A DNA stretch of 64,000 nucleotides, taken from NCBI RefSeq assembly GCF_900110435.1, contig NZ_FODT01000004.1:124001-188000 (forward strand), in the 5' to 3' direction. Numbering within the stretch: the stretch's first letter is position 1; each line of letters starts with the position of its first letter. The notes under the pieces were generated by a model that saw only the letters and a program-made list of their open reading frames with translations, searched no databases and was not told where the DNA came from. Origin of the DNA: Rhodopseudomonas pseudopalustris. Its GTDB lineage: Bacteria > Pseudomonadota > Alphaproteobacteria > Rhizobiales > Xanthobacteraceae. Below, in pieces: positions 1 through 64,000 of the stretch. The position numbers and the translations under genes were made by a program.

Positions 1-27
1 CTGGGTCGGCGGTGTGAGCGTGTCCAT
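1..27 (-). CDS. possible N-terminus of a divergent gene, cut by window edge
   Basis: An ATG on the minus strand at 27 opens a frame that stays open for nine codons (MDTLTPPTQ) to the window edge. A GGAG-type ribosome site lies about 9 nt upstream. Only the N-terminus is visible, so no function can be given. It would be transcribed away from the tartrate dehydrogenase gene and share the 28-315 intergenic region with it. The call rests only on the start codon and ribosome site. Confidence 0.4.
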
Positions 28-315
28 GACTCTTGTCTCCGGATTGCGAGTTTGAGTTTTGATACGCCCCGCCGTCGAGCGCCGCGCTTGCGCTGGATCA
101 AACCGCGACGTTGTGCCGCCAGCGCTGCTTGCATCAAGCGATCGCAATACATCCGAACGGCGCAGCGCTGCAATCATGGCTGCCTTGCGCAATCGTGGGG
201 TCAGCATTCGCCTTTGGACGATCGATTGGTGCGGTGCAGCGTTGATTGCCCGCGCAGTTTGGGCCACATGCTGACGCTGAATCACTGCGCAGCTCACGAA
301 TTCGAGGGACAAGCC

Positions 316-1395
316 TTGAATACCAAGAAGAACGAATATCGGATCGCGGTTATTCCGGGAGACGGCATCGGCAAGGAAGTGATGCCGGAGGGACTGCGCG
401 CGCTCGAAGCCGCGGCGAAGAAGCACCGCGTCAAGCTCGCGTTCGATCATTTCGACTTCGCGAGCTACGACTACTACGAAAAGCACGGCCAGATGATGCC
501 GGACGACTGGAAGGAAGCGATCGGCGGTCACGACGCGATCTTCTTCGGTGCTGTCGGCTGGCCGGAGAAGATCCCCGATCACATTTCGCTGTGGGGCTCG
601 CTCATCAAGTTTCGCCGCGAGTTCGATCAGTACGTCAATCTGCGCCCGGTGCGGTTGATGCCGGGCGTGCCGTCGCCGCTCGCCGGCCGCAAGCCGGGCG
701 ATATCGATTTCTGGGTGGTGCGCGAGAACACCGAGGGTGAGTATTCATCGGTCGGCGGCCGTATGTTTCCCGACACCGACCGCGAATTCGTGACGCAGCA
801 GACGGTGATGACCCGGACCGGCGTCGACCGGATTCTGAAATTCGCGTTCGATCTGGCGCAGTCGAGGCCGAAGCGGCATTTGACCTCGGCCACCAAATCG
901 AACGGCATCTCGATCACAATGCCGTATTGGGACGAGCGGGTCGAGGCGATGGCGAAGCGCTATCCCGATGTGAAGTTGGACAAGTATCACATCGATATTC
1001 TCACCGCGCATTTCGTTCTGCATCCGGATTGGTTCGACGTCGTGGTCGGCTCCAATCTGTTCGGTGACATTCTGTCGGACCTCGGTCCGGCCTGCACAGG
1101 GACGATCGGGATTGCGCCGTCCGGCAACATCAATCCGGAAGGCAATTTCCCGAGCGTGTTCGAGCCGGTGCACGGCTCGGCGCCGGATATCGCGGGGCAG
1201 GGCATCGCCAATCCGATCGGGATGATCTGGTCGGGCGCGATGATGCTGGAGCATCTCGGCGAGAAGACTGCCGCCGACGCGATCGTCAAGGCGATCGAAC
1301 GCACGCTCGCCGAGCGGACGCTCCGCACCCGTGATCTCGGCGGTCAGGCCGACACGACCGCCTGCGGCAAGGCGGTGGCGGAGATGCTGGAGTAG
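316..1395 (+). CDS. ttuC: tartrate dehydrogenase / D-malate dehydrogenase (decarboxylating) family protein
   Basis: NAD-dependent beta-decarboxylating dehydrogenase of the isopropylmalate/isocitrate superfamily, 359 aa, predicted to oxidise tartrate or D-malate in the cytoplasm. Visible motifs are the N-terminal AVIPGDGIGKE, the substrate loop VRENTEGEYSS near residue 135, the NLFGDILSDLG metal-binding region near 246 and GSAPDIAGQGIANP near 286. VRENTEGEYSS is typical of the tartrate/D-malate branch rather than of LeuB. I chose the TTG at 316 because GAGGGA sits 6 nt upstream and the family begins here. The frame continues upstream to 52, including an ATG at 268, but that stretch looks non-coding. 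Substrate choice between tartrate and D-malate cannot be read from sequence; dmlA would be the alternative name. Confidence 0.85.
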   Translation: MNTKKNEYRIAVIPGDGIGKEVMPEGLRALEAAAKKHRVKLAFDHFDFASYDYYEKHGQMMPDDWKEAIGGHDAIFFGAVGWPEKIPDHISLWGSLIKFRREFDQYVNLRPVRLMPGVPSPLAGRKPGDIDFWVVRENTEGEYSSVGGRMFPDTDREFVTQQTVMTRTGVDRILKFAFDLAQSRPKRHLTSATKSNGISITMPYWDERVEAMAKRYPDVKLDKYHIDILTAHFVLHPDWFDVVVGSNLFGDILSDLGPACTGTIGIAPSGNINPEGNFPSVFEPVHGSAPDIAGQGIANPIGMIWSGAMMLEHLGEKTAADAIVKAIERTLAERTLRTRDLGGQADTTACGKAVAEMLE

Positions 1396-1430
1396 GCGCT
1401 CCGGCTTCAGTTGCCGCGTCTGGTCGAAAG

Positions 1431-1461
1431 CATGATGACGACTCGAGGATAGGTCATCCTG
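1431..1461. repeat. degenerate copy of the GATGAC-N13-GTCATC hairpin element
   Basis: GATGAC and GTCATC arms are separated by exactly 13 nt (loop 1440-1452). The same architecture and loop length occur at 28006-28050 and 30485-30521. It lies between the 3' ends of two convergent genes, so it could act as a bidirectional terminator. The outer arms are only partly complementary here. Confidence 0.55.
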
Positions 1462-1463
1462 GT

Positions 1464-2333
1464 CTAACGTTCGGCAGCGGCCGTGATCTGCGCAGCCGAG
1501 CGGCGTGGCAGCTGCGTCACTGGCTTGCGCATCGTTCGCCGACGAACCCCCGGCAGTCGTCGCAGCGGCTTGCTTGTCCGGATCGCAATCGGATAGTCCG
1601 GCTTGCGGCTCGGCAACGACGACGCGGTTCGCTCCGGACGCTTGGCCTTGTTGCGCAGCCTGCGCTTCGCCGGATTGGTGCGCTTCGCGCCGGGCGGACG
1701 TTGATCGACGCGCCGCTGGCGCGGCGGCAGCGGCTTTCGGGCCGCGCGCAGCCGGGCGACGATGACCCGACTAATCGGGCGCGCGACCTCGGGCACAACG
1801 GCAGTGCTATCTGACGTCGGGCGCGCAGGCTCGGGAGCAGCTTCGACCGCCATGGTGAGCACTGGCTGGACGATCGGCGCCTGAGGGGACGCGGCGACCG
1901 GCGTGCTCTCGATCTCCGCGACCTTGGCGCCGGCGTCAAGAATCCGCACAAGGCGCCGCGGCGGCTTGGTCTTCCCGCGCAAAATCTCGGAGACGTAGAA
2001 TGCGGCGATCAGCATGGCGGCGCCGTAGACGATGTCCGGCTCGAACATCAGTGCCGCGCTGATTACGACGAGCGCGATCGTCGCGGCCTTGAACAGCTTC
2101 TCGCCGTCGTCGAACAGGATTCCGAGCCAGCGCCAGTTGCTGCGCCGCCAGATTGGCGGCAACAGCTTGATGCCCAGCGTATCGCGGGCTTGCGCGAAGC
2201 CGATATCCCGCGCTGTGAGCAGGTACCAGGTCACGCCAAACGCCAGCAAGAAGGCCAAAGTGCCGCCGAGTCCGGCGGCGGTACCGACGATGATCACAAG
2301 CCCGACGGCGCAAACCGCAAACCAGTCCTTCAT
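1464..2333 (-). CDS. hypothetical membrane protein with a basic Pro/Arg-rich C-terminal tail
   Basis: 289 aa, not recognised. The N-terminal half has about four hydrophobic segments: residues 5-30 (a pair of short helices), about 83-98 and about 100-115. WRRSNWRWLG lies between them. From about residue 140 the protein becomes low-complexity and rich in Pro, Ala and Arg (many RR and KR pairs), which suggests a cytoplasmic, possibly nucleic-acid-contacting or disordered tail. The ATG at 2333 has GGGAGCGC upstream. It stands alone between convergent and tandem neighbours, and the context gives no function. Confidence 0.6.
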   Translation of the reverse strand: MKDWFAVCAVGLVIIVGTAAGLGGTLAFLLAFGVTWYLLTARDIGFAQARDTLGIKLLPPIWRRSNWRWLGILFDDGEKLFKAATIALVVISAALMFEPDIVYGAAMLIAAFYVSEILRGKTKPPRRLVRILDAGAKVAEIESTPVAASPQAPIVQPVLTMAVEAAPEPARPTSDSTAVVPEVARPISRVIVARLRAARKPLPPRQRRVDQRPPGAKRTNPAKRRLRNKAKRPERTASSLPSRKPDYPIAIRTSKPLRRLPGVRRRTMRKPVTQLPRRSAAQITAAAER

Positions 2334-2466
2334 GTGTGCGCTCCCTGCAGACGCAGAAGTGTCGCACGAGGATAGCCGGTCGAGCGTTGATTCGGATCAC
2401 CGGCCTTGGACGATTATCAACGCGAAGTGGTAACTAATTGCCGCCCGCGCGCTGTGATTGAGGCGG

Positions 2467-3381
2467 CTACGCCGCCTCGGCGATCCGGCGGCAATGCGCC
2501 AGCGACGCTGCGATCAGGTTCTCGCTCGCCTCAGGCGTCCGGAAGGCGGAGTGCGCCGACAGGGTGACGTTCGGCAGCGTGGCCAGCGGGTGATCCGCCG
2601 GCAGCGGCTCGATTTCGAACACGTCGAGCGCAGCGTGACGCAGGTGACTGGACTGCAATGCGTCGATCATCGCCGCCTCGTCGGCGAGCGCCGCGCGCGC
2701 GGTGTTGACGAGAATGGCGCCGGGCCTCATCGCGGCGATGCGGTCGCGCGTCAGGAATCCGCGGGTCTCGTCATTGAGCAACAGATGCAGCGAAACCACG
2801 TGGCTGTCGCGCAGCAGCGTGTCGATCTCGACGAACGTTACGCCGTCGAAAGTCTTCGGCGTCCGATTCCATGCGATCACCTTCATGCCGGAGCCGTGCG
2901 CGATCCGCGCCACTTCCGCGGCGATGCCGCCGAAGCCGATCAGGCCGATCGTCTTGCCGGTGAGTTGCAGGCCGTCTTCGCGCAGCCATTGGCCGGCGCG
3001 CATCTCGCGATCCATCAGCGCGAGGTTGCGCGCCGCCGCCCACATCAAGGCAATCGTGGATTCGGCGACCGCCGTGTCGCCATAGCCGCGGATCAGATGC
3101 ACGGTGATGCCGAGGTCGGCCAGTTCCTCGATGTTCATGTAGCTGCGCGCGCCGGTGCCGAGGAACACCACGTGTTTCAGGCCGACGCATTGCCGGGCGA
3201 TGTCGGTGGGCAGATAGGTGTGATCGATGATCGCGATCGCAGCGTCGCCGAGCACGCCGGGCAGTTGCTCCGGCGTCACGTCGGGATCGCGATGGATCAC
3301 CATCGGCGGATTGTCCGGCTTCGCCTGCTGCTCCATGATCATCGCCAGCGTTTCACTGGCGTCGACGAACACCGCGTGCAT
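2467..3381 (-). CDS. D-isomer-specific 2-hydroxyacid dehydrogenase
   Basis: 304 aa NAD(P)-dependent enzyme of the D-2-hydroxyacid dehydrogenase (SerA/GhrA-like) family, interconverting 2-oxoacids and D-2-hydroxyacids. The Rossmann motif GLIGFGGIA is at 146-154. The catalytic Arg-Glu-His set is visible as R229 (NTARA), E258 (EIEPL) and H277 (SAHSAF). A G-rich ribosome site precedes the ATG at 3381. It lies 27 bp downstream of the M20 hydrolase gene on the same strand and is probably cotranscribed, so its 2-oxoacid substrate may come from that pathway. The exact substrate is unknown. Confidence 0.85.
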   Translation of the reverse strand: MHAVFVDASETLAMIMEQQAKPDNPPMVIHRDPDVTPEQLPGVLGDAAIAIIDHTYLPTDIARQCVGLKHVVFLGTGARSYMNIEELADLGITVHLIRGYGDTAVAESTIALMWAAARNLALMDREMRAGQWLREDGLQLTGKTIGLIGFGGIAAEVARIAHGSGMKVIAWNRTPKTFDGVTFVEIDTLLRDSHVVSLHLLLNDETRGFLTRDRIAAMRPGAILVNTARAALADEAAMIDALQSSHLRHAALDVFEIEPLPADHPLATLPNVTLSAHSAFRTPEASENLIAASLAHCRRIAEAA

Positions 3382-3408
3382 GTGCTTCCCCCCGATTTGG
3401 CTGCCTTG

Positions 3409-4656
3409 TTACTTCGCGACGCCGGCGAGCGACAGCACCGTGTGCAGCAGCACATTGGCGCCGGCGGCGCAGTCGCTCTGCGTTGCGTCTTCCAGCTCGT
3501 TGTGGCTGACGCCGTCCTTGCACGGCACGAAGATCATCGCGGCCGGCAGCCTGGTGTTGAGGTTGCAGGCGTCGTGGCCGGCGCCGGAGGTGATGCGGCG
3601 GTTTTGGTAGCCGAGCGCGTTCGCCGCGTTCTCGACCGCGCCGACCAGCGTCGTGTCGAAATGCGTCGGTTCCTTGCGCCAGACCAGGTCGAGCGCGACC
3701 TCGACCTTGCGTTTCGCGGCGATCCCGGCCGCAGCCGCGCGGATCCGCTGGTCGAGCTGGTCGAGGATGCCCGCGTCGGCGCTGCGGGTGTCGATGGTGA
3801 AGGTGACCTCGCCGGGGATGACGTTGCGCGAGGGCGCGGCGATCACCGCTTCGCCGACGGTGCCGACCGCGTTGCCGAGTTCGGTGGCGATGGTTTCGAT
3901 CGCCAGCACGATTTCCGACAGGGTCGCCAGCGCGTCGCGGCGGTGCTTCATCGGCGTCGAGCCGGCGTGACTCTCGAAGCCCGTGATCTTGCCGTCGTAC
4001 CACAGCACACCCTGGCCGTGCTCGACCACGCCGATGGTCTTGCCCTCGGCTTCCAGGATCGGGCCTTGTTCGATGTGGAGTTCGATGAAGCCGCTGAATT
4101 TTTGCGCGCCGACCGGCTTGTCGCCGCGATAGCCGATGTCGTCGAGCGCCTGCGCGACGCTGATGCCCGCGGCATCCTCGCGGCCGAGGATGTCGTCGAC
4201 GGTGAAATCGCCGACGAACGCGGCCGATCCCATCATCGCCGGCGCGTAGCGCGAGCCTTCCTCATTGGTCCAGTTGGTGACGCAGAGTGGCAGTTCTGTC
4301 TCGATTCCGGCGTCGTTCAGCGTGCGGATCACTTCCAGCGCTGCCAGTGTACCAAGTACACCGTCGAACTTGCCGCCGGTCGGTTGGGTGTCGAGATGCG
4401 AGCCGAGTCCGATCGGCGGCTTCGACATGTCGCGGCCCTTGCGCAGCGCGAACATGTTGCCGAGCCCGTCGATCTGCACCTCGAGGCCGGCCTTTTCGCA
4501 GGCGGTGCGAAACCAGTCGCGAACCTGCTTGTCCTCCGGCCCGAGCGTCAGCCGCCGCACGCCGCCTTTTGGCGTCGCGCCGAACTGCGCGGTGGTGTGG
4601 ATGGTGTCCCACAGCCGCGACGAATCGATCTGCAGGTTCGAGGCAGGCTTGGTCAT
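3409..4656 (-). CDS. M20-family N-carbamoyl-L-amino acid hydrolase / allantoate amidohydrolase
   Basis: 415 aa zinc-dependent amidohydrolase that would cleave an N-carbamoyl (ureido) group, releasing CO2, ammonia and an amino acid, or act on allantoate. Metal-site motifs are in order: GSHLDTQPTGGKFDG (H87, D98), TNWTNEEGSR (E132/E133), IELHIEQGP (H194) and a C-terminal GAGHDA. These are hallmarks of the hydantoin-utilisation/allantoate branch of M20. A GGAG site precedes the ATG at 4656. The gene sits between the LysR gene (68 bp upstream) and the 2-hydroxyacid dehydrogenase. Hydantoinase or allantoinase genes are absent from the window, so the carbamoyl substrate either arrives from outside or is made elsewhere. 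Confidence 0.85.
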   Translation of the reverse strand: MTKPASNLQIDSSRLWDTIHTTAQFGATPKGGVRRLTLGPEDKQVRDWFRTACEKAGLEVQIDGLGNMFALRKGRDMSKPPIGLGSHLDTQPTGGKFDGVLGTLAALEVIRTLNDAGIETELPLCVTNWTNEEGSRYAPAMMGSAAFVGDFTVDDILGREDAAGISVAQALDDIGYRGDKPVGAQKFSGFIELHIEQGPILEAEGKTIGVVEHGQGVLWYDGKITGFESHAGSTPMKHRRDALATLSEIVLAIETIATELGNAVGTVGEAVIAAPSRNVIPGEVTFTIDTRSADAGILDQLDQRIRAAAAGIAAKRKVEVALDLVWRKEPTHFDTTLVGAVENAANALGYQNRRITSGAGHDACNLNTRLPAAMIFVPCKDGVSHNELEDATQSDCAAGANVLLHTVLSLAGVAK

Positions 4657-4725
4657 GCGATCTCCGGACGAACGGCGCCGAGCGGCGCGGACAGGGCCGA
4701 AGAGTTCAACGCCGCGCGGCGCGCG

Positions 4726-5673
4726 TCAACCTATCGCCGGTTCCGCGGCGGGCAGGCCAGCGCCCAGCTGCGCAGCCTCGGGCATGAAGCCGCCAGTGTG
4801 GGCGATGTCGACCGCGAGTTCGGCGACGCGCTCGATCGCCGCCGTATCCGGCGAGGCGAGCCAACTCGCCGAGAATCGCAGCGGCGAAATCGTCAGATTG
4901 GTCTGCAGCAATTGCAGTCGCCCGTCGGCCAATTCGTCTTCGACGATCGCAGTCGGGATCACGGCGACGCCGAGACCTTCGATCGCCATGTGGATGACGG
5001 TGCCGAGCGACGCCGAAGCGTGCAGCCGGATCGGCGGCAGTTCCGGCTTGTTGAACAGCGAGCGCACGATCTCGTAGGGTTGGGTCTTGCGCGGGAAGGT
5101 GATGATCGGAAACTTGGCGAGATCTTGCACCGCCAGCTCTCCGGCGCCGAGCCCGAGCGAGGGGCTCGCCAGAAATCCGATCGGATACTCGCATAGCACG
5201 CGGCTTCGCACCGTCGACGCCGTCATCGGGCCGAGCAGGAAGGCGAGCTCGATTTCCTGAGCGAGCAGGCGTGCGCGCAGATTCGGCGTGATGTCGACCT
5301 CGATCTCCAGCGACAGGTTCGGATACAGCCGGTTCACCCGCTCGATCAGTCCCGGCAGCCAGGTGTGAACGATGGTCTCGGCGACGCCGAGCCGGAGCAC
5401 GCCGCGCATGCTCGATTGATCGCCAACGGCCGCCAGCATTTCGGTGCGCAACCCGATCAGCTTTTCCGCATACAGCATCAGCTGCCGACCACTCGGGGTC
5501 GGGGAGGCCATGCGATGATCCCGCTGCAGCAGCCGGACGCCGAGTTCGCGTTCGAGTTGCGCAATCCGCTGCGAGATCGCGGGCTGAGTGGTGTTGAGTT
5601 TCTGGGCGGCGCCACGAAAGCTGCCGAGCGTCACGACCCAAAGGAAAGTTTCAAGCGCCTTGAAGTCCACCAT
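4726..5673 (-). CDS. LysR-family transcriptional regulator
   Basis: 315 aa LysR-type regulator. The winged helix-turn-helix occupies about residues 5-64 (FRGAAQKLNTTQPAISQRI), followed by a periplasmic-binding-protein-like effector domain to the C-terminus. I place the start at ATG 5673, which has AAGGAG 8 nt upstream. An in-frame TTG six codons earlier overlaps that ribosome site and is unlikely to be used. It is divergent from the DUF1445 gene and heads the hydrolase/dehydrogenase cluster, so it probably controls both directions through the palindrome at 5709-5728. Confidence 0.88.
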   Translation of the reverse strand: MVDFKALETFLWVVTLGSFRGAAQKLNTTQPAISQRIAQLERELGVRLLQRDHRMASPTPSGRQLMLYAEKLIGLRTEMLAAVGDQSSMRGVLRLGVAETIVHTWLPGLIERVNRLYPNLSLEIEVDITPNLRARLLAQEIELAFLLGPMTASTVRSRVLCEYPIGFLASPSLGLGAGELAVQDLAKFPIITFPRKTQPYEIVRSLFNKPELPPIRLHASASLGTVIHMAIEGLGVAVIPTAIVEDELADGRLQLLQTNLTISPLRFSASWLASPDTAAIERVAELAVDIAHTGGFMPEAAQLGAGLPAAEPAIG

Positions 5674-5708
5674 CAGGCGACTCCTTCTCAAGAGATAAGT
5701 AAAATTTA

Positions 5709-5728
5709 TTGTTTCTGATCAGAAACAA
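5709..5728. promoter_or_regulatory. 20-bp perfect palindrome, candidate LysR operator
   Basis: TTGTTTCTGATCAGAAACAA is a perfect 20-bp palindrome in the AT-rich divergent region between the LysR gene and the DUF1445 gene. It contains the T-N11-A arrangement typical of LysR recognition sites. It lies 36 nt from the LysR start and 63 nt from the DUF1445 start, where it could control both promoters. The function is inferred; the palindrome itself is seen directly. Confidence 0.7.
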
Positions 5729-5790
5729 AGATTAGACATTATATTAGGCTTGCGCTCCATTACTGTCGAGAGAGTAGGCAGGATGAAAGA

Positions 5791-6609
5791 ATGACTGTTT
5801 TTCCGGCAGGGCAGCAGTTCCAGACGGAAGGGGAGTGCCTTCCGTCCTACCAGGCGCGCCTTGCTTGCCGGGCCGGACAGGCCGACACCACAGCCGGCGT
5901 CGCGCCGGGTTTCGTCCAGGGCAATCTGGCTATTCTGCCCGAGAAATTCGCCGCCGCATTCCATCGATTCTGCCAGCTCAATCCCAAGCCTTGCCCGATC
6001 ATCGGCATGTCCGACGTCGGCAATCCGCAGATTCCCGCGCTCGGCCTCGATCTCGATATTCGCACCGATCTTCCGCGCTACCGGGTGTGGCGCGACGGCG
6101 AACTGATCGAGGAGCCGACCGACGTCATGGCGCATTGGCGCGACGATCTGGTCGCTTTCGTGATCGGCTGCTCGTTTTCCTTCGAAGAGGCGCTGTTGGC
6201 GGACGACATTCCGATCCGGCACATCGAACGCAAGGTGCGCGTGCCGATGTATCGCACCAACATCGCCTGCGCGCCGGCCGGTCCGTTCGCGGGGCCGATG
6301 GTGGTGTCGATGTGGCCGCTGAAGCCAGCGGATGCGATTCGCGCCGTGCAGATCACTTCACGCTTTCCTTCGGTTCACGGCGCGCCGGTGCATATCGGGC
6401 TGCCGCAGTCGATCGGTATCGCCGACATCGCGAATCCCGACTATGGCGATCCGGTGCCGATCGCGCCCGACGAGCTTCCGGTATTTTGGGCCTGCGGCGT
6501 CACTCCGCAGGCGGTGATCGCGGCTGCGAAGGTGCCGTTCGCAATCACCCACGCGCCCGGATTGATGCTTGTCACCGACTTGAAGAACAAGCACCTTGCG
6601 GTGCTCTGA
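5791..6609 (+). CDS. DUF1445 / YcsI-type putative hydro-lyase (D-glutamate cyclase-like)
   Basis: 272 aa member of the DUF1445 family, annotated elsewhere as putative hydro-lyase and related to the bacterial part of eukaryotic D-glutamate cyclase, which makes 5-oxo-D-proline from D-glutamate. Family-type motifs visible are [10 protein letters not shown] (about residue 131), [15 protein letters not shown] and HGAPVHIG. The length is typical. AGGA lies just upstream of ATG 5791. It is divergent from a LysR gene and followed by a Liv-type importer, and the neighbouring hydrolase is of carbamoylase type. I infer a role in opening or closing a cyclic amide or in D-amino acid metabolism; the actual reaction is not established by sequence. 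Confidence 0.8.
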
Positions 6610-6665
6610 GGCCAACTGAACCTTCGATCGCATTACCATCAGCGCTGGTAGCAAAGGAACATGCC

Positions 6666-7916
6666 ATGAAGATCAATCGCCGCAATCTCGTGCTCGGAAG
6701 CGCCGCGAGCGCCGCCTTGCTGCCGTTCGCGACGACCGCCCGCGCCCAGGCCAAGGAAGTGGTGATCGGCGTGATCTATCCGCTGTCCGGCGCCAGCGCG
6801 CAGATCGGCGTCGACGCCCAAAAGGCATTCCAGACCGCGGCCGAGCTGATCAACAACAAATACGATCTCGATCTTCCGCTCGCGCGCGACGAGGGACTTC
6901 CGGGGCTCGGCGGCGCCAAGGTCCGACTTGTATTCGCCGATCACCAGGCCGACCCGCAGAAGGGCCGCGCCGAAGCCGAGCGCCTGATCACGCAGGAGAA
7001 GGTCAGCGCCATCGTCGGCACCTATCAAAGCTCGGTCGCGGTCACCGTCAGCCAGATCTGCGAGCGCTACCAGATCCCGTTCCTGTCGGCCGATAATTCG
7101 TCGCCGAGCTTGCATCGCCGGGGCCTGAAGTTCTACTTCCGCGCTGCGCCGCACGACGAGATGTTTTCGCAGGCGATGTTCGATTTCTTCGATGCGCTGA
7201 AGAAGAAGGGCCAGAAGATCGAGACGCTGGCGCTGTTCCACGAGGACACCATCTTCGGCACCGATTCGTCCAACGCGCAGCTCAAGCTCGCTCAGGAGCG
7301 CGGCTACAAGATCGCCGCCGACATCAAGTATCGCGCCAACTCGCCGTCGCTGACCGCAGAGGTGCAACAGCTCAAGGCTGCCGATGCCGACGTGCTGATG
7401 CCGTCGAGCTACACGACAGACGGCATCCTTCTGATCCGCACCATGGGTGAACTCGGCTACAAGCCGAAGAATATCGTCGCCCAGGACGCCGGATTCTCCG
7501 AAAAGGCGCTGTACGATGCGGTCGGCGACAAGATCCCGGGCGTGATCTCGCGCGGCTCGTTCTCGATCGACCTCGCGGCCAAGCGGCCGATGGTCGGCAA
7601 GATCAACGACATGTACAAGGAGAGGTCAGGCAAGGACTTCAACGACTATTCGTCGCGGCAGTTCATGGGCCTGATCGTGATGGCCGACGCCATCAACCGC
7701 GCCAAGTCGACCGACGGCGACAAGATTCGCGAAGCGCTGGTCGCGACCGATATGCCGGGCGACAAGACCATCATGCCGTGGAAGCAGGTGAAGTTCGACG
7801 CGGAAGGCCAGAACACCTTTGCCGACCCGGTGCTGCTGCAGTATGTCGGCGGTAAATTCGTCACCATCTTCCCGGAACAGGCCGCGGTCGCCGAGGCGAT
7901 CTGGCCGATGCCGTAA
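6666..7916 (+). CDS. branched-chain amino acid-type ABC transporter substrate-binding protein
   Basis: 416 aa periplasmic type I binding protein (Peripla_BP_6, LivJ-like). The N-terminus reads NRRNLVLGS followed by a hydrophobic stretch and an ARAQA cleavage site, so export may be by the Tat route. The mature part starts with KEVVIGVIYPLSGASAQ, the usual first strand of this family. The ATG at 6666 has AAGGAAC about 7 nt upstream. It lies 56 bp behind the DUF1445 gene and leads a complete Liv operon. The ligand is unknown; family members bind amino acids, urea, amides or aromatic acids. Confidence 0.88.
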   Translation: MKINRRNLVLGSAASAALLPFATTARAQAKEVVIGVIYPLSGASAQIGVDAQKAFQTAAELINNKYDLDLPLARDEGLPGLGGAKVRLVFADHQADPQKGRAEAERLITQEKVSAIVGTYQSSVAVTVSQICERYQIPFLSADNSSPSLHRRGLKFYFRAAPHDEMFSQAMFDFFDALKKKGQKIETLALFHEDTIFGTDSSNAQLKLAQERGYKIAADIKYRANSPSLTAEVQQLKAADADVLMPSSYTTDGILLIRTMGELGYKPKNIVAQDAGFSEKALYDAVGDKIPGVISRGSFSIDLAAKRPMVGKINDMYKERSGKDFNDYSSRQFMGLIVMADAINRAKSTDGDKIREALVATDMPGDKTIMPWKQVKFDAEGQNTFADPVLLQYVGGKFVTIFPEQAAVAEAIWPMP

Positions 7917-7929
7917 CGACACGCTCATC

Positions 7930-7961
7930 CCGAGGCCCGCCGCCATTGCGGTGGGCCTCGG
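7930..7961 (+). terminator. GC-rich hairpin between binding protein and permease genes
   Basis: A 14-bp stem (7930-7943 with 7948-7961, one G-T pair) closes a CATT loop 13 nt after the binding-protein stop codon. No T-run follows. It probably acts as an attenuator or 3' mRNA stabiliser, letting the binding protein be made in excess over the membrane subunits, as in many Liv operons. Confidence 0.55.
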
Positions 7962-8047
7962 ACGATCAGGCGCAACACGATGTCATCCTTAGACGCTCGC
8001 AAGAGCTCGCACCTCAAAATGCCGGCCGTACTCCGGGAGCAGCCAAT

Positions 8048-8926
8048 TTGACGACAGCAACCATTATCCAGTCACTTGCCAGCGGTCTGCTGATGGGACT
8101 GCTGTACGGCCTGGTCGCGGTCGGTCTCGCTTTGATCTTCGGCCTGATGGACATCACGAACTTCGCCCACGGCGAATTTCTGATGCTGGCGATGTACATC
8201 ACCTTCTTCCTGTTCGCTTTCTTTGCGATCGACCCATTGCTCTCCGCGCCACTGGTCGGCGCGGCGATGTTCCTGTTCGGGGCGGTGGCTTATTTATTGG
8301 TGGTGCGCTTCGCGATGCGGGCCAAAGCCAATATCGGGATGGTTCAGATCTTTACGACCTTCGGCCTGGCGATCCTGATGCGCGGGCTGGCGCAGTATTT
8401 CTTCACCCCGGACTATCGCAGCATCAACGTCTCCTGGCTCGGCGGCAAGACCGTGTCGTTCGGCGGCATATTCCTGCCGGTGCCGCAATTGGTCGGCGCG
8501 TTGGTTTCGCTCGCGGCGTTCGGGGCGCTTTACTTCTTCATCAAGAAGACCGATTTCGGTCGCGCGCTTGAGGCGACCCGCGAGGACGCCGGCGCGGTGG
8601 CGCTGGTCGGCATCGACAAGAACAAGGTGTTCGCGTTGGGCTGGGGCCTCGGTGGTGCGCTGGTCGGGCTGGCCGGCGCGGTGATGGCGACGTTCTTCTA
8701 CATTTATCCGGACGTCGGCGCCTCGTTCGCGCTGATCGCCTATGTCACCGTCGCGCTGGGCGGCTTCGGCAGCGTGTTCGGCGCCTTCGCCGGCGGCATC
8801 ATCGTCGGCCTCGTCGAGGCGACCACCGCGCTGATGCTGCCGCCATCGCTGAAGTCGGTCGGCATCTACGCGGTCTATTTGCTCGTTGTGTTCATTCGGC
8901 CTCGTGGCCTGTTCGGATCGATCTGA
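8048..8926 (+). CDS. Liv-type ABC transporter permease (LivH-like)
   Basis: 292 aa inner-membrane permease with eight or so hydrophobic segments and the LivH signatures GLMDITNFAHGEFLM near the N-terminus and AYVTVALGGFGSVFGAFAGG near the C-terminus. I chose TTG 8048 because GGGAG lies 8 nt upstream and the resulting length matches the family. The frame stays open to 7946, but that part overlaps the hairpin region. The stop codon overlaps the start of the next permease gene (TGATG), which shows translational coupling. Confidence 0.85.
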   Translation: MTTATIIQSLASGLLMGLLYGLVAVGLALIFGLMDITNFAHGEFLMLAMYITFFLFAFFAIDPLLSAPLVGAAMFLFGAVAYLLVVRFAMRAKANIGMVQIFTTFGLAILMRGLAQYFFTPDYRSINVSWLGGKTVSFGGIFLPVPQLVGALVSLAAFGALYFFIKKTDFGRALEATREDAGAVALVGIDKNKVFALGWGLGGALVGLAGAVMATFFYIYPDVGASFALIAYVTVALGGFGSVFGAFAGGIIVGLVEATTALMLPPSLKSVGIYAVYLLVVFIRPRGLFGSI

Positions 8927-9912
8927 TGGACGAGGCTCACGCCAAACGCCGCCGCCGCGACCTCATCGTCGCCGCCGTTCTCGCCCTCATCGCGGCGCTG
9001 GTGCCGCTGTTCGTCAAGGATGTCTACGTCCAGAACATCATGGTGCTGACCCTGATGTATGCGGCGCTGTCGCAGGCCTGGAACATTCTCGGCGGCTATT
9101 GCGGCCAGATCTCGCTCGGCCACGCGCTGTATTTTGGTCTCGGCGCCTACACCACCGCGCTGCTGTTCACCAAGTTCGGCGTGCTGCCGTGGTTCGGTAT
9201 GCTCGGCGGTGGGCTGATCTCGGCGGTGATCGCGATGGCTCTGGGCTATCCGACCTTCCGGCTGCGCGGCCATTACTTCGTCATCGCCACCATCGTGATC
9301 GCCGAAATCGGCTTCCTGCTGTTTCACAATTGGGATTGGGCCGGTGCGGCGCTCGGCATCGACATTCCGGTGCGCGGCGACAGTTGGGCCAAATTCCAGT
9401 TCACCCGCAGCAAGCTGCCTTATTACTACTTCGCGCTGGTGTTCTGTTGCGTCGCCTGGCTGGTGACGTGGTGGCTGGAAAACTCGAAATGGGGCTATTG
9501 GTGGCGGGCGGTGAAGGACAATCCGGAGGCCGCTGAAAGCCTCGGCGTGGTGGTGTTCAACTCCAAGATGGGCGCCGCGGCCGTCTCCGCCTTCCTCACC
9601 GCGATCGGCGGCTCGTTCTACGCGCAGTTCGTTTCCTATATCGATCCGGAAAGCGTGATGACCTTCCAGTTTTCGCTGCTGATGGCTTTGCCGGCTGTGT
9701 TGGGCGGCATCGGCACGCTGTGGGGGCCGGTGCTCGGCGCGGCGATCCTGATCCCGCTCACCGAACTGACGCGCTCGTTCATCGGCGGCTCCGGCCGCGG
9801 CGTCGATCTCATCCTCTACGGCACCGTGATCGTTCTGATCTCGCTGGCCCGGCCGGAGGGATTGATCGGCCTGTTCTCGCGGCGTCCAAAGTCGAAGGGA
9901 GCGTCGCAATGA
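8926..9912 (+). CDS. Liv-type ABC transporter permease (LivM-like)
   Basis: 328 aa inner-membrane permease. It has a short basic N-terminus (KRRRRD), then about ten hydrophobic segments. The LivM signatures are [19 protein letters not shown] near residue 60 and [19 protein letters not shown] near 255. Its ATG overlaps the upstream stop and its own stop overlaps the next start (ATGA), so livH-livM-livG are translationally coupled. It forms the membrane channel together with the preceding gene product. Confidence 0.87.
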
Positions 9913-10626
9913 CCGCGCCATTGCTCGAGACCCGCGGCGTCTGGCAGCGCTTCGGCGGCCTGATCGCCAACAGCGACGTGTCGATTTCGGTCGGCCGCGG
10001 CGAAATCGTCGGGCTGATCGGTCCGAACGGCGCCGGCAAGTCGACATTGTTCAATCTGATCGCCGGTGTGCTGCCGCCGACCCAGGGCTCGATCATCTTC
10101 GACGGCGAGGATGTCACCAGGCTGCCGGCGACTGCGCGCTGCGCCCGCGGCATCGGACGTACCTTCCAGGTGGTGAAGAGCTTCGAGTCGATGACGGTGA
10201 TCGACAACGTCATCGTCGGCGCGCTGATCCGCACCACGGTGATGCGCGAGGCCCGCCGCAAGGCGCACGAGGTGCTGCAGTTCTGTGGCCTCGATGCCCG
10301 CGCCGATGTGCTGGCGAGCCAGCTTATCCCGTCGGAGAAGCGCCGGCTCGAAGTGGCCCGCGCGCTCGCCACCGAGCCCAAATTGTTGCTGCTCGACGAG
10401 GTGCTGACCGGGCTGACGCCGACCGAGGCGCAGACCGGCGTCGAACTGGTTCGCCGCGTTCGCGATACCGGCGTCACCGTTCTGATGGTCGAACATGTCA
10501 TGGAGATCGTGATGCCGCTGGTCGATCGCGCCATCGTGCTTGATCTCGGCAAGGTGCTGGTCGAAGGCAAGCCGGCCGACGTCGTGCGTGATCCGAAAGT
10601 CATCACTGCCTATCTTGGGGATCGTC

Positions 10627-10643
<17 letters not shown>
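9909..10643 (+). CDS. Liv-type ABC transporter ATPase (LivG-like)
   Basis: 244 aa ATPase. Walker A is GPNGAGKST (38-46) and Walker B is [11 protein letters not shown] (about 157-167). The last position of the Walker B segment reads LDEVLTG instead of the commoner LDEPxAG. The ABC signature region reads [16 protein letters not shown], with SEKRR in place of the canonical LSxGQ, a common LivG variant. The ATG at 9909 overlaps the LivM stop. It energises the importer as a heterodimer with the next gene product. Confidence 0.87.
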
Positions 10644-11331
<688 letters not shown>

Positions 11332-11365
11332 GACGCGCTGGCGAAACATGGCGATCAGGCGAGCC

Positions 11366-11650
11366 AGCGTAGGCACCCGTCATCTTGCCGTTCATGCCCG
11401 GACGCGCGGCAAAGCGTTTGGCGAAGGCGCAGGTGTCGTCGTCCATGTCCCAGTAGAACGACTCACAGATGCAACCGTTGCGCCACCTTCAGGCCATGCC
11501 GTGCAGGTCGTTGATGAACAGCAGGAACGCCAGCAGCTTCTGGCCGTTCTGCTGAATGCCGAATTCAGCGGCCCGCTTCACCTCTGATACTCGCAGGTAC
11601 AAGCCTGCGAATGCCGGCTGCTGCGCCGAACATAGCTCCTCCCGGAACAT
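11366..11650 (-). pseudogene. decayed ABC substrate-binding protein gene fragment
   Basis: The minus strand encodes pieces that together resemble the C-terminal third of a Liv-type binding protein. First comes VKRAAEFGIQQNGQKLLAF and FINDLHGMA, ended by a TGA at 11489-11491. Then, in shifted frames, come KVAQRLHL and SFYWDMDDDTCAFAKRF with AARPGMNGKM. In intact relatives these stretches form one continuous block (family knowledge). The piece up to the first stop has an ATG at 11650, but no signal peptide or N-lobe is present. It sits between an intact Liv operon and otnC, and is probably a relic of a lost binding-protein gene or of a paralogue. Boundaries are approximate. Confidence 0.65.
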
Positions 11651-11773
11651 GGCGACTGGGTCGCTCTTAGTTCAAAATAGTTCGCACAAAGTCGTTGCCT
11701 TGGCAACGGTGTCGCGTCGGTCTCGGCGATTGTCCGCGTGGCTGCGTCGTGTCGGCTGCAGCGAAGCGGCCAA

Positions 11774-12436
11774 TCAGGACTTGTGGAGATGGTCCGGCAG
11801 GTCGAGCCCGAATACGGTCGCGAGGTCCACAATTTGCGCGGGCGACAGATAGCGCGGGTTGAGGCCGCGTAGCAGCAGATGGAGCTTCGCGGTCTCCTCG
11901 AGTTCTTCCATCGCGAAGACGGCTGCTTCGAGAGTGGCGCCCGCCACGACGGGGCCGTGATTGGCGAGCAGTACGGATGTGTATCTGCCGGCGAGCCCCC
12001 TGATTGCGTCGGCGACGGCAGGGTCGCCGGGTCGATAGTAAGGCAGCAGCGCGGTCGCGCCGCAGCGCATCAGGTAGTACGGCGTCAGCGGCGGCAGCGC
12101 CGCGCGCGGGTCGATCTCCGGCAGCATCGACAGCGCGACCGCATGGGTCGAATGCAGATGCACCACTGCGCCCGACGCGCCGCGGGTCTCGTACAGCGCG
12201 CTGTGGAGCGGCACTTCCTTGGTCGGCGCGTCGCCGGAGACGAGGCGTCCGCCGGCATCGAGAAGTGACAGCCTGGCCGGATCGAGGAAGCCGAGCGAGG
12301 CGTTGGTCGGCGTCACCAGAAAGCCGGCGTCGCAGCGTACGCTGATGTTGCCGGAGGAGCCCGGCGTCAATCCACGCTCGAACAGCGAGCGACCGAGCCG
12401 GCAGATCTCCTCGCGAAGTTTCGCCTCTGTGCTCAT
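11774..12436 (-). CDS. otnC: class II aldolase, probable 3-oxo-tetronate 4-phosphate decarboxylase
   Basis: 220 aa class II aldolase/adducin-family protein. GNISVR lies near residue 29. The metal-binding HLHSTH is at H93/H95, and ANHGP in the C-terminal half supplies the third ligand region. In the characterised Otn/Ltn pathways this family decarboxylates 3-oxo-tetronate 4-phosphate to dihydroxyacetone phosphate. The ATG at 12436 has GGGAG about 7 nt upstream; an open frame continues upstream but lacks support. It is divergent from otnD rather than cotranscribed with it, separated by 90 bp containing an inverted repeat. Confidence 0.85.
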   Translation of the reverse strand: MSTEAKLREEICRLGRSLFERGLTPGSSGNISVRCDAGFLVTPTNASLGFLDPARLSLLDAGGRLVSGDAPTKEVPLHSALYETRGASGAVVHLHSTHAVALSMLPEIDPRAALPPLTPYYLMRCGATALLPYYRPGDPAVADAIRGLAGRYTSVLLANHGPVVAGATLEAAVFAMEELEETAKLHLLLRGLNPRYLSPAQIVDLATVFGLDLPDHLHKS

Positions 12437-12461
12437 GGCTGCTCTCCCGGCGAAGTTTTCC

Positions 12462-12489
12462 CATGCTTTGGCGGCGCGGCCAAGCCATG
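12462..12489. promoter_or_regulatory. imperfect inverted repeat in the otnC/otnD divergent promoter
   Basis: CATGCTTTGGC and GCCAAGCCATG are separated by 6 nt and pair at 9 of 11 positions. It is centred in the 90-bp region between the two divergent starts, so it is a plausible operator for an erythronate/threonate-responsive repressor. No regulator gene is present in the cluster. Confidence 0.45.
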
Positions 12490-12526
12490 TTATCGAGAGT
12501 GCAAGCAACAATTCGGGAAACGCCGC

Positions 12527-13441
12527 ATGACTGGGACTGCAAGGCCGCGCGTTGCGGTCATCGGGCTGGGCTCGATGGGTTTCGGCATGGCGGCATCGTT
12601 ACGGCGCGCCGGGTTCATCGTCACCGGCTGCGACGTGTCGGCGGAGACCGTCGCGCGCTTCGCCGCTGAAGGCGGACACGGCGCGGCGACGCCCGCCGAA
12701 GCAGCCACGGACGTCTCGATCGTCGTCAGCGTCGTCGTCAACGCGGCGCAGACCGAAGACGTTCTGTTCGGCGAGACCGGCGTTGCGGCGAGTTTGGCGA
12801 ACGACGCCGTGTTCGTTTCCTGCGCGACCATGGATCCCGACGTGGCGCGGCGGCTCGCCGCCAAGCTCGAGGCGACCGGTCGACATTATCTCGATGCGCC
12901 GATCTCCGGCGGTGCGCAGCGGGCCGCGCATGGCGAATTGACGATCCTTGCCTCCGGCAGCGCCGCGGCTTTCGAAAGGGCGCGGCCGGCGCTCGATGCG
13001 ATGGCGGCGAAGCTCTATGAACTCGGCGACGCGGCCGGGCAGGGCGCGGCGTTCAAGATGATCAATCAGCTTCTCGCCGGCGTTCATATCGCCGCGGCGT
13101 CCGAGGCGATCGCCTTCGCGGCCCGGCAAGGCCTCGACATCCGCAAGGTCTACGAGGTGATCACCGCCTCGGCCGGCAATTCCTGGATGTTCGAGAACCG
13201 CGTGCCGCATGTGCTCGACGGCGATTACACGCCGCGCAGCGCGGTCGATATCTTCGTGAAGGATCTCGGCATCGTCCAGGACATGGCGCGCGCCGCAAAA
13301 TTCCCGGTGCCGTTGTCGGCCGCGGCGCTGCAGATGTTCCTGATGACATCCGCCGCGGGCATGGGCCGCGACGATGACGCGTCCGTGGCTAAGATGTACG
13401 CGCAGGTGACCGGGACCAAGCTGCCCGGCGACAAGGCTTGA
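12527..13441 (+). CDS. otnD: L-threonate/D-erythronate dehydrogenase (3-hydroxyisobutyrate dehydrogenase family)
   Basis: 304 aa NAD-dependent beta-hydroxyacid dehydrogenase. The Rossmann motif is VIGLGSMGFG (GLGSMG 13-18), the substrate loop is DAPISGG, and the catalytic-lysine helix contains AFKMINQLL. In the tetronate pathway it oxidises the four-carbon acid sugar to 2-oxo-tetronate. It is followed 20 bp later by otnI and then otnK. These neighbours make the tetronate dehydrogenase role much more likely than a valine-pathway role. The substrate stereochemistry (threonate versus erythronate) is not readable. Confidence 0.85.
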   Translation: MTGTARPRVAVIGLGSMGFGMAASLRRAGFIVTGCDVSAETVARFAAEGGHGAATPAEAATDVSIVVSVVVNAAQTEDVLFGETGVAASLANDAVFVSCATMDPDVARRLAAKLEATGRHYLDAPISGGAQRAAHGELTILASGSAAAFERARPALDAMAAKLYELGDAAGQGAAFKMINQLLAGVHIAAASEAIAFAARQGLDIRKVYEVITASAGNSWMFENRVPHVLDGDYTPRSAVDIFVKDLGIVQDMARAAKFPVPLSAAALQMFLMTSAAGMGRDDDASVAKMYAQVTGTKLPGDKA

Positions 13442-13461
13442 TCGAGAGAGAGTGTGAACCG

Positions 13462-14244
13462 ATGCCGCGCTTCGCTGCAAATCTCAGCCTGATGTTCAAC
13501 GAGAACGCTTTCCTCGATCGCTTCGACGCCGCGGCCGCGGCAGGCTTCACTGCGGTCGAGTTCCTGTTTCCGTATGACCACAGCCCGGAGGACATCGCCG
13601 AACGGCTCAGGCGCAACAATCTCGTGCAGGCGCTGTTCAATCTGCCGCCGGGCGATTGGGCTGCGGGCGAAAAGGGTTTTGCTGCGCGACCGGACAAGTT
13701 CGAGGAGCTGCAGCAGAGTTTGCGCATCGCGCTGCCCTATGCGTTGGCGACTGGGGTCAAGCGTGTGCATCTGATGGCCGGCATCGCCGACCGGAACGAC
13801 GTGGCGGCGGTGGTCGCATTCCGTCGCTCGCTCGCGGTCGCGGCGCATTTCTTTGCCCCGCACGGTATCGACGTCGTGATCGAGCCTCTCAACAAGCGCG
13901 ACGTCGCGGGATATTTCCTCGACGATTTCGAGTTCGCCCGCGATCTGATCCGCGAACTCGACGTTCCCAATGTGAAGCTGCAGTTCGACGTCTATCATTG
14001 CCAGATTTTGCACGGCGATGTCGCCATGCGGCTGCGCGAGATGATGCCGATCGTCGGCCACATCCAGATCGCCAGCGTTCCCTCAAGGAACGAACCGGAC
14101 AGCGAAGAACTGAACTACCCGTTCCTGTTCGAGGAATTCGACCGGCTCGGCTACGCCGGATTCGTCGGCGCCGAATATCGGCCGCGCGGTGCGACTGTGG
14201 ATGGTCTCGGCTGGTTCGCGCCCTACGCAGGAACACGGACGTGA
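13462..14244 (+). CDS. otnI: 2-oxo-tetronate isomerase (hydroxypyruvate isomerase family)
   Basis: 260 aa TIM-barrel isomerase of the Hyi/OtnI family. It starts MPRFAANLSLMFNE as is usual for the family, with IEPLNKRDVAGYFL and LQFDVYHCQ carrying acidic and His residues typical of the metal-dependent active site. It converts 2-oxo- to 3-oxo-tetronate. I chose ATG 13462, with a purine-rich site upstream, over a frame opening at 13438 that overlaps the otnD stop. Its last codons overlap the otnK start (GTGA). Confidence 0.85.
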   Translation: MPRFAANLSLMFNENAFLDRFDAAAAAGFTAVEFLFPYDHSPEDIAERLRRNNLVQALFNLPPGDWAAGEKGFAARPDKFEELQQSLRIALPYALATGVKRVHLMAGIADRNDVAAVVAFRRSLAVAAHFFAPHGIDVVIEPLNKRDVAGYFLDDFEFARDLIRELDVPNVKLQFDVYHCQILHGDVAMRLREMMPIVGHIQIASVPSRNEPDSEELNYPFLFEEFDRLGYAGFVGAEYRPRGATVDGLGWFAPYAGTRT

Positions 14245-15518
14245 CGCTCGCGCTCGGCTGCATTGCGGACGATTACACCGGCGCCTCCGATCTCGCCAAC
14301 ACGCTGACACGGCAGGGGCTGCGTACGGTGCAGACCATCGGCGTGCCAGCGGACGACCTTGCGCTGCCCGAGGTTGATGCTGTGGTGGTGTCGCTGAAAA
14401 GCCGGTCGATCGCAGCTGATCAGGCGGTGGCGAAGGCGCGCGCCGCCGAGCAATGGCTGCGCGGCCGGGGCGCAACGCATGTGCTGTTCAAGATCTGCTC
14501 GACATTCGATTCCACCGATCAGGGCAACATCGGTCCGGTAATGGACGCGCTGCGCGCCGATGCCGGCGACGCGATGGTGCTGGTGACGCCGGCTTTTCCG
14601 GAGACCGGGCGCACCGTCTATCAGGGCCATCTGTTCGTCGGTGCTTCGCCGTTGAATGAAAGCCCGCTGAAAGACCACCCGCTCAATCCGATGCTCGATC
14701 CGAATCTCGTGCGGGTGCTGGCGCGGCAGAGCCATACCAAGATTAGCCTCGCAGATCTTTCCGTCATTGCACAGGGGCCGGCGGCGCTGCGGAAGCATCT
14801 TGATGACCTCGCTACGCGAGGCATCGGTGCGGTCGTCGCGGATGCGGTGTTCGAACGCGATCTGGAAACCATCGGCGCTGTGGCGCTGGCTCATCGTGTC
14901 TCGGTCGGCGCCAGCGGCCTCGGCCTTGGCCTCGCACGGGCACTGGTCGGCGCCGGCCGGATCGAACTGAATCAGGTTGAAGCATTCGATAGAGAGTCGA
15001 TCGGCGGCTTTGCAGCGTGTCTCGTTGGTAGTTGTTCGCGTGCGACGCTCGCACAGGTTGCTGATGCGGAGAGATCGATGCCGGTGCTGCGGCTCGATCC
15101 GTCTGCGATCGTGGCCGGTGACGGCGAAGCACAGCGCGCTGCGGAATGGGCGATCGCCCGGATCGCCGACGGCCCGGTGCTGATTGCGTCCAGCGGCACG
15201 CCCGATCAGGTCGCGGCGGTGCAGGCGAAATTCGGACGTGTTGCTGCAGGGCATGCCATCGAGCAGGTGATGGCAGATATCGCCGTTCGGCTTGTCGAAT
15301 CCGGCGTCCGGCGACTGGTGATTGCGGGCGGCGAGACTTCTGGAGCGGTCGTCGATCGCCTTGCAATTCCAGGCTTTCTCGTCGGGCCGGAAATCGCGGC
15401 CGGTGTTCCGGTTCTGCGTGCGGTCGGCGCCTGCGGAAGCGGGATGCTGTTGGCTTTGAAGTCAGGAAATTTCGGCGGTCCGCGTTTTTTCACGGATGCG
15501 CTCGGGTTGATGTCTTAG
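14241..15518 (+). CDS. otnK: 3-oxo-tetronate kinase (DUF1537 four-carbon acid sugar kinase)
   Basis: 425 aa kinase of the four-carbon acid sugar kinase family. It starts at GTG 14241, overlapping the otnI stop by 4 nt. Motifs are GCIADDYTGASDLANTL at the N-terminus (sugar-acid site), TPAFPETGRTVYQGHLFV near residue 115, and in the C-terminal nucleotide domain SSGTPDQV and AGGETSGAVV. It phosphorylates 3-oxo-tetronate to the 4-phosphate that OtnC then decarboxylates. With otnC, otnD and otnI the catabolic set is complete except for a dedicated transporter. Confidence 0.87.
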   Translation: MTLALGCIADDYTGASDLANTLTRQGLRTVQTIGVPADDLALPEVDAVVVSLKSRSIAADQAVAKARAAEQWLRGRGATHVLFKICSTFDSTDQGNIGPVMDALRADAGDAMVLVTPAFPETGRTVYQGHLFVGASPLNESPLKDHPLNPMLDPNLVRVLARQSHTKISLADLSVIAQGPAALRKHLDDLATRGIGAVVADAVFERDLETIGAVALAHRVSVGASGLGLGLARALVGAGRIELNQVEAFDRESIGGFAACLVGSCSRATLAQVADAERSMPVLRLDPSAIVAGDGEAQRAAEWAIARIADGPVLIASSGTPDQVAAVQAKFGRVAAGHAIEQVMADIAVRLVESGVRRLVIAGGETSGAVVDRLAIPGFLVGPEIAAGVPVLRAVGACGSGMLLALKSGNFGGPRFFTDALGLMS

Positions 15519-15606
15519 TTAGCTCGGTCGGGCGAGCAGGTCTCAGGGCGCCGAGCAGTTACTAATGACATTCGCACCGGATGAGGGGCTTTGTAAGTTA
15601 TGCGTT

Positions 15607-15626
15607 AGGAATAATTCGCTATTCCT
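15607..15626. promoter_or_regulatory. inverted repeat upstream of a chemoreceptor gene
   Basis: AGGAATA and TATTCCT, 7-bp perfect arms with a 6-nt spacer, lie 101 nt upstream of the receptor start codon in an otherwise featureless 208-bp intergenic region. It may be an operator or a small hairpin at the end of the otn transcript. Confidence 0.35.
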
Positions 15627-15726
15627 GAATTCAGTGACAGGTGGATGCTGTCGCGACGCGGACGTCAGCCGGGGGGCGAGGCGGGCGCGTTCCCTGACCT
15701 ACCCCGATTTGTCTAAGGAACTGACG

Positions 15727-17418
15727 ATGTTCGATCGCCTTTCGATCCGCAGTAAGATCACGATTGTTCTCACCGTACTGCTCGTCACGATGAGCAGCCT
15801 TGGCGGTCTCGCTCTGCTGAAAATGCAGGCTATCAACACGACTTCGGTGGATCTCGCGAGCAATTGGCTTCCGAGCGTTCGAGCCCTCGGCGAATTGCGG
15901 GCGGCGGGCATCACCTATCGCAACGTCATCCGACAGCACATGCTGTCATTCACTGTCGAAGACAAGCAGGCGATGGAAAAGTCGCTCGAGACCGTCAAGG
16001 TCGGCCTCGCCAAGGCGCGTGCGACCTACGAAGCGATGATCGTGTTGCCCGAAGAGCGCGCGTTGTACAACCAGTGGTCGCAGATTTGGGATGAATATGT
16101 CCGGGGAGCTGAACAGGTGATCGCGAAGTCCCGTGTCGACATCGGCAAGGTCTCGCAGGAAGCTGCTGACTTCAACGCCAAAACCGTCAATCCGATCGCG
16201 GTGAGGGCCGACGAAGTGCTGCAGAAGGACATCGACCTCAACAACAAGGGCGGCGACGACGCCAGCAAAACCGCAGCCGACACATTCCGATCCGCGCTCT
16301 ACCTCGTGGTCGGCATTCTCGCGTTCGCTGCCATTGCTGGGCTCGGCCTCGGCGTCATGTTGGTCCGCGACGTCTCCCGCAACATCGCGTCGATCATCGA
16401 GACGATGCAGGCGCTGGGGCGCGGCGACCTGACGGCGACGGTGCCGCACCGGGGCGAGAAGACCGAGATCGGTTCGATGGCCGACGTGCTGCAGGTGTTC
16501 AAGGAGGCGCTGATCGACAAGAAGGCGGCCGACGAGGCGGCATCTCTCGAAGCTGAAGCCAAGATCGCGCGCGGCCAGCGGGTCGACTCTATTACCCGCC
16601 AATTCGAATCCATGATCGGCGAGATCGTGCAGACGGTGTCGTCGGCCTCCACCCAACTCGAAGCCTCTGCCGGCTCGCTGTCCTCGACGGCAGAGCACTC
16701 GCAGGAGATCACCACGCTCGTCGCCTCTGCTTCCGAGGAAGCATCCAACAACGTTCAGTCGGTGGCGTCAGCGACCGAGGAGATGGCTTCTTCCGTCAAC
16801 GAGATCAGCCGTCAGGTGCAGGATTCTGCTCGGATCGCCAACGAGGCGGTGGAGCAGGCCCGGCGCACCAACGATCGCGTCGGCGAGCTCGCCCAGGCCG
16901 CGACGCGGATCGGGGACGTGGTCGAGCTGATCAACACCATCGCCGGTCAGACCAATCTGCTGGCGCTGAATGCCACCATTGAGGCGGCGCGCGCCGGCGA
17001 GGCGGGCCGCGGCTTCGCGGTCGTCGCCAGCGAGGTCAAGGCGCTGGCCGAACAAACCGCGAAGGCGACCGGTGAGATCAGCCAGCAGATCACCGGCATT
17101 CAGGCGGCCACCCAGGACTCGGTCGGCGCGATCAAGGACATCGGCGATATCATCGGCCGGATGTCGGAGATTGCCTCGACCATCGCGTCCGCGGTTGAAG
17201 AGCAGGGCGCTGCCACTCAGGAGATCGCTCGCAACGTTCAGCAGGCAGCTCTGGGCACGCAGCAAGTGTCCGCCAACATCGTCGACGTTCAACGCGGCGC
17301 GAGCGAATCCACCGCTGCGTCGACTCAGGTGTTGTCGGCCGCGAAGTCGCTCTCGACCGAGAGCAACCGGTTGAAACTCGAAGTCGGCCAGTTCCTGGAT
17401 TCAGTGCGCGCCGCCTGA
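15727..17418 (+). CDS. methyl-accepting chemotaxis protein with four-helix-bundle sensor
   Basis: 563 aa inner-membrane chemoreceptor. TM1 is about residues 11-32, followed by a periplasmic helical 4HB_MCP-type ligand domain (about 33-190). TM2 is about 193-215, then a HAMP domain with the motif [20 protein letters not shown], then the long signalling coiled coil. The conserved hairpin tip ([20 protein letters not shown]) lies at about 423-442 and would contact CheA/CheW. The C-terminus ends QFLDSVRAA and lacks a CheR-docking pentapeptide. The ATG at 15727 has AAGGAA upstream. The ligand is unknown; the neighbouring otn genes make a sugar acid a mere possibility. Confidence 0.88.
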
Positions 17419-17447
17419 TCGCGGCCGACCGACGACAACGTCAACGG

Positions 17448-17475
17448 GCCACTCACGATCAGTGTCGTGAGTGGC
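17448..17475 (+). terminator. rho-independent-type hairpin after chemoreceptor gene
   Basis: A perfect 11-bp stem GCCACTCACGA/TCGTGAGTGGC with a 6-nt loop starts 29 nt after the receptor stop codon. The following sequence is only mildly T-rich. It lies between convergent genes and may end both transcripts. Confidence 0.65.
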
Positions 17476-17487
17476 TCAATCTATTCC

Positions 17488-17523
17488 AGTGGCCCTGTTT
17501 CTTTCAGTGGCCCTGTTTCTTTC
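17488..17523. repeat. 18-bp perfect tandem duplication
   Basis: AGTGGCCCTGTTTCTTTC occurs twice head to tail directly behind the hairpin in the convergent intergenic region, and begins with part of the hairpin arm (AGTGGC). It probably arose by replication slippage. Confidence 0.75.
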
Positions 17524-17619
17524 AGCCTTGCTCGATTGAGTGTCACGGCGGGGTTGTCATTCGGTCCCGCCGTTGAGCTGTTTTCCGGTCTTTGCCGCAT
17601 CGACCTGACGGCGCTCGGA

Positions 17620-19131
17620 CTACGCCGCGCGCCATTCCAGTACGCCGTCAGCCGCGGTCGAGATCGTCCCGTGCGTGCCGACCGGGCTGCGGTCCATGTC
17701 AGTCAGAAACGCCAGCGTTGCCTGATCCTGCGCCGGCACCCGCGCCAACGTCCGCGCGCCGTCCGTGGTGCGAAGGACAACCACGCCATGCTCGATTTCG
17801 CCGCGACCGCTGTAGATCACGGTGAAGGTCTCCACCGAGCCGTTCCCGGACGCTTCAGTGATGAACGGCGGCACCGGACCGTAAGCAGCATCCGCTTTCG
17901 CCTGCACGCTGACATCGTCGCTCAGCGCGCCCTGCGGCGGCGTTCGTGACACCACCAGCGCGTGATGCTTGGTAACGAATCCGCCTTGTCCGTAGAGCAG
18001 GCCGAGCTTGGCGCCGTCGCGGAGCTTGCGCACCATCGCGCAGGCGGCATGCGTCATGTAGGTGTTGAGCGGCGCGCCGAAGAAGGTCAGTCCGCCGGTC
18101 ACGGTCGGCTGTACGTCGTCGCCGAGGCCGAGCGTCCGCCGCGCCATTTTCGGCACCACCGGGAAGCATGAATACAGCTCGATCGCGTCGAAGGCGCGGC
18201 CGTCGCCGCCGACCATCGTCTTGATCGTCTCCAGGACCGCGTTCTGCGCGTGGCTCTGGTGAAACTGATCGCGGCTCAGGAAGTCGCGCGGCTCTTCCGC
18301 CGAAGCGCCGCCGTGGATGTAGATCAGCCTGTCCTCGGCGATGCCGACCTCGCGCGCCTTCGCAAGCGACGTCAGCAGCACTGCGGCGCCGAGATTGACG
18401 CTGGGATTGGCGACCATCAGCTTGGTGTAGGGCCAGGCGATCAGCCGGTTGTCGGGCGAGGGCGTCGTGATCTCCCTGGGCTCGAACGCACGCTTGCTCC
18501 ACGCGTTCGGATTGTTCGAGGCGCTTTCCGCGTAGCGCGACCATAGCACGCCGGACTCGGCGAGCGCCTGACGCGGCGTCTGGCCCCAATGCGCCGCGGT
18601 TGCCGCCTCGTAGAGCGGATACACCGTGATCGGACGCGCAACGCCGAGCTGACCTGCGATCGGCTTCTGGAATGCCGCGCCGCGCTTCGGCTCGGGAACG
18701 TCGGTCGCGAATGGCGTCCATGGCAGTTCGAGCTTGGCGCGCGCCGCCTTGGTCGCGGTCGATTGCGCCTCGGCGCCGCAGACAATGGCGACGCTGACTT
18801 CGCCGCGCGCGATCCGCAGCGCCGCCTCGTGGATGAAGCGGATCGGGCTCTCGCCGCCGACTGGGCCGTATTGGCAATGGCGCGGCGTGACGCCGAGCCG
18901 CGCGGCCAGCAGCTTCTCGGGGTCGCGATAGCGCCAGCTCAGGAAATTGACGACGTCGAGCGAGTCGATCTCTTCGATGAAGGTGGGGCAGGCATCGGCT
19001 CCGGCGCGGCGCACGGCCTGCTCCAGCAACGCAAGCGGCTCCAATCCTTGCGCAAGGTCCTTGGGGTGATCGGCGATCTCGCCGATTCCGGCGATGACGG
19101 GAATGCGATCAGGCGAAAGCTGGGTTGTCAT
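17620..19131 (-). CDS. thiolase-superfamily protein (acetyl-CoA acetyltransferase-like, long form)
   Basis: 503 aa thiolase-fold protein of the long SCP2/acetyl-CoA acetyltransferase-like group that carries an extra C-terminal beta domain of about 100 aa. Recognisable pieces are the N-terminal PVIAGIGEIADHP, GGESPIRFIHEAALRIARGE with IVCGAEAQST, and C-terminal YSCFPVV and MTHAACAMV. The usual nucleophilic Cys of the N-terminal half is not evident, as in other SCP2-type relatives, so catalytic chemistry is uncertain. It belongs to a same-strand pair with the nitronate monooxygenase-like gene upstream. It probably acts in acyl-CoA breakdown or modification. Confidence 0.7.
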   Translation of the reverse strand: MTTQLSPDRIPVIAGIGEIADHPKDLAQGLEPLALLEQAVRRAGADACPTFIEEIDSLDVVNFLSWRYRDPEKLLAARLGVTPRHCQYGPVGGESPIRFIHEAALRIARGEVSVAIVCGAEAQSTATKAARAKLELPWTPFATDVPEPKRGAAFQKPIAGQLGVARPITVYPLYEAATAAHWGQTPRQALAESGVLWSRYAESASNNPNAWSKRAFEPREITTPSPDNRLIAWPYTKLMVANPSVNLGAAVLLTSLAKAREVGIAEDRLIYIHGGASAEEPRDFLSRDQFHQSHAQNAVLETIKTMVGGDGRAFDAIELYSCFPVVPKMARRTLGLGDDVQPTVTGGLTFFGAPLNTYMTHAACAMVRKLRDGAKLGLLYGQGGFVTKHHALVVSRTPPQGALSDDVSVQAKADAAYGPVPPFITEASGNGSVETFTVIYSGRGEIEHGVVVLRTTDGARTLARVPAQDQATLAFLTDMDRSPVGTHGTISTAADGVLEWRAA

Positions 19132-19258
19132 TCTATTGTGTCGCTTCTTCTTGTTACCAGTTCGACTGGCCGGAGGTTGATTTGCCGTTGCCTCTGAGGG
19201 GGCGCTCCAGAGGTGGGGGCTCAGGGGGGCCTATCCATTATTCAGCACAGCGTGATGC

Positions 19259-20392
19259 TCAAGTCGCCACCAGCGCGTCGAGATGTTCGACCGCCTCGGC
19301 GAAATCCTGCTTGAATTCCTGCACCACGGCGCGGGCGCTCTTGACGCTGTCGATCAGGCCGACACCCTGGCCGACGAAGTAGCTGACCAGATCACGCGCC
19401 TGCGCACTGCCGGCCGCGGCGGCGCGATCGATCGCGATGAAGGCGTCGCGGCTGATGATGGACTGCAGCGGCATTGGCAACGCGCCCGGGCTGTCCGGGC
19501 CGCGATCCCACGCGTCGGTCCAGACCGAACGCAACTGTCGCGCCGGCTTGCCGGTGCGGCCCTTCGAGCGCACCGCGTCGCGTGACGAGGCGGCGATCAT
19601 CTTCTCGCGAAACGTCTCGCTGGTTTCCGATTCCACCGTTGCCAGCCAAACCGAACCGGTCCACGCACCGGCAGCGCCCATCGCCATGCAGGCAGCCATC
19701 TGCCGCCCGGTCATGATGCCGCCCGCGGCGAGCACGGGCACCTCGCGGATCGGTTTGATCGCCTTGATCACCTCCGGCACCAACACCATCGTCGACACTT
19801 CGCCGCAATGCCCGCCGGCCTCGGTGCCCTGTGCGACGATGATGTCGACGCCAGCCGCGACCTGCCGGATCGCGTGTTCCTTGGCGCCGACCAATGCCGC
19901 CACTGGCACGCCGTGTTTCCTGCCCATGTCGATCATCGCCTTGGGCGGCACGCCGAGCGCATTGGCGATCAACCGGATCGGATGGCTGAACGAGACCTCG
20001 AGCACTTCGAGCGCACATTGCGCGTCGAACGGCTGCGGCTGGTTCGCCGGGACCGGCACCGGCTTGAAATCGATATTGTACTTCTTCAGCAGGTCGCGGG
20101 TGAAATCGCGATGCTCCGGGCCGATGCGCGTCTCGAGGCTCTGCCAGGTGACATCCTTTTCGCCGGCGGTCGAGATGTTCTCCGGGATCAGCACGTCGAG
20201 CCCATAGGGCTTGCCGTCGACATGATCGTCGATCCATTTCAGTTCCTGCTCGATGGTCTCCGGCGTGTGAATGGTGGCGCCCAGCACACCAAATCCGCCG
20301 GCGCGGCTGACGGCTGCGACCACGTCGCGGCAATGGCTGAACGCGAGCAGCGGAAACTCGATGCCCAGCATCTCGCAGATCGGCGATTTCAT
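19259..20392 (-). CDS. nitronate monooxygenase / 2-nitropropane dioxygenase-like FMN protein
   Basis: 377 aa FMN-binding TIM-barrel protein. Typical stretches are MLGIEFPLLAFS at the N-terminus, AQGTEAGGH (187-195, with the likely active-site H195) and PVLAAGGIMTGRQM near residue 220, which forms the phosphate-binding end. GGGAG precedes ATG 20392. Family members oxidise nitronates, but many homologues next to acyl-CoA genes act as flavin enoyl reductases of unknown substrate. The thiolase-like gene downstream on the same strand and the divergent Baeyer-Villiger gene suggest a catabolic role. Confidence 0.8.
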   Translation of the reverse strand: MKSPICEMLGIEFPLLAFSHCRDVVAAVSRAGGFGVLGATIHTPETIEQELKWIDDHVDGKPYGLDVLIPENISTAGEKDVTWQSLETRIGPEHRDFTRDLLKKYNIDFKPVPVPANQPQPFDAQCALEVLEVSFSHPIRLIANALGVPPKAMIDMGRKHGVPVAALVGAKEHAIRQVAAGVDIIVAQGTEAGGHCGEVSTMVLVPEVIKAIKPIREVPVLAAGGIMTGRQMAACMAMGAAGAWTGSVWLATVESETSETFREKMIAASSRDAVRSKGRTGKPARQLRSVWTDAWDRGPDSPGALPMPLQSIISRDAFIAIDRAAAAGSAQARDLVSYFVGQGVGLIDSVKSARAVVQEFKQDFAEAVEHLDALVAT

Positions 20393-20642
20393 GGATGTTC
20401 ACTCCCGCAGCAGATCATTGCTCCCGCCTGTGGCGACGGGTTGTCACATGACGCTAGCGCATCGTGCCGGGCGATGCCAAGGCGGTCGAGTGACCATAAC
20501 TGATACAGTCCAAGGCATCACCGGCCAACGCGCCGGGGTGACGGCGTGATCGTTTTCCGCTGCACAAAATTACTGCCTCTTGCGCTTTGCGGCCATCGAG
20601 GGAATGCTGCCGTCAACAAACAACAAGATCGGGAGCGGAACC

Positions 20643-22307
20643 ATGGCGATGGGCGAGACTCGGACGGGCAACGAGCCGCAAGCGCGATACGACGTCGTCG
20701 TTGTCGGCGCGGGCTTTGCCGGACTGTACTTGCTGCACAGGCTGCGCGGGCAGGGACTTTCGGTGCGCGTCTTCGAGCAGGGCTCCGGCGTCGGTGGCAC
20801 GTGGTACTGGAATCGCTATCCCGGCGCGCGCTGCGATGTCGAGAGCATGCAGTACTCTTACTCGTTCTCCGACAAGTTGCAGCAGCAATGGGACTGGAGC
20901 GAGCGCTACGCGCCGCAGCCCGAGATCCTGGCCTACGCCAACCACGTTGCCGACCGCTTCGATCTGCGACGCGATATCCAGTTCGACACACGCGTGGAGA
21001 GCGCGGTGTTCGATGAGACTGCGCGGCGCTGGAGGGTGACCACCGCGGACGGTGAAACCTCGAGCGCGCAATTTGTGGTGCTCGCCACTGGTTGTCTGTC
21101 GAACGCCCGGATGCCGAATATCGCCGGCATCGCCGATTATGCAGGCAAAACCTATCACACCGGACACTGGCCGCATGAGCCGATCGACTTCACCGGTCAG
21201 CGCGTCGGCGTGATCGGCACAGGATCGTCGGCGATTCAGTCGATCCCGCTCATCGCCGAACAGGCGAGCCAGCTCGTGGTGTTTCAGCGCACGGCCAATT
21301 TCTCGGTGCCGGCCCGCAATGCGCCGTTGACGCCGGAAGATCGCAAGCAGTTTCGCGACAACTATCCGGAGATCCGTCGCATCGCACGCGAGGAGATGCG
21401 CAACGGCATCGTCACCGCGCCGCCGGAGAAGGGTGCACTCGACGAGCCCGACGAAGCACGGCGGCGAAACTACGAAGGCCGGTGGACGCGCGGCGGCCTG
21501 ACCTTCATGGCGGCCTACAACAATCTCGCGTTGGAAAAGGCCGCGAACGACACCGCAGCCGATTTCGTCCGCGCCAAGATCGCCGAGATCGTGAAGGACC
21601 CAGTGGTCGCGAAGCTGCTACAGCCGGACAGTCATCCGATCGGCTCCAAGCGGATCTGCGTCGATACCGACTATTATGCGACCTTCAACCGGGACAATGT
21701 CGAGCTTGTCGACCTTCGCGCCGACCCGATCGAACAGATCACGAGGCTTGGCGTTCGCGCTGGCGACAAGGAGTATCCGCTCGACGCCATCGTCTTCGCC
21801 ACCGGCTTCGATGCAATGACCGGCTCGGTCGCGAAAATCGGCATTAAAGGGAGGAATGGCCGAACCCTCAACGCAAAATGGGCGGAAGGACCGCGCACCT
21901 TTCTCGGCCTGATGAGCGAGGGCTTTCCCAATCTGTTCCTGATCACCGGCCCCGGTAGTCCATCGGTGCTGAGCAACATGATCGTCTCGATCGAGCAGCA
22001 TGTCGACTGGATCGCCGATTGCCTCGCAGACATGCGACGGCAGGGGCTCGACTGCATCGAGGCGACCAAGGAAGCCGAGGACAACTGGGTCGCTCACGTC
22101 AACGAGGTCGCCTCTGGCACGCTGTATCCGCAGGCAAACTCCTGGTACATGGGCGCGAATGTTCCCGGCAAGCCGCGCGTCTTCATGCCCTATATCGGCG
22201 GCGTCGGCGTCTACCGCCAGATTTGCAACGATGTCGCGACGAGTGGCTATCAGGGATTCGCGTTGAGCGGCGATGCGATTACGAAGCGTGCTGCTGCGTC
22301 ATCCTGA
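20643..22307 (+). CDS. Baeyer-Villiger-type flavin monooxygenase (cyclohexanone monooxygenase family)
   Basis: 554 aa FAD/NADPH-dependent monooxygenase that inserts oxygen next to a carbonyl, giving an ester or lactone. FAD motif VGAGFAGLYLL starts at about 21. The Baeyer-Villiger fingerprint FxGxxxHxxxW appears as YAGKTYHTGHW at 166-176, with Tyr for Phe. The NADPH motif is GVIGTGSSAIQS (about 189-200). ATG 20643 follows GGGAGCGG; ATG 20649 is an alternative. The final codons (AASS-stop) lie inside the intergenic repeat beginning about 22298, so the original C-terminus may have been altered. Neighbouring SDR and crotonase genes fit alicyclic ketone or alcohol breakdown. Confidence 0.87.
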   Translation: MAMGETRTGNEPQARYDVVVVGAGFAGLYLLHRLRGQGLSVRVFEQGSGVGGTWYWNRYPGARCDVESMQYSYSFSDKLQQQWDWSERYAPQPEILAYANHVADRFDLRRDIQFDTRVESAVFDETARRWRVTTADGETSSAQFVVLATGCLSNARMPNIAGIADYAGKTYHTGHWPHEPIDFTGQRVGVIGTGSSAIQSIPLIAEQASQLVVFQRTANFSVPARNAPLTPEDRKQFRDNYPEIRRIAREEMRNGIVTAPPEKGALDEPDEARRRNYEGRWTRGGLTFMAAYNNLALEKAANDTAADFVRAKIAEIVKDPVVAKLLQPDSHPIGSKRICVDTDYYATFNRDNVELVDLRADPIEQITRLGVRAGDKEYPLDAIVFATGFDAMTGSVAKIGIKGRNGRTLNAKWAEGPRTFLGLMSEGFPNLFLITGPGSPSVLSNMIVSIEQHVDWIADCLADMRRQGLDCIEATKEAEDNWVAHVNEVASGTLYPQANSWYMGANVPGKPRVFMPYIGGVGVYRQICNDVATSGYQGFALSGDAITKRAAASS

Positions 22308-22400
22308 AGGACCGCGCCATCGGCGCGCGTCTCGAAGGATGGAAACGCTGTCTGGTGCCGCACCCTTCGAGGCTCGCTTCGCTCGCGCCTCAGGGTACGG
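22298..22400. repeat. dispersed palindromic repeat (CATCCTGAAGG / CTCGAAGGATG type)
   Basis: GCGTCATCCTGAAGGACCGC is followed by a second piece, GCGTCTCGAAGGATGG, and by the third, CACCCTTCGAGGCTCGC with CGCCTCAGGGT. Together they make interlocking inverted repeats typical of dispersed elements in Bradyrhizobium/Rhodopseudomonas genomes (family knowledge). It fills the convergent gap between the Baeyer-Villiger gene and an SDR gene, and supplies the stop codon of the former. Confidence 0.65.
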
Positions 22401-22435
22401 CTCGGTATTGTTTTCGTCCTTCAGTTCAGCGCTGC

Positions 22436-23215
22436 TCAGAACGCCGTGTATCCGCCATCGATCACGAAGGTGTCGGCGGTGTGATAAGACGACGCCTTGC
22501 TCATCAGATACACGGCGATGCCGCCGAAATCTTCCGGCTCGCCGAACCGGCGCACCGGAATGCGCGGCATGACGTTCGCCACGAACTTGTCGTTGCCCAG
22601 AATCCCTGCGGTCATGTCGCTCTTGATCCAGCCCGGCAAGATCGCATTGGCGGTGATGTTGTGGCGCGCGAGTTCGACCGCGAGCGCGCGCACCAGCGCG
22701 TTGATCGCCGCCTTGGTCGCGGCGTAGTGCTCGTTGCGCGCAGTTCCGAAGATCGAGGCGAGACTCGAGGTCGCCACCAGACGGCCGAAGGGATCACCGT
22801 TGGCGGCGCGTTCGGTCATGTGTCGCGCCGCGGCCTGGAAGGCATGGAACACGCCGTCGAGATTGGTGGCGAACATCGTGCGCCACTGCTCCTCAGTGCG
22901 ATCGATGAAAGCCTGCCGCCCCCCGCCGCCGATTCCGGCATTGGCGAAACAGCCGTCGACGCGGCCGAAGGACTGCAGCGTCGCGTCCATTGCGGCCTTG
23001 ACCGAGGCCGGATCTGTCACGTCGCAAACATGCGCTTCGGCCTTGCCGGGCGCGCCAGCCAGGCTCTGCACCGCGGCCTTGTTCTTGTCGGCATTGCGGC
23101 CCCAGATCGAGACGTTGCAACCCGCCGCGGCCAGCGCCTGCGCCATACCAAGCCCGATGCCGCCATTGCCACCGGTGATGACTGCGACGCGTCCGCTCAG
23201 ATCGAATATGCTCAT
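22436..23215 (-). CDS. short-chain dehydrogenase/reductase
   Basis: 259 aa classical SDR oxidoreductase. The cofactor motif is TGGNGGIG (14-21), NAG is at about 92, and the catalytic Ser150/151, Tyr164 and Lys168 (YAATK) are all present. It ends with a typical DGGYTAF substrate/tetramer segment. I chose ATG 23215, with GGAAACGC upstream; the frame stays open to 23260. Convergent with the Baeyer-Villiger gene, so it may supply the ketone by oxidising an alcohol, but the substrate is unknown. Confidence 0.87.
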   Translation of the reverse strand: MSIFDLSGRVAVITGGNGGIGLGMAQALAAAGCNVSIWGRNADKNKAAVQSLAGAPGKAEAHVCDVTDPASVKAAMDATLQSFGRVDGCFANAGIGGGGRQAFIDRTEEQWRTMFATNLDGVFHAFQAAARHMTERAANGDPFGRLVATSSLASIFGTARNEHYAATKAAINALVRALAVELARHNITANAILPGWIKSDMTAGILGNDKFVANVMPRIPVRRFGEPEDFGGIAVYLMSKASSYHTADTFVIDGGYTAF

Positions 23216-23380
23216 ACAGCGTTTCCATTTTTGATTGTCGCGCGCTAAACCGTGCATCACGGCTACGCGCTGTTATCGTCGTTCGACCATGGACAAGCGT
23301 GTCGCAAAAATCAAATATGGCTTCGGATATCGAGGTCTTCCACACCGCGGAATAACGCGGACCATCTCGCGAGGAAACAG

Positions 23381-24181
23381 ATGCAGTTCAAACACGTCAC
23401 GCTCGATTTCGACGGACCGGTCGCGATCCTGAAGCTCGACCATCAGGAAGTGATGAACGCGGTCTCGATCGACATGCTGGGCGGGCTCGGCGAAGCACTC
23501 GACGTGATCGAAGAGAAGCGCGCCGAAGTACGCTGCCTGGTCATCACCGGCGCGGGCCGCGCGTTCTGCACCGGCGCCAATCTGCAGGGCCGCAATTCGG
23601 GCGGCAATATGAGCCAGAGCGGAAAAGGCGCCGGCGCTGCGCTGGAGACTGCGTTCCATCCGTTCCTGCGCCGGCTGCGCAAGCTGCATTGTCCGATCGT
23701 CACCTCGGTCAACGGCGCCGCGGCGGGCGCCGGGATGAGTTTTGCTCTGATGGGCGACATGATCCTGTGCGCGCGTTCGTCGTACTTCCTGCAGGCATTT
23801 CGTCGCATCGGCCTGGTGCCCGATTGCGGATCGACGTGGTTGCTGCCGCGTCTCGTCGGCAAGGCACGCTCGGTCGAATTGTCACTCCTCGGCGAGAAGC
23901 TGCCGGCCGAGAAGGCGTTGGAATGGGGCCTCGTCAACCGTGTGTTCGACGATTCGGAATTGTGGGCGGAGACCGTCAAGCTCGCTCATGAACTCGCCAA
24001 TGGTCCGACGATTGCGCTGTCGTTGATCCGCAAGTTGTATTGGGACAGCCCGGAGAACTCGTTCGAGCAACAGCTCAATCTCGAATTCGAATCCCAGCGC
24101 ATCGCCGGCGCCACCGACGATTTCAAGGAAGGCGTCGGCGCGTTTCTCGAAAAGCGCCCCGCGCAGTTCAAGGGCAAATAA
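23381..24181 (+). CDS. enoyl-CoA hydratase/isomerase (crotonase family, PaaG-like)
   Basis: 266 aa crotonase. The oxyanion-hole segments are AFCTGANL (about 64-71) and NGAAAGAGMSFAL. The isomerase-type acidic residue is seen in IGLVPDCGSTW, as in PaaG-like proteins (GLVPDSGGTW), where hydratases carry Glu. ATG 23381 has GAGGA 5 nt upstream. The stop is 6 nt before the APH-fold kinase gene, so the two form an operon with the DUF6285 gene. A role in acyl-CoA ring or double-bond processing is inferred. Confidence 0.85.
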   Translation: MQFKHVTLDFDGPVAILKLDHQEVMNAVSIDMLGGLGEALDVIEEKRAEVRCLVITGAGRAFCTGANLQGRNSGGNMSQSGKGAGAALETAFHPFLRRLRKLHCPIVTSVNGAAAGAGMSFALMGDMILCARSSYFLQAFRRIGLVPDCGSTWLLPRLVGKARSVELSLLGEKLPAEKALEWGLVNRVFDDSELWAETVKLAHELANGPTIALSLIRKLYWDSPENSFEQQLNLEFESQRIAGATDDFKEGVGAFLEKRPAQFKGK

Positions 24182-24187
24182 GCGGAA

Positions 24188-25177
24188 ATGTCCGCAGCCT
24201 TCGAGGATGCGCTCGCGCGCAGCGTTCAAAATTGGTGCGCGGGCGCGACAGGCATTCGCGCCGCCGCGCAGCTCTCCGGCGGCGCAAGCCAGGAAACCTG
24301 GGCGTTCACGATCGTGCGGCCGGACGGCGATATCGACGCCATCCTGCGTCGCGCGCCGCCGGGTTATGGCGCCGCGCCTTCGCGCGCGGCCGGGCTCGAC
24401 GCCGAAGCTGAATTGATGCGGCTGTCATATGACGCCGGCGTTCCGTCGCCGCGGGTGCTGCATGTGTTGACGGAAGCCGATCAGTGCGGCACCGGCTTTA
24501 TCATGCAGCGGGTCGAGGGTGAAACCATCCCGCGCAAGATCCTGCGCGATGCGCAGTTCGCAACCGCGCGGCCGATGCTGGCGCGTCAGCTCGGCGGGAT
24601 CCTGGCGGGCATTCACGGCATCGAATCTGCCGCTCTGCCGGCGCTGCGCACGATGAGTTCGACCGAGGAAATTGCACAGCTCGATGCGGAATATCGCAGC
24701 TTCGGCTGGCCGCGACCGGTGTTCGAACTGGCGCTGCGCTGGCTCAGCCGTCACGATCCCGGTGTGTCGAAGAAGATCACATTGGTGCACGGCGATTTCC
24801 GCCACGGCAATCTGATTATCGGGCCCGATGGCGTGCGCGCCGTGCTCGATTGGGAGCTCGCTCATCTCGGCGATCCGATGGAAGATCTCGGTTGGGTCTG
24901 CGTCAATTCGTGGCGGTTCGGCGAGATCGACAAGCCGGTCGGCGGATTGGGTTCGCGCGAGGAGATGTTCGCGGGCTATGAAGCCGGCGGTGGAAATGTC
25001 GACGCCGATCGCGTGAAGTTCTGGGAAGTGATGGGAACGCTGCGCTGGGGCATTATGTGCTGCGGCATGATGCAACGCTTTCGCCAGGGGCCCGATCACT
25101 CGATGGAGCGTGCGATGATCGGGCGGCGCTCGTCGGAAACAGAGATCGATCTGTTGCGGATACTCGCGCCGCTTTGA
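24188..25177 (+). CDS. APH-fold phosphotransferase family protein (ACAD10/11 kinase-like)
   Basis: 329 aa kinase-fold protein. The glycine-rich loop is QLSGGASQETWAF (28-40). The catalytic loop is HGDFRHGN (H201, D203, N208), and the metal-binding Asp is D221 in LDWELAHLGDP. These match the phosphotransferase group found next to acyl-CoA dehydrogenases, including the kinase half of ACAD10/11, which phosphorylates 4-hydroxyacyl-CoAs before the dehydrogenase removes phosphate. It is followed by a DUF6285 gene and sits 1.5 kb from an acyl-CoA dehydrogenase, so a hydroxyacyl-CoA kinase role is a reasonable inference. It is not an antibiotic resistance gene on this evidence. Confidence 0.85.
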   Translation: MSAAFEDALARSVQNWCAGATGIRAAAQLSGGASQETWAFTIVRPDGDIDAILRRAPPGYGAAPSRAAGLDAEAELMRLSYDAGVPSPRVLHVLTEADQCGTGFIMQRVEGETIPRKILRDAQFATARPMLARQLGGILAGIHGIESAALPALRTMSSTEEIAQLDAEYRSFGWPRPVFELALRWLSRHDPGVSKKITLVHGDFRHGNLIIGPDGVRAVLDWELAHLGDPMEDLGWVCVNSWRFGEIDKPVGGLGSREEMFAGYEAGGGNVDADRVKFWEVMGTLRWGIMCCGMMQRFRQGPDHSMERAMIGRRSSETEIDLLRILAPL

Positions 25178-25247
25178 CAAGGATGATCCCGAAGAGTGGT
25201 CGTCCGGTGTTCTGATCGGATCATGCCCAATCCAAAGAGAGGTTCAG

Positions 25248-25622
25248 ATGCAGGACGAACCGACGCCGAGCGAATTGATCAAGGCGGTCGCCGATTTCTT
25301 GCGCGATCAGATCGCGCCGCAGCTGTCCGGCCACGCCGCCTTCAAGCTGCGCGTCGGGATCAATGCGCTCGATCTGGTCACGCGGCAATTGACGCTGACC
25401 CAGGCGAGCGACGCTGCGGAAATCGAAGGACTGCGGGCGCTTCTGAACAAGGACGGCGCACTGCTCGATCTCAACAGCGAACTCGCTGATCTCATCGCCA
25501 GGGGTGAGATGGATTTGTCGACGCCGGGATTGAAGGATCATATCTGGCGCACGACGCTCGCCAAGCTCGCGGTGGATCAACCGAACTATGCGAGCTATCG
25601 GCGGGAGTTGGAAGGTAAGTAG
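25248..25622 (+). CDS. DUF6285 family protein
   Basis: 124 aa, all alpha-helical and mostly hydrophilic. It contains the stretch HAAFKLRVGINALDLVTRQL near residue 32 and ends in YASYRRELEG, which fits DUF6285. Members lie almost always next to APH-fold kinases and acyl-CoA dehydrogenases (family knowledge), and the same is true here. AGAGG precedes the ATG by 5 nt. The biochemical role is unknown; a small accessory subunit of the kinase is the simplest guess. Confidence 0.8.
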   Translation: MQDEPTPSELIKAVADFLRDQIAPQLSGHAAFKLRVGINALDLVTRQLTLTQASDAAEIEGLRALLNKDGALLDLNSELADLIARGEMDLSTPGLKDHIWRTTLAKLAVDQPNYASYRRELEGK

Positions 25623-25627
25623 TTGTT

Positions 25628-25722
25628 GTCATTCCGGGCGCGCGCAGCGCGAACCGGGCTCTCGCAGAGGTCAGCACCGGTGGAATCCGGGTTCGCGAGC
25701 TGTGCTCGCGCCCCGGAATGAC
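25628..25722. repeat. CATTCCGG family palindromic repeat, copy 1
   Basis: Bounded by GTCATTCCGGG and CCCGGAATGAC, with an inner inverted pair (GGTGGAATCCGGGTTCGCGAG and CTCGCGCCCCGGAATG arms). It lies between convergent genes (DUF6285 and a crotonase). The same ends occur at 47540, 51661, 52303, 54781 and 58068. Confidence 0.8.
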
Positions 25723-25749
25723 GTGGTGAGGTTGTGCTGATCGCCTGAC

Positions 25750-26529
25750 CTACTTCCCCGTCCAGTTCGGCGCGCGCTTTTCCGCGAACGCTTTCGGCCC
25801 CTCGATGTAGTCCTGCGAGGCGGCCATCGCTTTCACGGCGGGATAGTCGCGCTGCTCGGCGATCGCCTGTTGCAGCGACACTTCGAGGCCGCGCGACAGC
25901 GTCTGTTTCGAGGCGCGGATCGACATTGGCGAATTGCTGCAGATCGTCTGCGCCCAGCGCTCGGCGGCGGCCAGCGCCTCTCCGGCGGGGACCACTTCGT
26001 TGACGAAACCGAGCTCGAGGCCTTCGCGGGCGGGGACGTGCCGTGCGGTGAGGATCATGCCCATCGCGCGCTTCAGCCCGATCTGGCGGGGCAAGCGGTG
26101 CAGGCCGCCGGCGAGCGCGGCGAGGCCGACGCGCGGCTCCGGCAACGCGAAGGTGGCGTTTTCCGACGCGATGATCAGGTCGCAGCTGAGCGCAATTTCG
26201 AAGCCGCCGCCCATCGCCACGCCGTTGACCGCGGCGATGATCGGCTTGTCGCAATCGAACCGCGAGGTCAGCCCGCCGAAGCCGCTCTCGCCCCAGCCTC
26301 GCTTGCCGCCGGCGGCCTGCCACTTCAGATCGTTGCCGGCACAGAACGCCTTGTCGCCGGCGCCTGTGACGATCGCGACCCATTGGTCCGGATCGGCGGC
26401 GAAGTCGTTGAACACGCCTTCGAGTTCGAAATGCGCGTCGGTGTGCAGCGCGTTGTAGACCTCCGGCCGCGACAGCGTGACGATGGTGATCGGCCCCTTG
26501 CGGGTCACGGTGGAGAACTGCAGCGCCAT
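25750..26529 (-). CDS. enoyl-CoA hydratase/isomerase family protein (carnitinyl-CoA dehydratase-like)
   Basis: 259 aa crotonase with the oxyanion segments KAFCAGNDL and NGVAMGGGFEIALSCD. The ALPEPRVGLAALAGG stretch carries the catalytic-loop Glu, as in CaiD-like and vinyl-acetyl hydratases. ATG 26529 follows AAGGAAAC; the open frame upstream to 26652 runs through the promoter and is not used. It is divergent from the acyl-CoA dehydrogenase gene with an inverted repeat between them, so the two are probably coregulated. Confidence 0.85.
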   Translation of the reverse strand: MALQFSTVTRKGPITIVTLSRPEVYNALHTDAHFELEGVFNDFAADPDQWVAIVTGAGDKAFCAGNDLKWQAAGGKRGWGESGFGGLTSRFDCDKPIIAAVNGVAMGGGFEIALSCDLIIASENATFALPEPRVGLAALAGGLHRLPRQIGLKRAMGMILTARHVPAREGLELGFVNEVVPAGEALAAAERWAQTICSNSPMSIRASKQTLSRGLEVSLQQAIAEQRDYPAVKAMAASQDYIEGPKAFAEKRAPNWTGK

Positions 26530-26600
26530 CGGTGTTTCCTTTTTTCGTTGAACAGAATATCGCCGCGCAACCGCGCGCTTGACTTGACGAGACATGCTCA

Positions 26601-26620
26601 TGTTAATCGGTCGCTTAACA
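26601..26620. promoter_or_regulatory. TGTTAA-N8-TTAACA inverted repeat, candidate operator
   Basis: A perfect 6-bp inverted repeat spaced by 8 nt, 20 bp in total, lies 36 nt upstream of the acyl-CoA dehydrogenase start and 72 nt from the divergent crotonase start. Its size and symmetry fit a TetR-type regulator of fatty-acid or CoA-ester genes. No such regulator is encoded nearby. Confidence 0.5.
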
Positions 26621-26655
26621 AGATCAACAATGACACTCGACGTTGGGAGCACGCC

Positions 26656-27930
26656 TTGGATTTTTCACTGCCGGCCGATCTGGTTGCCTATCTCGCCGAA
26701 CTCGATCGATTTATCGACGCGAAGATCAAGCCGCTGGAAGCCGCGGACGACAACATCCGCTTCTTCGATCACCGCCGCGAATGGGCGCGCACCGACTTCG
26801 ACAATGGCGGGTTGCCGCGTCACGACTGGGAACAGTTGCTGCGCCAAGCGAAAAACCTCGCCGACGATGCCGGGCATCTGCGTTTCGCAATCCCTAAGCG
26901 CTATGGCGGGCGGGACGGTTCGAATTTGTGGATGGCGGTGATCCGCGAGCATTTCGCCGCGAAGGGACTCGGCTTGCACAACGATCTGCAGAACGAGCAT
27001 TCGATCGTCGGGAACTTGCCGCTGGTGACGATGCTCGATCGATATGGTCGCGACGACCAGAAGGCGATGATCGAAGGCTCGATCACCGGAAAATATCGCA
27101 TCACGTTCGGATTGACGGAACCCGATCACGGCTCTGACGCCACGCATATGGAGACGCGCGCCGAGGAAGCGGTTCGCGACGGCAAGAAAGGCTGGGTGAT
27201 CAACGGCGAGAAGATGTGGACGACAGGGATGCACGTCGCCACGCATTGCGCGCTGTTCGCCCGTACGTCCGGCAATGACGGCGACGCCCGCGGCATTTCT
27301 TGTTTCCTGGTGCCGGCCGATGCGCCCGGTGTGAAGGTCGAGGAATATTTGTGGACCTTCAACATGCCGACCGACCATCCCCGGGTGTCGTTCACCGACG
27401 TGTTCGTGACGGAAGATGCGGTGTTCGGCGAGATTGGCCGCGGCCTGTCGCTGGCGCAGTGCTTCGTGCACGAGAACCGCATTCGCCAGGCGGCGAGCTC
27501 GCTCGGCGCGGCGACCTATTGCATCAATGAGAGCGTCAAGTATGCGCGCGAGCGAAAACCGTTCGGCGAGGAACTGGCGCGCAATCAGGGTATCCAGTTT
27601 CCGCTGGTCGAACTCGCGACCCAGGCCGAGATGCTGCGGCTGTTGATCCGCAAGACCGCTTGGGAGATGGATCAGATGACGCAGGCGCAGGTCGAGCACA
27701 CGCTGTCGGACAAGGTCTCGATGTGCAACTACTGGGCGAACCGGCTGTGCTGTCAGTCCGCCGATCGCGCGATGCAGGTGCATGGCGGCATGGGCTATTC
27801 GCGGCACAAGGCGTTCGAGCACATCTACCGGCATCACCGCCGCTATCGCATCACCGAGGGCAGCGAGGAAATCCAGATGCGCAAGGTCGCGGGATTCCTG
27901 TTCGGCTACATGGGCGCGAACAAGCGGTGA
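26656..27930 (+). CDS. acyl-CoA dehydrogenase family protein (ACAD10/11-like)
   Basis: 424 aa flavoprotein that would oxidise an acyl-CoA or remove a phosphate from a phosphorylated hydroxyacyl-CoA. FAD and substrate regions are FGLTEPDHGSDATHMET (about 155-171), WTTGMHVATHCALFARTS, QVHGGMGYSR, and the C-terminal YRITEGSEEIQMRKVAGF. I chose TTG 26656, with GGGAG 6 nt upstream; the frame upstream is antisense to a crotonase. Its relationship to ACAD10/11 and the nearby APH kinase/DUF6285 pair suggest they work together although encoded in two transcripts. Confidence 0.87.
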   Translation: MDFSLPADLVAYLAELDRFIDAKIKPLEAADDNIRFFDHRREWARTDFDNGGLPRHDWEQLLRQAKNLADDAGHLRFAIPKRYGGRDGSNLWMAVIREHFAAKGLGLHNDLQNEHSIVGNLPLVTMLDRYGRDDQKAMIEGSITGKYRITFGLTEPDHGSDATHMETRAEEAVRDGKKGWVINGEKMWTTGMHVATHCALFARTSGNDGDARGISCFLVPADAPGVKVEEYLWTFNMPTDHPRVSFTDVFVTEDAVFGEIGRGLSLAQCFVHENRIRQAASSLGAATYCINESVKYARERKPFGEELARNQGIQFPLVELATQAEMLRLLIRKTAWEMDQMTQAQVEHTLSDKVSMCNYWANRLCCQSADRAMQVHGGMGYSRHKAFEHIYRHHRRYRITEGSEEIQMRKVAGFLFGYMGANKR

Positions 27931-27950
27931 GAGCGTTTCTCTCCTTCGTG

Positions 27951-27993
27951 CATGATGCCGAAAAGTGGACGCCGGATTTCGGAAATGATCATT
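27951..27993. repeat. CATGATC-type palindromic element, left copy
   Basis: CATGATGCCGAA...TTCGGAAATGATCAT forms an imperfect inverted repeat of the type common in Rhizobiales intergenic regions. It begins 20 nt after the acyl-CoA dehydrogenase stop codon. A related element lies at 30537-30581. Confidence 0.6.
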
Positions 27994-28005
27994 CTCAAAC
28001 GAGAA

Positions 28006-28050
28006 CCTGGAGCAGGATGACGGTTCGGAGATAAGTCATCCTGCTCCAGG
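28006..28050. repeat. 16-bp perfect hairpin with 13-nt loop (GAGCAGGATGAC family)
   Basis: CCTGGAGCAGGATGAC and its exact reverse complement GTCATCCTGCTCCAGG enclose a 13-nt loop (28022-28034). It lies in the convergent gap between the acyl-CoA dehydrogenase and the Aer-like receptor and may serve as a bidirectional terminator. Copies with the same loop length but different loop sequence occur at 1431 and 30485. Confidence 0.8.
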
Positions 28051-28108
28051 GGAGAATTCAACGTCGCCTTGGTTGGCTCGGCGGCGTGCGCGGCATCGGC
28101 AGATCGCC

Positions 28109-30253
28109 TCAGGCGGCGCGCACCGTCGACAGGAACCTGTCGACCTCCAAGCTTAACCGGCTGCTGTCGCGCGACAACGCCTGTGCAGCGGCGAACAGCT
28201 GCTGGCAGGCCGCGCCGGTTTCGCTGGCGTCACGCTTCACGTCGCCGATGTGCGAGGTGACCTGCCGGGTGCCGTTCGACGCGTCCTGGACGTTGTGCGT
28301 GATCTCTTGCGTCACGGCGTCTTGCTGTTCGACAGCGGAGGCGATGATCGACGAGATCTCCGAGAGCCGGCCGATGGTGTCGCCGATCTCCTTGATCGCG
28401 TCGACCGACTCTTGCGTGGCGGTCTGCATCCCGGTGATCTGCTGGGCGATCTCGCCGGTGGCCTTCGCGGTCTGTTCGGCGAGTGCCTTCACTTCGCTTG
28501 CCACCACCGCAAAACCACGGCCGGCTTCGCCGGCGCGGGCCGCCTCGATGGTTGCATTCAGCGCCAGAAGGTTTGTCTGCCCGGCGATGTTGTTGATCAG
28601 TTCGACGACGTCGCCGATGCGGTTCGCGGCGTTCGACAGGTCGCTCACCCGCTCGTTGGTTCGGCGAGCCTGGTCTACGGCGCTGGCAGCGATTCGCGCC
28701 GAATCCTGTACCTGCCGGCTGATCTCGTTGACTGAGGCGGTCATCTTCTCGGTGGCGAGCGCGACAGACTGGACGTTGCCCGAGGCTTCCTCGGAGGATG
28801 TCGCGACCATGCTGGTGAGTTCCAGTGCACGGTCGGCGGTTTCCGTCAGCGTGCCAGCCGAGCTCTCCAACTCGGTCGATGCCGACGAAACGGTCTGAAT
28901 GATCTCGCCCACTGCGTTTTCGAAGTCCTCAGCGAGCTTACGCATCTCCTGCTTCCGCGCGTTCGTGATCCGCCTTTCAGTCTCGGACTGAACCTCGCGA
29001 TCGAAGCCGAGCTTGGCCTGCATCGCCTGGATGTTGCGTAGCGCGGTTCCGATCTCGTCGTCGCGCTTGATCAGGATGCGGCTGTTGAAATCGCCTTGCG
29101 CGATCCTGTCCATCGCGGCGTTCAGGCGGCCGAGCGGTCGCAACGTCGCCTGAATAGTCCGGAGGCCGAGCCATCCACCGTAGAAGACGCCGACACAGAG
29201 CAGGCCGATCACCAACGGCAGTGCGATGGCGTATTGGCGATGCGCCTCGCTGGTTTCAGCCTTGGCGGCGTTGACCTGGGCCGACGCAAGGCGCTGCAGC
29301 TGTTGACGTGCTGCCGCATACAACTCCTCGGCAGGTCCGGTCAGCAGAGTCGTCAGCTCGTCGTATTTGCGCTCTGCCAGCAGCGCCAGTCCGGGCCTGA
29401 CGGCGCGATCGAGAAATTCATTGCGTCTTGCGGCGTAGGCATCGGCAATGGTCTTTTCTTCGCCCGGTCGCGGCGAATAGCTCGAACCCGCCTTGCTGAT
29501 ATTGTCGATATTGGTGTTGATCCTCGTGATCAAATCCGCCACCGGTTTGCCCGCTCGGCCGTTGACCACGGCGTCGTGAAGCGCGACGATGTTGTCTTTC
29601 ATCCGGTCGCTGGTATCGAGCAGCATAGCGAGAGGCGCTGTGCTGTTCTCGTAGATCGACTGGATCCGGTTGTTGTCCTGATGTGACGAGATCATGCCGA
29701 TCAGACCGATCAGCAGCATCAGCGCGACCTGGACTGAGACCAGCGTGGTCAGCCGCGCCTTCATCGTCCCGGTGAACAGCGACAGGCGGTCGAAGACAGT
29801 CCGCCGCCGCACGATCCCGGCCGTAACTGTGTAGTTGGTGGACTTCTTCGCGCGTAGTTCAGCATAAGCCTGTTCGGCTTCGGCGCGCAGGTCGTTTGTG
29901 ATCCTGGTACGGATCGACATGTATCCGCTCAGCTTGCCGCCTTCCCAAATCGGAGAGGCACTCGCCATCACCCAGTAATAGTCACCATTCTTGCGCCGGT
30001 TCTTGACTGCGCCGTACCAGGGTTTGCCCGCCTTCAGCGTTGCCCAGAGATCCTCGTAGGCTTCCGGCGGCATATCCGGGTGGCGAACGATGTTGTGCGG
30101 CTGGCCGATCAGTTCGTCCTCGGCGAAGCCGGAGGCCTCGATAAATGCGTCATTGCAGTAAGTGATCCGACCCTTGACGTCGGTCTTGCTGACAATGAAG
30201 CAGTCGTCGGGGATCGGATATTCGACGGTTGTAACGGGCAAATTGTTGCGCAT
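28109..30253 (-). CDS. Aer-like methyl-accepting chemotaxis protein with N-terminal PAS domain
   Basis: 714 aa. An N-terminal cytoplasmic PAS domain (about 15-115) carries the Aer-type run [17 protein letters not shown] followed by [13 protein letters not shown] and GYMSIRTR, which in Aer binds FAD and senses redox/oxygen. Unlike enteric Aer, there is then TM1 (about 170-192), a periplasmic helical domain of about 150 aa, TM2 (about 347-368), HAMP ([20 protein letters not shown]), and a signalling coiled coil with the conserved tip [24 protein letters not shown] precedes ATG 30253. So it could combine a redox PAS input with a periplasmic input. It ends FLSTVRAA, without a CheR-docking pentapeptide. 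Confidence 0.87.
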
Positions 30254-30412
30254 CCACTAGCTCCGTGGCTTGCAAAAGGACGGCGGGCATCACCAGTGGC
30301 AGATCGGCGCGCGATCCATCTGTGGTGGCGTTGGCGACTGGTTTGTTGGCAGGACGGGACGAGACGCAGTCCGGCAGTGCGTATTTCAGCGATCGATAGT
30401 TCGCATAGCATT

Positions 30413-30448
30413 AAGGCCCGTCCTCGTATCGCTACGAGGACGGGCCTT
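30413..30448 (-). terminator. perfect 16-bp hairpin with TCGC loop
   Basis: AAGGCCCGTCCTCGTA pairs exactly with TACGAGGACGGGCCTT around a 4-nt loop. It lies about 210 nt beyond the stop codon of the minus-strand acyl-CoA ligase and upstream of the receptor gene, so it is well placed to stop read-through between them. No long T-run follows on either strand. Confidence 0.6.
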
Positions 30449-30484
30449 CTAGGGCTTAGACTTTGGACGGGTTCTTTGCTGTCA

Positions 30485-30521
30485 GAGCAGGATGACTTGT
30501 CGTCGAATCGTCATCCGGCTC
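30485..30521. repeat. GAGCAGGATGAC hairpin element, second good copy
   Basis: GAGCAGGATGAC and GTCATCCGGCTC pair with one mismatch around a 13-nt loop (30497-30509). The arms match the element at 28006-28050 while the loop sequence differs. Confidence 0.75.
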
Positions 30522-30534
30522 CCGCTGTTTGTTT

Positions 30535-30582
30535 GAGCATGATCTTCGCCGAAAATCGGTATCCACGCTTCGGGATCATGCG
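30535..30582. repeat. CATGATC-type palindromic element, right copy
   Basis: GCATGATC (30537-30544) and GATCATGC (30574-30581) are perfect inverted arms, with CGCCGAAAATCGG in between. It is related to the element at 27951-27993. The two element types flank the Aer-like receptor in mirrored order. Confidence 0.65.
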
Positions 30583-30658
30583 CTAGCGCCGGCCGCGCAT
30601 GGTGGTCGGGCTTGCGCGCCGCGTTCGGCGAGGCCACGTGGTAATCAGGCGCTCCCGC

Positions 30659-32236
30659 TCAGTTCACCTGCCGGTCCTTCCCCGTCCAATACGGGTCGCG
30701 AAGGTTGCGGCGCAGGATCTTGCCGGAGGCGTTGCGCGGCAGCGCGGGGATGAAGTCGATCGACTTCGGCGTCTTGTAGCCTGCGATGCGGCTGCGGGTG
30801 AAGCTGATGATGTCCTGCGAGGTCGCCTCCTTGCCCGGCTTCATGACGACCACCGCCTTGACCGCTTCGCCCCACTGATCGTCCGGCACGCCGACCACCG
30901 CGACCTCGGCCACATCCGGGTGATCGCAGATCGCGCTCTCGACTTCGGCCGGGTAGATGTTCTCGCCGCCAGAGATGATCATGTCCTTGATGCGGTCGTG
31001 GATGTAGAGGTAGCCGTCCTCGTCCATGTAGCCGGCGTCGCCGGTGCGCAGCCAGTTGTCGCCGTCGATCGTTCGTTTGGTCGCCTCGGGCAAATTCCAG
31101 TAGCCGACCATGTTGGAGCCGGATCGGGTGGCGATCTCGCCGACCTGGCGCGGCGGCAGACGATTGCCGTCGGGATCGAGGATCGCGAGTTCGACGCCGG
31201 GCAGCGCCTTTCCGGCGGAACGCATCCGCTCCAGTCCCTCGACGTGATCCTCCGGCGGCAGCGCCACGATGGTGCCGGTGGTCTCGGTCATGCCGTACAT
31301 CTGCACGAAGCCGCATTTGAAGACCTCGATGCACTCCTTCAGCAGCGCCGCGGGAATCGGAGAGGCGCCGTACAGCATGTATTTCAGCCGCGAAAAGTCG
31401 ATCTCGCGGGCGCGCGGCTGCCGCACTACGAACTGCATCGCGGCCGGGACCATGAACAGCTTGGTGATCTTGGCGTGCTCGAAGAAATCCAGCACCTTGG
31501 TCGGATCGAACTCGCGCGCGACCACGCCCTTGGCGCCGTGATAGATGCCGATCACGCCCCAGCCGGAGCCGCCGATGTGAAACACCGGCATCGCCACCAG
31601 CGAGACGTCGTCGGTCGACCATTTGTTCCACTCGGGCGTGCTGTCCTTTCCGGCGCGGACCAGCGACAGGAAGTTGGCGTGGCTCAGCATCGCGCCTTTT
31701 GGCTTTCCCGTGGTGCCCGATGTGTAGAGCTGGATCGCGATGTCGGCGGGGTCGATCTGGACCTGCGGATCGTCCTTCGGCTGCGCATCGCGCCATTTGG
31801 CGACGTCGGTCCATTCCGGCGCGCCGCCCTCGGTGGTGATGATATGCCGTACGCCCGGCAACTGATCCTTCAGGCCGCGGACCTGATCGACGAATTCCGG
31901 GCCGACGAATAGAATCGCGGCCTTGCAGTCCTCGACGATGAAAGCGATCTCGGGACCGGCAAGCCGCCAGTTCACCGGCGCCATCACCACATTGGCCTTG
32001 ATCGCGCCGAGCAGCAGCTCGAAATAGATATCGCTGTTCTTGCCGAGATAGGCCACGCGCTCGCGCGGCTGCACGCCGGAGGCTTTGAGCGCGTGGGCGA
32101 TCTGGTTGGTGTGGGCGTCGAATTGCGCGAAGGTGGTGATACGACCTTCGAATTCGAAAACGATCTCGTCGCCGCGGGCTTCGGCCTGCGCACGGACGAC
32201 CTCGGCCAGCGTGTTCGGCTCGGACAACTCGGACAT
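30659..32236 (-). CDS. AMP-forming acyl-CoA synthetase (long-chain/aryl acid ligase family)
   Basis: 525 aa adenylate-forming ligase activating a carboxylic acid to its CoA ester with ATP. The P-loop-like motif YTSGTTGKPKGA is at about 177-188. MYGMTETTG lies near 300, and the hinge and C-terminal motifs are YLYIHDRIKDMIISGGENIYP and NASGKILRR, with the catalytic Lys. ATG 32236 follows AGGGAG; an open frame continues upstream without support. It is divergent from nothing close and transcribed alone, 222 bp downstream of an SDR gene. The substrate is not determinable. Confidence 0.88.
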   Translation of the reverse strand: MSELSEPNTLAEVVRAQAEARGDEIVFEFEGRITTFAQFDAHTNQIAHALKASGVQPRERVAYLGKNSDIYFELLLGAIKANVVMAPVNWRLAGPEIAFIVEDCKAAILFVGPEFVDQVRGLKDQLPGVRHIITTEGGAPEWTDVAKWRDAQPKDDPQVQIDPADIAIQLYTSGTTGKPKGAMLSHANFLSLVRAGKDSTPEWNKWSTDDVSLVAMPVFHIGGSGWGVIGIYHGAKGVVAREFDPTKVLDFFEHAKITKLFMVPAAMQFVVRQPRAREIDFSRLKYMLYGASPIPAALLKECIEVFKCGFVQMYGMTETTGTIVALPPEDHVEGLERMRSAGKALPGVELAILDPDGNRLPPRQVGEIATRSGSNMVGYWNLPEATKRTIDGDNWLRTGDAGYMDEDGYLYIHDRIKDMIISGGENIYPAEVESAICDHPDVAEVAVVGVPDDQWGEAVKAVVVMKPGKEATSQDIISFTRSRIAGYKTPKSIDFIPALPRNASGKILRRNLRDPYWTGKDRQVN

Positions 32237-32398
32237 CTTCACTCCCTGGGATGATTGTTGGTGCTTACTTATGGTTGCATAAAGTCTGCCGCGCTTCGCA
32301 ATCAAATACAAGCGTGAGTGTTAGTAGCAGGGCTTTGTGTCGCGGCCTGTGTACGCGCGATGCGAAATCCAGCGTGCGGCGTCGGATTGACGACAGGC

Positions 32399-32424
32399 GT
32401 CATTCCCCGTTTCGCGGGGATGAC
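32399..32424 (-). terminator. short GC hairpin downstream of SDR gene
   Basis: GTCATTCCCCG TTT CGCGGGGATGAC, an 11- to 12-nt arm pair with a T bulge and a 3-nt loop, lies about 37 nt beyond the minus-strand SDR stop codon. A similar CGCGGGGATCACCCCCG piece overlaps the SDR stop itself. It could terminate the SDR transcript. Confidence 0.5.
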
Positions 32425-32460
32425 GGCTGTCTGAGCGCTATCTGCTTGGCTGCGCGGGGA

Positions 32461-33333
32461 TCACCCCCGTTTCGCGCGGTCCTTTTCGTTCTGCGCCTTG
32501 ATCGAGGCCTTGGCCTGGTCCCAGTCGGCGTTGCTCCAGTCGCGGAGCTGGTAGAAGTTGCCGCCCATCGCCAGGCCCTGGGCGCCGTCCATCGCGATGG
32601 TCTCGCCGTTGATCCAGTCGCAGCCGCCGGAGATCAGGAACACTGCGACGTTTTGCAGTTCCTCCATGGTGCCGACCCGGCCCATCGGATTCATCTTGAC
32701 GGTGCGCGCGCCGGCCTCGTCGCCGGGCTTGATCCGCTTGCTCATGCCTTCGGTCGGGATTTCACCCGGCGCGATGGTGTTGAGGCGAATGCCGTAACGG
32801 CCCCATTCGATGGCGAGCGACATCGTCATCGCGTGGATCGCCGATTTGCTCATCGCCGAGGGGACCACATAGGGGCTTCCGTTGCGCACCCACGTCGTGG
32901 TGATCGACACCACGTTGCCGCGATGGCCGCCTTCGATCCAGCGTTTGCCGACCGCGTGGGTAACGTAAAACGTTCCGTGCATCACGATGTTGGCGACGGC
33001 GTCGAAGCCGCGCGGCGACAGGTCTTCCGTCCGCGAGATGAAATTCCCGGCGGCGTTGTTGATCAAATCGGTGAGGGGGCCACCGCTGAAAATGGTCTCG
33101 ACCATGTGGTCGACCGCGCCGGCGTCGCGGATGTCGACGCCGTAAGTCATCACCTTGCCGCCATAGGCGTCCATCAATTCGGTCGCGGTCTCGTCGCAGA
33201 CGCCCTTGCGGCGGCCGCAAATGTGGACTTCGGCGCCGAGCTGCAGGAAGCGCGCGGCCATCGATTTGCCGAGGCCGGTGCCTCCGCCGGTGACGAGGAT
33301 GCGGCGGCCTGCGAGAAGCTGATCGGTAAACAT
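32461..33333 (-). CDS. SDR family oxidoreductase, 2,4-dienoyl-CoA reductase-like
   Basis: 290 aa SDR. Cofactor motif TGGGTGLG (15-22), NNAAGNF at 92-98, and the helix PSAMSKSAIHAM with Lys163. Ser159 stands where classical SDRs have Tyr, which is usual in the 2,4-dienoyl-CoA reductase (DECR) branch. The LAIEWGRYGIRLNTIAPG stretch is also DECR-like. It would reduce an unsaturated acyl-CoA using NADPH. ATG 33333 is chosen by homology of the N-terminus; the ribosome site is weak. The last codons coincide with a small hairpin. It is divergent from a crotonase gene. Confidence 0.82.
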   Translation of the reverse strand: MFTDQLLAGRRILVTGGGTGLGKSMAARFLQLGAEVHICGRRKGVCDETATELMDAYGGKVMTYGVDIRDAGAVDHMVETIFSGGPLTDLINNAAGNFISRTEDLSPRGFDAVANIVMHGTFYVTHAVGKRWIEGGHRGNVVSITTTWVRNGSPYVVPSAMSKSAIHAMTMSLAIEWGRYGIRLNTIAPGEIPTEGMSKRIKPGDEAGARTVKMNPMGRVGTMEELQNVAVFLISGGCDWINGETIAMDGAQGLAMGGNFYQLRDWSNADWDQAKASIKAQNEKDRAKRG

Positions 33334-33357
33334 GGGAATTGCCCGCGAAAATGGATG

Positions 33358-33395
33358 GTTGTCGTTAATTAGGCGATTGACTAAATTCCGACAAC
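33358..33395. promoter_or_regulatory. GTTGTCG-N24-CGACAAC inverted repeat in a divergent promoter
   Basis: Perfect 7-bp arms flank an AT-rich core (33365-33388) that contains TTAG/CTAA half-sites 8 nt apart. It lies 24 nt from the SDR start and 53 nt from the crotonase start, so a protein bound here could control both. Confidence 0.45.
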
Positions 33396-33448
33396 GCTTT
33401 TCTGTAGCGCCACAACACAAGCCACAACACATGTAGGGAAATGGCCCG

Positions 33449-34261
33449 ATGAGTGATCGCGTTTCGGTATCGGTGTCGGACGGCGTTGCCGACGTCCGGC
33501 TGGTGCGGGCGGACAAGATGAATGCGCTCGACGCCGCGATGTTCGAGGCGCTGATCGCGACCACCGAGCGGCTGGCGCATGAGAAGGGCGTCCGCGTCGT
33601 GGTGCTGTCGGGTGAGGGTAGGGCGTTCTGCGCCGGCCTCGACATGGGGCGTTTCGCCGCAATGAACGACAATGGCGGTAACGGAATTCCGGGCGGCGAA
33701 TTTCGCGACCTCACCAAGCGCACCCACGGCAAGGCCAATGCGGCGCAGCAGGCGGTGTGGGGATGGCGGATGCTGCCGGTGCCGGTGATTGCCGCGATCC
33801 ACGGCGTCGCCTTCGGCGGCGGCTTTCAGCTCGCGCTCGGCGCCGACATCCGGCTGATGGCGCCGGATGCGCGGATGTCGATCATGGAAATCAAATGGGG
33901 GCTGGTGCCGGACATGGCCGGCACACCGATCCTCGCCTCGCTGGTGCGTGACGACATCCTGCGGGAGCTGACCTACACCGGGCGAATCTTCTCGGCGCAG
34001 GAGGCGCTGTCTTACGGCCTCGCCACGAAGATCGTCGACGACCCGCGCGCCGCCGCGCTGGAGATGGCGCTGGAGATCGCCGGCAAGAGCCCGGACGCGA
34101 TCCGAGCCGCAAAGCGCATGTTCAACAATCTGTCGGTCGATCCAGGCCCGGCGCTGCTTGCCGAAAGCGTCGAGCAGCAGAAGCTGATCGGCTCGGCCAA
34201 CCAGACCGAGGCGGTGCGCGCCAACATGGAGCAACGGCGGCCGAATTTCGTCGACGCATAG
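33449..34261 (+). CDS. crotonase/enoyl-CoA hydratase family protein
   Basis: 270 aa crotonase. Segments are AFCAGLDMGRF (oxyanion hole 1), HGVAFGGGFQLALGAD (oxyanion hole 2) and IKWGLVPDMAGTP, where Asp takes the position used by isomerases. The C-terminal helices are typical. ATG 33449 follows a purine-rich AGGGAAA site. It may be cotranscribed with the acyl-CoA ligase 149 bp downstream. The precise reaction (hydration or double-bond isomerisation) is unknown. Confidence 0.85.
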   Translation: MSDRVSVSVSDGVADVRLVRADKMNALDAAMFEALIATTERLAHEKGVRVVVLSGEGRAFCAGLDMGRFAAMNDNGGNGIPGGEFRDLTKRTHGKANAAQQAVWGWRMLPVPVIAAIHGVAFGGGFQLALGADIRLMAPDARMSIMEIKWGLVPDMAGTPILASLVRDDILRELTYTGRIFSAQEALSYGLATKIVDDPRAAALEMALEIAGKSPDAIRAAKRMFNNLSVDPGPALLAESVEQQKLIGSANQTEAVRANMEQRRPNFVDA

Positions 34262-34410
34262 CGCTACGTCGTAATCACATGACTTGACGACGAGGAGCCG
34301 CGCGCACAGCGCGGCGTCTTCGCGTATAAGCGCTCCGTCATCTTGCTTCGCGCGGCGCCGCCCGCGCGCACAAGGCGAGGCTCAACCCGACAGCAGATCG
34401 GAGCGCAACA

Positions 34411-35985
34411 ATGTCCCAAGGCGAGCTCACCCAAAGCCATATCACCCAAGGCCATCTCTCTCACGGCATCGTCAGTGGCGACCGCCATCGGTCGTTCGAG
34501 GAGGTCAATGCGCGCGCCGCGCAGATCGCTGGCGGGCTGCAGGGCCTTGGCGTCAAACCCGGCGATTGCGTTTGCGTCCTGATGCGCAACGACATCGCCT
34601 TTCTTGAATCCGCCTATGCGGTCATGATGCTCGGCGCCTACATGGTCCCGGTGAACTGGCACTTCAAACCAGAAGGGGTTCTCTACGTGCTGGGCGATTC
34701 CGGCACGCGCGTTTTGATCGGCCATGCCGATCTGCTGCACCACGCGGCTGGAATCGTGCCCGCAGCGGTCACGATGCTGAGCGTGCCGACGCCGCCGGAA
34801 ATCCTCGCGAGCTACAGCATCGATCCCGATCATCGCGCGGCTCCCGCCGGCGCGATCGATCTCGACCGCTGGCTCGCGCAGCAGAGGCCATATGACGGCC
34901 CGGCGCTGCCGCAGCCGCAGAACATGATCTACACCTCGGGCACCACCGGCCATCCGAAGGGCGTCAAACGGTTCGCGCCGACGCCGCAACAGTCGGCGAA
35001 CGCCGAAGCCATGCGCGCAGCGATCTACGGCCTGAAGCCGGGCGTCCGCGCGCTGTGCCCCGGGCCGCTGTATCACTCCGCGCCGAATTCGTTCGGCATT
35101 CGCGCCGGCCGGCTCGGCGGAGTGCTGGCGCTGATGCCGCGGTTCGAACCCGAAACGCTGCTGCAGCTGATCGAGCAACACCGGATCGATACCGTGTTCA
35201 TGGTGCCAACGATGTTCATCCGGCTGATGAAGCTGCCGGAAGCGGTGCGCAACACGTACGACGTGTCGTCGCTGCGCCATGTCATCCATGCCGCGGCGCC
35301 GTGCCCCCCGGACGTCAAGCGCGCGATGATCGACTGGTGGGGGCCGGTGATCTACGAATTCTACGGCTCCACCGAGAGTGGCGCGGTGACGTTCGCAAGC
35401 TCCGAAGATGCGCTGAAGAAGCCCGGCACCGTCGGCAGAATCGCCGCCGGCGCCGAGCTTGTGTTCGTCGACGACGACAATAACGAGGTGCCGCAGGGCG
35501 AGGTCGGCGAGATCTTCTCGCGGATCCCCGGCAATCCGGATTTCACCTATCACAACAAGCCGGAGAAACGCGCGGAGATCGACCGGGGCGGCTTCATCAC
35601 CTCGGGCGACATGGGCTATCTCGACGAGGACGGCTACGTCTTCATCTGCGACCGCAAGCGCGACATGGTGATCTCCGGCGGCGTCAACATCTATCCAGCC
35701 GAGATCGAGGCGGCGCTGCACGCGATCCCAGGCGTGCACGATTGCGCGGTGTTTGGAATTCCCGACGCCGAATTCGGTGAGGCGCTGATGGCGATGCTCG
35801 AGCCGCAGCCCGGCGTCACACTCGAGCAGAGCAATATCCGCGATCAGCTCAGGCTGTCGCTCGCCGGCTACAAGGTTCCGAAGCACATCGAGATCATGGC
35901 GCAGTTGCCGCGCGAGGACTCCGGCAAGATCTTCAAGCGCCGGCTGCGCGATCCGTACTGGGCCAAAGCTGGTCGGGTGATTTAG
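34411..35985 (+). CDS. AMP-forming acyl-CoA synthetase
   Basis: 524 aa adenylate-forming ligase. The ATP-binding motif IYTSGTTGHPKGVKR lies at about 172-186, FYGSTESG near 316, and the hinge motif CDRKRDMVISGGVNIYP near 420. The catalytic lysine is in REDSGKIFKRRLRDPYW at the C-terminus. GGAGC precedes ATG 34411. The N-terminus (about 15 residues rich in Ser, Gln and His: SQGELTQSHITQGHLSHG) is unusual for the family. Its last 53 bp overlap the 3' end of the convergent sensor kinase gene. Confidence 0.88.
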   Translation: MSQGELTQSHITQGHLSHGIVSGDRHRSFEEVNARAAQIAGGLQGLGVKPGDCVCVLMRNDIAFLESAYAVMMLGAYMVPVNWHFKPEGVLYVLGDSGTRVLIGHADLLHHAAGIVPAAVTMLSVPTPPEILASYSIDPDHRAAPAGAIDLDRWLAQQRPYDGPALPQPQNMIYTSGTTGHPKGVKRFAPTPQQSANAEAMRAAIYGLKPGVRALCPGPLYHSAPNSFGIRAGRLGGVLALMPRFEPETLLQLIEQHRIDTVFMVPTMFIRLMKLPEAVRNTYDVSSLRHVIHAAAPCPPDVKRAMIDWWGPVIYEFYGSTESGAVTFASSEDALKKPGTVGRIAAGAELVFVDDDNNEVPQGEVGEIFSRIPGNPDFTYHNKPEKRAEIDRGGFITSGDMGYLDEDGYVFICDRKRDMVISGGVNIYPAEIEAALHAIPGVHDCAVFGIPDAEFGEALMAMLEPQPGVTLEQSNIRDQLRLSLAGYKVPKHIEIMAQLPREDSGKIFKRRLRDPYWAKAGRVI

Positions 35986-38743
35986 CCGCGACCGCGCAGG
36001 CCGACGGCTCGGCGGGAACGTAGTATTCCTGGTCGAGAGCGGCGCGCACCATCCGCGCCAGATCCGACCGGCGATACGGCTTGCTCAACAGCAGCGCGCC
36101 GGGATCGAGCCGGCCGTGATGCAAGATCGCGTTCTCGGTGTAGCCGGACGTGAACAGCACCCGGACCGGCCTGATCCGCGCGACCGCTTCGGCGAGTTGC
36201 GGGCCATTCAGTCCGCCGGGCATGATCACGTCGGTGAACAGCAAATCGAACGCGGCGCCGCGCTCGACCTCTTTCAGGGCCGAGGGACCGTCGCATACCG
36301 CGATGGTGCGATAGCCGAGGCCCTGGAGCTGGGCGATCGCGAATTGGCGGACCAGTTCGTCATCCTCCACCAGCAAGATGGTCTCGCTACCGCCCACAAC
36401 GGGCGCTGCGATTGGCGCGCTGTCGATGGCGGCGTCGGTGCGCGGCAGATACAGCTTGATCGTGGTGCCCTGATTTTCCTCGCTGTAGATTTTGACGTGG
36501 CCGCCCGACTGCTTGACGAAACCGTACACGATGCTGAGTCCGAGGCCGGTGCCGTTACCAAGGCTCTTCGTGGTGAAGAACGGCTCGAACACCTTGTCGC
36601 GCATCTCCGCGGGAATGCCGGTGCCGGTGTCGCTGACCGCGATCATCACGTAGCGCCCGGGGCGCACGTCTGGATTTTGCTGGGCGTAGTCGTTGTCGAG
36701 CACCACGCCGCCGGTTTCGAGCAGCAGCTTGCCGCTGATCGGCATCGCGTCGCGCGCATTCACCGCGAGGTTGAGCAATGCCGATGAGAGCTGCGACGGA
36801 TCGATCCGCGCCGCATCGACGTCCTGCTCCAGCCGGACGTCGACCTGGATGTGTTCGCCGATGGTCGCCCGCAGCAATTGCTCGGTTTCGAGAACGATCG
36901 CGTTGACGTCGACATTGCGCGGCTGCAGCGGCTGTTTGCGAGCGAAGGCGAGCAACTGCCGCGTGAGGTCGGCGCCACGCTCTGCAGCTTGTTCGATCAT
37001 CTTGGCGATGTTGCTGAGGTTCGGTCGGTCGGTGAGTTCTTCAAGCAGGATCTCTGCGGTCCCGCTGATGACGGTCAGCATGTTGTTGAAGTCGTGCGCG
37101 ACGCCGCCGGTGAGCTGACCGATCGCCTCCAGCTTCTGCGCCTGATGCAGTCGGCGCTCGGCTTCCTTCAATTCGGTGACGTCTTTGTAAACGACGACCG
37201 CGCCGTTGATCCGGCCTGCGGCGTTCCGGATAGGCTGGGCGTTGCCGATGACCTCGACGTTGCGGCCGGCGTCGCGAACGTGCAGGACCAGTTCGATCTG
37301 GTCGACGGTTTCGCCTTGCAAAGCGCGCTGGCCTGGGCGCCGATCCGGAGGCAGCGGCGTCACCCCGTCTTCGAGGAAGGAGTCGATCGCCTCTGCCCAG
37401 GGCCGCACCGGGCGGCCGGGCGTCGGCGACCTCAGCTTCACTGCGCCGGGACTCTCGTAGATGACCTGTCCCTTCCGGTCGATCAGCAGGACCGCCTCGG
37501 CCATCGCGTTCATGATCCGCTCGAAAATCTCCTTCTCGCGGCGGATCGCCGCGGTTTTGTCACGCGAATCGAGCGCCATTTTCTGAAAAGCGCGCGCCAG
37601 GACACCGATTTCGCCGCCGGTGGCGAGCGGTAGGTCGATCGGCCGATCATCTGCGAAGGACGAGACCGCGGCGGTCATCTGCGACAGCGGTCTGGTCATG
37701 GTGCGGGCCATGACCAGCGCGAGCCCGATCGCGATCAGCACCGCGAAAGCGCAGCCGAGTAAGGTGGAACTCAGCCAGGCCGTCATGATCGCGTCGAGAA
37801 TGATCCGCTGTGGGATGGTCTCGACGATCGACAGTGCCACGCCATCGGCATGTTCGAGCGCCACGCCGAACGGCGTTCCGTTGCGATCCTCGACAATCGA
37901 CGTTCGTTCCCGGTTCTTGGCAATCGCTTCAACGAGAGCGGGGAAGTCGTCCTGGATGCGGGCCGGCCTGCCCAGTTCGAAGCCGAACTCGCGCGTCTTG
38001 TCGGGATGGAGCAGATAGTCGCCGTTGTTGTTGATCACGTAGACGACCCGCCCCTGCTGCGCGAGACCGGTCACCCGGTCGAAGGCGGCGCGCAGATCGA
38101 TATGGGCGACGATCAAACCGAACTGCGTTCCGTCCGGCCCGAACACCGGCGCCGAGACGCGGATCACCGGCACATGTGGCTTTGTCGTCGCGCCATGATC
38201 CTGATCGAGTTCGACCGGCGAGACGATGCTCTTTCCCTCGGCAACGTTGATCGCCTGCGCAAATAAATCGCGCTCGCTGGCGCGCTGCAATTCTTCGTCC
38301 GGAACGACGCGAACGGCGCCGTTGCGCTGACGTTCGACCCGAACGAGTTCGCGGCCTCCATCCGCCAATCCGATCAGGCGGTACTTGAGGAGATCGGGCT
38401 TGGCTTCGAGTTCGCCAGCGAGCCGTTGTCCGACCCCGGCGCGCCATTCCGCTAGCGTCCAGCCGCGGGTCGTTTGCAGCGAAGGATTGCGACTGAGTGT
38501 TGTCATTTCGCCGAGGCCGATGGCAGCGCGAAAAGCCGTCACGTCGGCACGAACGTTCTTCACCAGGCTCGCGAGCTCGATTGCCCGCGAGGTCGCAGTG
38601 GTATCGATCGCCGCCAGTGTGCGCCCGATCGCAACAGTCGCGAGGTTCCGATAGCCGAGATAGCCGACGCTCGCGGCGGTCAGCACCACGAGCGGGACGA
38701 TCGCAATCGTAAGCCGCGTCGATAAATTCAATCCGTTTCGCAA
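35933..38743 (-). CDS. membrane-bound hybrid histidine kinase (dCache-HAMP-PAS-HisKA-HATPase-REC)
   Basis: 936 aa hybrid sensor kinase. TM1 is about 9-28, then a periplasmic dCache-type sensor (to about 320), TM2 about 325-350 and HAMP. A PAS domain with MAEAVLLIDRKGQVIYESPG follows. The dimerisation motif is GQLTGGVAHDFNNML with the phospho-His near residue 549. N-box LNLAVNARDAM, then SDTGTGIP and GNGTGLGLSIVYGFV complete the ATPase. The C-terminal receiver has VEDDE, the phospho-acceptor in FTDVIMPG near 838, and SKPY. The only start fitting a ribosome site is TTG 38743 (GAGGA upstream). It is an orphan: no response regulator gene adjoins, and output would require a phosphotransfer partner. 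Confidence 0.87.
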   Translation of the reverse strand: MRNGLNLSTRLTIAIVPLVVLTAASVGYLGYRNLATVAIGRTLAAIDTTATSRAIELASLVKNVRADVTAFRAAIGLGEMTTLSRNPSLQTTRGWTLAEWRAGVGQRLAGELEAKPDLLKYRLIGLADGGRELVRVERQRNGAVRVVPDEELQRASERDLFAQAINVAEGKSIVSPVELDQDHGATTKPHVPVIRVSAPVFGPDGTQFGLIVAHIDLRAAFDRVTGLAQQGRVVYVINNNGDYLLHPDKTREFGFELGRPARIQDDFPALVEAIAKNRERTSIVEDRNGTPFGVALEHADGVALSIVETIPQRIILDAIMTAWLSSTLLGCAFAVLIAIGLALVMARTMTRPLSQMTAAVSSFADDRPIDLPLATGGEIGVLARAFQKMALDSRDKTAAIRREKEIFERIMNAMAEAVLLIDRKGQVIYESPGAVKLRSPTPGRPVRPWAEAIDSFLEDGVTPLPPDRRPGQRALQGETVDQIELVLHVRDAGRNVEVIGNAQPIRNAAGRINGAVVVYKDVTELKEAERRLHQAQKLEAIGQLTGGVAHDFNNMLTVISGTAEILLEELTDRPNLSNIAKMIEQAAERGADLTRQLLAFARKQPLQPRNVDVNAIVLETEQLLRATIGEHIQVDVRLEQDVDAARIDPSQLSSALLNLAVNARDAMPISGKLLLETGGVVLDNDYAQQNPDVRPGRYVMIAVSDTGTGIPAEMRDKVFEPFFTTKSLGNGTGLGLSIVYGFVKQSGGHVKIYSEENQGTTIKLYLPRTDAAIDSAPIAAPVVGGSETILLVEDDELVRQFAIAQLQGLGYRTIAVCDGPSALKEVERGAAFDLLFTDVIMPGGLNGPQLAEAVARIRPVRVLFTSGYTENAILHHGRLDPGALLLSKPYRRSDLARMVRAALDQEYYVPAEPSACAVAAKSPDQLWPSTDRAAGA

Positions 38744-38885
38744 TACAAGTCCTCAAATGTCGACGATGCTACGCCAAATGCGAAGCTGCGTCACAACAAG
38801 TCCGAGCTGCCGGCAAACGAAATTCGTTGTATAATAATTACCTAGGGTGGAACCCAATCAACAAACAAGGCGTTCGCCTGTTAGT

Positions 38886-39767
38886 TCATTCTGTTTGTAA
38901 CGATTTGAGTAAGGCGTTCACTGGCCGGACGTCGCTGTGCTCTTTGTGACGTAGCACAAAGAACGAACGGCGCGGCAAATCGAACTGGACTCGATGCAGG
39001 GTCGCCGCCGCGAGCGACGGTGCCGCGACTAGATCTGAGATGGCTGCGGCGTAGTCTGAGCACTCAATCGCGGTACGAACCGCTTCGTTGGAAGGAAGTT
39101 CCAATTTGACGTCCAGATGGGATGGATCGACGCCGGCGTTGTGCAGCGCAGCCTCGAACATCGACCGCGTGCCCGAGCCGCGCTCCCGCAGCACCCAGCC
39201 GGTGGTCGTTAGTTTGCTGGCCGAGATCCGCGTCTGCCCGACCCAAGGGTGGCGTTTGCCGACCACGACAGCAAGGCTGTCGCCGTCGATGCGGCGGCTC
39301 GCCAACGACGAATCGTCGACCTCGCCTTCGACCAGCCCGAGATCGGCGCGGCCTTCGCGCACTGCTCTTGCGACTTGTTCCGTATTGGTGATCGAGACCT
39401 GCAGCTCGATCCCTGGATAAGTGCGCTGGAAGTCGAGAAGTCGCGGCGGCAACCAGTAGTTTCCGATGGTCTGGCTGACGGCGAGGCTGAGCGCGCCACG
39501 CTTCAAACCCGCGAGATCGTCGAGCGCCTTCGCCGCGGCCCTGGCGCGAGCGACGACGGCGCGGGCTTCGTCGAGAAATTCGCGACCTGCCTGGGTCAGC
39601 GCGATGCCACGACCGACGCGATTGAACAGTTTGACATCGTAGCGCGATTCCAGTGCGGCGATCGCTGCGCTGGCGGCAGATTGGGTGAGGTTCAGTCCGC
39701 TCGCGGCGCGCGTCATATGCTGCTGCTCGGCGACCGCGATGAAGATGCGGAGCTGTTCCAGGGTCAT
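38886..39767 (-). CDS. LysR-family regulator, YeiE/CysB-like
   Basis: 293 aa LysR-type regulator. [22 protein letters not shown] at about 18-36; effector domain with [13 protein letters not shown] and [12 protein letters not shown] near 195, features of the YeiE-like group that responds to sulfur compounds in enterobacteria. ATG 39767 is fixed by a 4-nt ATGA overlap with the stop of the upstream yeiH-like gene; another ATG three codons earlier lies within the overlap. In E. coli the two genes are divergent, whereas here they form one operon, so the regulator likely controls its own operon promoter. Confidence 0.85.
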
Positions 39768-40822
39768 CCATGCCATCCTGTGAGTTTGATCAAGCTCAGC
39801 GAAAACCCTGCGATGAATAGCGCCGCGGTTAGGCCGAGCAGAGCAGGGCGAAGGCCGCGCGCGGCGAGTTTGCGAAGATCGGTTTCGAGCCCCATCGCGG
39901 CCAGCGCCATCGACAGCAGGAAGCTGGTCGCGGCGACGATCCAGCTTTTCGCGTCTTGTGGAATCGCAATCAACTGGTTGACGCCGATCATCGCCACAAA
40001 GCCGAGCACGAACCACGGCATCGGCGGCGCCGCCGCCGTTGCGGTGGCATGGTGGCGAATGCGGGCGCGCGCCAGCATCCCGAGACCGATCACCAGCGGC
40101 GCCAGCATCATCACCCGTGCGAGTTTCGCGATGGTGCCGAATTCGCCGGCGGTTGGGCCGGCCTGGAAGCTCGCGGCGACGACCTGCGCGATCTCGTGAA
40201 TCGAGGCGCCGGTCCACAGCCCGAAGCTGTGGGCGTCGAGGCCGAGCGCGCCCTGCAGCAGCGGTGCGCCGACCATCGCCAGCGAACCGAACACGGTGAC
40301 GCAGGCGACGGCGTAGGCGACGTCTTCGTCCTCCGCCTTGGTGACGGTATTTGTTGCGATGATCGCGGAGGCGCCGCAGATCGAGGTGCCGGCTGCGATC
40401 AACTCTGCGAGCTTGCGGTCGACGCCGAGCACGCGGCCGAGCCAGATCGTGAAGCTGAAGGTTGAAAGCAATGTCGCGGCGATGATCGCCAGCCCTTGGC
40501 CTCCGACCTCGATCAATTGCGCTGCCGTCAGTTGCAGCCCGAGCAGGATGATGGCGATGCGCAGAACCCGTCGCAGGCTGAACTTGATGCCCGGCACGGC
40601 CCATTGCGGCGTACCGACGACATTATGCGCGACGATGCCGATCAGGATCGCGAGCAGCATCGGGCTTGCGCCGGCCGCCGCCGGGATTGTGCGCAGCGCC
40701 AGTGCGATGGCGGCAATCGCAGCCGTCAGCAATACGCCAGGCGCGATCGCAGCAAGGCGTGCGCCGATCCGTGTGGTGCGGGGGTGGGGCTGATACGCTT
40801 TTGCGTTTGTGCGAGAGGTCAT
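39764..40822 (-). CDS. yeiH: YeiH-family (UPF0324) membrane protein, putative sulfate/anion exporter
   Basis: 352 aa integral membrane protein with about ten hydrophobic helices. Family stretches include [21 protein letters not shown], the near-universal [10 protein letters not shown] (about 140-149) and [17 protein letters not shown], containing the conserved His-Glu. Homologues are annotated as putative sulfate exporters; transport by this subgroup is not proven. ATG 40822 has GGAG about 9 nt upstream; the open frame extends upstream without support. It is coupled to the LysR gene by an ATGA overlap. Confidence 0.85.
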
Positions 40823-40856
40823 GTCGGCTGGCTCCTTCTCCGGCCAATCCAGCCCG

Positions 40857-40920
40857 CCGCGATTAATCAATCAAACGGATTATTATTGTCATAACGATCG
40901 GCAAAATCGATTAATATTCA
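40857..40920. promoter_or_regulatory. AT-rich promoter/operator region upstream of yeiH
   Basis: In otherwise GC-rich DNA, this stretch contains GATTAAT motifs in both orientations (ATTAATC at 40862-40868 and GATTATT 9 nt on, then CGATTAAT near 40910). They are spaced like LysR half-sites. It is the likely promoter of the yeiH-lysR operon and a possible autoregulatory site. Confidence 0.45.
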
Positions 40921-41058
40921 GGCGGTCGCTGCCGGCAGGATGATGCGGCGCAAGATCGCGGGAACCGGCGCGGCCGGGGTTCGTTTCCAATACGCATGGC
41001 GCGCGGCTACGCTGCCTTGACGCGTGCATGCGAGGCGGACCCGACCTGGAGCACGATC

Positions 41059-41919
41059 ATGACCATGCTGGATGACGACACGTCGCCGTGGCGCAAATGG
41101 CATTCCGGTTTCGGCGGATTCCTGCTGCGGGACTGGCCCTATGTTCTGATGCTGCTGCTGTCGCTCGGCGGCGTCGCCTATACCAGCTTCACCCAAACAG
41201 AGATGTATTGGATCCTGCTCACACCCTTGTTCGGACTGGTGTGCGTGATCACTCGCTGGCCGCAAGTGGAGGGCCGTGAGGAGCGGATGCATCTGCTGGT
41301 GTCGCAGGGTCTCCATTGGGCCGCTGTGCTGGTCGCGATGGAGCTGATGTCGCTGCAGGTGCTGCGGCAAGTCACGGGCATTGCTTCACCGTTGAGCGTG
41401 CTGACCCTGCTCGCGCTCGGTACTTTCACCGCCGGACTGCTCATTCGATCCTGGAAGGTCTGCGCAGTCGGCGCCATTCTCGGCGTCAGCGTGCCGGCCG
41501 TCGCGTTGTTGCAGCAATCCGCGCTGCTGATCCTGCTGATCATCGCCGTGCTGGTCGCGATTGCGGTCCCGTTCATCTGGGCGCGCTCGCGTGAGCCGAT
41601 CAGCCCCGCGCGTCCTTTGTACGAACCATCGGCGGCTGAGCCGATCGTCACTTCCGAGCCTGCTGTCCCCGAGCCGCCGGCCGCGCCGGTGTCTCAGACG
41701 CCGCTGTTCGAGCAGCCTTTTGAGGCGGCGCCTGTTGCGCCGGACCCTGCGCCGCAGCCGGCCTCGGCTGAGCCAGTGCCGTCCCAGAACCGCCCGGCGC
41801 CGATGGCGGTCGTCGACGACGGTCGCGAACCGATCCGCGACTCAGAGAAATCGGATACGTCGGCGTCCGATGGCGAGCCGCCGCACGGCAACGTCCGAAA
41901 TATTCTCGGAGGTCGTTGA
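41059..41919 (+). CDS. hypothetical membrane protein with Pro/Ala-rich tail
   Basis: 286 aa, function not recognised. About five to six transmembrane helices lie between residues 20 and 175 (for example YVLMLLLSLGGVAYTSF and LLILLIIAVLVAIAVPFIW). A cytoplasmic Pro/Ala/Glu-rich disordered tail of about 100 residues with repeated PEP, PAP and APV units ends the protein. ATG 41059 has GGAG 8 nt upstream. It lies 97 bp before ppc on the same strand. The architecture resembles that of other alphaproteobacterial hypothetical membrane proteins; no role is proposed. Confidence 0.65.
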   Translation: MTMLDDDTSPWRKWHSGFGGFLLRDWPYVLMLLLSLGGVAYTSFTQTEMYWILLTPLFGLVCVITRWPQVEGREERMHLLVSQGLHWAAVLVAMELMSLQVLRQVTGIASPLSVLTLLALGTFTAGLLIRSWKVCAVGAILGVSVPAVALLQQSALLILLIIAVLVAIAVPFIWARSREPISPARPLYEPSAAEPIVTSEPAVPEPPAAPVSQTPLFEQPFEAAPVAPDPAPQPASAEPVPSQNRPAPMAVVDDGREPIRDSEKSDTSASDGEPPHGNVRNILGGR

Positions 41920-41984
41920 GCAAGTTCGGGCGGCATAGGGCCGCCGCGCGTTTGTCGCTCTTGCGTGCGATGCACAAAATACTT

Positions 41985-42006
41985 CAGGATGGCTTTCGCC
42001 ATTCTG
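41985..42006 (+). promoter_or_regulatory. hairpin abutting the ppc ribosome-binding site
   Basis: CAGGATGGC and GCCATTCTG pair (one G-T) around a TTTC loop. The last base of the stem is the first G of the GGAG ribosome site at 42006-42009. The hairpin could limit ribosome access to ppc, or be incidental. Confidence 0.4.
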
Positions 42007-42016
42007 GAGCCTCTCA

Positions 42017-44818
42017 ATGTCGTCCACGATCCTGCCGACCGACCCCGACGTTCTGCCGAACCGGGCGGACGACAGCGCTTTTATCGAAGAGGACACCAGG
42101 CTTCGCAATGACATACGGCTGTTGGGCCGGATACTTGGCGATACCGTGCGCGGCCAGGAGGGCTCTGCGGTGTTCGACTTGGTCGAACGCATCCGGCAGA
42201 CCTCGATCCGGTTTCACCGGGACGAGGACAAGCCGGCGCGACGCGAACTCGAAGCGATCCTCGACGACATGTCGGCCTCGGACACGGTGAAGATCGTCCG
42301 GGCATTCAGCTACTTTTCGCATCTCGCCAACATCGCCGAAGATCAGAACAACATCCGCCAGATGCGCGCCGGCTCGACGGCAGGCTCGGCGCCTCGCGCG
42401 GGGATGCTGGCCAAGACCCTGGCGCATGCGCGCGAGGAAGGGATCGGCGCGCGCGAGCTGCGCGAATTCTTCAAGACCGCGCTGGTCAGCCCGGTGCTGA
42501 CGGCGCATCCGACCGAGGTGCGCCGCAAGAGCACGATGGACCGCGAGATGGAGGTCGCAGCGCTGCTGGATCAACGCGAGCGCCTCCAGCTCACCGCTGA
42601 CGAGTGGGCGCAGAACGAGGAGCAGCTTCGTCGCGCGGTGGTGACGCTGTGGAAAACCAACCTGCTGCGCCGGACCAAGCTGACGGTGCTCGACGAAGTC
42701 GCCAACGGCCTGTCGTTCTATGACTACACCTTCTTGCGCGAAGTGCCGCGGCTGCACAGCGCGTTGGAGGATCAGCTCGGCGGCGGCGAGGGCGGCGAAG
42801 CGGAAGAGGAGCTGGCGAGTTTCCTACGGATGGGAAGCTGGATCGGCGGCGATCGCGACGGCAATCCGTTCGTCACAGCCGAGGTGCTGCAGGGGACGCT
42901 GCGGTTGCAGAGCGCGCGCGTGCTGCGGTTCTATCTCGACGAGCTGCACGAGCTCGGCTCGGAGCTGTCGCTGGCGTCGCATCTCGCCCCGATCACCGAA
43001 GACGTCCGCTTGCTGGCCGAACGTTCGCCCGATCATTCGCCGCATCGCCGCCACGAGCCCTATCGGCTGGCGGTGTCAGGCATCTATGCGCGGCTCGCCG
43101 CCACCGCGGCGAAGCTGAAGATCGACAGCGTCCGCGCTCCGGTCGGCGAGGCCGAGATTTACGCCAACGTGCAAGAGTTCAAAGCCGACCTCGATGCGAT
43201 CCATTACTCGCTGACCAAATATAATGCCGGCGTGATCGCGCGCGGCAGACTCCGGCAGCTGCGCCGCGCCGCCGACTGCTTCGGCTTTCATCTCGCCAGC
43301 CTCGACATGCGGCAAAACTCGGCGGTGCACGAGCGCACTATGGGCGAGCTGATGGACGCGGCGCGGCCGACCAGCTCCTATCTGGCGCTCGATGAGGACG
43401 AACGCATCGCGCTGCTCACCGGCGAACTGCGCAGCGCCCGGCCGCTGACCTCGATTTTCATCAAATATAGCGAGGAGACCGTCGGCGAACTCGCGGTGCT
43501 GCACGAGGCGGCGCGGGCGCACTCCATTTATGGCGAGGCGGCGATTCCCCAGTGCATCATCTCGATGACCAAGGGCGTGTCCGATCTGCTCGAGGTCGCG
43601 GTGCTGCTCAAGGAAGTCGGGCTGATCGATCCATCGGGCCGTTGCGCGATCAACATCGTGCCGCTGTTCGAGACCATCGAAGACCTGCAGGCCTGCGCCG
43701 CGATCATGGACCGGCTGCTGGCGATCCCGGAATATCGCCGCCTGGTCGACAGCCGCGGCGGCGTGCAGGAGGTGATGCTCGGTTACTCCGACAGCAACAA
43801 GGACGGCGGCTTCGTCACATCCGGTTGGGAGCTCTACAAGGCCGAGATCGGCTTGCTCGACGTGTTCGAGCACCATGGCGTTCGGCTGCGGCTGTTCCAC
43901 GGCCGCGGCGGCTCGGTCGGCCGCGGCGGCGGCCCGAGCTACGACGCGATCGTAGCGCAGCCGGGCGGCGCGGTGAATGGCCAGATTCGCATCACCGAGC
44001 AGGGCGAGATCATCACCAGTAAATATTCCAACCGCGAGGTCGGTCGCAACAATCTGGAAATCCTCACCGCGGCGACGCTGGAGGCGAGCCTGCTGCAGCC
44101 GCGCCGCAGCGCGCCGCACCACGACTATCTGGAAGCGATGGAGCAGCTCTCGGCGCTGGCCTTCAAGGCGTATCGCGGACTGGTCTACGAGACCGACGGA
44201 TTCGTCGACTACTTCTGGTCGTCGACAGTGATCAACGAGATCTCGACTCTGAACATCGGCAGCCGCCCGGCATCGCGCAAGAAGACCCGCGCGATCGAGG
44301 ATCTGCGCGCCATCCCCTGGGTGTTCTCATGGGCGCAATGCCGGCTGATGCTGCCGGGCTGGTACGGTTTCGGCAGCGCGGTCGAGGCCTGGGTCGCCGA
44401 GCATCCCGACAAGGGCACTGCGTTCCTGCAGTCGATGTATCAGGAGTGGCCGTTCTTCCGCATGCTGCTCTCCAACATGGACATGGTGCTGTCGAAGAGT
44501 TCGATCGCGATCGCCTCGCGCTACGCCGATCTGGTGCCGGACGAGGAGTTGCGGCACAAGATATTCGGCCGCATCCGCATTGAATGGCACGCCTCAGTCG
44601 ATAGCCTGCTCGCGATCATGGGCCACGAGCGGCTGTTGCAGGGCAACCCGCTGCTGGAGCGCTCGATCCGCCACCGCTTCCCGTATCTCGACCCGCTCAA
44701 CCACGTCCAGGTGCAGCTCCTGCGCGAGCACCGCACCCACGATCCCGACGAGCAGGTGCTGCGCGGGATTCAGCTGACCATCAACGGAATTTCGGCGGGG
44801 CTGCGGAATAGCGGGTGA
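42017..44818 (+). CDS. ppc: phosphoenolpyruvate carboxylase
   Basis: 933 aa, the usual length. Makes oxaloacetate from PEP and bicarbonate to refill the TCA cycle. Catalytic motifs: LTAHPTE with His164, [11 protein letters not shown] with Lys595, and the glycine-rich loop [15 protein letters not shown] with Arg630. The C-terminus [11 protein letters not shown] is close to the canonical NGIAAGMRNTG. GGAG precedes ATG 42017 by 7 nt. A 10-residue Gly/Glu-rich loop ([11 protein letters not shown]) near 255 is a lineage insertion. Allosteric behaviour cannot be read. Confidence 0.96.
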
Positions 44819-45129
44819 GGCGACCCCGGGGTCGTTCGCTACCAACTTCTTCAGCGAATAATTTTCTCAGTGGACCGTCCGGCTGCGCGGTATTTCCTTG
44901 CCGGACGCCGCACTCCAATACTTGTAGTTTGTGCGTGAACGACCCTCGCTGCCTCTCAAATCAGCGACTTGCTCATTCTGTCGTCATTCGCAACTGAGCG
45001 CCTGAACTTAAGTCAGATGGTCGTCACGGCCTCGCTGGCGTTAGCTTGATCGCCGGAAATCAACCGTCGCAGCGCGCAACGATCTGCAAAGATCTGGCGC
45101 GCGCGGGCCGTCGTGGGGGACGAACTCCG
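44819..45129. other. 311-bp gene-free region between ppc and the OmpA-domain gene
   Basis: I see no convincing coding sequence. A 14-bp perfect palindrome CGACCCCGGGGTCG at 44821-44834 lies immediately after the ppc stop and may form part of its 3' end. The last 80 nt probably hold the promoter and the GGGGGA ribosome site of the next gene. Confidence 0.55.
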
Positions 45130-46434
45130 ATGATCTATTATGTGATGCACTATTGGCCCTGGCTGGCCGCCGCCGCGGTCGTCGGCGTGGCGACTCCGTT
45201 TCTGGCAGATCGGTTCGGCTGGGCCGCTGATCTCGCGGATTACTGGCTGCAGCGCATCGGCGTGGTGCTGGCGATCGCCGTGGTGTTCATCGTGGCCCGG
45301 CTCGCCGCCGGCAAGCCGGAACTGATGCTGGAGGCGGGCGCCGGTCTGGTCGCCGCCTACATCATCGGTGGCATTGCCGGCGGTCTGGCGACGCATTTGC
45401 TGCCGGCGCGGTTCGAGGGCTGGTGGGTCGGCCTGTTCGCGACCGGCCTGATCTGGCTGGTTTTCGGGATCACCACGATGCCGAAAATCGAGCCCGACCT
45501 GCGCGAGCGCGTTGCCGAGGTGGTGAAGGGGGCGGGAGCCGACCCGCTGAATTTCGACGTCATCGGCCGCGACGTGCTGCTGCCGGAGGACCTCGGCAAG
45601 GCGCGCGCCGAGCTTGGCGCTCAGATCCTGCAGGTATCGGGCGTGCGGCTGGTGTCCGAGGTCGAGGAACTGACCGGCGCTGCGCTGTCGGCGAAGACGG
45701 TGGCGAAGCTGCAAACGGAAGTCGCCGCCAAGGCGGAGGCCGAAGCCAAGGCCAAGGCTGAAGCCGAGGCGCGGGACGCGGTGGAGAAGGCGGCTGCGGA
45801 CGCGGCCGCCAGGGAAGCCGCTGCCAAGGCTGCCAAGGAGACTGCTGCGAAGCACGCTGCCGCCAAAGCAAAGGACGACGCAGAGGCGAAGGAAGCGGCT
45901 GCGAAGGCCGCTGCAGACGCTGCAGCAAAGGAAGCTGCGACGAAGGAAGCGGCCGCAAAGGCCGCAGCCGAAGAGGCCGCCAAACATGCTGCAGCCGCGC
46001 CGTCCGCGTCAATTCCGCCGCCGGTGGCGACCAGGACCGCCGATGCCGCCGGCGCCGCGTCGATCGCGTCCGTGGAAGCCTGCCAGAGCAAGCTATCGAC
46101 GCTGGTCGCTGCGCAGAAGATCAATTTCGAGCGCGGCAGCGCCGAGATCGAGCAGGCCTCGTTGCCGGTGCTGAAGCAGCTCGCCGCGGTGATCTCGCAT
46201 TGCCCGGCGGCGCAGATCGAGGTGGCCGGTCACACCGACGCCAACGGCAAGAAGGCGGCCAACGAAGCCCTGTCGAAGCGTCGCGCCGAAGCGGTCGCCG
46301 ACAGTCTGACCAAGGCCGGCATCGGCTCGGCGAAGCTGATTGCGGTCGGCTACGGCTCCGCCAAGCCGCTCGGCCCCAACGACACCGCCGAGGCGCGCGC
46401 GAAGAACCGCCGGATCGAGTTCGCGGTGAAGTAA
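45130..46434 (+). CDS. OmpA-domain protein with N-terminal membrane helices and Ala/Lys-rich coil
   Basis: 434 aa in three parts. The N-terminus (about 5-110) has four hydrophobic helices. A BON-like segment follows (about 118-185: DLRERVAEVVKGAGADPLNF onward). Residues about 190-300 form an Ala/Lys/Glu-rich helical coil of the TolA kind. The C-terminal OmpA-like domain (about 325-434) has INFERGSAEIEQ, EVAGHTDANG and RRAEAVADSL, including the Asp and Arg that bind peptidoglycan diaminopimelate. ATG 45130 follows GGGGGA. It could tether the inner membrane to the cell wall. The combination resembles photosynthetic-bacterial OmpA/BON proteins; the physiological role is unknown. Confidence 0.8.
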   Translation: MIYYVMHYWPWLAAAAVVGVATPFLADRFGWAADLADYWLQRIGVVLAIAVVFIVARLAAGKPELMLEAGAGLVAAYIIGGIAGGLATHLLPARFEGWWVGLFATGLIWLVFGITTMPKIEPDLRERVAEVVKGAGADPLNFDVIGRDVLLPEDLGKARAELGAQILQVSGVRLVSEVEELTGAALSAKTVAKLQTEVAAKAEAEAKAKAEAEARDAVEKAAADAAAREAAAKAAKETAAKHAAAKAKDDAEAKEAAAKAAADAAAKEAATKEAAAKAAAEEAAKHAAAAPSASIPPPVATRTADAAGAASIASVEACQSKLSTLVAAQKINFERGSAEIEQASLPVLKQLAAVISHCPAAQIEVAGHTDANGKKAANEALSKRRAEAVADSLTKAGIGSAKLIAVGYGSAKPLGPNDTAEARAKNRRIEFAVK

Positions 46435-46461
46435 GCAAGGTCGGCCTCGACCCGAGAGTTG

Positions 46462-46544
46462 GTCATTGCGGCGACTGAAGCGACGAAGCAATCCAGAGTG
46501 CGGGATTCGGCATCCCTGGATTGCTTCGTTTCGCTCGCAATGAT
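46462..46544. repeat. GTCATTGCG family palindromic repeat
   Basis: Outer arms GTCATTGCG / CGCAATGAT and inner 14-bp perfect arms ACGAAGCAATCCAG (46483-46496) / CTGGATTGCTTCGT (46516-46529). It fills the gap between convergent genes. Unrelated in sequence to the CATTCCGG family although both begin GTCATT. Confidence 0.75.
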
Positions 46545-46590
46545 GCAGTCGCGGGTCGTATTCGTCGCGTGAGGGTCGAGCAGACGCGTC

Positions 46591-47505
46591 TCAGATCGCG
46601 TCCCAGTTGAAGATGTCGGCGGAGCGGTCGAGCTTGTAGAACGAACCCTTCAGCGCCGGCATGCCGTGCTCGGCCAGCGTTTCGCAGGTCCAGCCGCCGT
46701 CGCGATGCACCGAGCGGATCGGGCGCGACTGGCCCATCAGGAAGATCTCGTTCATCCGCACCGCGAAGATCTGGCCGGTGACGTCCTTGGCGGCGTCGCC
46801 GAGCAGGAAAACCGACAACGGCGCAATCTTCTCCGGACCCATCTGCTGCATCCGCGCGACGCGGGCCTTTTCTTCCTCGGTCTCGGTCGGGATCGTGCCG
46901 ATCAGCCGCGACCAGGCGAACGGAGAGACGCAGTTGGAGCGGACGTTGAAACGCTGCATGTCGAGCGCGATCGACTTCGACAGGCCGACGATGCCGAGCT
47001 TGGCGGCGGCGTAGTTGGCCTGGCCGAAATTGCCGATCAGCCCCGAGGTCGAGGTGAAGTGGACGAAGGAACCGCTTTCCTGCTCGCGGTACAGCCTTGC
47101 TGCGGCGTGCGACACATAGAACGAGCCCATCAGATGCACCTTGATGACCTGCTCGAAGGCATCGATGCTCATGCGGTGGAAGATGGCGTCGCGCAGGATG
47201 CCGGCATTGTTCACGACGCCGTCGAGCTTGCCGTAAGTATCAACTGCCTGTTTGACGATCTTGCTGGCGGGGACCGCCTCGGCGACGGTCTCGAAATTCG
47301 CGACCGCGGTGCCGCCTTCCTTCTTGATCTCCTCGACCACCTGCTCGGCCGGCGAGGCGTCGGTGCCCGAGCCGTCGGCGGCGCCGCCGGGATCGTTGAC
47401 CACCACCTTGGCGCCTTCGCGCGCAGCGAGCAGCGCGATCTCGCGGCCGATGCCGCGCCCCGCGCCGGTGACGATGATGACTTTGCCGTCGAGTGCCTTG
47501 GCCAT
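46591..47505 (-). CDS. SDR family oxidoreductase, MFE-2/17beta-HSD4-like 3-hydroxyacyl-CoA dehydrogenase type
   Basis: 304 aa SDR. Cofactor motif GAGRGIG (14-20), NNAG at 99-102, and Ser152/154 with Tyr165/Lys169 (YAAAK). After the first Rossmann strands the sequence VVVNDPGGAADGSGTDASPA resembles the dehydrogenase domain of the peroxisomal multifunctional enzyme, which oxidises 3-hydroxyacyl-CoA. AAGGAAACCAC precedes ATG 47505. It is upstream of nothing on its strand but follows the thiolase/Zn-ribbon genes across a repeat, and together these could supply beta-oxidation steps. Confidence 0.83.
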   Translation of the reverse strand: MAKALDGKVIIVTGAGRGIGREIALLAAREGAKVVVNDPGGAADGSGTDASPAEQVVEEIKKEGGTAVANFETVAEAVPASKIVKQAVDTYGKLDGVVNNAGILRDAIFHRMSIDAFEQVIKVHLMGSFYVSHAAARLYREQESGSFVHFTSTSGLIGNFGQANYAAAKLGIVGLSKSIALDMQRFNVRSNCVSPFAWSRLIGTIPTETEEEKARVARMQQMGPEKIAPLSVFLLGDAAKDVTGQIFAVRMNEIFLMGQSRPIRSVHRDGGWTCETLAEHGMPALKGSFYKLDRSADIFNWDAI

Positions 47506-47539
47506 GTGGTTTCCTTTTTGTTGTTCGTTGTATCTGCCG

Positions 47540-47632
47540 GTCATTCCGGGGCGCACAGCGCGAACCCGGAATCCCGAAGTGTGGCGAAGAGAGATTCCGG
47601 GTTCGCGAGCTACGCTCGCGCCCCGGAATGAC
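47540..47632. repeat. CATTCCGG family palindromic repeat, copy 2
   Basis: GTCATTCCGGGGCGCACAGCG starts and CGCGCCCCGGAATGAC ends the element, with an inner pair AACCCGGAATC / GATTCCGGGTT. It separates the SDR gene from the thiolase gene, both on the minus strand. Confidence 0.8.
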
Positions 47633-47638
47633 GACTAA

Positions 47639-48778
47639 CTACTTCTCGTTCGTGAAAATGATCGTGCCGGATGCTGCGAACATGCCGCCGACGCCGTGGC
47701 AGACCGAGATCTTGGCGCCTTCGACCTGCGCCGGCGCGATGCCACGCATCTGGCGAACGCTCTCCTGCAGCGCATACATGCCGTACATCCCGGAATGCAT
47801 GTAGCTGAGGCCGCCGCCATTGGTGTTGAGCGGCAGCTTGCCGCCGGGGCGGGTGTTGCCTTCGGCGATGAACGGGCCGGTGTCCTCATAGGGCATGAAG
47901 CCGAGGTCGCCGAGGCCGAACAGCGGCAGATGCGCAAACGCGTCGTAGATCATCAGATGATCGACGTCGCTGTGGGTGATGCCGGCCTCGCGGAACGCGG
48001 TCGAACCCGCGACCTTGAAGGCGCGCGACGAGTTGAAGCTCTCCATCTGGCTGACCATCGGTGTCTCGACGCTCTCTCCGGTGCCCAGCACATAGACCGG
48101 CTTGTTCGGAAAGTCCTTGGCGCGATCTGCCGAGGTCATGATCAGCGCGCCGCCGCCATCGGTGACGAGGCAGCATTGCAGCAGGCGGAACGGATAGGCG
48201 ATCATTCGCGAGTTGAGGACGTCCGCGACCGTGATCGGCTCCTTCATCATCGCGCGCGGGTTCTTCGCCGCCCATTCGCGCTGAACCACGGCGACCGACG
48301 CGATCTGCTCATGGGTGATGCCGTGGGTCTTCATGAAGCGCAGCACCGGAATCGGAAACTGGCTCGGCGGGCCGTAGATGCCGTAGGGCGCCTCGAACTG
48401 GCCCTGCAGGCTGTCGGCGGGAATCGAGCGCGGCAATTTGCCGATCATCGATTTGCCGCTCTCGGCGTGGGTGATCAGCACGGTCTTGCAAAGCCCGGCC
48501 TCGATCGCCGCGGCCGCGTGGCGGACGTGCAGCATGAACGAGCAGCCGCCGACGGACGTGCCGTCGACCCAGGTTGGCGTGATGCCGAGATAATGCGCGA
48601 TCTGCTGCGGCGTCTCGACCGCCGTGGCGACGCCGTCGATATCGGACGGCTTCAGCCCGCAATCGGCCATCGCGTTGAGTGCGGCGTCGGCGTGGAGTTG
48701 GATCTGCGACATGTCCGGAATGACGCCGAGCTTGGTGGTCTCGGCGGCGCCGACGATAGCAACTTGATTGCGACGCAT
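47639..48778 (-). CDS. thiolase-family protein (SCP2-type acetyl-CoA acetyltransferase)
   Basis: 379 aa thiolase-fold protein of the SCP2 group. The segment DGTSVGGCSFMLHVRHAAAAIEAG has a Cys near the nucleophile position, NTNGGGLSYMHSGMYGMY corresponds to the CoA/His loop and CHGVGGMFAASGTIIF to the C-terminal strand. ATG 48778 is chosen; an open frame continues upstream into the neighbouring gene. It lies 5 bp downstream of a Zn-ribbon/OB-fold gene, the classic partner of SCP2 thiolases. Such complexes make or cleave C-C bonds in beta-keto-acyl-CoA or side-chain aldol reactions. Confidence 0.85.
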   Translation of the reverse strand: MRRNQVAIVGAAETTKLGVIPDMSQIQLHADAALNAMADCGLKPSDIDGVATAVETPQQIAHYLGITPTWVDGTSVGGCSFMLHVRHAAAAIEAGLCKTVLITHAESGKSMIGKLPRSIPADSLQGQFEAPYGIYGPPSQFPIPVLRFMKTHGITHEQIASVAVVQREWAAKNPRAMMKEPITVADVLNSRMIAYPFRLLQCCLVTDGGGALIMTSADRAKDFPNKPVYVLGTGESVETPMVSQMESFNSSRAFKVAGSTAFREAGITHSDVDHLMIYDAFAHLPLFGLGDLGFMPYEDTGPFIAEGNTRPGGKLPLNTNGGGLSYMHSGMYGMYALQESVRQMRGIAPAQVEGAKISVCHGVGGMFAASGTIIFTNEK

Positions 48779-48783
48779 GGTGC

Positions 48784-49197
48784 TCAACCCTTCGCCGGAC
48801 GGAACTGGGGAAGGGTGATGGTGTCGTCGAGCTTCTCGAACGCGACTTCGAGCTTCATGTCGAGCTCGAGCGATTCGGGCGTCTGCGGACAATCGATGAT
48901 GTTGCTCATCATCCGCGGGCCTTCTTCGAGCTCCACCACGGCAATCGCGTGAGGCGCGGTGAAGCCGGCCGCCAACGGGCGGTGATTGATGACGTAGCTA
49001 TACAGCGTGCCCCTGCCGGAGGCCTTGAAAACCGTGACGCCGCGCGAGCCGCATTTGGGACAGAACGGCCTCGGTGGGAAATACGCATGCGAGCAGGAGT
49101 CGCAGCGTTGCAACCGCAGTTCGCCCTGCTTGGCGCCGTCCCAATAGTGCTGGGTTTCCGGAGTGATTTTGGGGCGTGCGCGTGCGGGTTCTGCCAT
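48784..49197 (-). CDS. OB-fold/zinc-ribbon (DUF35) thiolase partner protein
   Basis: 137 aa. A rubredoxin-like zinc ribbon (CDSC and CPKC, about residues 31-49) is followed by an OB fold (DUF35: YSYVINHRPLAAGF, AIAVVELEEGPRMMSN). These proteins bind acyl-CoA and form a complex with SCP2-type thiolases. The gene lies 5 bp upstream of the thiolase gene and is certainly cotranscribed. ATG 49197 lies 13 nt after GGGAG, a long spacing, but the in-frame upstream extension to 49260 has no better site. Confidence 0.87.
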   Translation of the reverse strand: MAEPARARPKITPETQHYWDGAKQGELRLQRCDSCSHAYFPPRPFCPKCGSRGVTVFKASGRGTLYSYVINHRPLAAGFTAPHAIAVVELEEGPRMMSNIIDCPQTPESLELDMKLEVAFEKLDDTITLPQFRPAKG

Positions 49198-49622
49198 GGT
49201 CGTTGTTTTCTCCCTGATTGCCTGGCTTGTGGGCCCATTGTTCCGGTCTTGATGCGACATTGACCGGTCAGCGTCAACACGCGCCGGGCGCGTGCCCGCT
49301 TGCGTAAATCGTATTCCGGCGCGCGAACAATCAGTGACCTATGTGTCCTGTCCTGATCATTGCGCCGGGCGCCGGGGAGCAGGCGGCGGCTGTTGGGGCG
49401 CGACCCAGGCCGCCGCTATCCACGACGAAGGTCCCAATATCGGCGCGCCGAATTTGTGGGGCAGAATGCGACCGGCGGCGGGGCCGATGCGATCGCAGCG
49501 CTTCTTGCGCATGGCAAAACGTCGAGCTCCGCGCTACAGAATACGGAAGTCAACTCTCAGTCCGGCGATTGCGGCGCGCCATGACCGGCGTGATCGATCG
49601 GCCCTCCAGTGGAACAGATGCC

Positions 49623-50972
49623 ATGACGAAACATCCCACGCTCGCCTCGCTCGCGGCTGACCTCGACGCCGGCCGCACGACCGCGCGCAAGCTGGTCGAC
49701 GATTGTCTGGCGCGGATCGCCGATCCAGCCGGCGAGGGCGCGCGCACCTTCATCCACGTCGATCGCGAGGCTGCGATCAAGGCGGCCGAGGCGATGGACA
49801 AGCTCCGCGAGATCAAGGCCGCGCCGTCGCCATTCGCCGGCATTCCGATTTCGATCAAGGATCTGTTCGACATCAAGGGCCAGGTCACCCGCGCCGGCTC
49901 ACGCGCGCTCGACGACAATCCGCCGGCGGAGGCCGATGCGCCCGCAGTGGCGCGGCTGCGCCGCGCCGGCTTCGTGGTGATCGGCCGCACCAATATGACC
50001 GAGTTCGCCTATTCCGGCATCGGCATCAATCCGCATTACGGCACCCCGAAAGCGGCGTTCAATCGCGATGCCGGCCACGTCCCCGGCGGCTCGTCGTCGG
50101 GCGCGGCGGTGTCGGTCGCAGACGGCATGGCCCATGCCGGACTTGGCACCGACACCGGCGGCTCGTGCCGGATCCCGGCGGCGTTCAACGGCATCGTCGG
50201 CTACAAGCCGTCGCAACATCGCGTGCCGCGCGACGGCGCGGTGCCGCTGTCATTCTCGCTCGATTCGATCGGGCCGCTGGCGCGCAGCGTCGATTGTTGC
50301 GCTGTGCTCGACGCGGTGCTGGCCGACGCGCCGATCGTGCCGCTCGCGCCGCGGTCGTTGAAGGGGCTGCGGCTCGCGGTGCCGACGACGGTGGCGCTCG
50401 ACGAACTCGACGACGCGGTGAGCGTCGCGTTCGAACGCGCGCTGAAGACGCTCAGCGGCCACGGCGCGATCATCGAGAAGATCGAGCTGCCGGAATTCCT
50501 CGATGTCGCGCCGATGATGGCGAAGGGCGGCTTTGCGGCGGCGGAGAGCTATGCCTGGCATCGCTATCTGATCGTCGCGCAGGGCGACGTGTACGATCCG
50601 CGGGTGCGCGAACGCATTCTGCGCGGCGAAACGCAGAGCGCGGCAGACTATGTCGATTTGATCACCGCGCGCAAATCGCTGATCGCGCGCGCGTGCGCCC
50701 GGCTTGCGCCCTATGACGCCCTGGTGATGCCGACCACCGCCAACACCCCGCCGAAGATCGCAGATCTCGCCGACGACAAGGCGTTCACCAAGGCCAATCT
50801 TCTGGCGCTGCGCAATTGTACGCTGATCAATATGATCGACGGCTGCGCGATCTCCTTGCCGTGCCATCGTGACGGCGAGGCGCCGGTCGGGCTGATGCTC
50901 GCCGGCGTCAATGGCGCCGATCGTGAGATCTTCGAAATCGCAGCCGGACTGGAAATGGTGGTCCGTGGTTGA
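49623..50972 (+). CDS. amidase signature family protein
   Basis: 449 aa amidohydrolase. The Ser-Ser-Lys catalytic set is visible: Lys79 in SIKDLFDIKG, cis-Ser157 in PGGSSSGAAVS and nucleophile Ser181 in DTGGSCRIPAAF. It hydrolyses a carboxamide or related amide; the substrate is not evident. ATG 49623 follows GGAACAGATG. Another in-frame ATG at 49581 lacks a ribosome site. The stop overlaps the start of a DUF2848 gene by 8 nt, so the two are translationally coupled. Confidence 0.9.
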   Translation: MTKHPTLASLAADLDAGRTTARKLVDDCLARIADPAGEGARTFIHVDREAAIKAAEAMDKLREIKAAPSPFAGIPISIKDLFDIKGQVTRAGSRALDDNPPAEADAPAVARLRRAGFVVIGRTNMTEFAYSGIGINPHYGTPKAAFNRDAGHVPGGSSSGAAVSVADGMAHAGLGTDTGGSCRIPAAFNGIVGYKPSQHRVPRDGAVPLSFSLDSIGPLARSVDCCAVLDAVLADAPIVPLAPRSLKGLRLAVPTTVALDELDDAVSVAFERALKTLSGHGAIIEKIELPEFLDVAPMMAKGGFAAAESYAWHRYLIVAQGDVYDPRVRERILRGETQSAADYVDLITARKSLIARACARLAPYDALVMPTTANTPPKIADLADDKAFTKANLLALRNCTLINMIDGCAISLPCHRDGEAPVGLMLAGVNGADREIFEIAAGLEMVVRG

Positions 50973-51651
50973 TCTGACCTTCACGCTCGACGCCGTCCGG
51001 CAGCGCAGCCAACTCACGCTGCCGATCCGGCAGGCGGTGATCGCCGGTTGGACCGGTCGCGATCCGGTGGCGCGCGACAAGCACATCGCCGAGCTGGAAG
51101 AACTCGGCATCGCGCGCCCGGCGTCGACGCCGATCTACTATCGCGTCGCCGCGGCGCGGCTGACCACCGCGCCCAGCATCGAGGTGTCGGGGGTCGAGTC
51201 CTCAGGTGAGGTCGAGTTCGTGCTGATCGGCACGCAAGGCCGCATCCTGGTCGGCGTCGGTTCCGATCACACCGATCGCAAGGTCGAGGCCTACGGCGTC
51301 ACGGTGTCGAAACAAATGTGCGACAAGCCGATCGCGCCGGAGCTGTGGGACTTCGCTGAAGTGGCCGATCACTGGGACCAGATCGTGCTGCGCTCGTTCG
51401 CGACGATCGGCGATGAACGCGTTCCGTATCAGGAAGGCAGGCTCGACGGCATGTTGCCGGCGCGCGAGCTGATCGCGCGCGGCTTCGGCGGCGGCGGATT
51501 GCCCGATGGCTGCGCGATGTTCGGCGGCACCTTCGCCGCCATGGGCGGCATCCGCCCGGCGACGCGGTTCGAGTTTGAGATCGAAGATCCCGTTTTGAAC
51601 CGCACCATCCGCCACGGCTACGACGTGATTGAGTTGCCGATTCTGGGATGA
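50965..51651 (+). CDS. DUF2848 family protein
   Basis: 228 aa. It matches DUF2848 by its length, by GSDHTDRKVEAYGVTVSKQMCDKP near residue 95 and by GLPDGCAMFGGTFAAMGG near 180. The fold is thought to resemble fumarylacetoacetate hydrolase, but no catalytic activity is known to me. The start is GTG 50965, overlapping the amidase gene by 8 nt, with GGAAATGG upstream. This tight coupling suggests that the product acts on the amidase substrate or product, perhaps as a ring-opening or C-C hydrolase. That is inference. Confidence 0.8.
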   Translation: MVDLTFTLDAVRQRSQLTLPIRQAVIAGWTGRDPVARDKHIAELEELGIARPASTPIYYRVAAARLTTAPSIEVSGVESSGEVEFVLIGTQGRILVGVGSDHTDRKVEAYGVTVSKQMCDKPIAPELWDFAEVADHWDQIVLRSFATIGDERVPYQEGRLDGMLPARELIARGFGGGGLPDGCAMFGGTFAAMGGIRPATRFEFEIEDPVLNRTIRHGYDVIELPILG

Positions 51652-51660
51652 GAGGAAGCC

Positions 51661-51701
51661 GTCATTCCGAGGCGCGAGCTCAGCTCGCGCCCCGGAATGA
51701 C
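51661..51701. repeat. CATTCCGG family palindromic repeat, short copy 3
   Basis: A compact 41-bp hairpin, GTCATTCCGAGGCGCGAGCT / AGCTCGCGCCCCGGAATGAC, starts 10 nt after the DUF2848 stop. It lies between convergent genes and has the outer ends of the family without the inner insert. Confidence 0.8.
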
Positions 51702-51740
51702 GAACGACATTTGATTCCGATTGGGTCGCGAGGGAGCCAT

Positions 51741-52175
51741 TCACCCCTTCGGCTTCACCACGCTGAATGTGCCGTTGGCCCGGGCGCAGCGCTCGCCATC
51801 GACGGTGATGAAGCATTGGGCGACGCAGAGCGTCCCGCCGAGCTTGATCACCTCGGGCTCGATCTGCAGCCATTGTCCGACCTTGGCCGGCCCGATGAAG
51901 TCGATCGACAGCCCGGCGGTCAAGAGCCGCGCGCCGCCCCCGAGCTTGAGACCGCAGCTTAGTCCCATCGCATTGTCGGCGAGCGCGGTGATCAGGCCGC
52001 CATGGGCGAGGCCGCGCGAATTGGTGTGTGGCGCGGCGATCCGAAGGCCGATGATCACCGCGTCGTCAGTGATCCTCGCATAGAGCGGCTCCCATGGCGC
52101 GGTGAGTGGGCTGGCACGGGTATGCCGCACGAAGCCGGCGGGAATGCCTTCGGCGATGGATGTGGTGTCGGTCAT
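51741..52175 (-). CDS. PaaI-type hotdog-fold thioesterase
   Basis: 144 aa single hotdog domain. The PaaI-like signature HTNSRGLAHGGLITALADNA (about 50-69) includes the HGG(x)ITALAD helix that forms the active site. The product would hydrolyse an aryl- or acyl-CoA, freeing CoA when pathways stall. ATG 52175 is preceded only by a weak purine-rich site; an in-frame extension to 52217 is possible. It stands alone between repeats, upstream of pobA on the same strand as seen from that gene's 3' end. Confidence 0.83.
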   Translation of the reverse strand: MTDTTSIAEGIPAGFVRHTRASPLTAPWEPLYARITDDAVIIGLRIAAPHTNSRGLAHGGLITALADNAMGLSCGLKLGGGARLLTAGLSIDFIGPAKVGQWLQIEPEVIKLGGTLCVAQCFITVDGERCARANGTFSVVKPKG

Positions 52176-52302
52176 GCGGTTGCTTTCGTCGGGAACGTGC
52201 CCGGCATTTGACCGCACTCATGACCTCGGGGCAACGCCGACAAAGTTTGAAGCGCGCTTTGAAAGGGCGTTTGAAACGGCCCGCGATCGCACAACAATCG
52301 TC

Positions 52303-52348
52303 ACGTCATTCCGGGTCCGCGAGCTTTCGCTCGCGCCCGGAATGACGT
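52303..52348. repeat. CATTCCGG family palindromic repeat, short copy 4
   Basis: ACGTCATTCCGGG...CCCGGAATGACGT with an inner CGCGAGC/GCTCGCG pair forms a near-continuous hairpin. It lies just beyond the pobA stop codon (minus strand), so it may end that transcript. Confidence 0.8.
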
Positions 52349-52377
52349 GCATGAGGGGTGGCCTGCATGGTACCCAG

Positions 52378-53583
<1,206 letters not shown>

Positions 53584-53648
53584 TTACGGGACGGTTGGGC
53601 CGGCGTCCAGTTGTCGTCCGGCGTCTACCAGCTATTACAAGCCGGTCA

Positions 53649-53683
53649 CTTGCATTGGGAGGTGTAACCGATGACAATGCAAG
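53649..53683 (+). promoter_or_regulatory. inverted repeat upstream of tarP-like gene
   Basis: CTTGCATTG (53649-53657) and CAATGCAAG (53675-53683) are perfect 9-bp arms separated by 17 nt. They end 57 nt before the tarP start in the pobA/tarP divergent region. It could be an operator (two half-sites about 2.5 turns apart) or a leader hairpin. Confidence 0.5.
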
Positions 53684-53740
53684 GAAACGGCCATTACAGA
53701 GCCGACCACGGGAGGTAAACCTCTCACGGGAGTAACCTCA

Positions 53741-54766
53741 ATGAGGAAAACGCTGCTCGCGCTGCTGCTCACAGCCGCCGTGACGCCCGGCCTGGCGCAG
53801 GGAGCTCCGGCGCAGGACAAGACCGTCAACTGGAAGGTTTCGCTATGGGTGCCGCCGGCGCATCCACTTGTTCTGGCGACCAAGGCCTGGGCCGAGGACA
53901 TCGAGAAGGCGTCGGGCGGCTCGATCAAAATGGCGGTGTTCCCGTCGGAGCAACTCGGCAAGGCGTTCGACCATTACGACATGGCGCGCGACGGCATCGC
54001 CGACGTCACCTACGTCAATCCCGGCTATCAGCCCGGCCGATTCCCGATCGTATCCGCGGGACAGCTTCCGTTCGTTTTCAAGGACGGCAAGAAGGGGACG
54101 CTGGCGCTCAACGAATGGTACCAGAAATACGCAGCCACGGAGATGAAGGACACCAAGCTGTGTTTCGCCTTCATCCACGATCCGGGCGCGCTACACGGCA
54201 AGAAGAAAGTCGTGATGCCGGCCGACATGAAAGGGCTCAAGGTGCGCCCGGCGCAGTCGACCATCGGCGAGATGGTGAAGCTGTTCGGTGGCACCAACGT
54301 CCAGGCCTCCGCGCCGGAAGCGCGTGATGCGCTCGAGCGCGGCGTGGCCGACGAGATCACGTTTCCCTGGGGCTCGGTGTTCCTGTTCGGCATCGACAAG
54401 GTGGTCAAGTATCACATGGACGTGCCGCTGTATTCGACGGTATTCACCTACAATATCGGGCTGAAGGCCTATAACGCGCTGTCGCCAGGGCAGAAGAAGA
54501 TCATCGACGACCATTGCACGCCGGAATGGGCATCCAAGGTCACCGATCCGTGGACCGAATTCGAGGCCAACGGCCGCACCAAGATGAAGGCGCTGGAAGG
54601 TCACGAGGTCTATCCACTGACGCCAGAGCAACTCGCCGAATGGAAGAAGGCGACGCAGCCGCTGAACCAGTCCTGGGCCGAAGCAGTGAAGAAGGCCGGC
54701 GGCGACGCGGCTGCGATCGACGGCGAACTCAAGGCCGCGCTGAAGAAGTACGACGCCGGGCTGTAG
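53741..54766 (+). CDS. tarP: TRAP transporter periplasmic binding protein (DctP family, TarP-like)
   Basis: 341 aa. A Sec signal peptide (about 1-21, LLALLLTAAVTPGLAQG) is followed by a DctP-type domain with ISxxLP-like WKVSLWVPPAHPL, LPFVFKDGKKGTL, MKGLKVRPAQSTIGEMVKLFG (key Arg in VRPAQ binds the ligand carboxylate) and ERGVADEITFPWGSV. In R. palustris a DctP protein called TarP, encoded close to couAB, binds p-coumarate, ferulate and similar acids; position and context suggest this is its orthologue. GGGAG lies 8 nt upstream of ATG 53741. The dctQ and dctM genes that should follow are missing (see 54935-55036). Confidence 0.8.
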   Translation: MRKTLLALLLTAAVTPGLAQGAPAQDKTVNWKVSLWVPPAHPLVLATKAWAEDIEKASGGSIKMAVFPSEQLGKAFDHYDMARDGIADVTYVNPGYQPGRFPIVSAGQLPFVFKDGKKGTLALNEWYQKYAATEMKDTKLCFAFIHDPGALHGKKKVVMPADMKGLKVRPAQSTIGEMVKLFGGTNVQASAPEARDALERGVADEITFPWGSVFLFGIDKVVKYHMDVPLYSTVFTYNIGLKAYNALSPGQKKIIDDHCTPEWASKVTDPWTEFEANGRTKMKALEGHEVYPLTPEQLAEWKKATQPLNQSWAEAVKKAGGDAAAIDGELKAALKKYDAGL

Positions 54767-54780
54767 CGCGCCGCTCTGTC

Positions 54781-54880
54781 GTCATTCCGGGGCGCGAGCG
54801 CCGCTCGCGAACCCGGAATCCAGAGCTTCAGAGTATCTTGAGCATCCTGTTTCGCGCCTGACGGCGCCCCCCGGAATGAC
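54781..54880. repeat. CATTCCGG family palindromic repeat, copy 5
   Basis: GTCATTCCGGGGCGCGAGCG opens and CGCCCCCCGGAATGAC closes the element, with CTCGCGAACCCGGAATCC inside. It starts 14 nt after the tarP stop. Confidence 0.8.
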
Positions 54881-54886
54881 GTCTCC

Positions 54887-54916
54887 TCTGTGACCAGCAA
54901 GTCTGTGACCAGCAAG
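54887..54916. repeat. 15-bp tandem duplication
   Basis: TCTGTGACCAGCAAG occurs twice head to tail between the CATTCCGG repeat and the short frame at 54935. It suggests slippage or a small duplication at a rearrangement junction. Confidence 0.75.
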
Positions 54917-54934
54917 CCAACCACGGACGCCCCC

Positions 54935-55036
54935 ATGGCCTCCGACCTCGACAAGCTGGCCGATCGTCTGGAGGGGGAGGGTTGCTCGCGCAGCGAGCGG
55001 GGTGGGGTGGCAGCGTCTCCGCGCAGCAACGACTAA
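54935..55036 (+). pseudogene. possible N-terminal remnant of a TRAP small permease gene (tarQ)
   Basis: An ATG at 54935 opens a 33-codon frame reading MASDLDKLADRLEGEG, then continues into repeat-derived sequence and stops at 55034-55036. The first dozen residues are the kind of amphipathic cytoplasmic N-terminus found in DctQ subunits, and the position directly after tarP is where dctQ should be. From about 54970 the DNA is repeat element, so the gene would have been cut there. This is an inference from position and a very short sequence. Confidence 0.4.
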
Positions 55037-55242
55037 CCCTCTCCCCTCGTGGGAGAGGGCGGCGAGCGAAGCGAGCCGGGTGAGGGGGCCGCGGGTACGG
55101 CGTTTGCGGCGCCCCTCATCCGGCGCTGACTGCGTCCGCGCCACCTTCTCCCACGAGAGGAGAAGGGAAGGGCCGTGCCAGCGGCCTCACCCCACCCTGG
55201 CGAACTACGTTCGCCGACCCTCCCCCTCCAGGGGAGGGGGAT
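54970..55242. repeat. compound palindromic repeat, about 273 bp
   Basis: Outer arms GAGGGGGAGGGT / ACCCTCCCCCTC enclose further inverted pairs: CTCTCCCCTCGTGGGAGAGG, AGCGAAGCGAGCCGGGTGAGG, CACCTTCTCCCACGAGAGGA and GGCGAACTACGTTCGCC. It ends in CTCCCCCTCCAGGGGAGGGGG. Such 'ccctctcccc...ggtgaggg' elements are dispersed in Bradyrhizobium-related genomes (family knowledge). It occupies the place of the missing TRAP permease genes between tarP and couA. Confidence 0.75.
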
Positions 55243-55312
55243 GATGCGCAGTTCTCGTTGCACGTTTCATCGACGGCGGTCCCGGACCACATTGACTCCC
55301 GCCGCATTCATT

Positions 55313-55327
55313 ATAGTCTATAACTAT
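55313..55327. promoter_or_regulatory. candidate CouR operator at the couA promoter
   Basis: ATAGT-CTATA-ACTAT, 5-bp inverted arms with a 5-nt spacer, lies 19 nt upstream of the couA start in an AT-rich patch that includes TATAGT, a fair -10 box, with ACATTG 17 nt before it. A repressor bound here would cover the promoter. Assignment to CouR is inferred from the gene context. Confidence 0.5.
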
Positions 55328-55346
55328 TCTGCACAGGACGTAATAA

Positions 55347-56153
55347 GTGCTCACAGGAAACGCCTCGGCCGCGACCATCGCGGATCCCTCGACGCTGGTC
55401 GTCGAAACCGTCGGCCCGGTGCTGACCATCGGCCTCAATCGCCCCAAGAAACGCAACGCGCTCAATGACGGCCTGATGGCCGCGCTGAAGGACTGTTTCA
55501 CCGATCTTCCCGATGAGATTCGCGCCGTGGTGATCCACGGCGTCGGCGATCACTTCTCCGCCGGGCTTGATCTCTCCGAGCTGCGCGAGCGCGACGCTAC
55601 CGAAGGGCTGGTGCATTCGCAGACCTGGCACCGGGTGTTCGACCGCATCCAGTATTGTCGCGTTCCAGTGATCGCGGCGTTGAAGGGCGCGGTGATCGGC
55701 GGCGGGCTCGAACTCGCCTGCGCCGCGCATATCCGCGTTGCCGAGCCGGCCGCCTACTACGCGCTGCCCGAAGGCAGCCGCGGCATCTTCGTCGGCGGTG
55801 GCGGCTCGGTGCGGCTGCCGCGGCTGATCGGCGTCGCGCGCATGGCGGACATGATGCTGACCGGGCGGGTGTATTCCGCAGAGGAAGGCGTCGCCCACGG
55901 CTTTTCGCAATATCTCACCGAAAGCGGTTCGGCCTACGACAAAGCGCTCGAGATCGGCAACCGGGTCGCCCAGAATGCGCCGCTGACCAATTTCGCGGTG
56001 CTGCAGGCGCTGCCGATGATCGCCGAAGCCAATCCGCAGACGGGCCTGCTGATGGAATCGCTGATGGCGACGGTGGCGCAGAGCGACCAGGAAGCCAAGA
56101 ATCGGATTCGTGCATTTCTCGATCACAAGACCGCAAAGGTCAAACCGACTTGA
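55347..56153 (+). CDS. couA: p-coumaroyl/feruloyl-CoA hydratase-lyase candidate (crotonase family)
   Basis: 268 aa crotonase starting at GTG 55347 with AGGA 9 nt upstream. Oxyanion segments HFSAGLDLSEL and GAVIGGGLELACAAH; catalytic loop YYALPEGSRGIFVGGGGSVRL with the Glu in PEGSRG. It lies 1 nt before couB and in the order known for the R. palustris p-coumarate regulon, where CouA hydrates p-coumaroyl-CoA and is assigned the side-chain cleavage. The sequence alone shows a crotonase; the lyase activity is from context. Confidence 0.83.
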   Translation: MLTGNASAATIADPSTLVVETVGPVLTIGLNRPKKRNALNDGLMAALKDCFTDLPDEIRAVVIHGVGDHFSAGLDLSELRERDATEGLVHSQTWHRVFDRIQYCRVPVIAALKGAVIGGGLELACAAHIRVAEPAAYYALPEGSRGIFVGGGGSVRLPRLIGVARMADMMLTGRVYSAEEGVAHGFSQYLTESGSAYDKALEIGNRVAQNAPLTNFAVLQALPMIAEANPQTGLLMESLMATVAQSDQEAKNRIRAFLDHKTAKVKPT

Positions 56154-56154
56154 G

Positions 56155-58062
56155 ATGGATGCCATGGCAAACCCGACTGCATTCGCCGGCGATGCCGTGA
56201 GGCGCGCCGAGACTCATCCGCTACGCGACGTCTCGTTCGGCGAGATCGGGATCGCCACTGAGCGCCGCCCTGACGGCACCATCTACGTCCGCTCCACCAC
56301 GTCGCTCGCTGACTATCCGGTGCGGATCACCGATCGGCTGCATCATTGGGCAGAGCAGGCCCCCGAACGCGTGTTCATGGCCGAGCGTGACGGCAATGGC
56401 GGCTGGCGCGGGATCACCTATGCGGAGATGCTGAGCGCCGCGCAGAAGATCGCCTCGGCGCTGCTGGCGCGTGGACTGTCGGCCGAGCGGCCGGTGATGA
56501 TCCTGTCCGGCAATTCGATCGACCACGCCCAGATCATGTTCGGCGCGCTGTATGCTGGCGTTGCGATGTGCCCGGTGTCGCCGCCTTATTCGTTGGTGTC
56601 GAAGGATTTCGGCAAGTTGCGCTCCATCGTCGGATTGCTGACGCCCGGACTGATCTTCGCCGATGACATCACCCCATTCGCGCCGGCGATCCTCGCCACA
56701 GTGCCGAGCAAATTCGAACTCGCGGCGACGCGCGGCGAGGTCACAGGCCGTCGCGTCACCTCGCTCGACGAACTCATGAACACGCCTCACCATCCGGGCC
56801 TGGCGGTCGCGCATGACGCGATCGGCCACGACACCATCGCCAAGTTCTTGCTGACGTCCGGCTCGACCGGAAATCCGAAGGCGGTGATCAACACCCAGCG
56901 GATGATCTGCGCCAATCAGGTGATGATCCGCGAGGCGATGGCGTTCCTCAAGGACGAGCCGCCGGTGATCGTCGACTGGCTGCCGTGGAATCACACGTTC
57001 GGCGGCAACCACAATATCGGGCTGACGCTGTTCAATGGCGGCTCGATGTATATCGATGACGGCAAGCCGACGCCGGCCGGCATCGCGGCCACGATCCGCA
57101 ATCTGCGCGAGATCGCGCCGACGGTGTATTTCAACGTCCCCAAGGGCTACGAGTCCCTGCTGCCGGTGCTGCGCGAAGACGCAGAGCTTCGAAAGATGTT
57201 CTTCAGCCGGCTGCACGCGATGTTCTTTTCAGGCGCCAGTCTCGCCGCCCATGTCTGGGAAGGGCTCGACGAGGTGGGGGCGCGAGAGACCGGCGCGCGG
57301 GTGCCGATGCTCACCGGGCTCGGCGCCACCGAGACTGCGCCGTTCTTCATGTCGGTGACGCCGCAGACCAGCCGCTCCGGCCATGTCGGCCTGCCGGTGC
57401 CGGGCAATGAAGCCAAGCTGGTACCGAACAACGGCAAGCTCGAAGTGCGGGCGAGGGGGCCGAACATCACGCCGGGCTATTGGCGCGCGCCGGACCTCAC
57501 CGCCAAGGCGTTCGACGAGGAAGGGTTCTACAAGCTCAACGACGCGCTGAAGCCGGTCGATCCGGACGATCTCGCCGCGGGTTTCGATTTCGACGGGCGC
57601 ATTTCCGAGGACTTCAAACTCGCCTCGGGCACCTGGGTCAGCGTCGGGCCGCTGCGCGCGAAGTTCATTGCCGCCTGCGCGCCGCTGGCGCGCGATGTGG
57701 TGATTGCCGGCCTCGATCGCGACGAGGTGAGTGCGCTGGTGGTGCTCGATGTCGATGGCTGCAAGCTGATCAATCCCACTCTGCCGCTCGACGATCTCGC
57801 CGGCATGGCTAAAGACGAGCTGATCCGCGAGGCGTTCCGCGAACGCTTCGCCAGACTGCTGACGCAGGCGACAGGCTCGTCGAACCGGATCACCCGCGCC
57901 ATCCTGCTCGGCGAGCCGCTGTCGATCGACACGGGCGAAGTGACCGACAAGGGGTCGGTCAATCAGCGCGCGGTGCTGGAGCAACGCGCCGCGCTGATCG
58001 GCGACCTCTACGCCGTGCCGCCGCCGGCGCATGTGATTGCGCTGGATGAGGATGCTGAATGA
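56155..58062 (+). CDS. couB: feruloyl-CoA / p-coumaroyl-CoA synthetase
   Basis: 635 aa adenylate-forming ligase of the Fcs family, longer than ordinary acyl-CoA ligases. ATP motif LLTSGSTGNPKAVINTQ near 233; LPWNHTFGGNHNIGL near 277 is typical of feruloyl-CoA synthases; LTGLGATETAPF near 387; and GTWVSVGPLRAKFIA at the hinge. It activates p-coumarate, ferulate or caffeate, producing the CoA thioester that is both substrate of CouA and inducer of CouR. Two starts are possible: ATG 56155, 1 nt after the couA stop, or ATG 56164, which has GGA just upstream. A CATTCCGG repeat follows directly. Confidence 0.9.
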   Translation: MDAMANPTAFAGDAVRRAETHPLRDVSFGEIGIATERRPDGTIYVRSTTSLADYPVRITDRLHHWAEQAPERVFMAERDGNGGWRGITYAEMLSAAQKIASALLARGLSAERPVMILSGNSIDHAQIMFGALYAGVAMCPVSPPYSLVSKDFGKLRSIVGLLTPGLIFADDITPFAPAILATVPSKFELAATRGEVTGRRVTSLDELMNTPHHPGLAVAHDAIGHDTIAKFLLTSGSTGNPKAVINTQRMICANQVMIREAMAFLKDEPPVIVDWLPWNHTFGGNHNIGLTLFNGGSMYIDDGKPTPAGIAATIRNLREIAPTVYFNVPKGYESLLPVLREDAELRKMFFSRLHAMFFSGASLAAHVWEGLDEVGARETGARVPMLTGLGATETAPFFMSVTPQTSRSGHVGLPVPGNEAKLVPNNGKLEVRARGPNITPGYWRAPDLTAKAFDEEGFYKLNDALKPVDPDDLAAGFDFDGRISEDFKLASGTWVSVGPLRAKFIAACAPLARDVVIAGLDRDEVSALVVLDVDGCKLINPTLPLDDLAGMAKDELIREAFRERFARLLTQATGSSNRITRAILLGEPLSIDTGEVTDKGSVNQRAVLEQRAALIGDLYAVPPPAHVIALDEDAE

Positions 58063-58067
58063 GCCCC

Positions 58068-58167
58068 GTTGTTCCGGGGCGCCGCGCAGCGGCGAATCCG
58101 GAATTCATACTCACAGACCGGGGTTATGGAGCCCGGGTCCGCGCCAAGAGGCGCGTTCCGGAATGAC
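58068..58167. repeat. CATTCCGG family palindromic repeat, copy 6
   Basis: It starts GTTGTTCCGGGGCGCCGCGCAGC and ends CGCGTTCCGGAATGAC. The left end has diverged (GTTGTTCC instead of GTCATTCC). An inner AATCCGGAATTC is present. It sits between couB and the thioesterase gene, within what should be one operon, and could modulate mRNA processing there. Confidence 0.75.
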
Positions 58168-58212
58168 GAACTTAAAGTTTGCGTACGGATATTGAGCCGG
58201 GTGCCGACAACG

Positions 58213-58632
58213 ATGTTCACCAACCGCCGCGACGTGCAGATCCAGTGGGGCGATTGCGACCCGGCCAACATCGTTTACTACCCGCGCTACTTCGCGATGT
58301 TCGACGACTCGACCTCGGTGCTGTTCGAAGTGGCGGGCTGCTCGAAGCAGGACCTCGTCCGCGTCTACGGCCTGGTCGGCATCCCGATCGTCGACACCCG
58401 CGCCAAGTTCTACATTCCTTCGACTCACGGCGACTGGATCACGATCGAGAGCCGGATCGAGAAGTTCAACCGCTCGAGCTTCGAGGTCATTCACAAGGTC
58501 ACCAAGGGCGACGATCTGGCGATCGAGGCGTTCGAAACGCGGGTGTTGGTCGGCCGTGATCCCGGCGATCCGAACAAGCTGAAATCCGTGGCGGTGCCGG
58601 CGAATATCATCGAGAAATTCATGCGGGGCTGA
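58213..58632 (+). CDS. 4-hydroxybenzoyl-CoA thioesterase family protein
   Basis: 139 aa hotdog thioesterase. The active-site stretch WGDCDPANIVYYPRYF places Asp16 where the Pseudomonas-type 4-hydroxybenzoyl-CoA thioesterase has its nucleophilic Asp17. It would release 4-hydroxybenzoate for PobA. ATG 58213 is chosen; a GTG four codons earlier is an alternative. It lies between couB and couP on the same strand and belongs to the regulon by position. Confidence 0.88.
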   Translation: MFTNRRDVQIQWGDCDPANIVYYPRYFAMFDDSTSVLFEVAGCSKQDLVRVYGLVGIPIVDTRAKFYIPSTHGDWITIESRIEKFNRSSFEVIHKVTKGDDLAIEAFETRVLVGRDPGDPNKLKSVAVPANIIEKFMRG

Positions 58633-58715
58633 CTTGCCGGCTTGGATGCCGTAAGGAAGACGAGACAAGATCAGGCCGAACGGTCGACCACAACAACAAG
58701 AGGGAGGAGGAGCAC

Positions 58716-59873
58716 ATGACCAAGTTCAAGCTGTCCGTCGCGGCGTTCGCCGTGGCGATCGCACTGCCGGCGCTGTCCGGCGCCGCGCTCGCAGAAACCA
58801 ATGAAATCACGGTGGGCATCAGCGTCACCACCACGGGTCCTGCCGCCGCGCTCGGCATTCCGGAGCGCAATGCGCTGGAATTCGTGGTGAAGGAAATCAG
58901 CGGTCATCCGATCAAGATCATCGTGCTCGACGATGGCGGCGACCCGACCGCCGCGACCACCAATGCGCGACGTTTCGTCACGGAATCGAAGGCCGACGTG
59001 ATCATGGGCTCGTCGGTCACGCCGCCGTCGGTGGCGATCTCGAACGTCGCCAACGAGGCGCAGATTCCGCATATCGCGCTCGCGCCGCTGCCGATCACGC
59101 CGGAACGCGCCAAGTGGTCGGTGGTGATGCCGCAGCCGATCCCGATTATGGGCAAGGTGCTCTATGAGCACATGAAGAAGAACAACGTGAAGACCGTTGG
59201 CTACATCGGCTATTCGGATAGCTACGGCGACCTTTGGTTCAACGATCTCAAGAAGCAGGGCGAGGCGATGGGCCTCAAGATCGTCGGCGAGGAGCGCTTC
59301 GCGCGGCCCGACACGTCGGTCGCGGGCCAGGCGCTGAAGCTCGTTGCCGCCAATCCCGACGCGATCCTGGTCGGCGCGTCCGGCACCGCCGCAGCGCTGC
59401 CGCAGACCACGCTGCGTGAGCGAGGTTATAACGGGCTGATCTATCAGACCCACGGCGCCGCTTCGATGGATTTCATCCGGATCGCCGGCAAGTCCGCGGA
59501 GGGCGTGCTGATGGCGTCCGGTCCGGTGATGGATCCCGAAGGACAGGACGACACCGCGCTGACGAAGAAGTCCGGCATGGCGCTGGTGAAGGTCTATGAG
59601 GAAAAGTACGGCCCGAGCAGCCGCAGCCAGTTCGCGGGCCACTCCTACGACGCCTTCAAGGTGCTGGAGCGCGTGGTCCCGGTTGCGCTGAAGAAGGCCA
59701 AGCCCGGCACGCAGGAATTCCGCGACGCGCTCCGTGAAGCGTTTCTCACTGAGAAGGACATCGCGGCGAGCCAGGGCGTGTACAATTTCACCGAAACCGA
59801 TCGCTACGGCCTCGACGACCGTTCGCGCATCCTGCTGACGGTGAAGAACGGCAAGTATGTGATCGTGAAGTAA
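58716..59873 (+). CDS. couP: ABC transporter substrate-binding protein for phenylpropenoids
   Basis: 385 aa periplasmic Liv-type binding protein with a Sec signal peptide (about 1-26, cut after ALA). The mature part begins NEITVGISVTTTGPAAALGIP and has GSSVTPPSVAISNVANE and YSDSYGD. In R. palustris the protein at this position, CouP, binds p-coumarate and other lignin monomers (established for CGA009). A strong GGAGGAGG site precedes ATG 58716. The ABC subunits couS-couT-couU are encoded convergently downstream. Confidence 0.88.
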   Translation: MTKFKLSVAAFAVAIALPALSGAALAETNEITVGISVTTTGPAAALGIPERNALEFVVKEISGHPIKIIVLDDGGDPTAATTNARRFVTESKADVIMGSSVTPPSVAISNVANEAQIPHIALAPLPITPERAKWSVVMPQPIPIMGKVLYEHMKKNNVKTVGYIGYSDSYGDLWFNDLKKQGEAMGLKIVGEERFARPDTSVAGQALKLVAANPDAILVGASGTAAALPQTTLRERGYNGLIYQTHGAASMDFIRIAGKSAEGVLMASGPVMDPEGQDDTALTKKSGMALVKVYEEKYGPSSRSQFAGHSYDAFKVLERVVPVALKKAKPGTQEFRDALREAFLTEKDIAASQGVYNFTETDRYGLDDRSRILLTVKNGKYVIVK

Positions 59874-59897
59874 GCGCCGGATCACCGACGAACGATG

Positions 59898-59923
59898 CAA
59901 TGGCCGGGGAAACCCGGCCATTG
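59898..59923. terminator. 11-bp hairpin with GAAA tetraloop after couP
   Basis: CAATGGCCGGG and CCCGGCCATTG pair perfectly around a GAAA loop, 24 nt after the couP stop. It lies between convergent transcripts (couP and couS) and likely terminates both. Only a short T-containing tail follows. Confidence 0.7.
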
Positions 59924-59972
59924 TCATATCCGCAGTTGTGCGCGGATGGACGGGAGGGCCGGCTCGACCGCG

Positions 59973-60688
<716 letters not shown>

Positions 60689-60692
<4 letters not shown>

Positions 60693-62458
60693 GCCAGGGC
60701 TCCGAGATAGGCCTTGATCACTTCGGGATTGGTCCTGATCGCAGCGGGCGTGCCTTCCGCGATCCGCGTGCCGAAATCGAGCACGACGATGCGGTCGGCC
60801 AGATCCATCACGAAGCCCATGTCGTGCTCGACCAGCAGCACCGACATGCCGCCGTCGCGAAGCTGCCGCAGCAGCGCGGCGAGGCGCTGCTTCTCCATGT
60901 GGCGCAGCCCGGCGGCCGGCTCGTCGAGCAGCAGCAGCACCGGATCGGCGCAGAGCGCGCGGGCGATCTCGACGATGCGCTGCTGGCCCAGCGACAGCGA
61001 GCCCGCAAGCTGATCGATTTCAGCGGCGAGGCCGACCCGCTTGATCTGGCGGGTCGCTTCGGCGAGCAGCCTGGCCTCGTCGGCGCGGTCGAACCGCAGC
61101 ATACTGCTCAGCGCGCCGGAATGGCCGCGAAGATGCGCACCGATCGCGACGTTCTCGAGCACGGTCATGTCCGGCACCAGCTTGACATGCTGGAAAGTGC
61201 GGGCGATGCCGAGCTTCACCACTTGCTGCGGCGGGGTATTGTCGATCGGCCTGCCGTGCAGTTCGATCGTGCCGCCGGTCGTGGTCAGGATGCCGGTGAT
61301 CAGATTGAAGGTTGTCGACTTGCCGGCGCCGTTCGGCCCGATCAACGCGACGATTTCACGGGCGTGGACGTCGAACGAGACGTCGTTGACAGCGATCACG
61401 CCGCCGAACTGTTTTCGCGCGCGTTCGACCCTCAGCAGCGTGCCGGTTTCCGCGAGCGTCCGCTCGCGCGGCGCCAGCGTGGCAGCCGGATCGATGCGCG
61501 GCCGACGGATCTTGAGCGGAATGAGGTTGCTCAGCCACGGCCAGACGCCGCCCGGCGCGAGCTGCAGGAGCACCACCAGAAGAATGCCGAAAACGATGAT
61601 CTCGAGCTGGCCCTGGCCGCCGAACACCATCGGCAGATAGCCTTGCAGCACTTCCTTCAGGACAATGACGATTGCGGCGCCCAACACGCCGCCCCATACG
61701 TAGCCGGCGCCGCCGACCACGGCGATGAAAAGATACTCGATGCCGGCCTGCGGCCCGAACGGCGTCGGATTGACGCTGCGCTGGAAGTGCGCATACAGCC
61801 AGCCGGACAGGCCGGCCAGCACCGCGGCGTAGATGAAGACCAACAGCTTCGCCCGCGCGGTCTGCACGCCGAACGCCTCCGCGGCGATATGGCCGCGGCG
61901 CAGCGCGCGGATGGCGCGGCCGGTGCGGCTGTCGAGCAGGTTCATCGTCAGCAGTGCGCTGATCAGTACCATCGCCCAGATCACGAAGTAGATCGTCTCT
62001 GGATCGAACATCTGCACCGTGCCGATCGACAGCGGTGGAATACGCGAAATGCCGTCGTTGCGGCCGAGGAAATCCAGCTTGCTGAACAGATAATACAGCG
62101 AGATGCCCCAGGCGATCGTGCCGAGCGGCAGATAGTGCCCCGACAGTCGCACCGTCATCAGCCCGAGCAGCACCGCGGCGGCGCCGGCGACGAGGAGCGA
62201 GAGCGGCAGTGTCAGCCAGGGCGAGACGCCGTAGACCGTGGTCAGATAGCCGGTGGTGTAGGCTCCGAAGCCGCAGAACGCGGCCTGGCCGAAAGACGTG
62301 AGGCCGCCGACGCCGGTCAGCAGCACGAGCCCCATCGCCACCAAAGCGGCGAGCCCGATATTGTCGAGCAGCACGATCCAGAACGGCGGAATGCCGGGGA
62401 TCAGCGGCAGCGCCGCCATTACGGCGGCGAACCATGCGATCGGAAGCCACCTCGGCAT
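60689..62458 (-). CDS. couT: fused Liv-type permease-ATPase (LivM-LivG) of the cou importer
   Basis: 589 aa fusion. Residues about 1-325 form a LivM-like permease ([19 protein letters not shown] near 55, [18 protein letters not shown] near 265). A basic linker ([19 protein letters not shown]) leads to a LivG-like ATPase with Walker [10 protein letters not shown] near 385, signature [15 protein letters not shown] and Walker [15 protein letters not shown] 62458 has AGGA upstream and lies 5 nt after the permease gene stop. The open frame upstream is antisense-like and not used. The fusion means only three genes encode four transporter domains. Confidence 0.88.
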
Positions 62459-62463
62459 CGCGC

Positions 62464-63504
62464 TCAATCCTTCTCTTCTTCGACCGCGGGGGCGGCGAGC
62501 GAGCGCAGCACCAGCACCGGCAGGATCAGCGTGAAGACGATAACCTCCTTGAAATTCGAGGCGTAGAACGATGAGAAAGCCTCGACGACGCCGACCACGA
62601 TCGCCGCGACCGCGGTGAGCGGATAGCTGACCAGGCCGCCGATAATCGCGGCGACGAAGCCCTTCAGGCCGATCAGGAATCCGGTGTCGTAATAGAGCGT
62701 TGTGATCGGGACGATCAGGATGCCGGAGATCGCGCCGATCACCGAAGCGAGCAGGAAGGCGAGTTGGCCCGACAGCGAGGTGCGAATGCCGACGAGGCGG
62801 GCACCGAGTCGGTTGACCGCGGTGGCACGCAGCGCCTTGCCGGTGCGGGTGTAGCCGAAGAACAGCCACAGCGCCGCCATCAGCGCGATGGTGATGGCGT
62901 AGACCGCGATGCTCTGGCCAGTGAAGCGCAACGGCCCGATCGTGACGGCAGCGTCGGACAGTGGCGGACCGCGAAGGCCCTCAGCGCCGAAAAACACCAG
63001 TCCGAAGCCCTGCAAGGCGAGATGGGTGCCGACGGAGGCGATCAGCAGTACCAGCACCGAGGTGTGCGCAAGCGGTTGAAACGCGATGCGATATAGAAAC
63101 AGCCCGATCGCGGCGACGATCGCCAGCGACAGTGCGATGTTGACGGCGACGCCGGGCCTGGTGCCGGGCAGCACCATCGCCAGACCGAGCACGACTGCCG
63201 GAAACACCAGATAGATCAGCGCGGTCCGCATCACCTTGCCGGCGTACAGCGACTTTCGCACCCTGAACAGTTCGAAGCAGAAGGCGACAATGCCCATCAC
63301 CATCGCAAGCTGAGCGGTGCCCGGAACGCCTCCGGCGGACAACGTCGCATAGGTCAATGCGCCGAAAGTGATGAATTCGCCCTGCGGAATGAGGATCACC
63401 CGCGTCACGGCGAACACCAGCACCAACGCCAGCCCGAGCAGCGCGTAGATTGCACCGTTGGTGATGCCGTCCTGCAGCAGGAACAGCAAGATGGTGGTGT
63501 TCAA
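62464..63504 (-). CDS. couU: Liv-type ABC permease (LivH-like) of the cou importer
   Basis: 346 aa permease, about 50 residues longer than ordinary LivH because of an extra pair of hydrophobic segments around 55-115 (LAMVMGIVAFCFELFRV and ALIYLVFPAVVLGLAMV). LivH signatures are TRVILIPQGEFITFGALTYA and LKGFVAAIIGGLVSYPLTAV. I chose TTG 63504 because GGGGGAG lies 7 nt upstream; in-frame GTG and ATG codons exist further up to 63621 but have poor ribosome sites and fall in the operator region. It heads the couU-couT-couS operon, divergent from couR. Confidence 0.85.
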   Translation of the reverse strand: MNTTILLFLLQDGITNGAIYALLGLALVLVFAVTRVILIPQGEFITFGALTYATLSAGGVPGTAQLAMVMGIVAFCFELFRVRKSLYAGKVMRTALIYLVFPAVVLGLAMVLPGTRPGVAVNIALSLAIVAAIGLFLYRIAFQPLAHTSVLVLLIASVGTHLALQGFGLVFFGAEGLRGPPLSDAAVTIGPLRFTGQSIAVYAITIALMAALWLFFGYTRTGKALRATAVNRLGARLVGIRTSLSGQLAFLLASVIGAISGILIVPITTLYYDTGFLIGLKGFVAAIIGGLVSYPLTAVAAIVVGVVEAFSSFYASNFKEVIVFTLILPVLVLRSLAAPAVEEEKD

Positions 63505-63594
63505 ACGGACGCTCCCCCTCACGTGCGAGACTGCGGCAGCGCCGCCGCACGCCCACCAGGCAGTTGAATTCTGCGCCGGCATTTTGATATGTTG

Positions 63595-63607
63595 AATAAC
63601 AATTATT
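63595..63607. promoter_or_regulatory. candidate CouR operator in the couU/couR divergent region
   Basis: AATAA-CAA-TTATT, a perfect 13-bp inverted repeat in the AT-rich core of the 170-bp region between the couU and couR starts. Like the site at the couA promoter it has 5-bp AT-rich arms, but spacer and sequence differ. The binding protein is inferred. Confidence 0.45.
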
Positions 63608-63674
63608 AGGTATAAGCTCAAGGCCCGCGTGCAGGATCGGGCTGCCGCAATCGATCAGAACTTGAGCCAAGGCG

Positions 63675-64000
63675 ATGACCGTTCCCAAAGTCACCCCAAT
63701 CGCCAAGCCGCCCCGGGCCGCGCGTAAGGAAACGCTCGCCGAGCCTGCGTCCGTCGCCGGCGAGTTGATGATGGGTGAGCTCGCGCAGTTGCTCGGCTAC
63801 GCGTTGAAGCGGGCTCAGCTACGGGTGTTCGAAGACTTCCTGCAATGCGTCGCGCCGGTGCAGCTCACGCCCGCGCAGTTCTCGGTGTTGCTGCTGCTCG
63901 ACAACAATCCGGGCCGCAATCAGACCGAGATCGCCGCCACTCTCGGCATCCTGCGGCCGAACTTCGTAGCGATGCTTGATGCGCTGGAAAGTCGTGGCCT
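63675..64000 (+). CDS. couR: MarR-family regulator CouR, N-terminal part (cut by window edge)
   Basis: The first 108 codons are visible. After a 25-residue basic leader, the sequence MMGELAQLLGYALKRAQLRVFEDFL forms the dimerisation helices. QLTPAQFSVLLLLDNNPGRN and QTEIAATLGILRPNFVAML make up the winged-helix DNA-recognition part. It is divergent from the couUTS operon. In R. palustris, CouR represses the cou genes and is released by p-coumaroyl-CoA (established). The C-terminal dimerisation region lies outside the window. Confidence 0.87.
   Translation, partial: MTVPKVTPIAKPPRAARKETLAEPASVAGELMMGELAQLLGYALKRAQLRVFEDFLQCVAPVQLTPAQFSVLLLLDNNPGRNQTEIAATLGILRPNFVAMLDALESRG

Follow-up and report, generated by a model that had tools for sequence, protein, structure and literature searches.

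The coumarate locus of the purple bacterium Rhodopseudomonas pseudopalustris raises the question of how a complete gene for a TRAP-type binding protein, TarP, came to stand there without the genes for its membrane subunits, TarQ and TarM, and what has become of the protein since. We analyzed a stretch of 64,000 nucleotides, which we call the window, together with the 28 contigs of the genome and the corresponding loci of related genomes. The tarP–couA interval is defined by the following three features.

53741..54766, forward strand: tarP, TRAP DctP-type solute-binding protein (intact frame of 341 codons, i.e., amino acids; PF03480)
54935..54970, forward strand: tarQ remnant, codons 1–12 (MASDLDKLADRL; 34/36 identity to the tarQ of relatives)
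55347..56153, forward strand: couA-like enoyl-CoA hydratase/lyase, the first gene past the deletion

The match of TarP to PF03480 (E = 4e-36, 125.2 bits, cut-off 23.4) identifies it as a DctP-type binding protein, and PDB entry 7nqg is a near relative (E = 9.1e-200). From the tarP stop to the couA start there are 580 bases here, compared with 2795–3195 in five relatives, and tarQ beyond codon 12, tarM, and a gene of the DUF3237 type are absent from the interval. The missing stretch, from tarQ base 37 to the DUF3237 stop, measures 2307–2438 bases in the five relatives. The genome has 7 DctM and 4 DctQ matches, all of them outside the window. Across the 28 contigs, no TarQ was detected at E ≤ 1e-5 and no DUF3237 gene was found, and the best match to TarM, only 39% identical, belongs to another locus, where it adjoins a binding protein of its own. 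A complete TarPQM transporter is therefore not encoded: its DctQ component (TarQ) is reduced to codons 1–12, and its DctM component (TarM) is missing from the genome. The earlier note on this DNA had proposed a search for Tar-type dctQM genes elsewhere in the genome. None was found in the 28 contigs, and relocation of tarQM was ruled out, because no contig holds a TarQ or TarM of the Tar type. A search of plasmids with the locus gave one match, in Variovorax (73% identity, with 44% of the query covered).

The 12-codon remnant is the most direct trace of the lost genes. It is identical to the start of tarQ at 34 of 36 bases in G009, G014, and G002, at 32 in G010, and at 29 in G008 and G011, and its frame runs on, out of context, to 55036 as an ORF of 33 codons. 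The next best 36-mers in the window reach only 23/36 (forward strand) and 22/36 (reverse strand) against the tarQ start of G009, so the match is not a chance event, and the similarity of this short frame to TarQ starts, which the earlier note had left to be established, is confirmed.

The same note had made its claim depend on whether related genomes ever had tarQM at this place, and they do. TarP occurs in 14 of the 16 genomes of the genus (G001 and G003 have none; in G013 it lies in pieces on two contigs), and the 13 other than the present genome all possess TarQ, and also a TarM with an identity of at least 87%. Read at the locus, the gene order in all 13 is tarP, tarQ, tarM, DUF3237 gene, couA. 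Taken with the intact tarP and the absence of DctQ and DctM matches from the window, the remnant and these 13 genomes bear out both parts of the earlier claim, i.e., that TarP has no permease gene beside it and that tarQM was lost here. The deletion of tarQM at the tarP–couA locus is near certain, and was probably recent. The loss of the permease of a redundant importer is an ordinary kind of gene loss. The account of what was lost was correct for tarQM, but overlooked the third gene, DUF3237, which is present in 13 of the 16 genomes of the genus. This gene lies between tarM and couA (L018, 8316–8774, and its orthologues) and has no assigned function; its place there suggests a role in the coumarate locus.

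A wider comparison indicated how unusual this arrangement is. In a scan of named genomes, from which we took the best 80 of 585 confirmed TarP loci, tarQ and tarM stood beside tarP in 75 of the 77 loci with enough right-hand flank (L049, L067, and L085, with <120 bases, were left out). The two exceptions, L069 and L074 (around 6001–7020), are TarP paralogues with no tarQM within 6 kb downstream, and their genomes own a second TarP locus with tarQM (L090, L084). In the family, 56 of 391 genomes had a TarP of at least 74% identity over >300 residues, and among these only the present genome (G000) and G064 had no TarM match of at least 85%. G064 was ruled out as a second orphan: its tarM adjoins tarP in two frames (L136, 10061–11342; residues 1–235 and 247–434), by either a frame break or a sequencing error. 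Complete loss of tarQM is, among the genomes compared, found in this lineage only.

A separate observation concerns G011 (L112, 4679–6552) and G008 (L113, 8307–10180), which share a divergent tarQM allele. The two are 95.6% identical to each other in tarQM and 84.5–86.2% identical to G009/G010 (three comparisons), whereas the tarP genes of the four genomes are 89.4–92.0% identical among those compared. This points to replacement of tarQM by recombination in G011 and G008.

The features between tarP and couA that bear on the deletion junction are listed below.

54780..54881: dispersed CATTCCGG palindrome, hairpin-capable, present in the tarP–tarQ spacer of relatives
54887..54916: 15-bp tandem duplication, upstream of the tarQ start and off the junction
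54968..55011: junction, CTG plus a piece of repeat A (by comparison with other repeat A copies)
55034..55179: dispersed repeat B, common to G011 upstream of couA
55172..55244: right arm of repeat A, common to G011

The window tracks its relatives from the tarP stop up to 54970. The alignment by which the earlier note had hoped to find the exact junction placed the left break after tarQ codon 12, at a CTG (54968–54970) common to this codon and to repeat A, a dispersed palindromic repeat. The piece of repeat A at the junction comprises 44 bases, including the CTG, and is identical at 39–43 of 44 positions to seven of the eight other repeat A copies read (the more divergent copy L133 was left out of the comparison, and L134 and L135 stand outside the counts). 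The ten outer bases of repeat A, TCACCCTCCC in six of seven copies, are absent at the junction. By inspection, they could pair with the first bases of the piece, which would place the break near the tip of a terminal hairpin. To the right of 55011 lie ~22 bases with no clear counterpart in G011, and beyond these the window shares repeat B, the right arm of repeat A, and the couA promoter with G011, which carries an extra stretch inside this shared upstream region. Since the overlap is as short as CTG and the break falls at the terminal hairpin of the repeat, the deletion may have been mediated by microhomology or by the hairpin, in an illegitimate event such as slippage or template switch.

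The repeats themselves had been taken as marks of the deletion, and this reading has to be given up for most of them. Most of the compound repeat is also found ahead of couA in G011, which retains an intact tarQM, and the CATTCCGG palindrome occurs in the tarP–tarQ spacer of six of the seven relatives compared (G008 has another palindrome there). Since these relatives have intact tarQM, the view that the palindrome and the whole compound repeat are deletion scars is ruled out; the palindrome and most of the compound repeat predate the deletion. The 15-bp duplication, for which G011 has a single related stretch, was likewise rejected as a part of the junction because it lies upstream of the tarQ start. 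The CATTCCGG motif has 13 matches in the window (≤ 1 mismatch) vs. 1.9 expected, and hairpin folding of the palindrome scored z = −2.9 here vs. −6.7 and −7.4 in two relatives. REP units stand between malE and malF, the same position as that of the CATTCCGG palindrome. Placed between the genes for a binding protein and its permease, this palindrome may favor the upstream message. The repeats of the locus resemble the REP/BIME repeats (PMC3733652, PMC2817692; these and the other papers are cited from excerpts) as short intergenic palindromes with many copies and composite arrangements, but repeat A, at ~140 bp and with two inverted arms, matches no published class in the excerpts.

A further change, overlooked by the earlier note in its view of the tarP region, lies upstream of tarP.

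53662..53674, forward strand: degenerate palindrome ahead of tarP (GTGTAACCGATGA), at the place that TTATAnnnTATAA takes in the aligned relatives
53707..53740, forward strand: imperfect tandem duplication of the tarP leader, with GGGAG (from alignment with relatives)
55311..55323: intact palindrome TTATAGTCTATAA upstream of couA (TTATAnnnTATAA-type score)

Scored against the TTATAnnnTATAA type, the tarP site reaches 6/10 here, both at the aligned place and as the best value in the 200 bases upstream of tarP, compared with 8–10/10 in all 14 relatives compared (G013 was left out of the palindrome count). Because 203 of 300 shuffles also reach 6/10, the site in this genome is at chance level. The palindrome upstream of couA scores 9–10/10 in 15 of 15 genomes, the present one included, and a third site of this type, with one mismatch, is found at 63603–63615, close to where the couUTS genes begin. 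Across the wider set, a score of at least 9 was reached by the couA site in 45 of 45 loci, but by the tarP site in just 20 of 80 loci and in 17 of the 44 with couA near (0/1600 shuffles), and many Bradyrhizobium loci carry a different palindrome upstream of tarP. The tarP site is thus characteristic of Rhodopseudomonas and some of its relatives, but does not extend to the group as a whole. In R. palustris CGA009, CouR is stated to control both the TRAP and the ABC genes (PMC3610893), and the site that it binds is a palindrome (PMC9594313), so the TTATAnnnTATAA palindrome is probably the CouR operator. With the tarP palindrome gone, p-coumarate control of tarP has probably been lost. The loss need not have followed the deletion, since the palindrome is partly changed (8/10) in G011, in which tarPQM is complete; part of the decay at the tarP site may precede the deletion or be unrelated to it. 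The putative operator that has decayed here has within it a TATAAC that by inspection could be a promoter −10 box, and GGGAG stands 8 bases ahead of the tarP start. No duplication of the tarP leader was seen in the nine relatives aligned.

We also analyzed whether tarP has decayed as a coding sequence. Among the 161 positions conserved in ≥ 95% of 86 relatives, the present TarP departs at one, residue 45, which is Leu here and Pro in 83 of the 86 (P45L). Among nine further TarPs of Rhodopseudomonas, eight keep all of these conserved positions and one (L021) differs at three, and P45L alone is weak evidence of decay. Arg169 is kept in the motif KVRPAQ and, reading the equivalence from this motif, would be the arginine that binds the carboxylate of the ligand, which is Arg168 of the pre-protein in CGA009 (PMC3610893). 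When this branch was given an ω of its own in a codon model (14 sequences, 336 codons, fixed tree; G013 left out), the value for tarP was 0.030 vs. a background of 0.048 (p = 0.20), and ω = 1 was rejected (p = 3e-21). On the same branch, ω was 0.032 for couA, 0.073 for pobA, and 0.068 for couB, and none of these differed from its own background. Among the codons found in this genome alone, 29 encode an amino acid that relatives also have, and 7 encode another. The likelihood profile of the branch ω gave an interpolated upper limit near 0.058, from which the share of the branch free of constraint would be at most about 1% if the rest evolved at the background ω, and at most about 6% if the rest evolved at ω = 0. 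With an intact reading frame and an ω of this size, tarP is not recognizable as a pseudogene. Codons so well kept imply either a recent loss or a remaining use of the protein; the tarQ remnant and the repeat piece at the junction are too short for useful dating. The undiminished constraint allows a young relic, and equally fits a TarP that is still in use.

Whether another system could take over the substrates of TarP depends on the other transporters of the genome, of which the nearest lie in the window.

58716..59873, forward strand: couP-like ABC binding protein (open frame; named by gene order and PMC3610893)
59973..63621, reverse strand: couS/T/U-like ABC genes, i.e., ATPase, permease-ATPase, and permease (open frames, approximate starts)

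The couPSTU frames are open and carry the expected Pfam domains. The TarP and CouP proteins of CGA009 have the same acids as ligands, with Kd values in the nanomolar range (PMC3610893), and by analogy the present TarP would also bind p-coumarate and its relatives. The idea that couPSTU made TarPQM dispensable fits these open frames, although they are not proof of it. Elsewhere, the genome encodes four other DctP proteins and four DctQ proteins, and contig 17 carries both the DctM nearest to TarM (39% identity) and the DctP nearest to TarP (28% identity). Three of the four separate DctQ–DctM sets have a DctP in line, and in the fourth (contig 9, 357732–361201) a DctP adjoins on the other strand. 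Two other DctM-type permeases, of fused length, have adjoining NMT1_3 (PF16868) binding-protein frames. Every set thus has an adjoining binding protein and none is clearly without a partner; with TarQ and TarM gone, TarP is probably out of transport.

Based on these results, the ancestor had the order tarP–tarQ–tarM–DUF3237 gene–couA. A deletion of ~2.3–2.4 kb, as measured in relatives, took tarQ from codon 13 onward together with all of tarM and the DUF3237 gene; tarQ codon 12 now abuts the piece of repeat A, followed by the repeats that precede couA. TarP is left with no cognate channel and probably no longer belongs to a transporter, and its control by p-coumarate has probably gone with the upstream palindrome. 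CouPSTU would carry the substrates, as the CouP of CGA009 takes the same acids as TarP. We consider it probable (roughly 0.7) that TarP is now a young relic. The earlier note had named three fates for the protein, i.e., work with another permease, a relic, or another use, and the evidence favors the relic. The main competitor, which we regard as unlikely, is that TarP is retained for a purpose that does not need its own permease: made outside CouR control, it would bind periplasmic hydroxycinnamates for a sensor, as a buffer, or for hand-over to another carrier. The undiminished constraint on the branch, the retained Arg169, and the GGGAG ahead of the start are in its favor, and orphan binding proteins do exist in the TTT family, such as AdpC in R. 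palustris (PMC5812351). However, a recent deletion yields the same codon signal, no candidate partner was found in the genome, and the probable operator, with its possible −10 box, has decayed. The fuller version of this account, in which TarP, freed from both its permease and a coumarate-responsive repressor, has been selected as a stand-alone periplasmic binder of hydroxycinnamates, seems quite unlikely.

It is improbable that TarP instead docks to another DctQM pair, for which the contig 17 set would be the most likely host. The other DctP and DctQ proteins of the genome make such docking conceivable, but no DctQ–DctM set clearly wants for a DctP, the two fused-length permeases have NMT1_3 frames beside them, and identities of 28–39% are low for a common docking surface. 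To our knowledge, TRAP binding proteins are specific for their own QM subunits. The excerpts of PMC11668362, PMC9352664, and PMC11550005 do not settle whether TRAP binding proteins can work with the QM subunits of another system. An assembly artefact, i.e., a tarQM that exists in the genome but was skipped at the repeats during assembly, is suggested by a junction within repeats in a draft genome of 28 contigs, but appears very improbable. At the junction, repeat A contributes just 44 bases, with copies that are at most 98% identical, and repeat B, in the 40 of 83 candidates scored, is 69–85% identical to its other copies over ≥ 100 bases and at most 94% over shorter stretches, so there is little to mislead reads. 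Moreover, TarQ, TarM, and the DUF3237 gene appear in no contig of an assembly rated 100% complete, and the probable tarP operator decayed independently. That the lineage never had tarQM here has next to no probability: it is refuted by the first 12 codons of tarQ, which remain at the right place, and disagrees with the 13 other TarP genomes of the genus.

The locus most closely resembles that of R. palustris CGA009, which carries TarPQM (RPA1782–1784) and CouPSTU at the same locus (PMC3610893). In both strains, a TarP of the same kind lies in the coumarate cluster with couP–couSTU-like genes near, but, in contrast to what is known of CGA009 from the excerpted text, tarQ is cut here after codon 12, tarM and the DUF3237 gene are gone, and the probable tarP operator has decayed. 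Like TarP, AdpC (RPA4515) of R. palustris and the Bug proteins of Bordetella are periplasmic binders without an adjoining permease gene (PMC5812351). However, these belong to the TTT family and TarP to the TRAP family, and the Bordetella orphans are numerous paralogues, whereas TarP was orphaned by the deletion of its own permease, of which a remnant is still visible. Judging by titles and the beginnings of abstracts among the matches listed, in a literature with most subscription journals outside its scope, no loss of tarQM has been described.

Salmon et al. (PMC3610893) raised the question of why two systems that take up the same lignin acids are maintained in R. palustris. A lineage without the TRAP channel, but with the ABC genes, is a natural test of this redundancy in uptake. 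What stands out is that both the permease genes and the upstream palindrome are gone, yet the protein that binds plant-derived aromatic acids is so well conserved. Should TarP prove to be still expressed and under selection, it would illustrate how orphan binding proteins arise.
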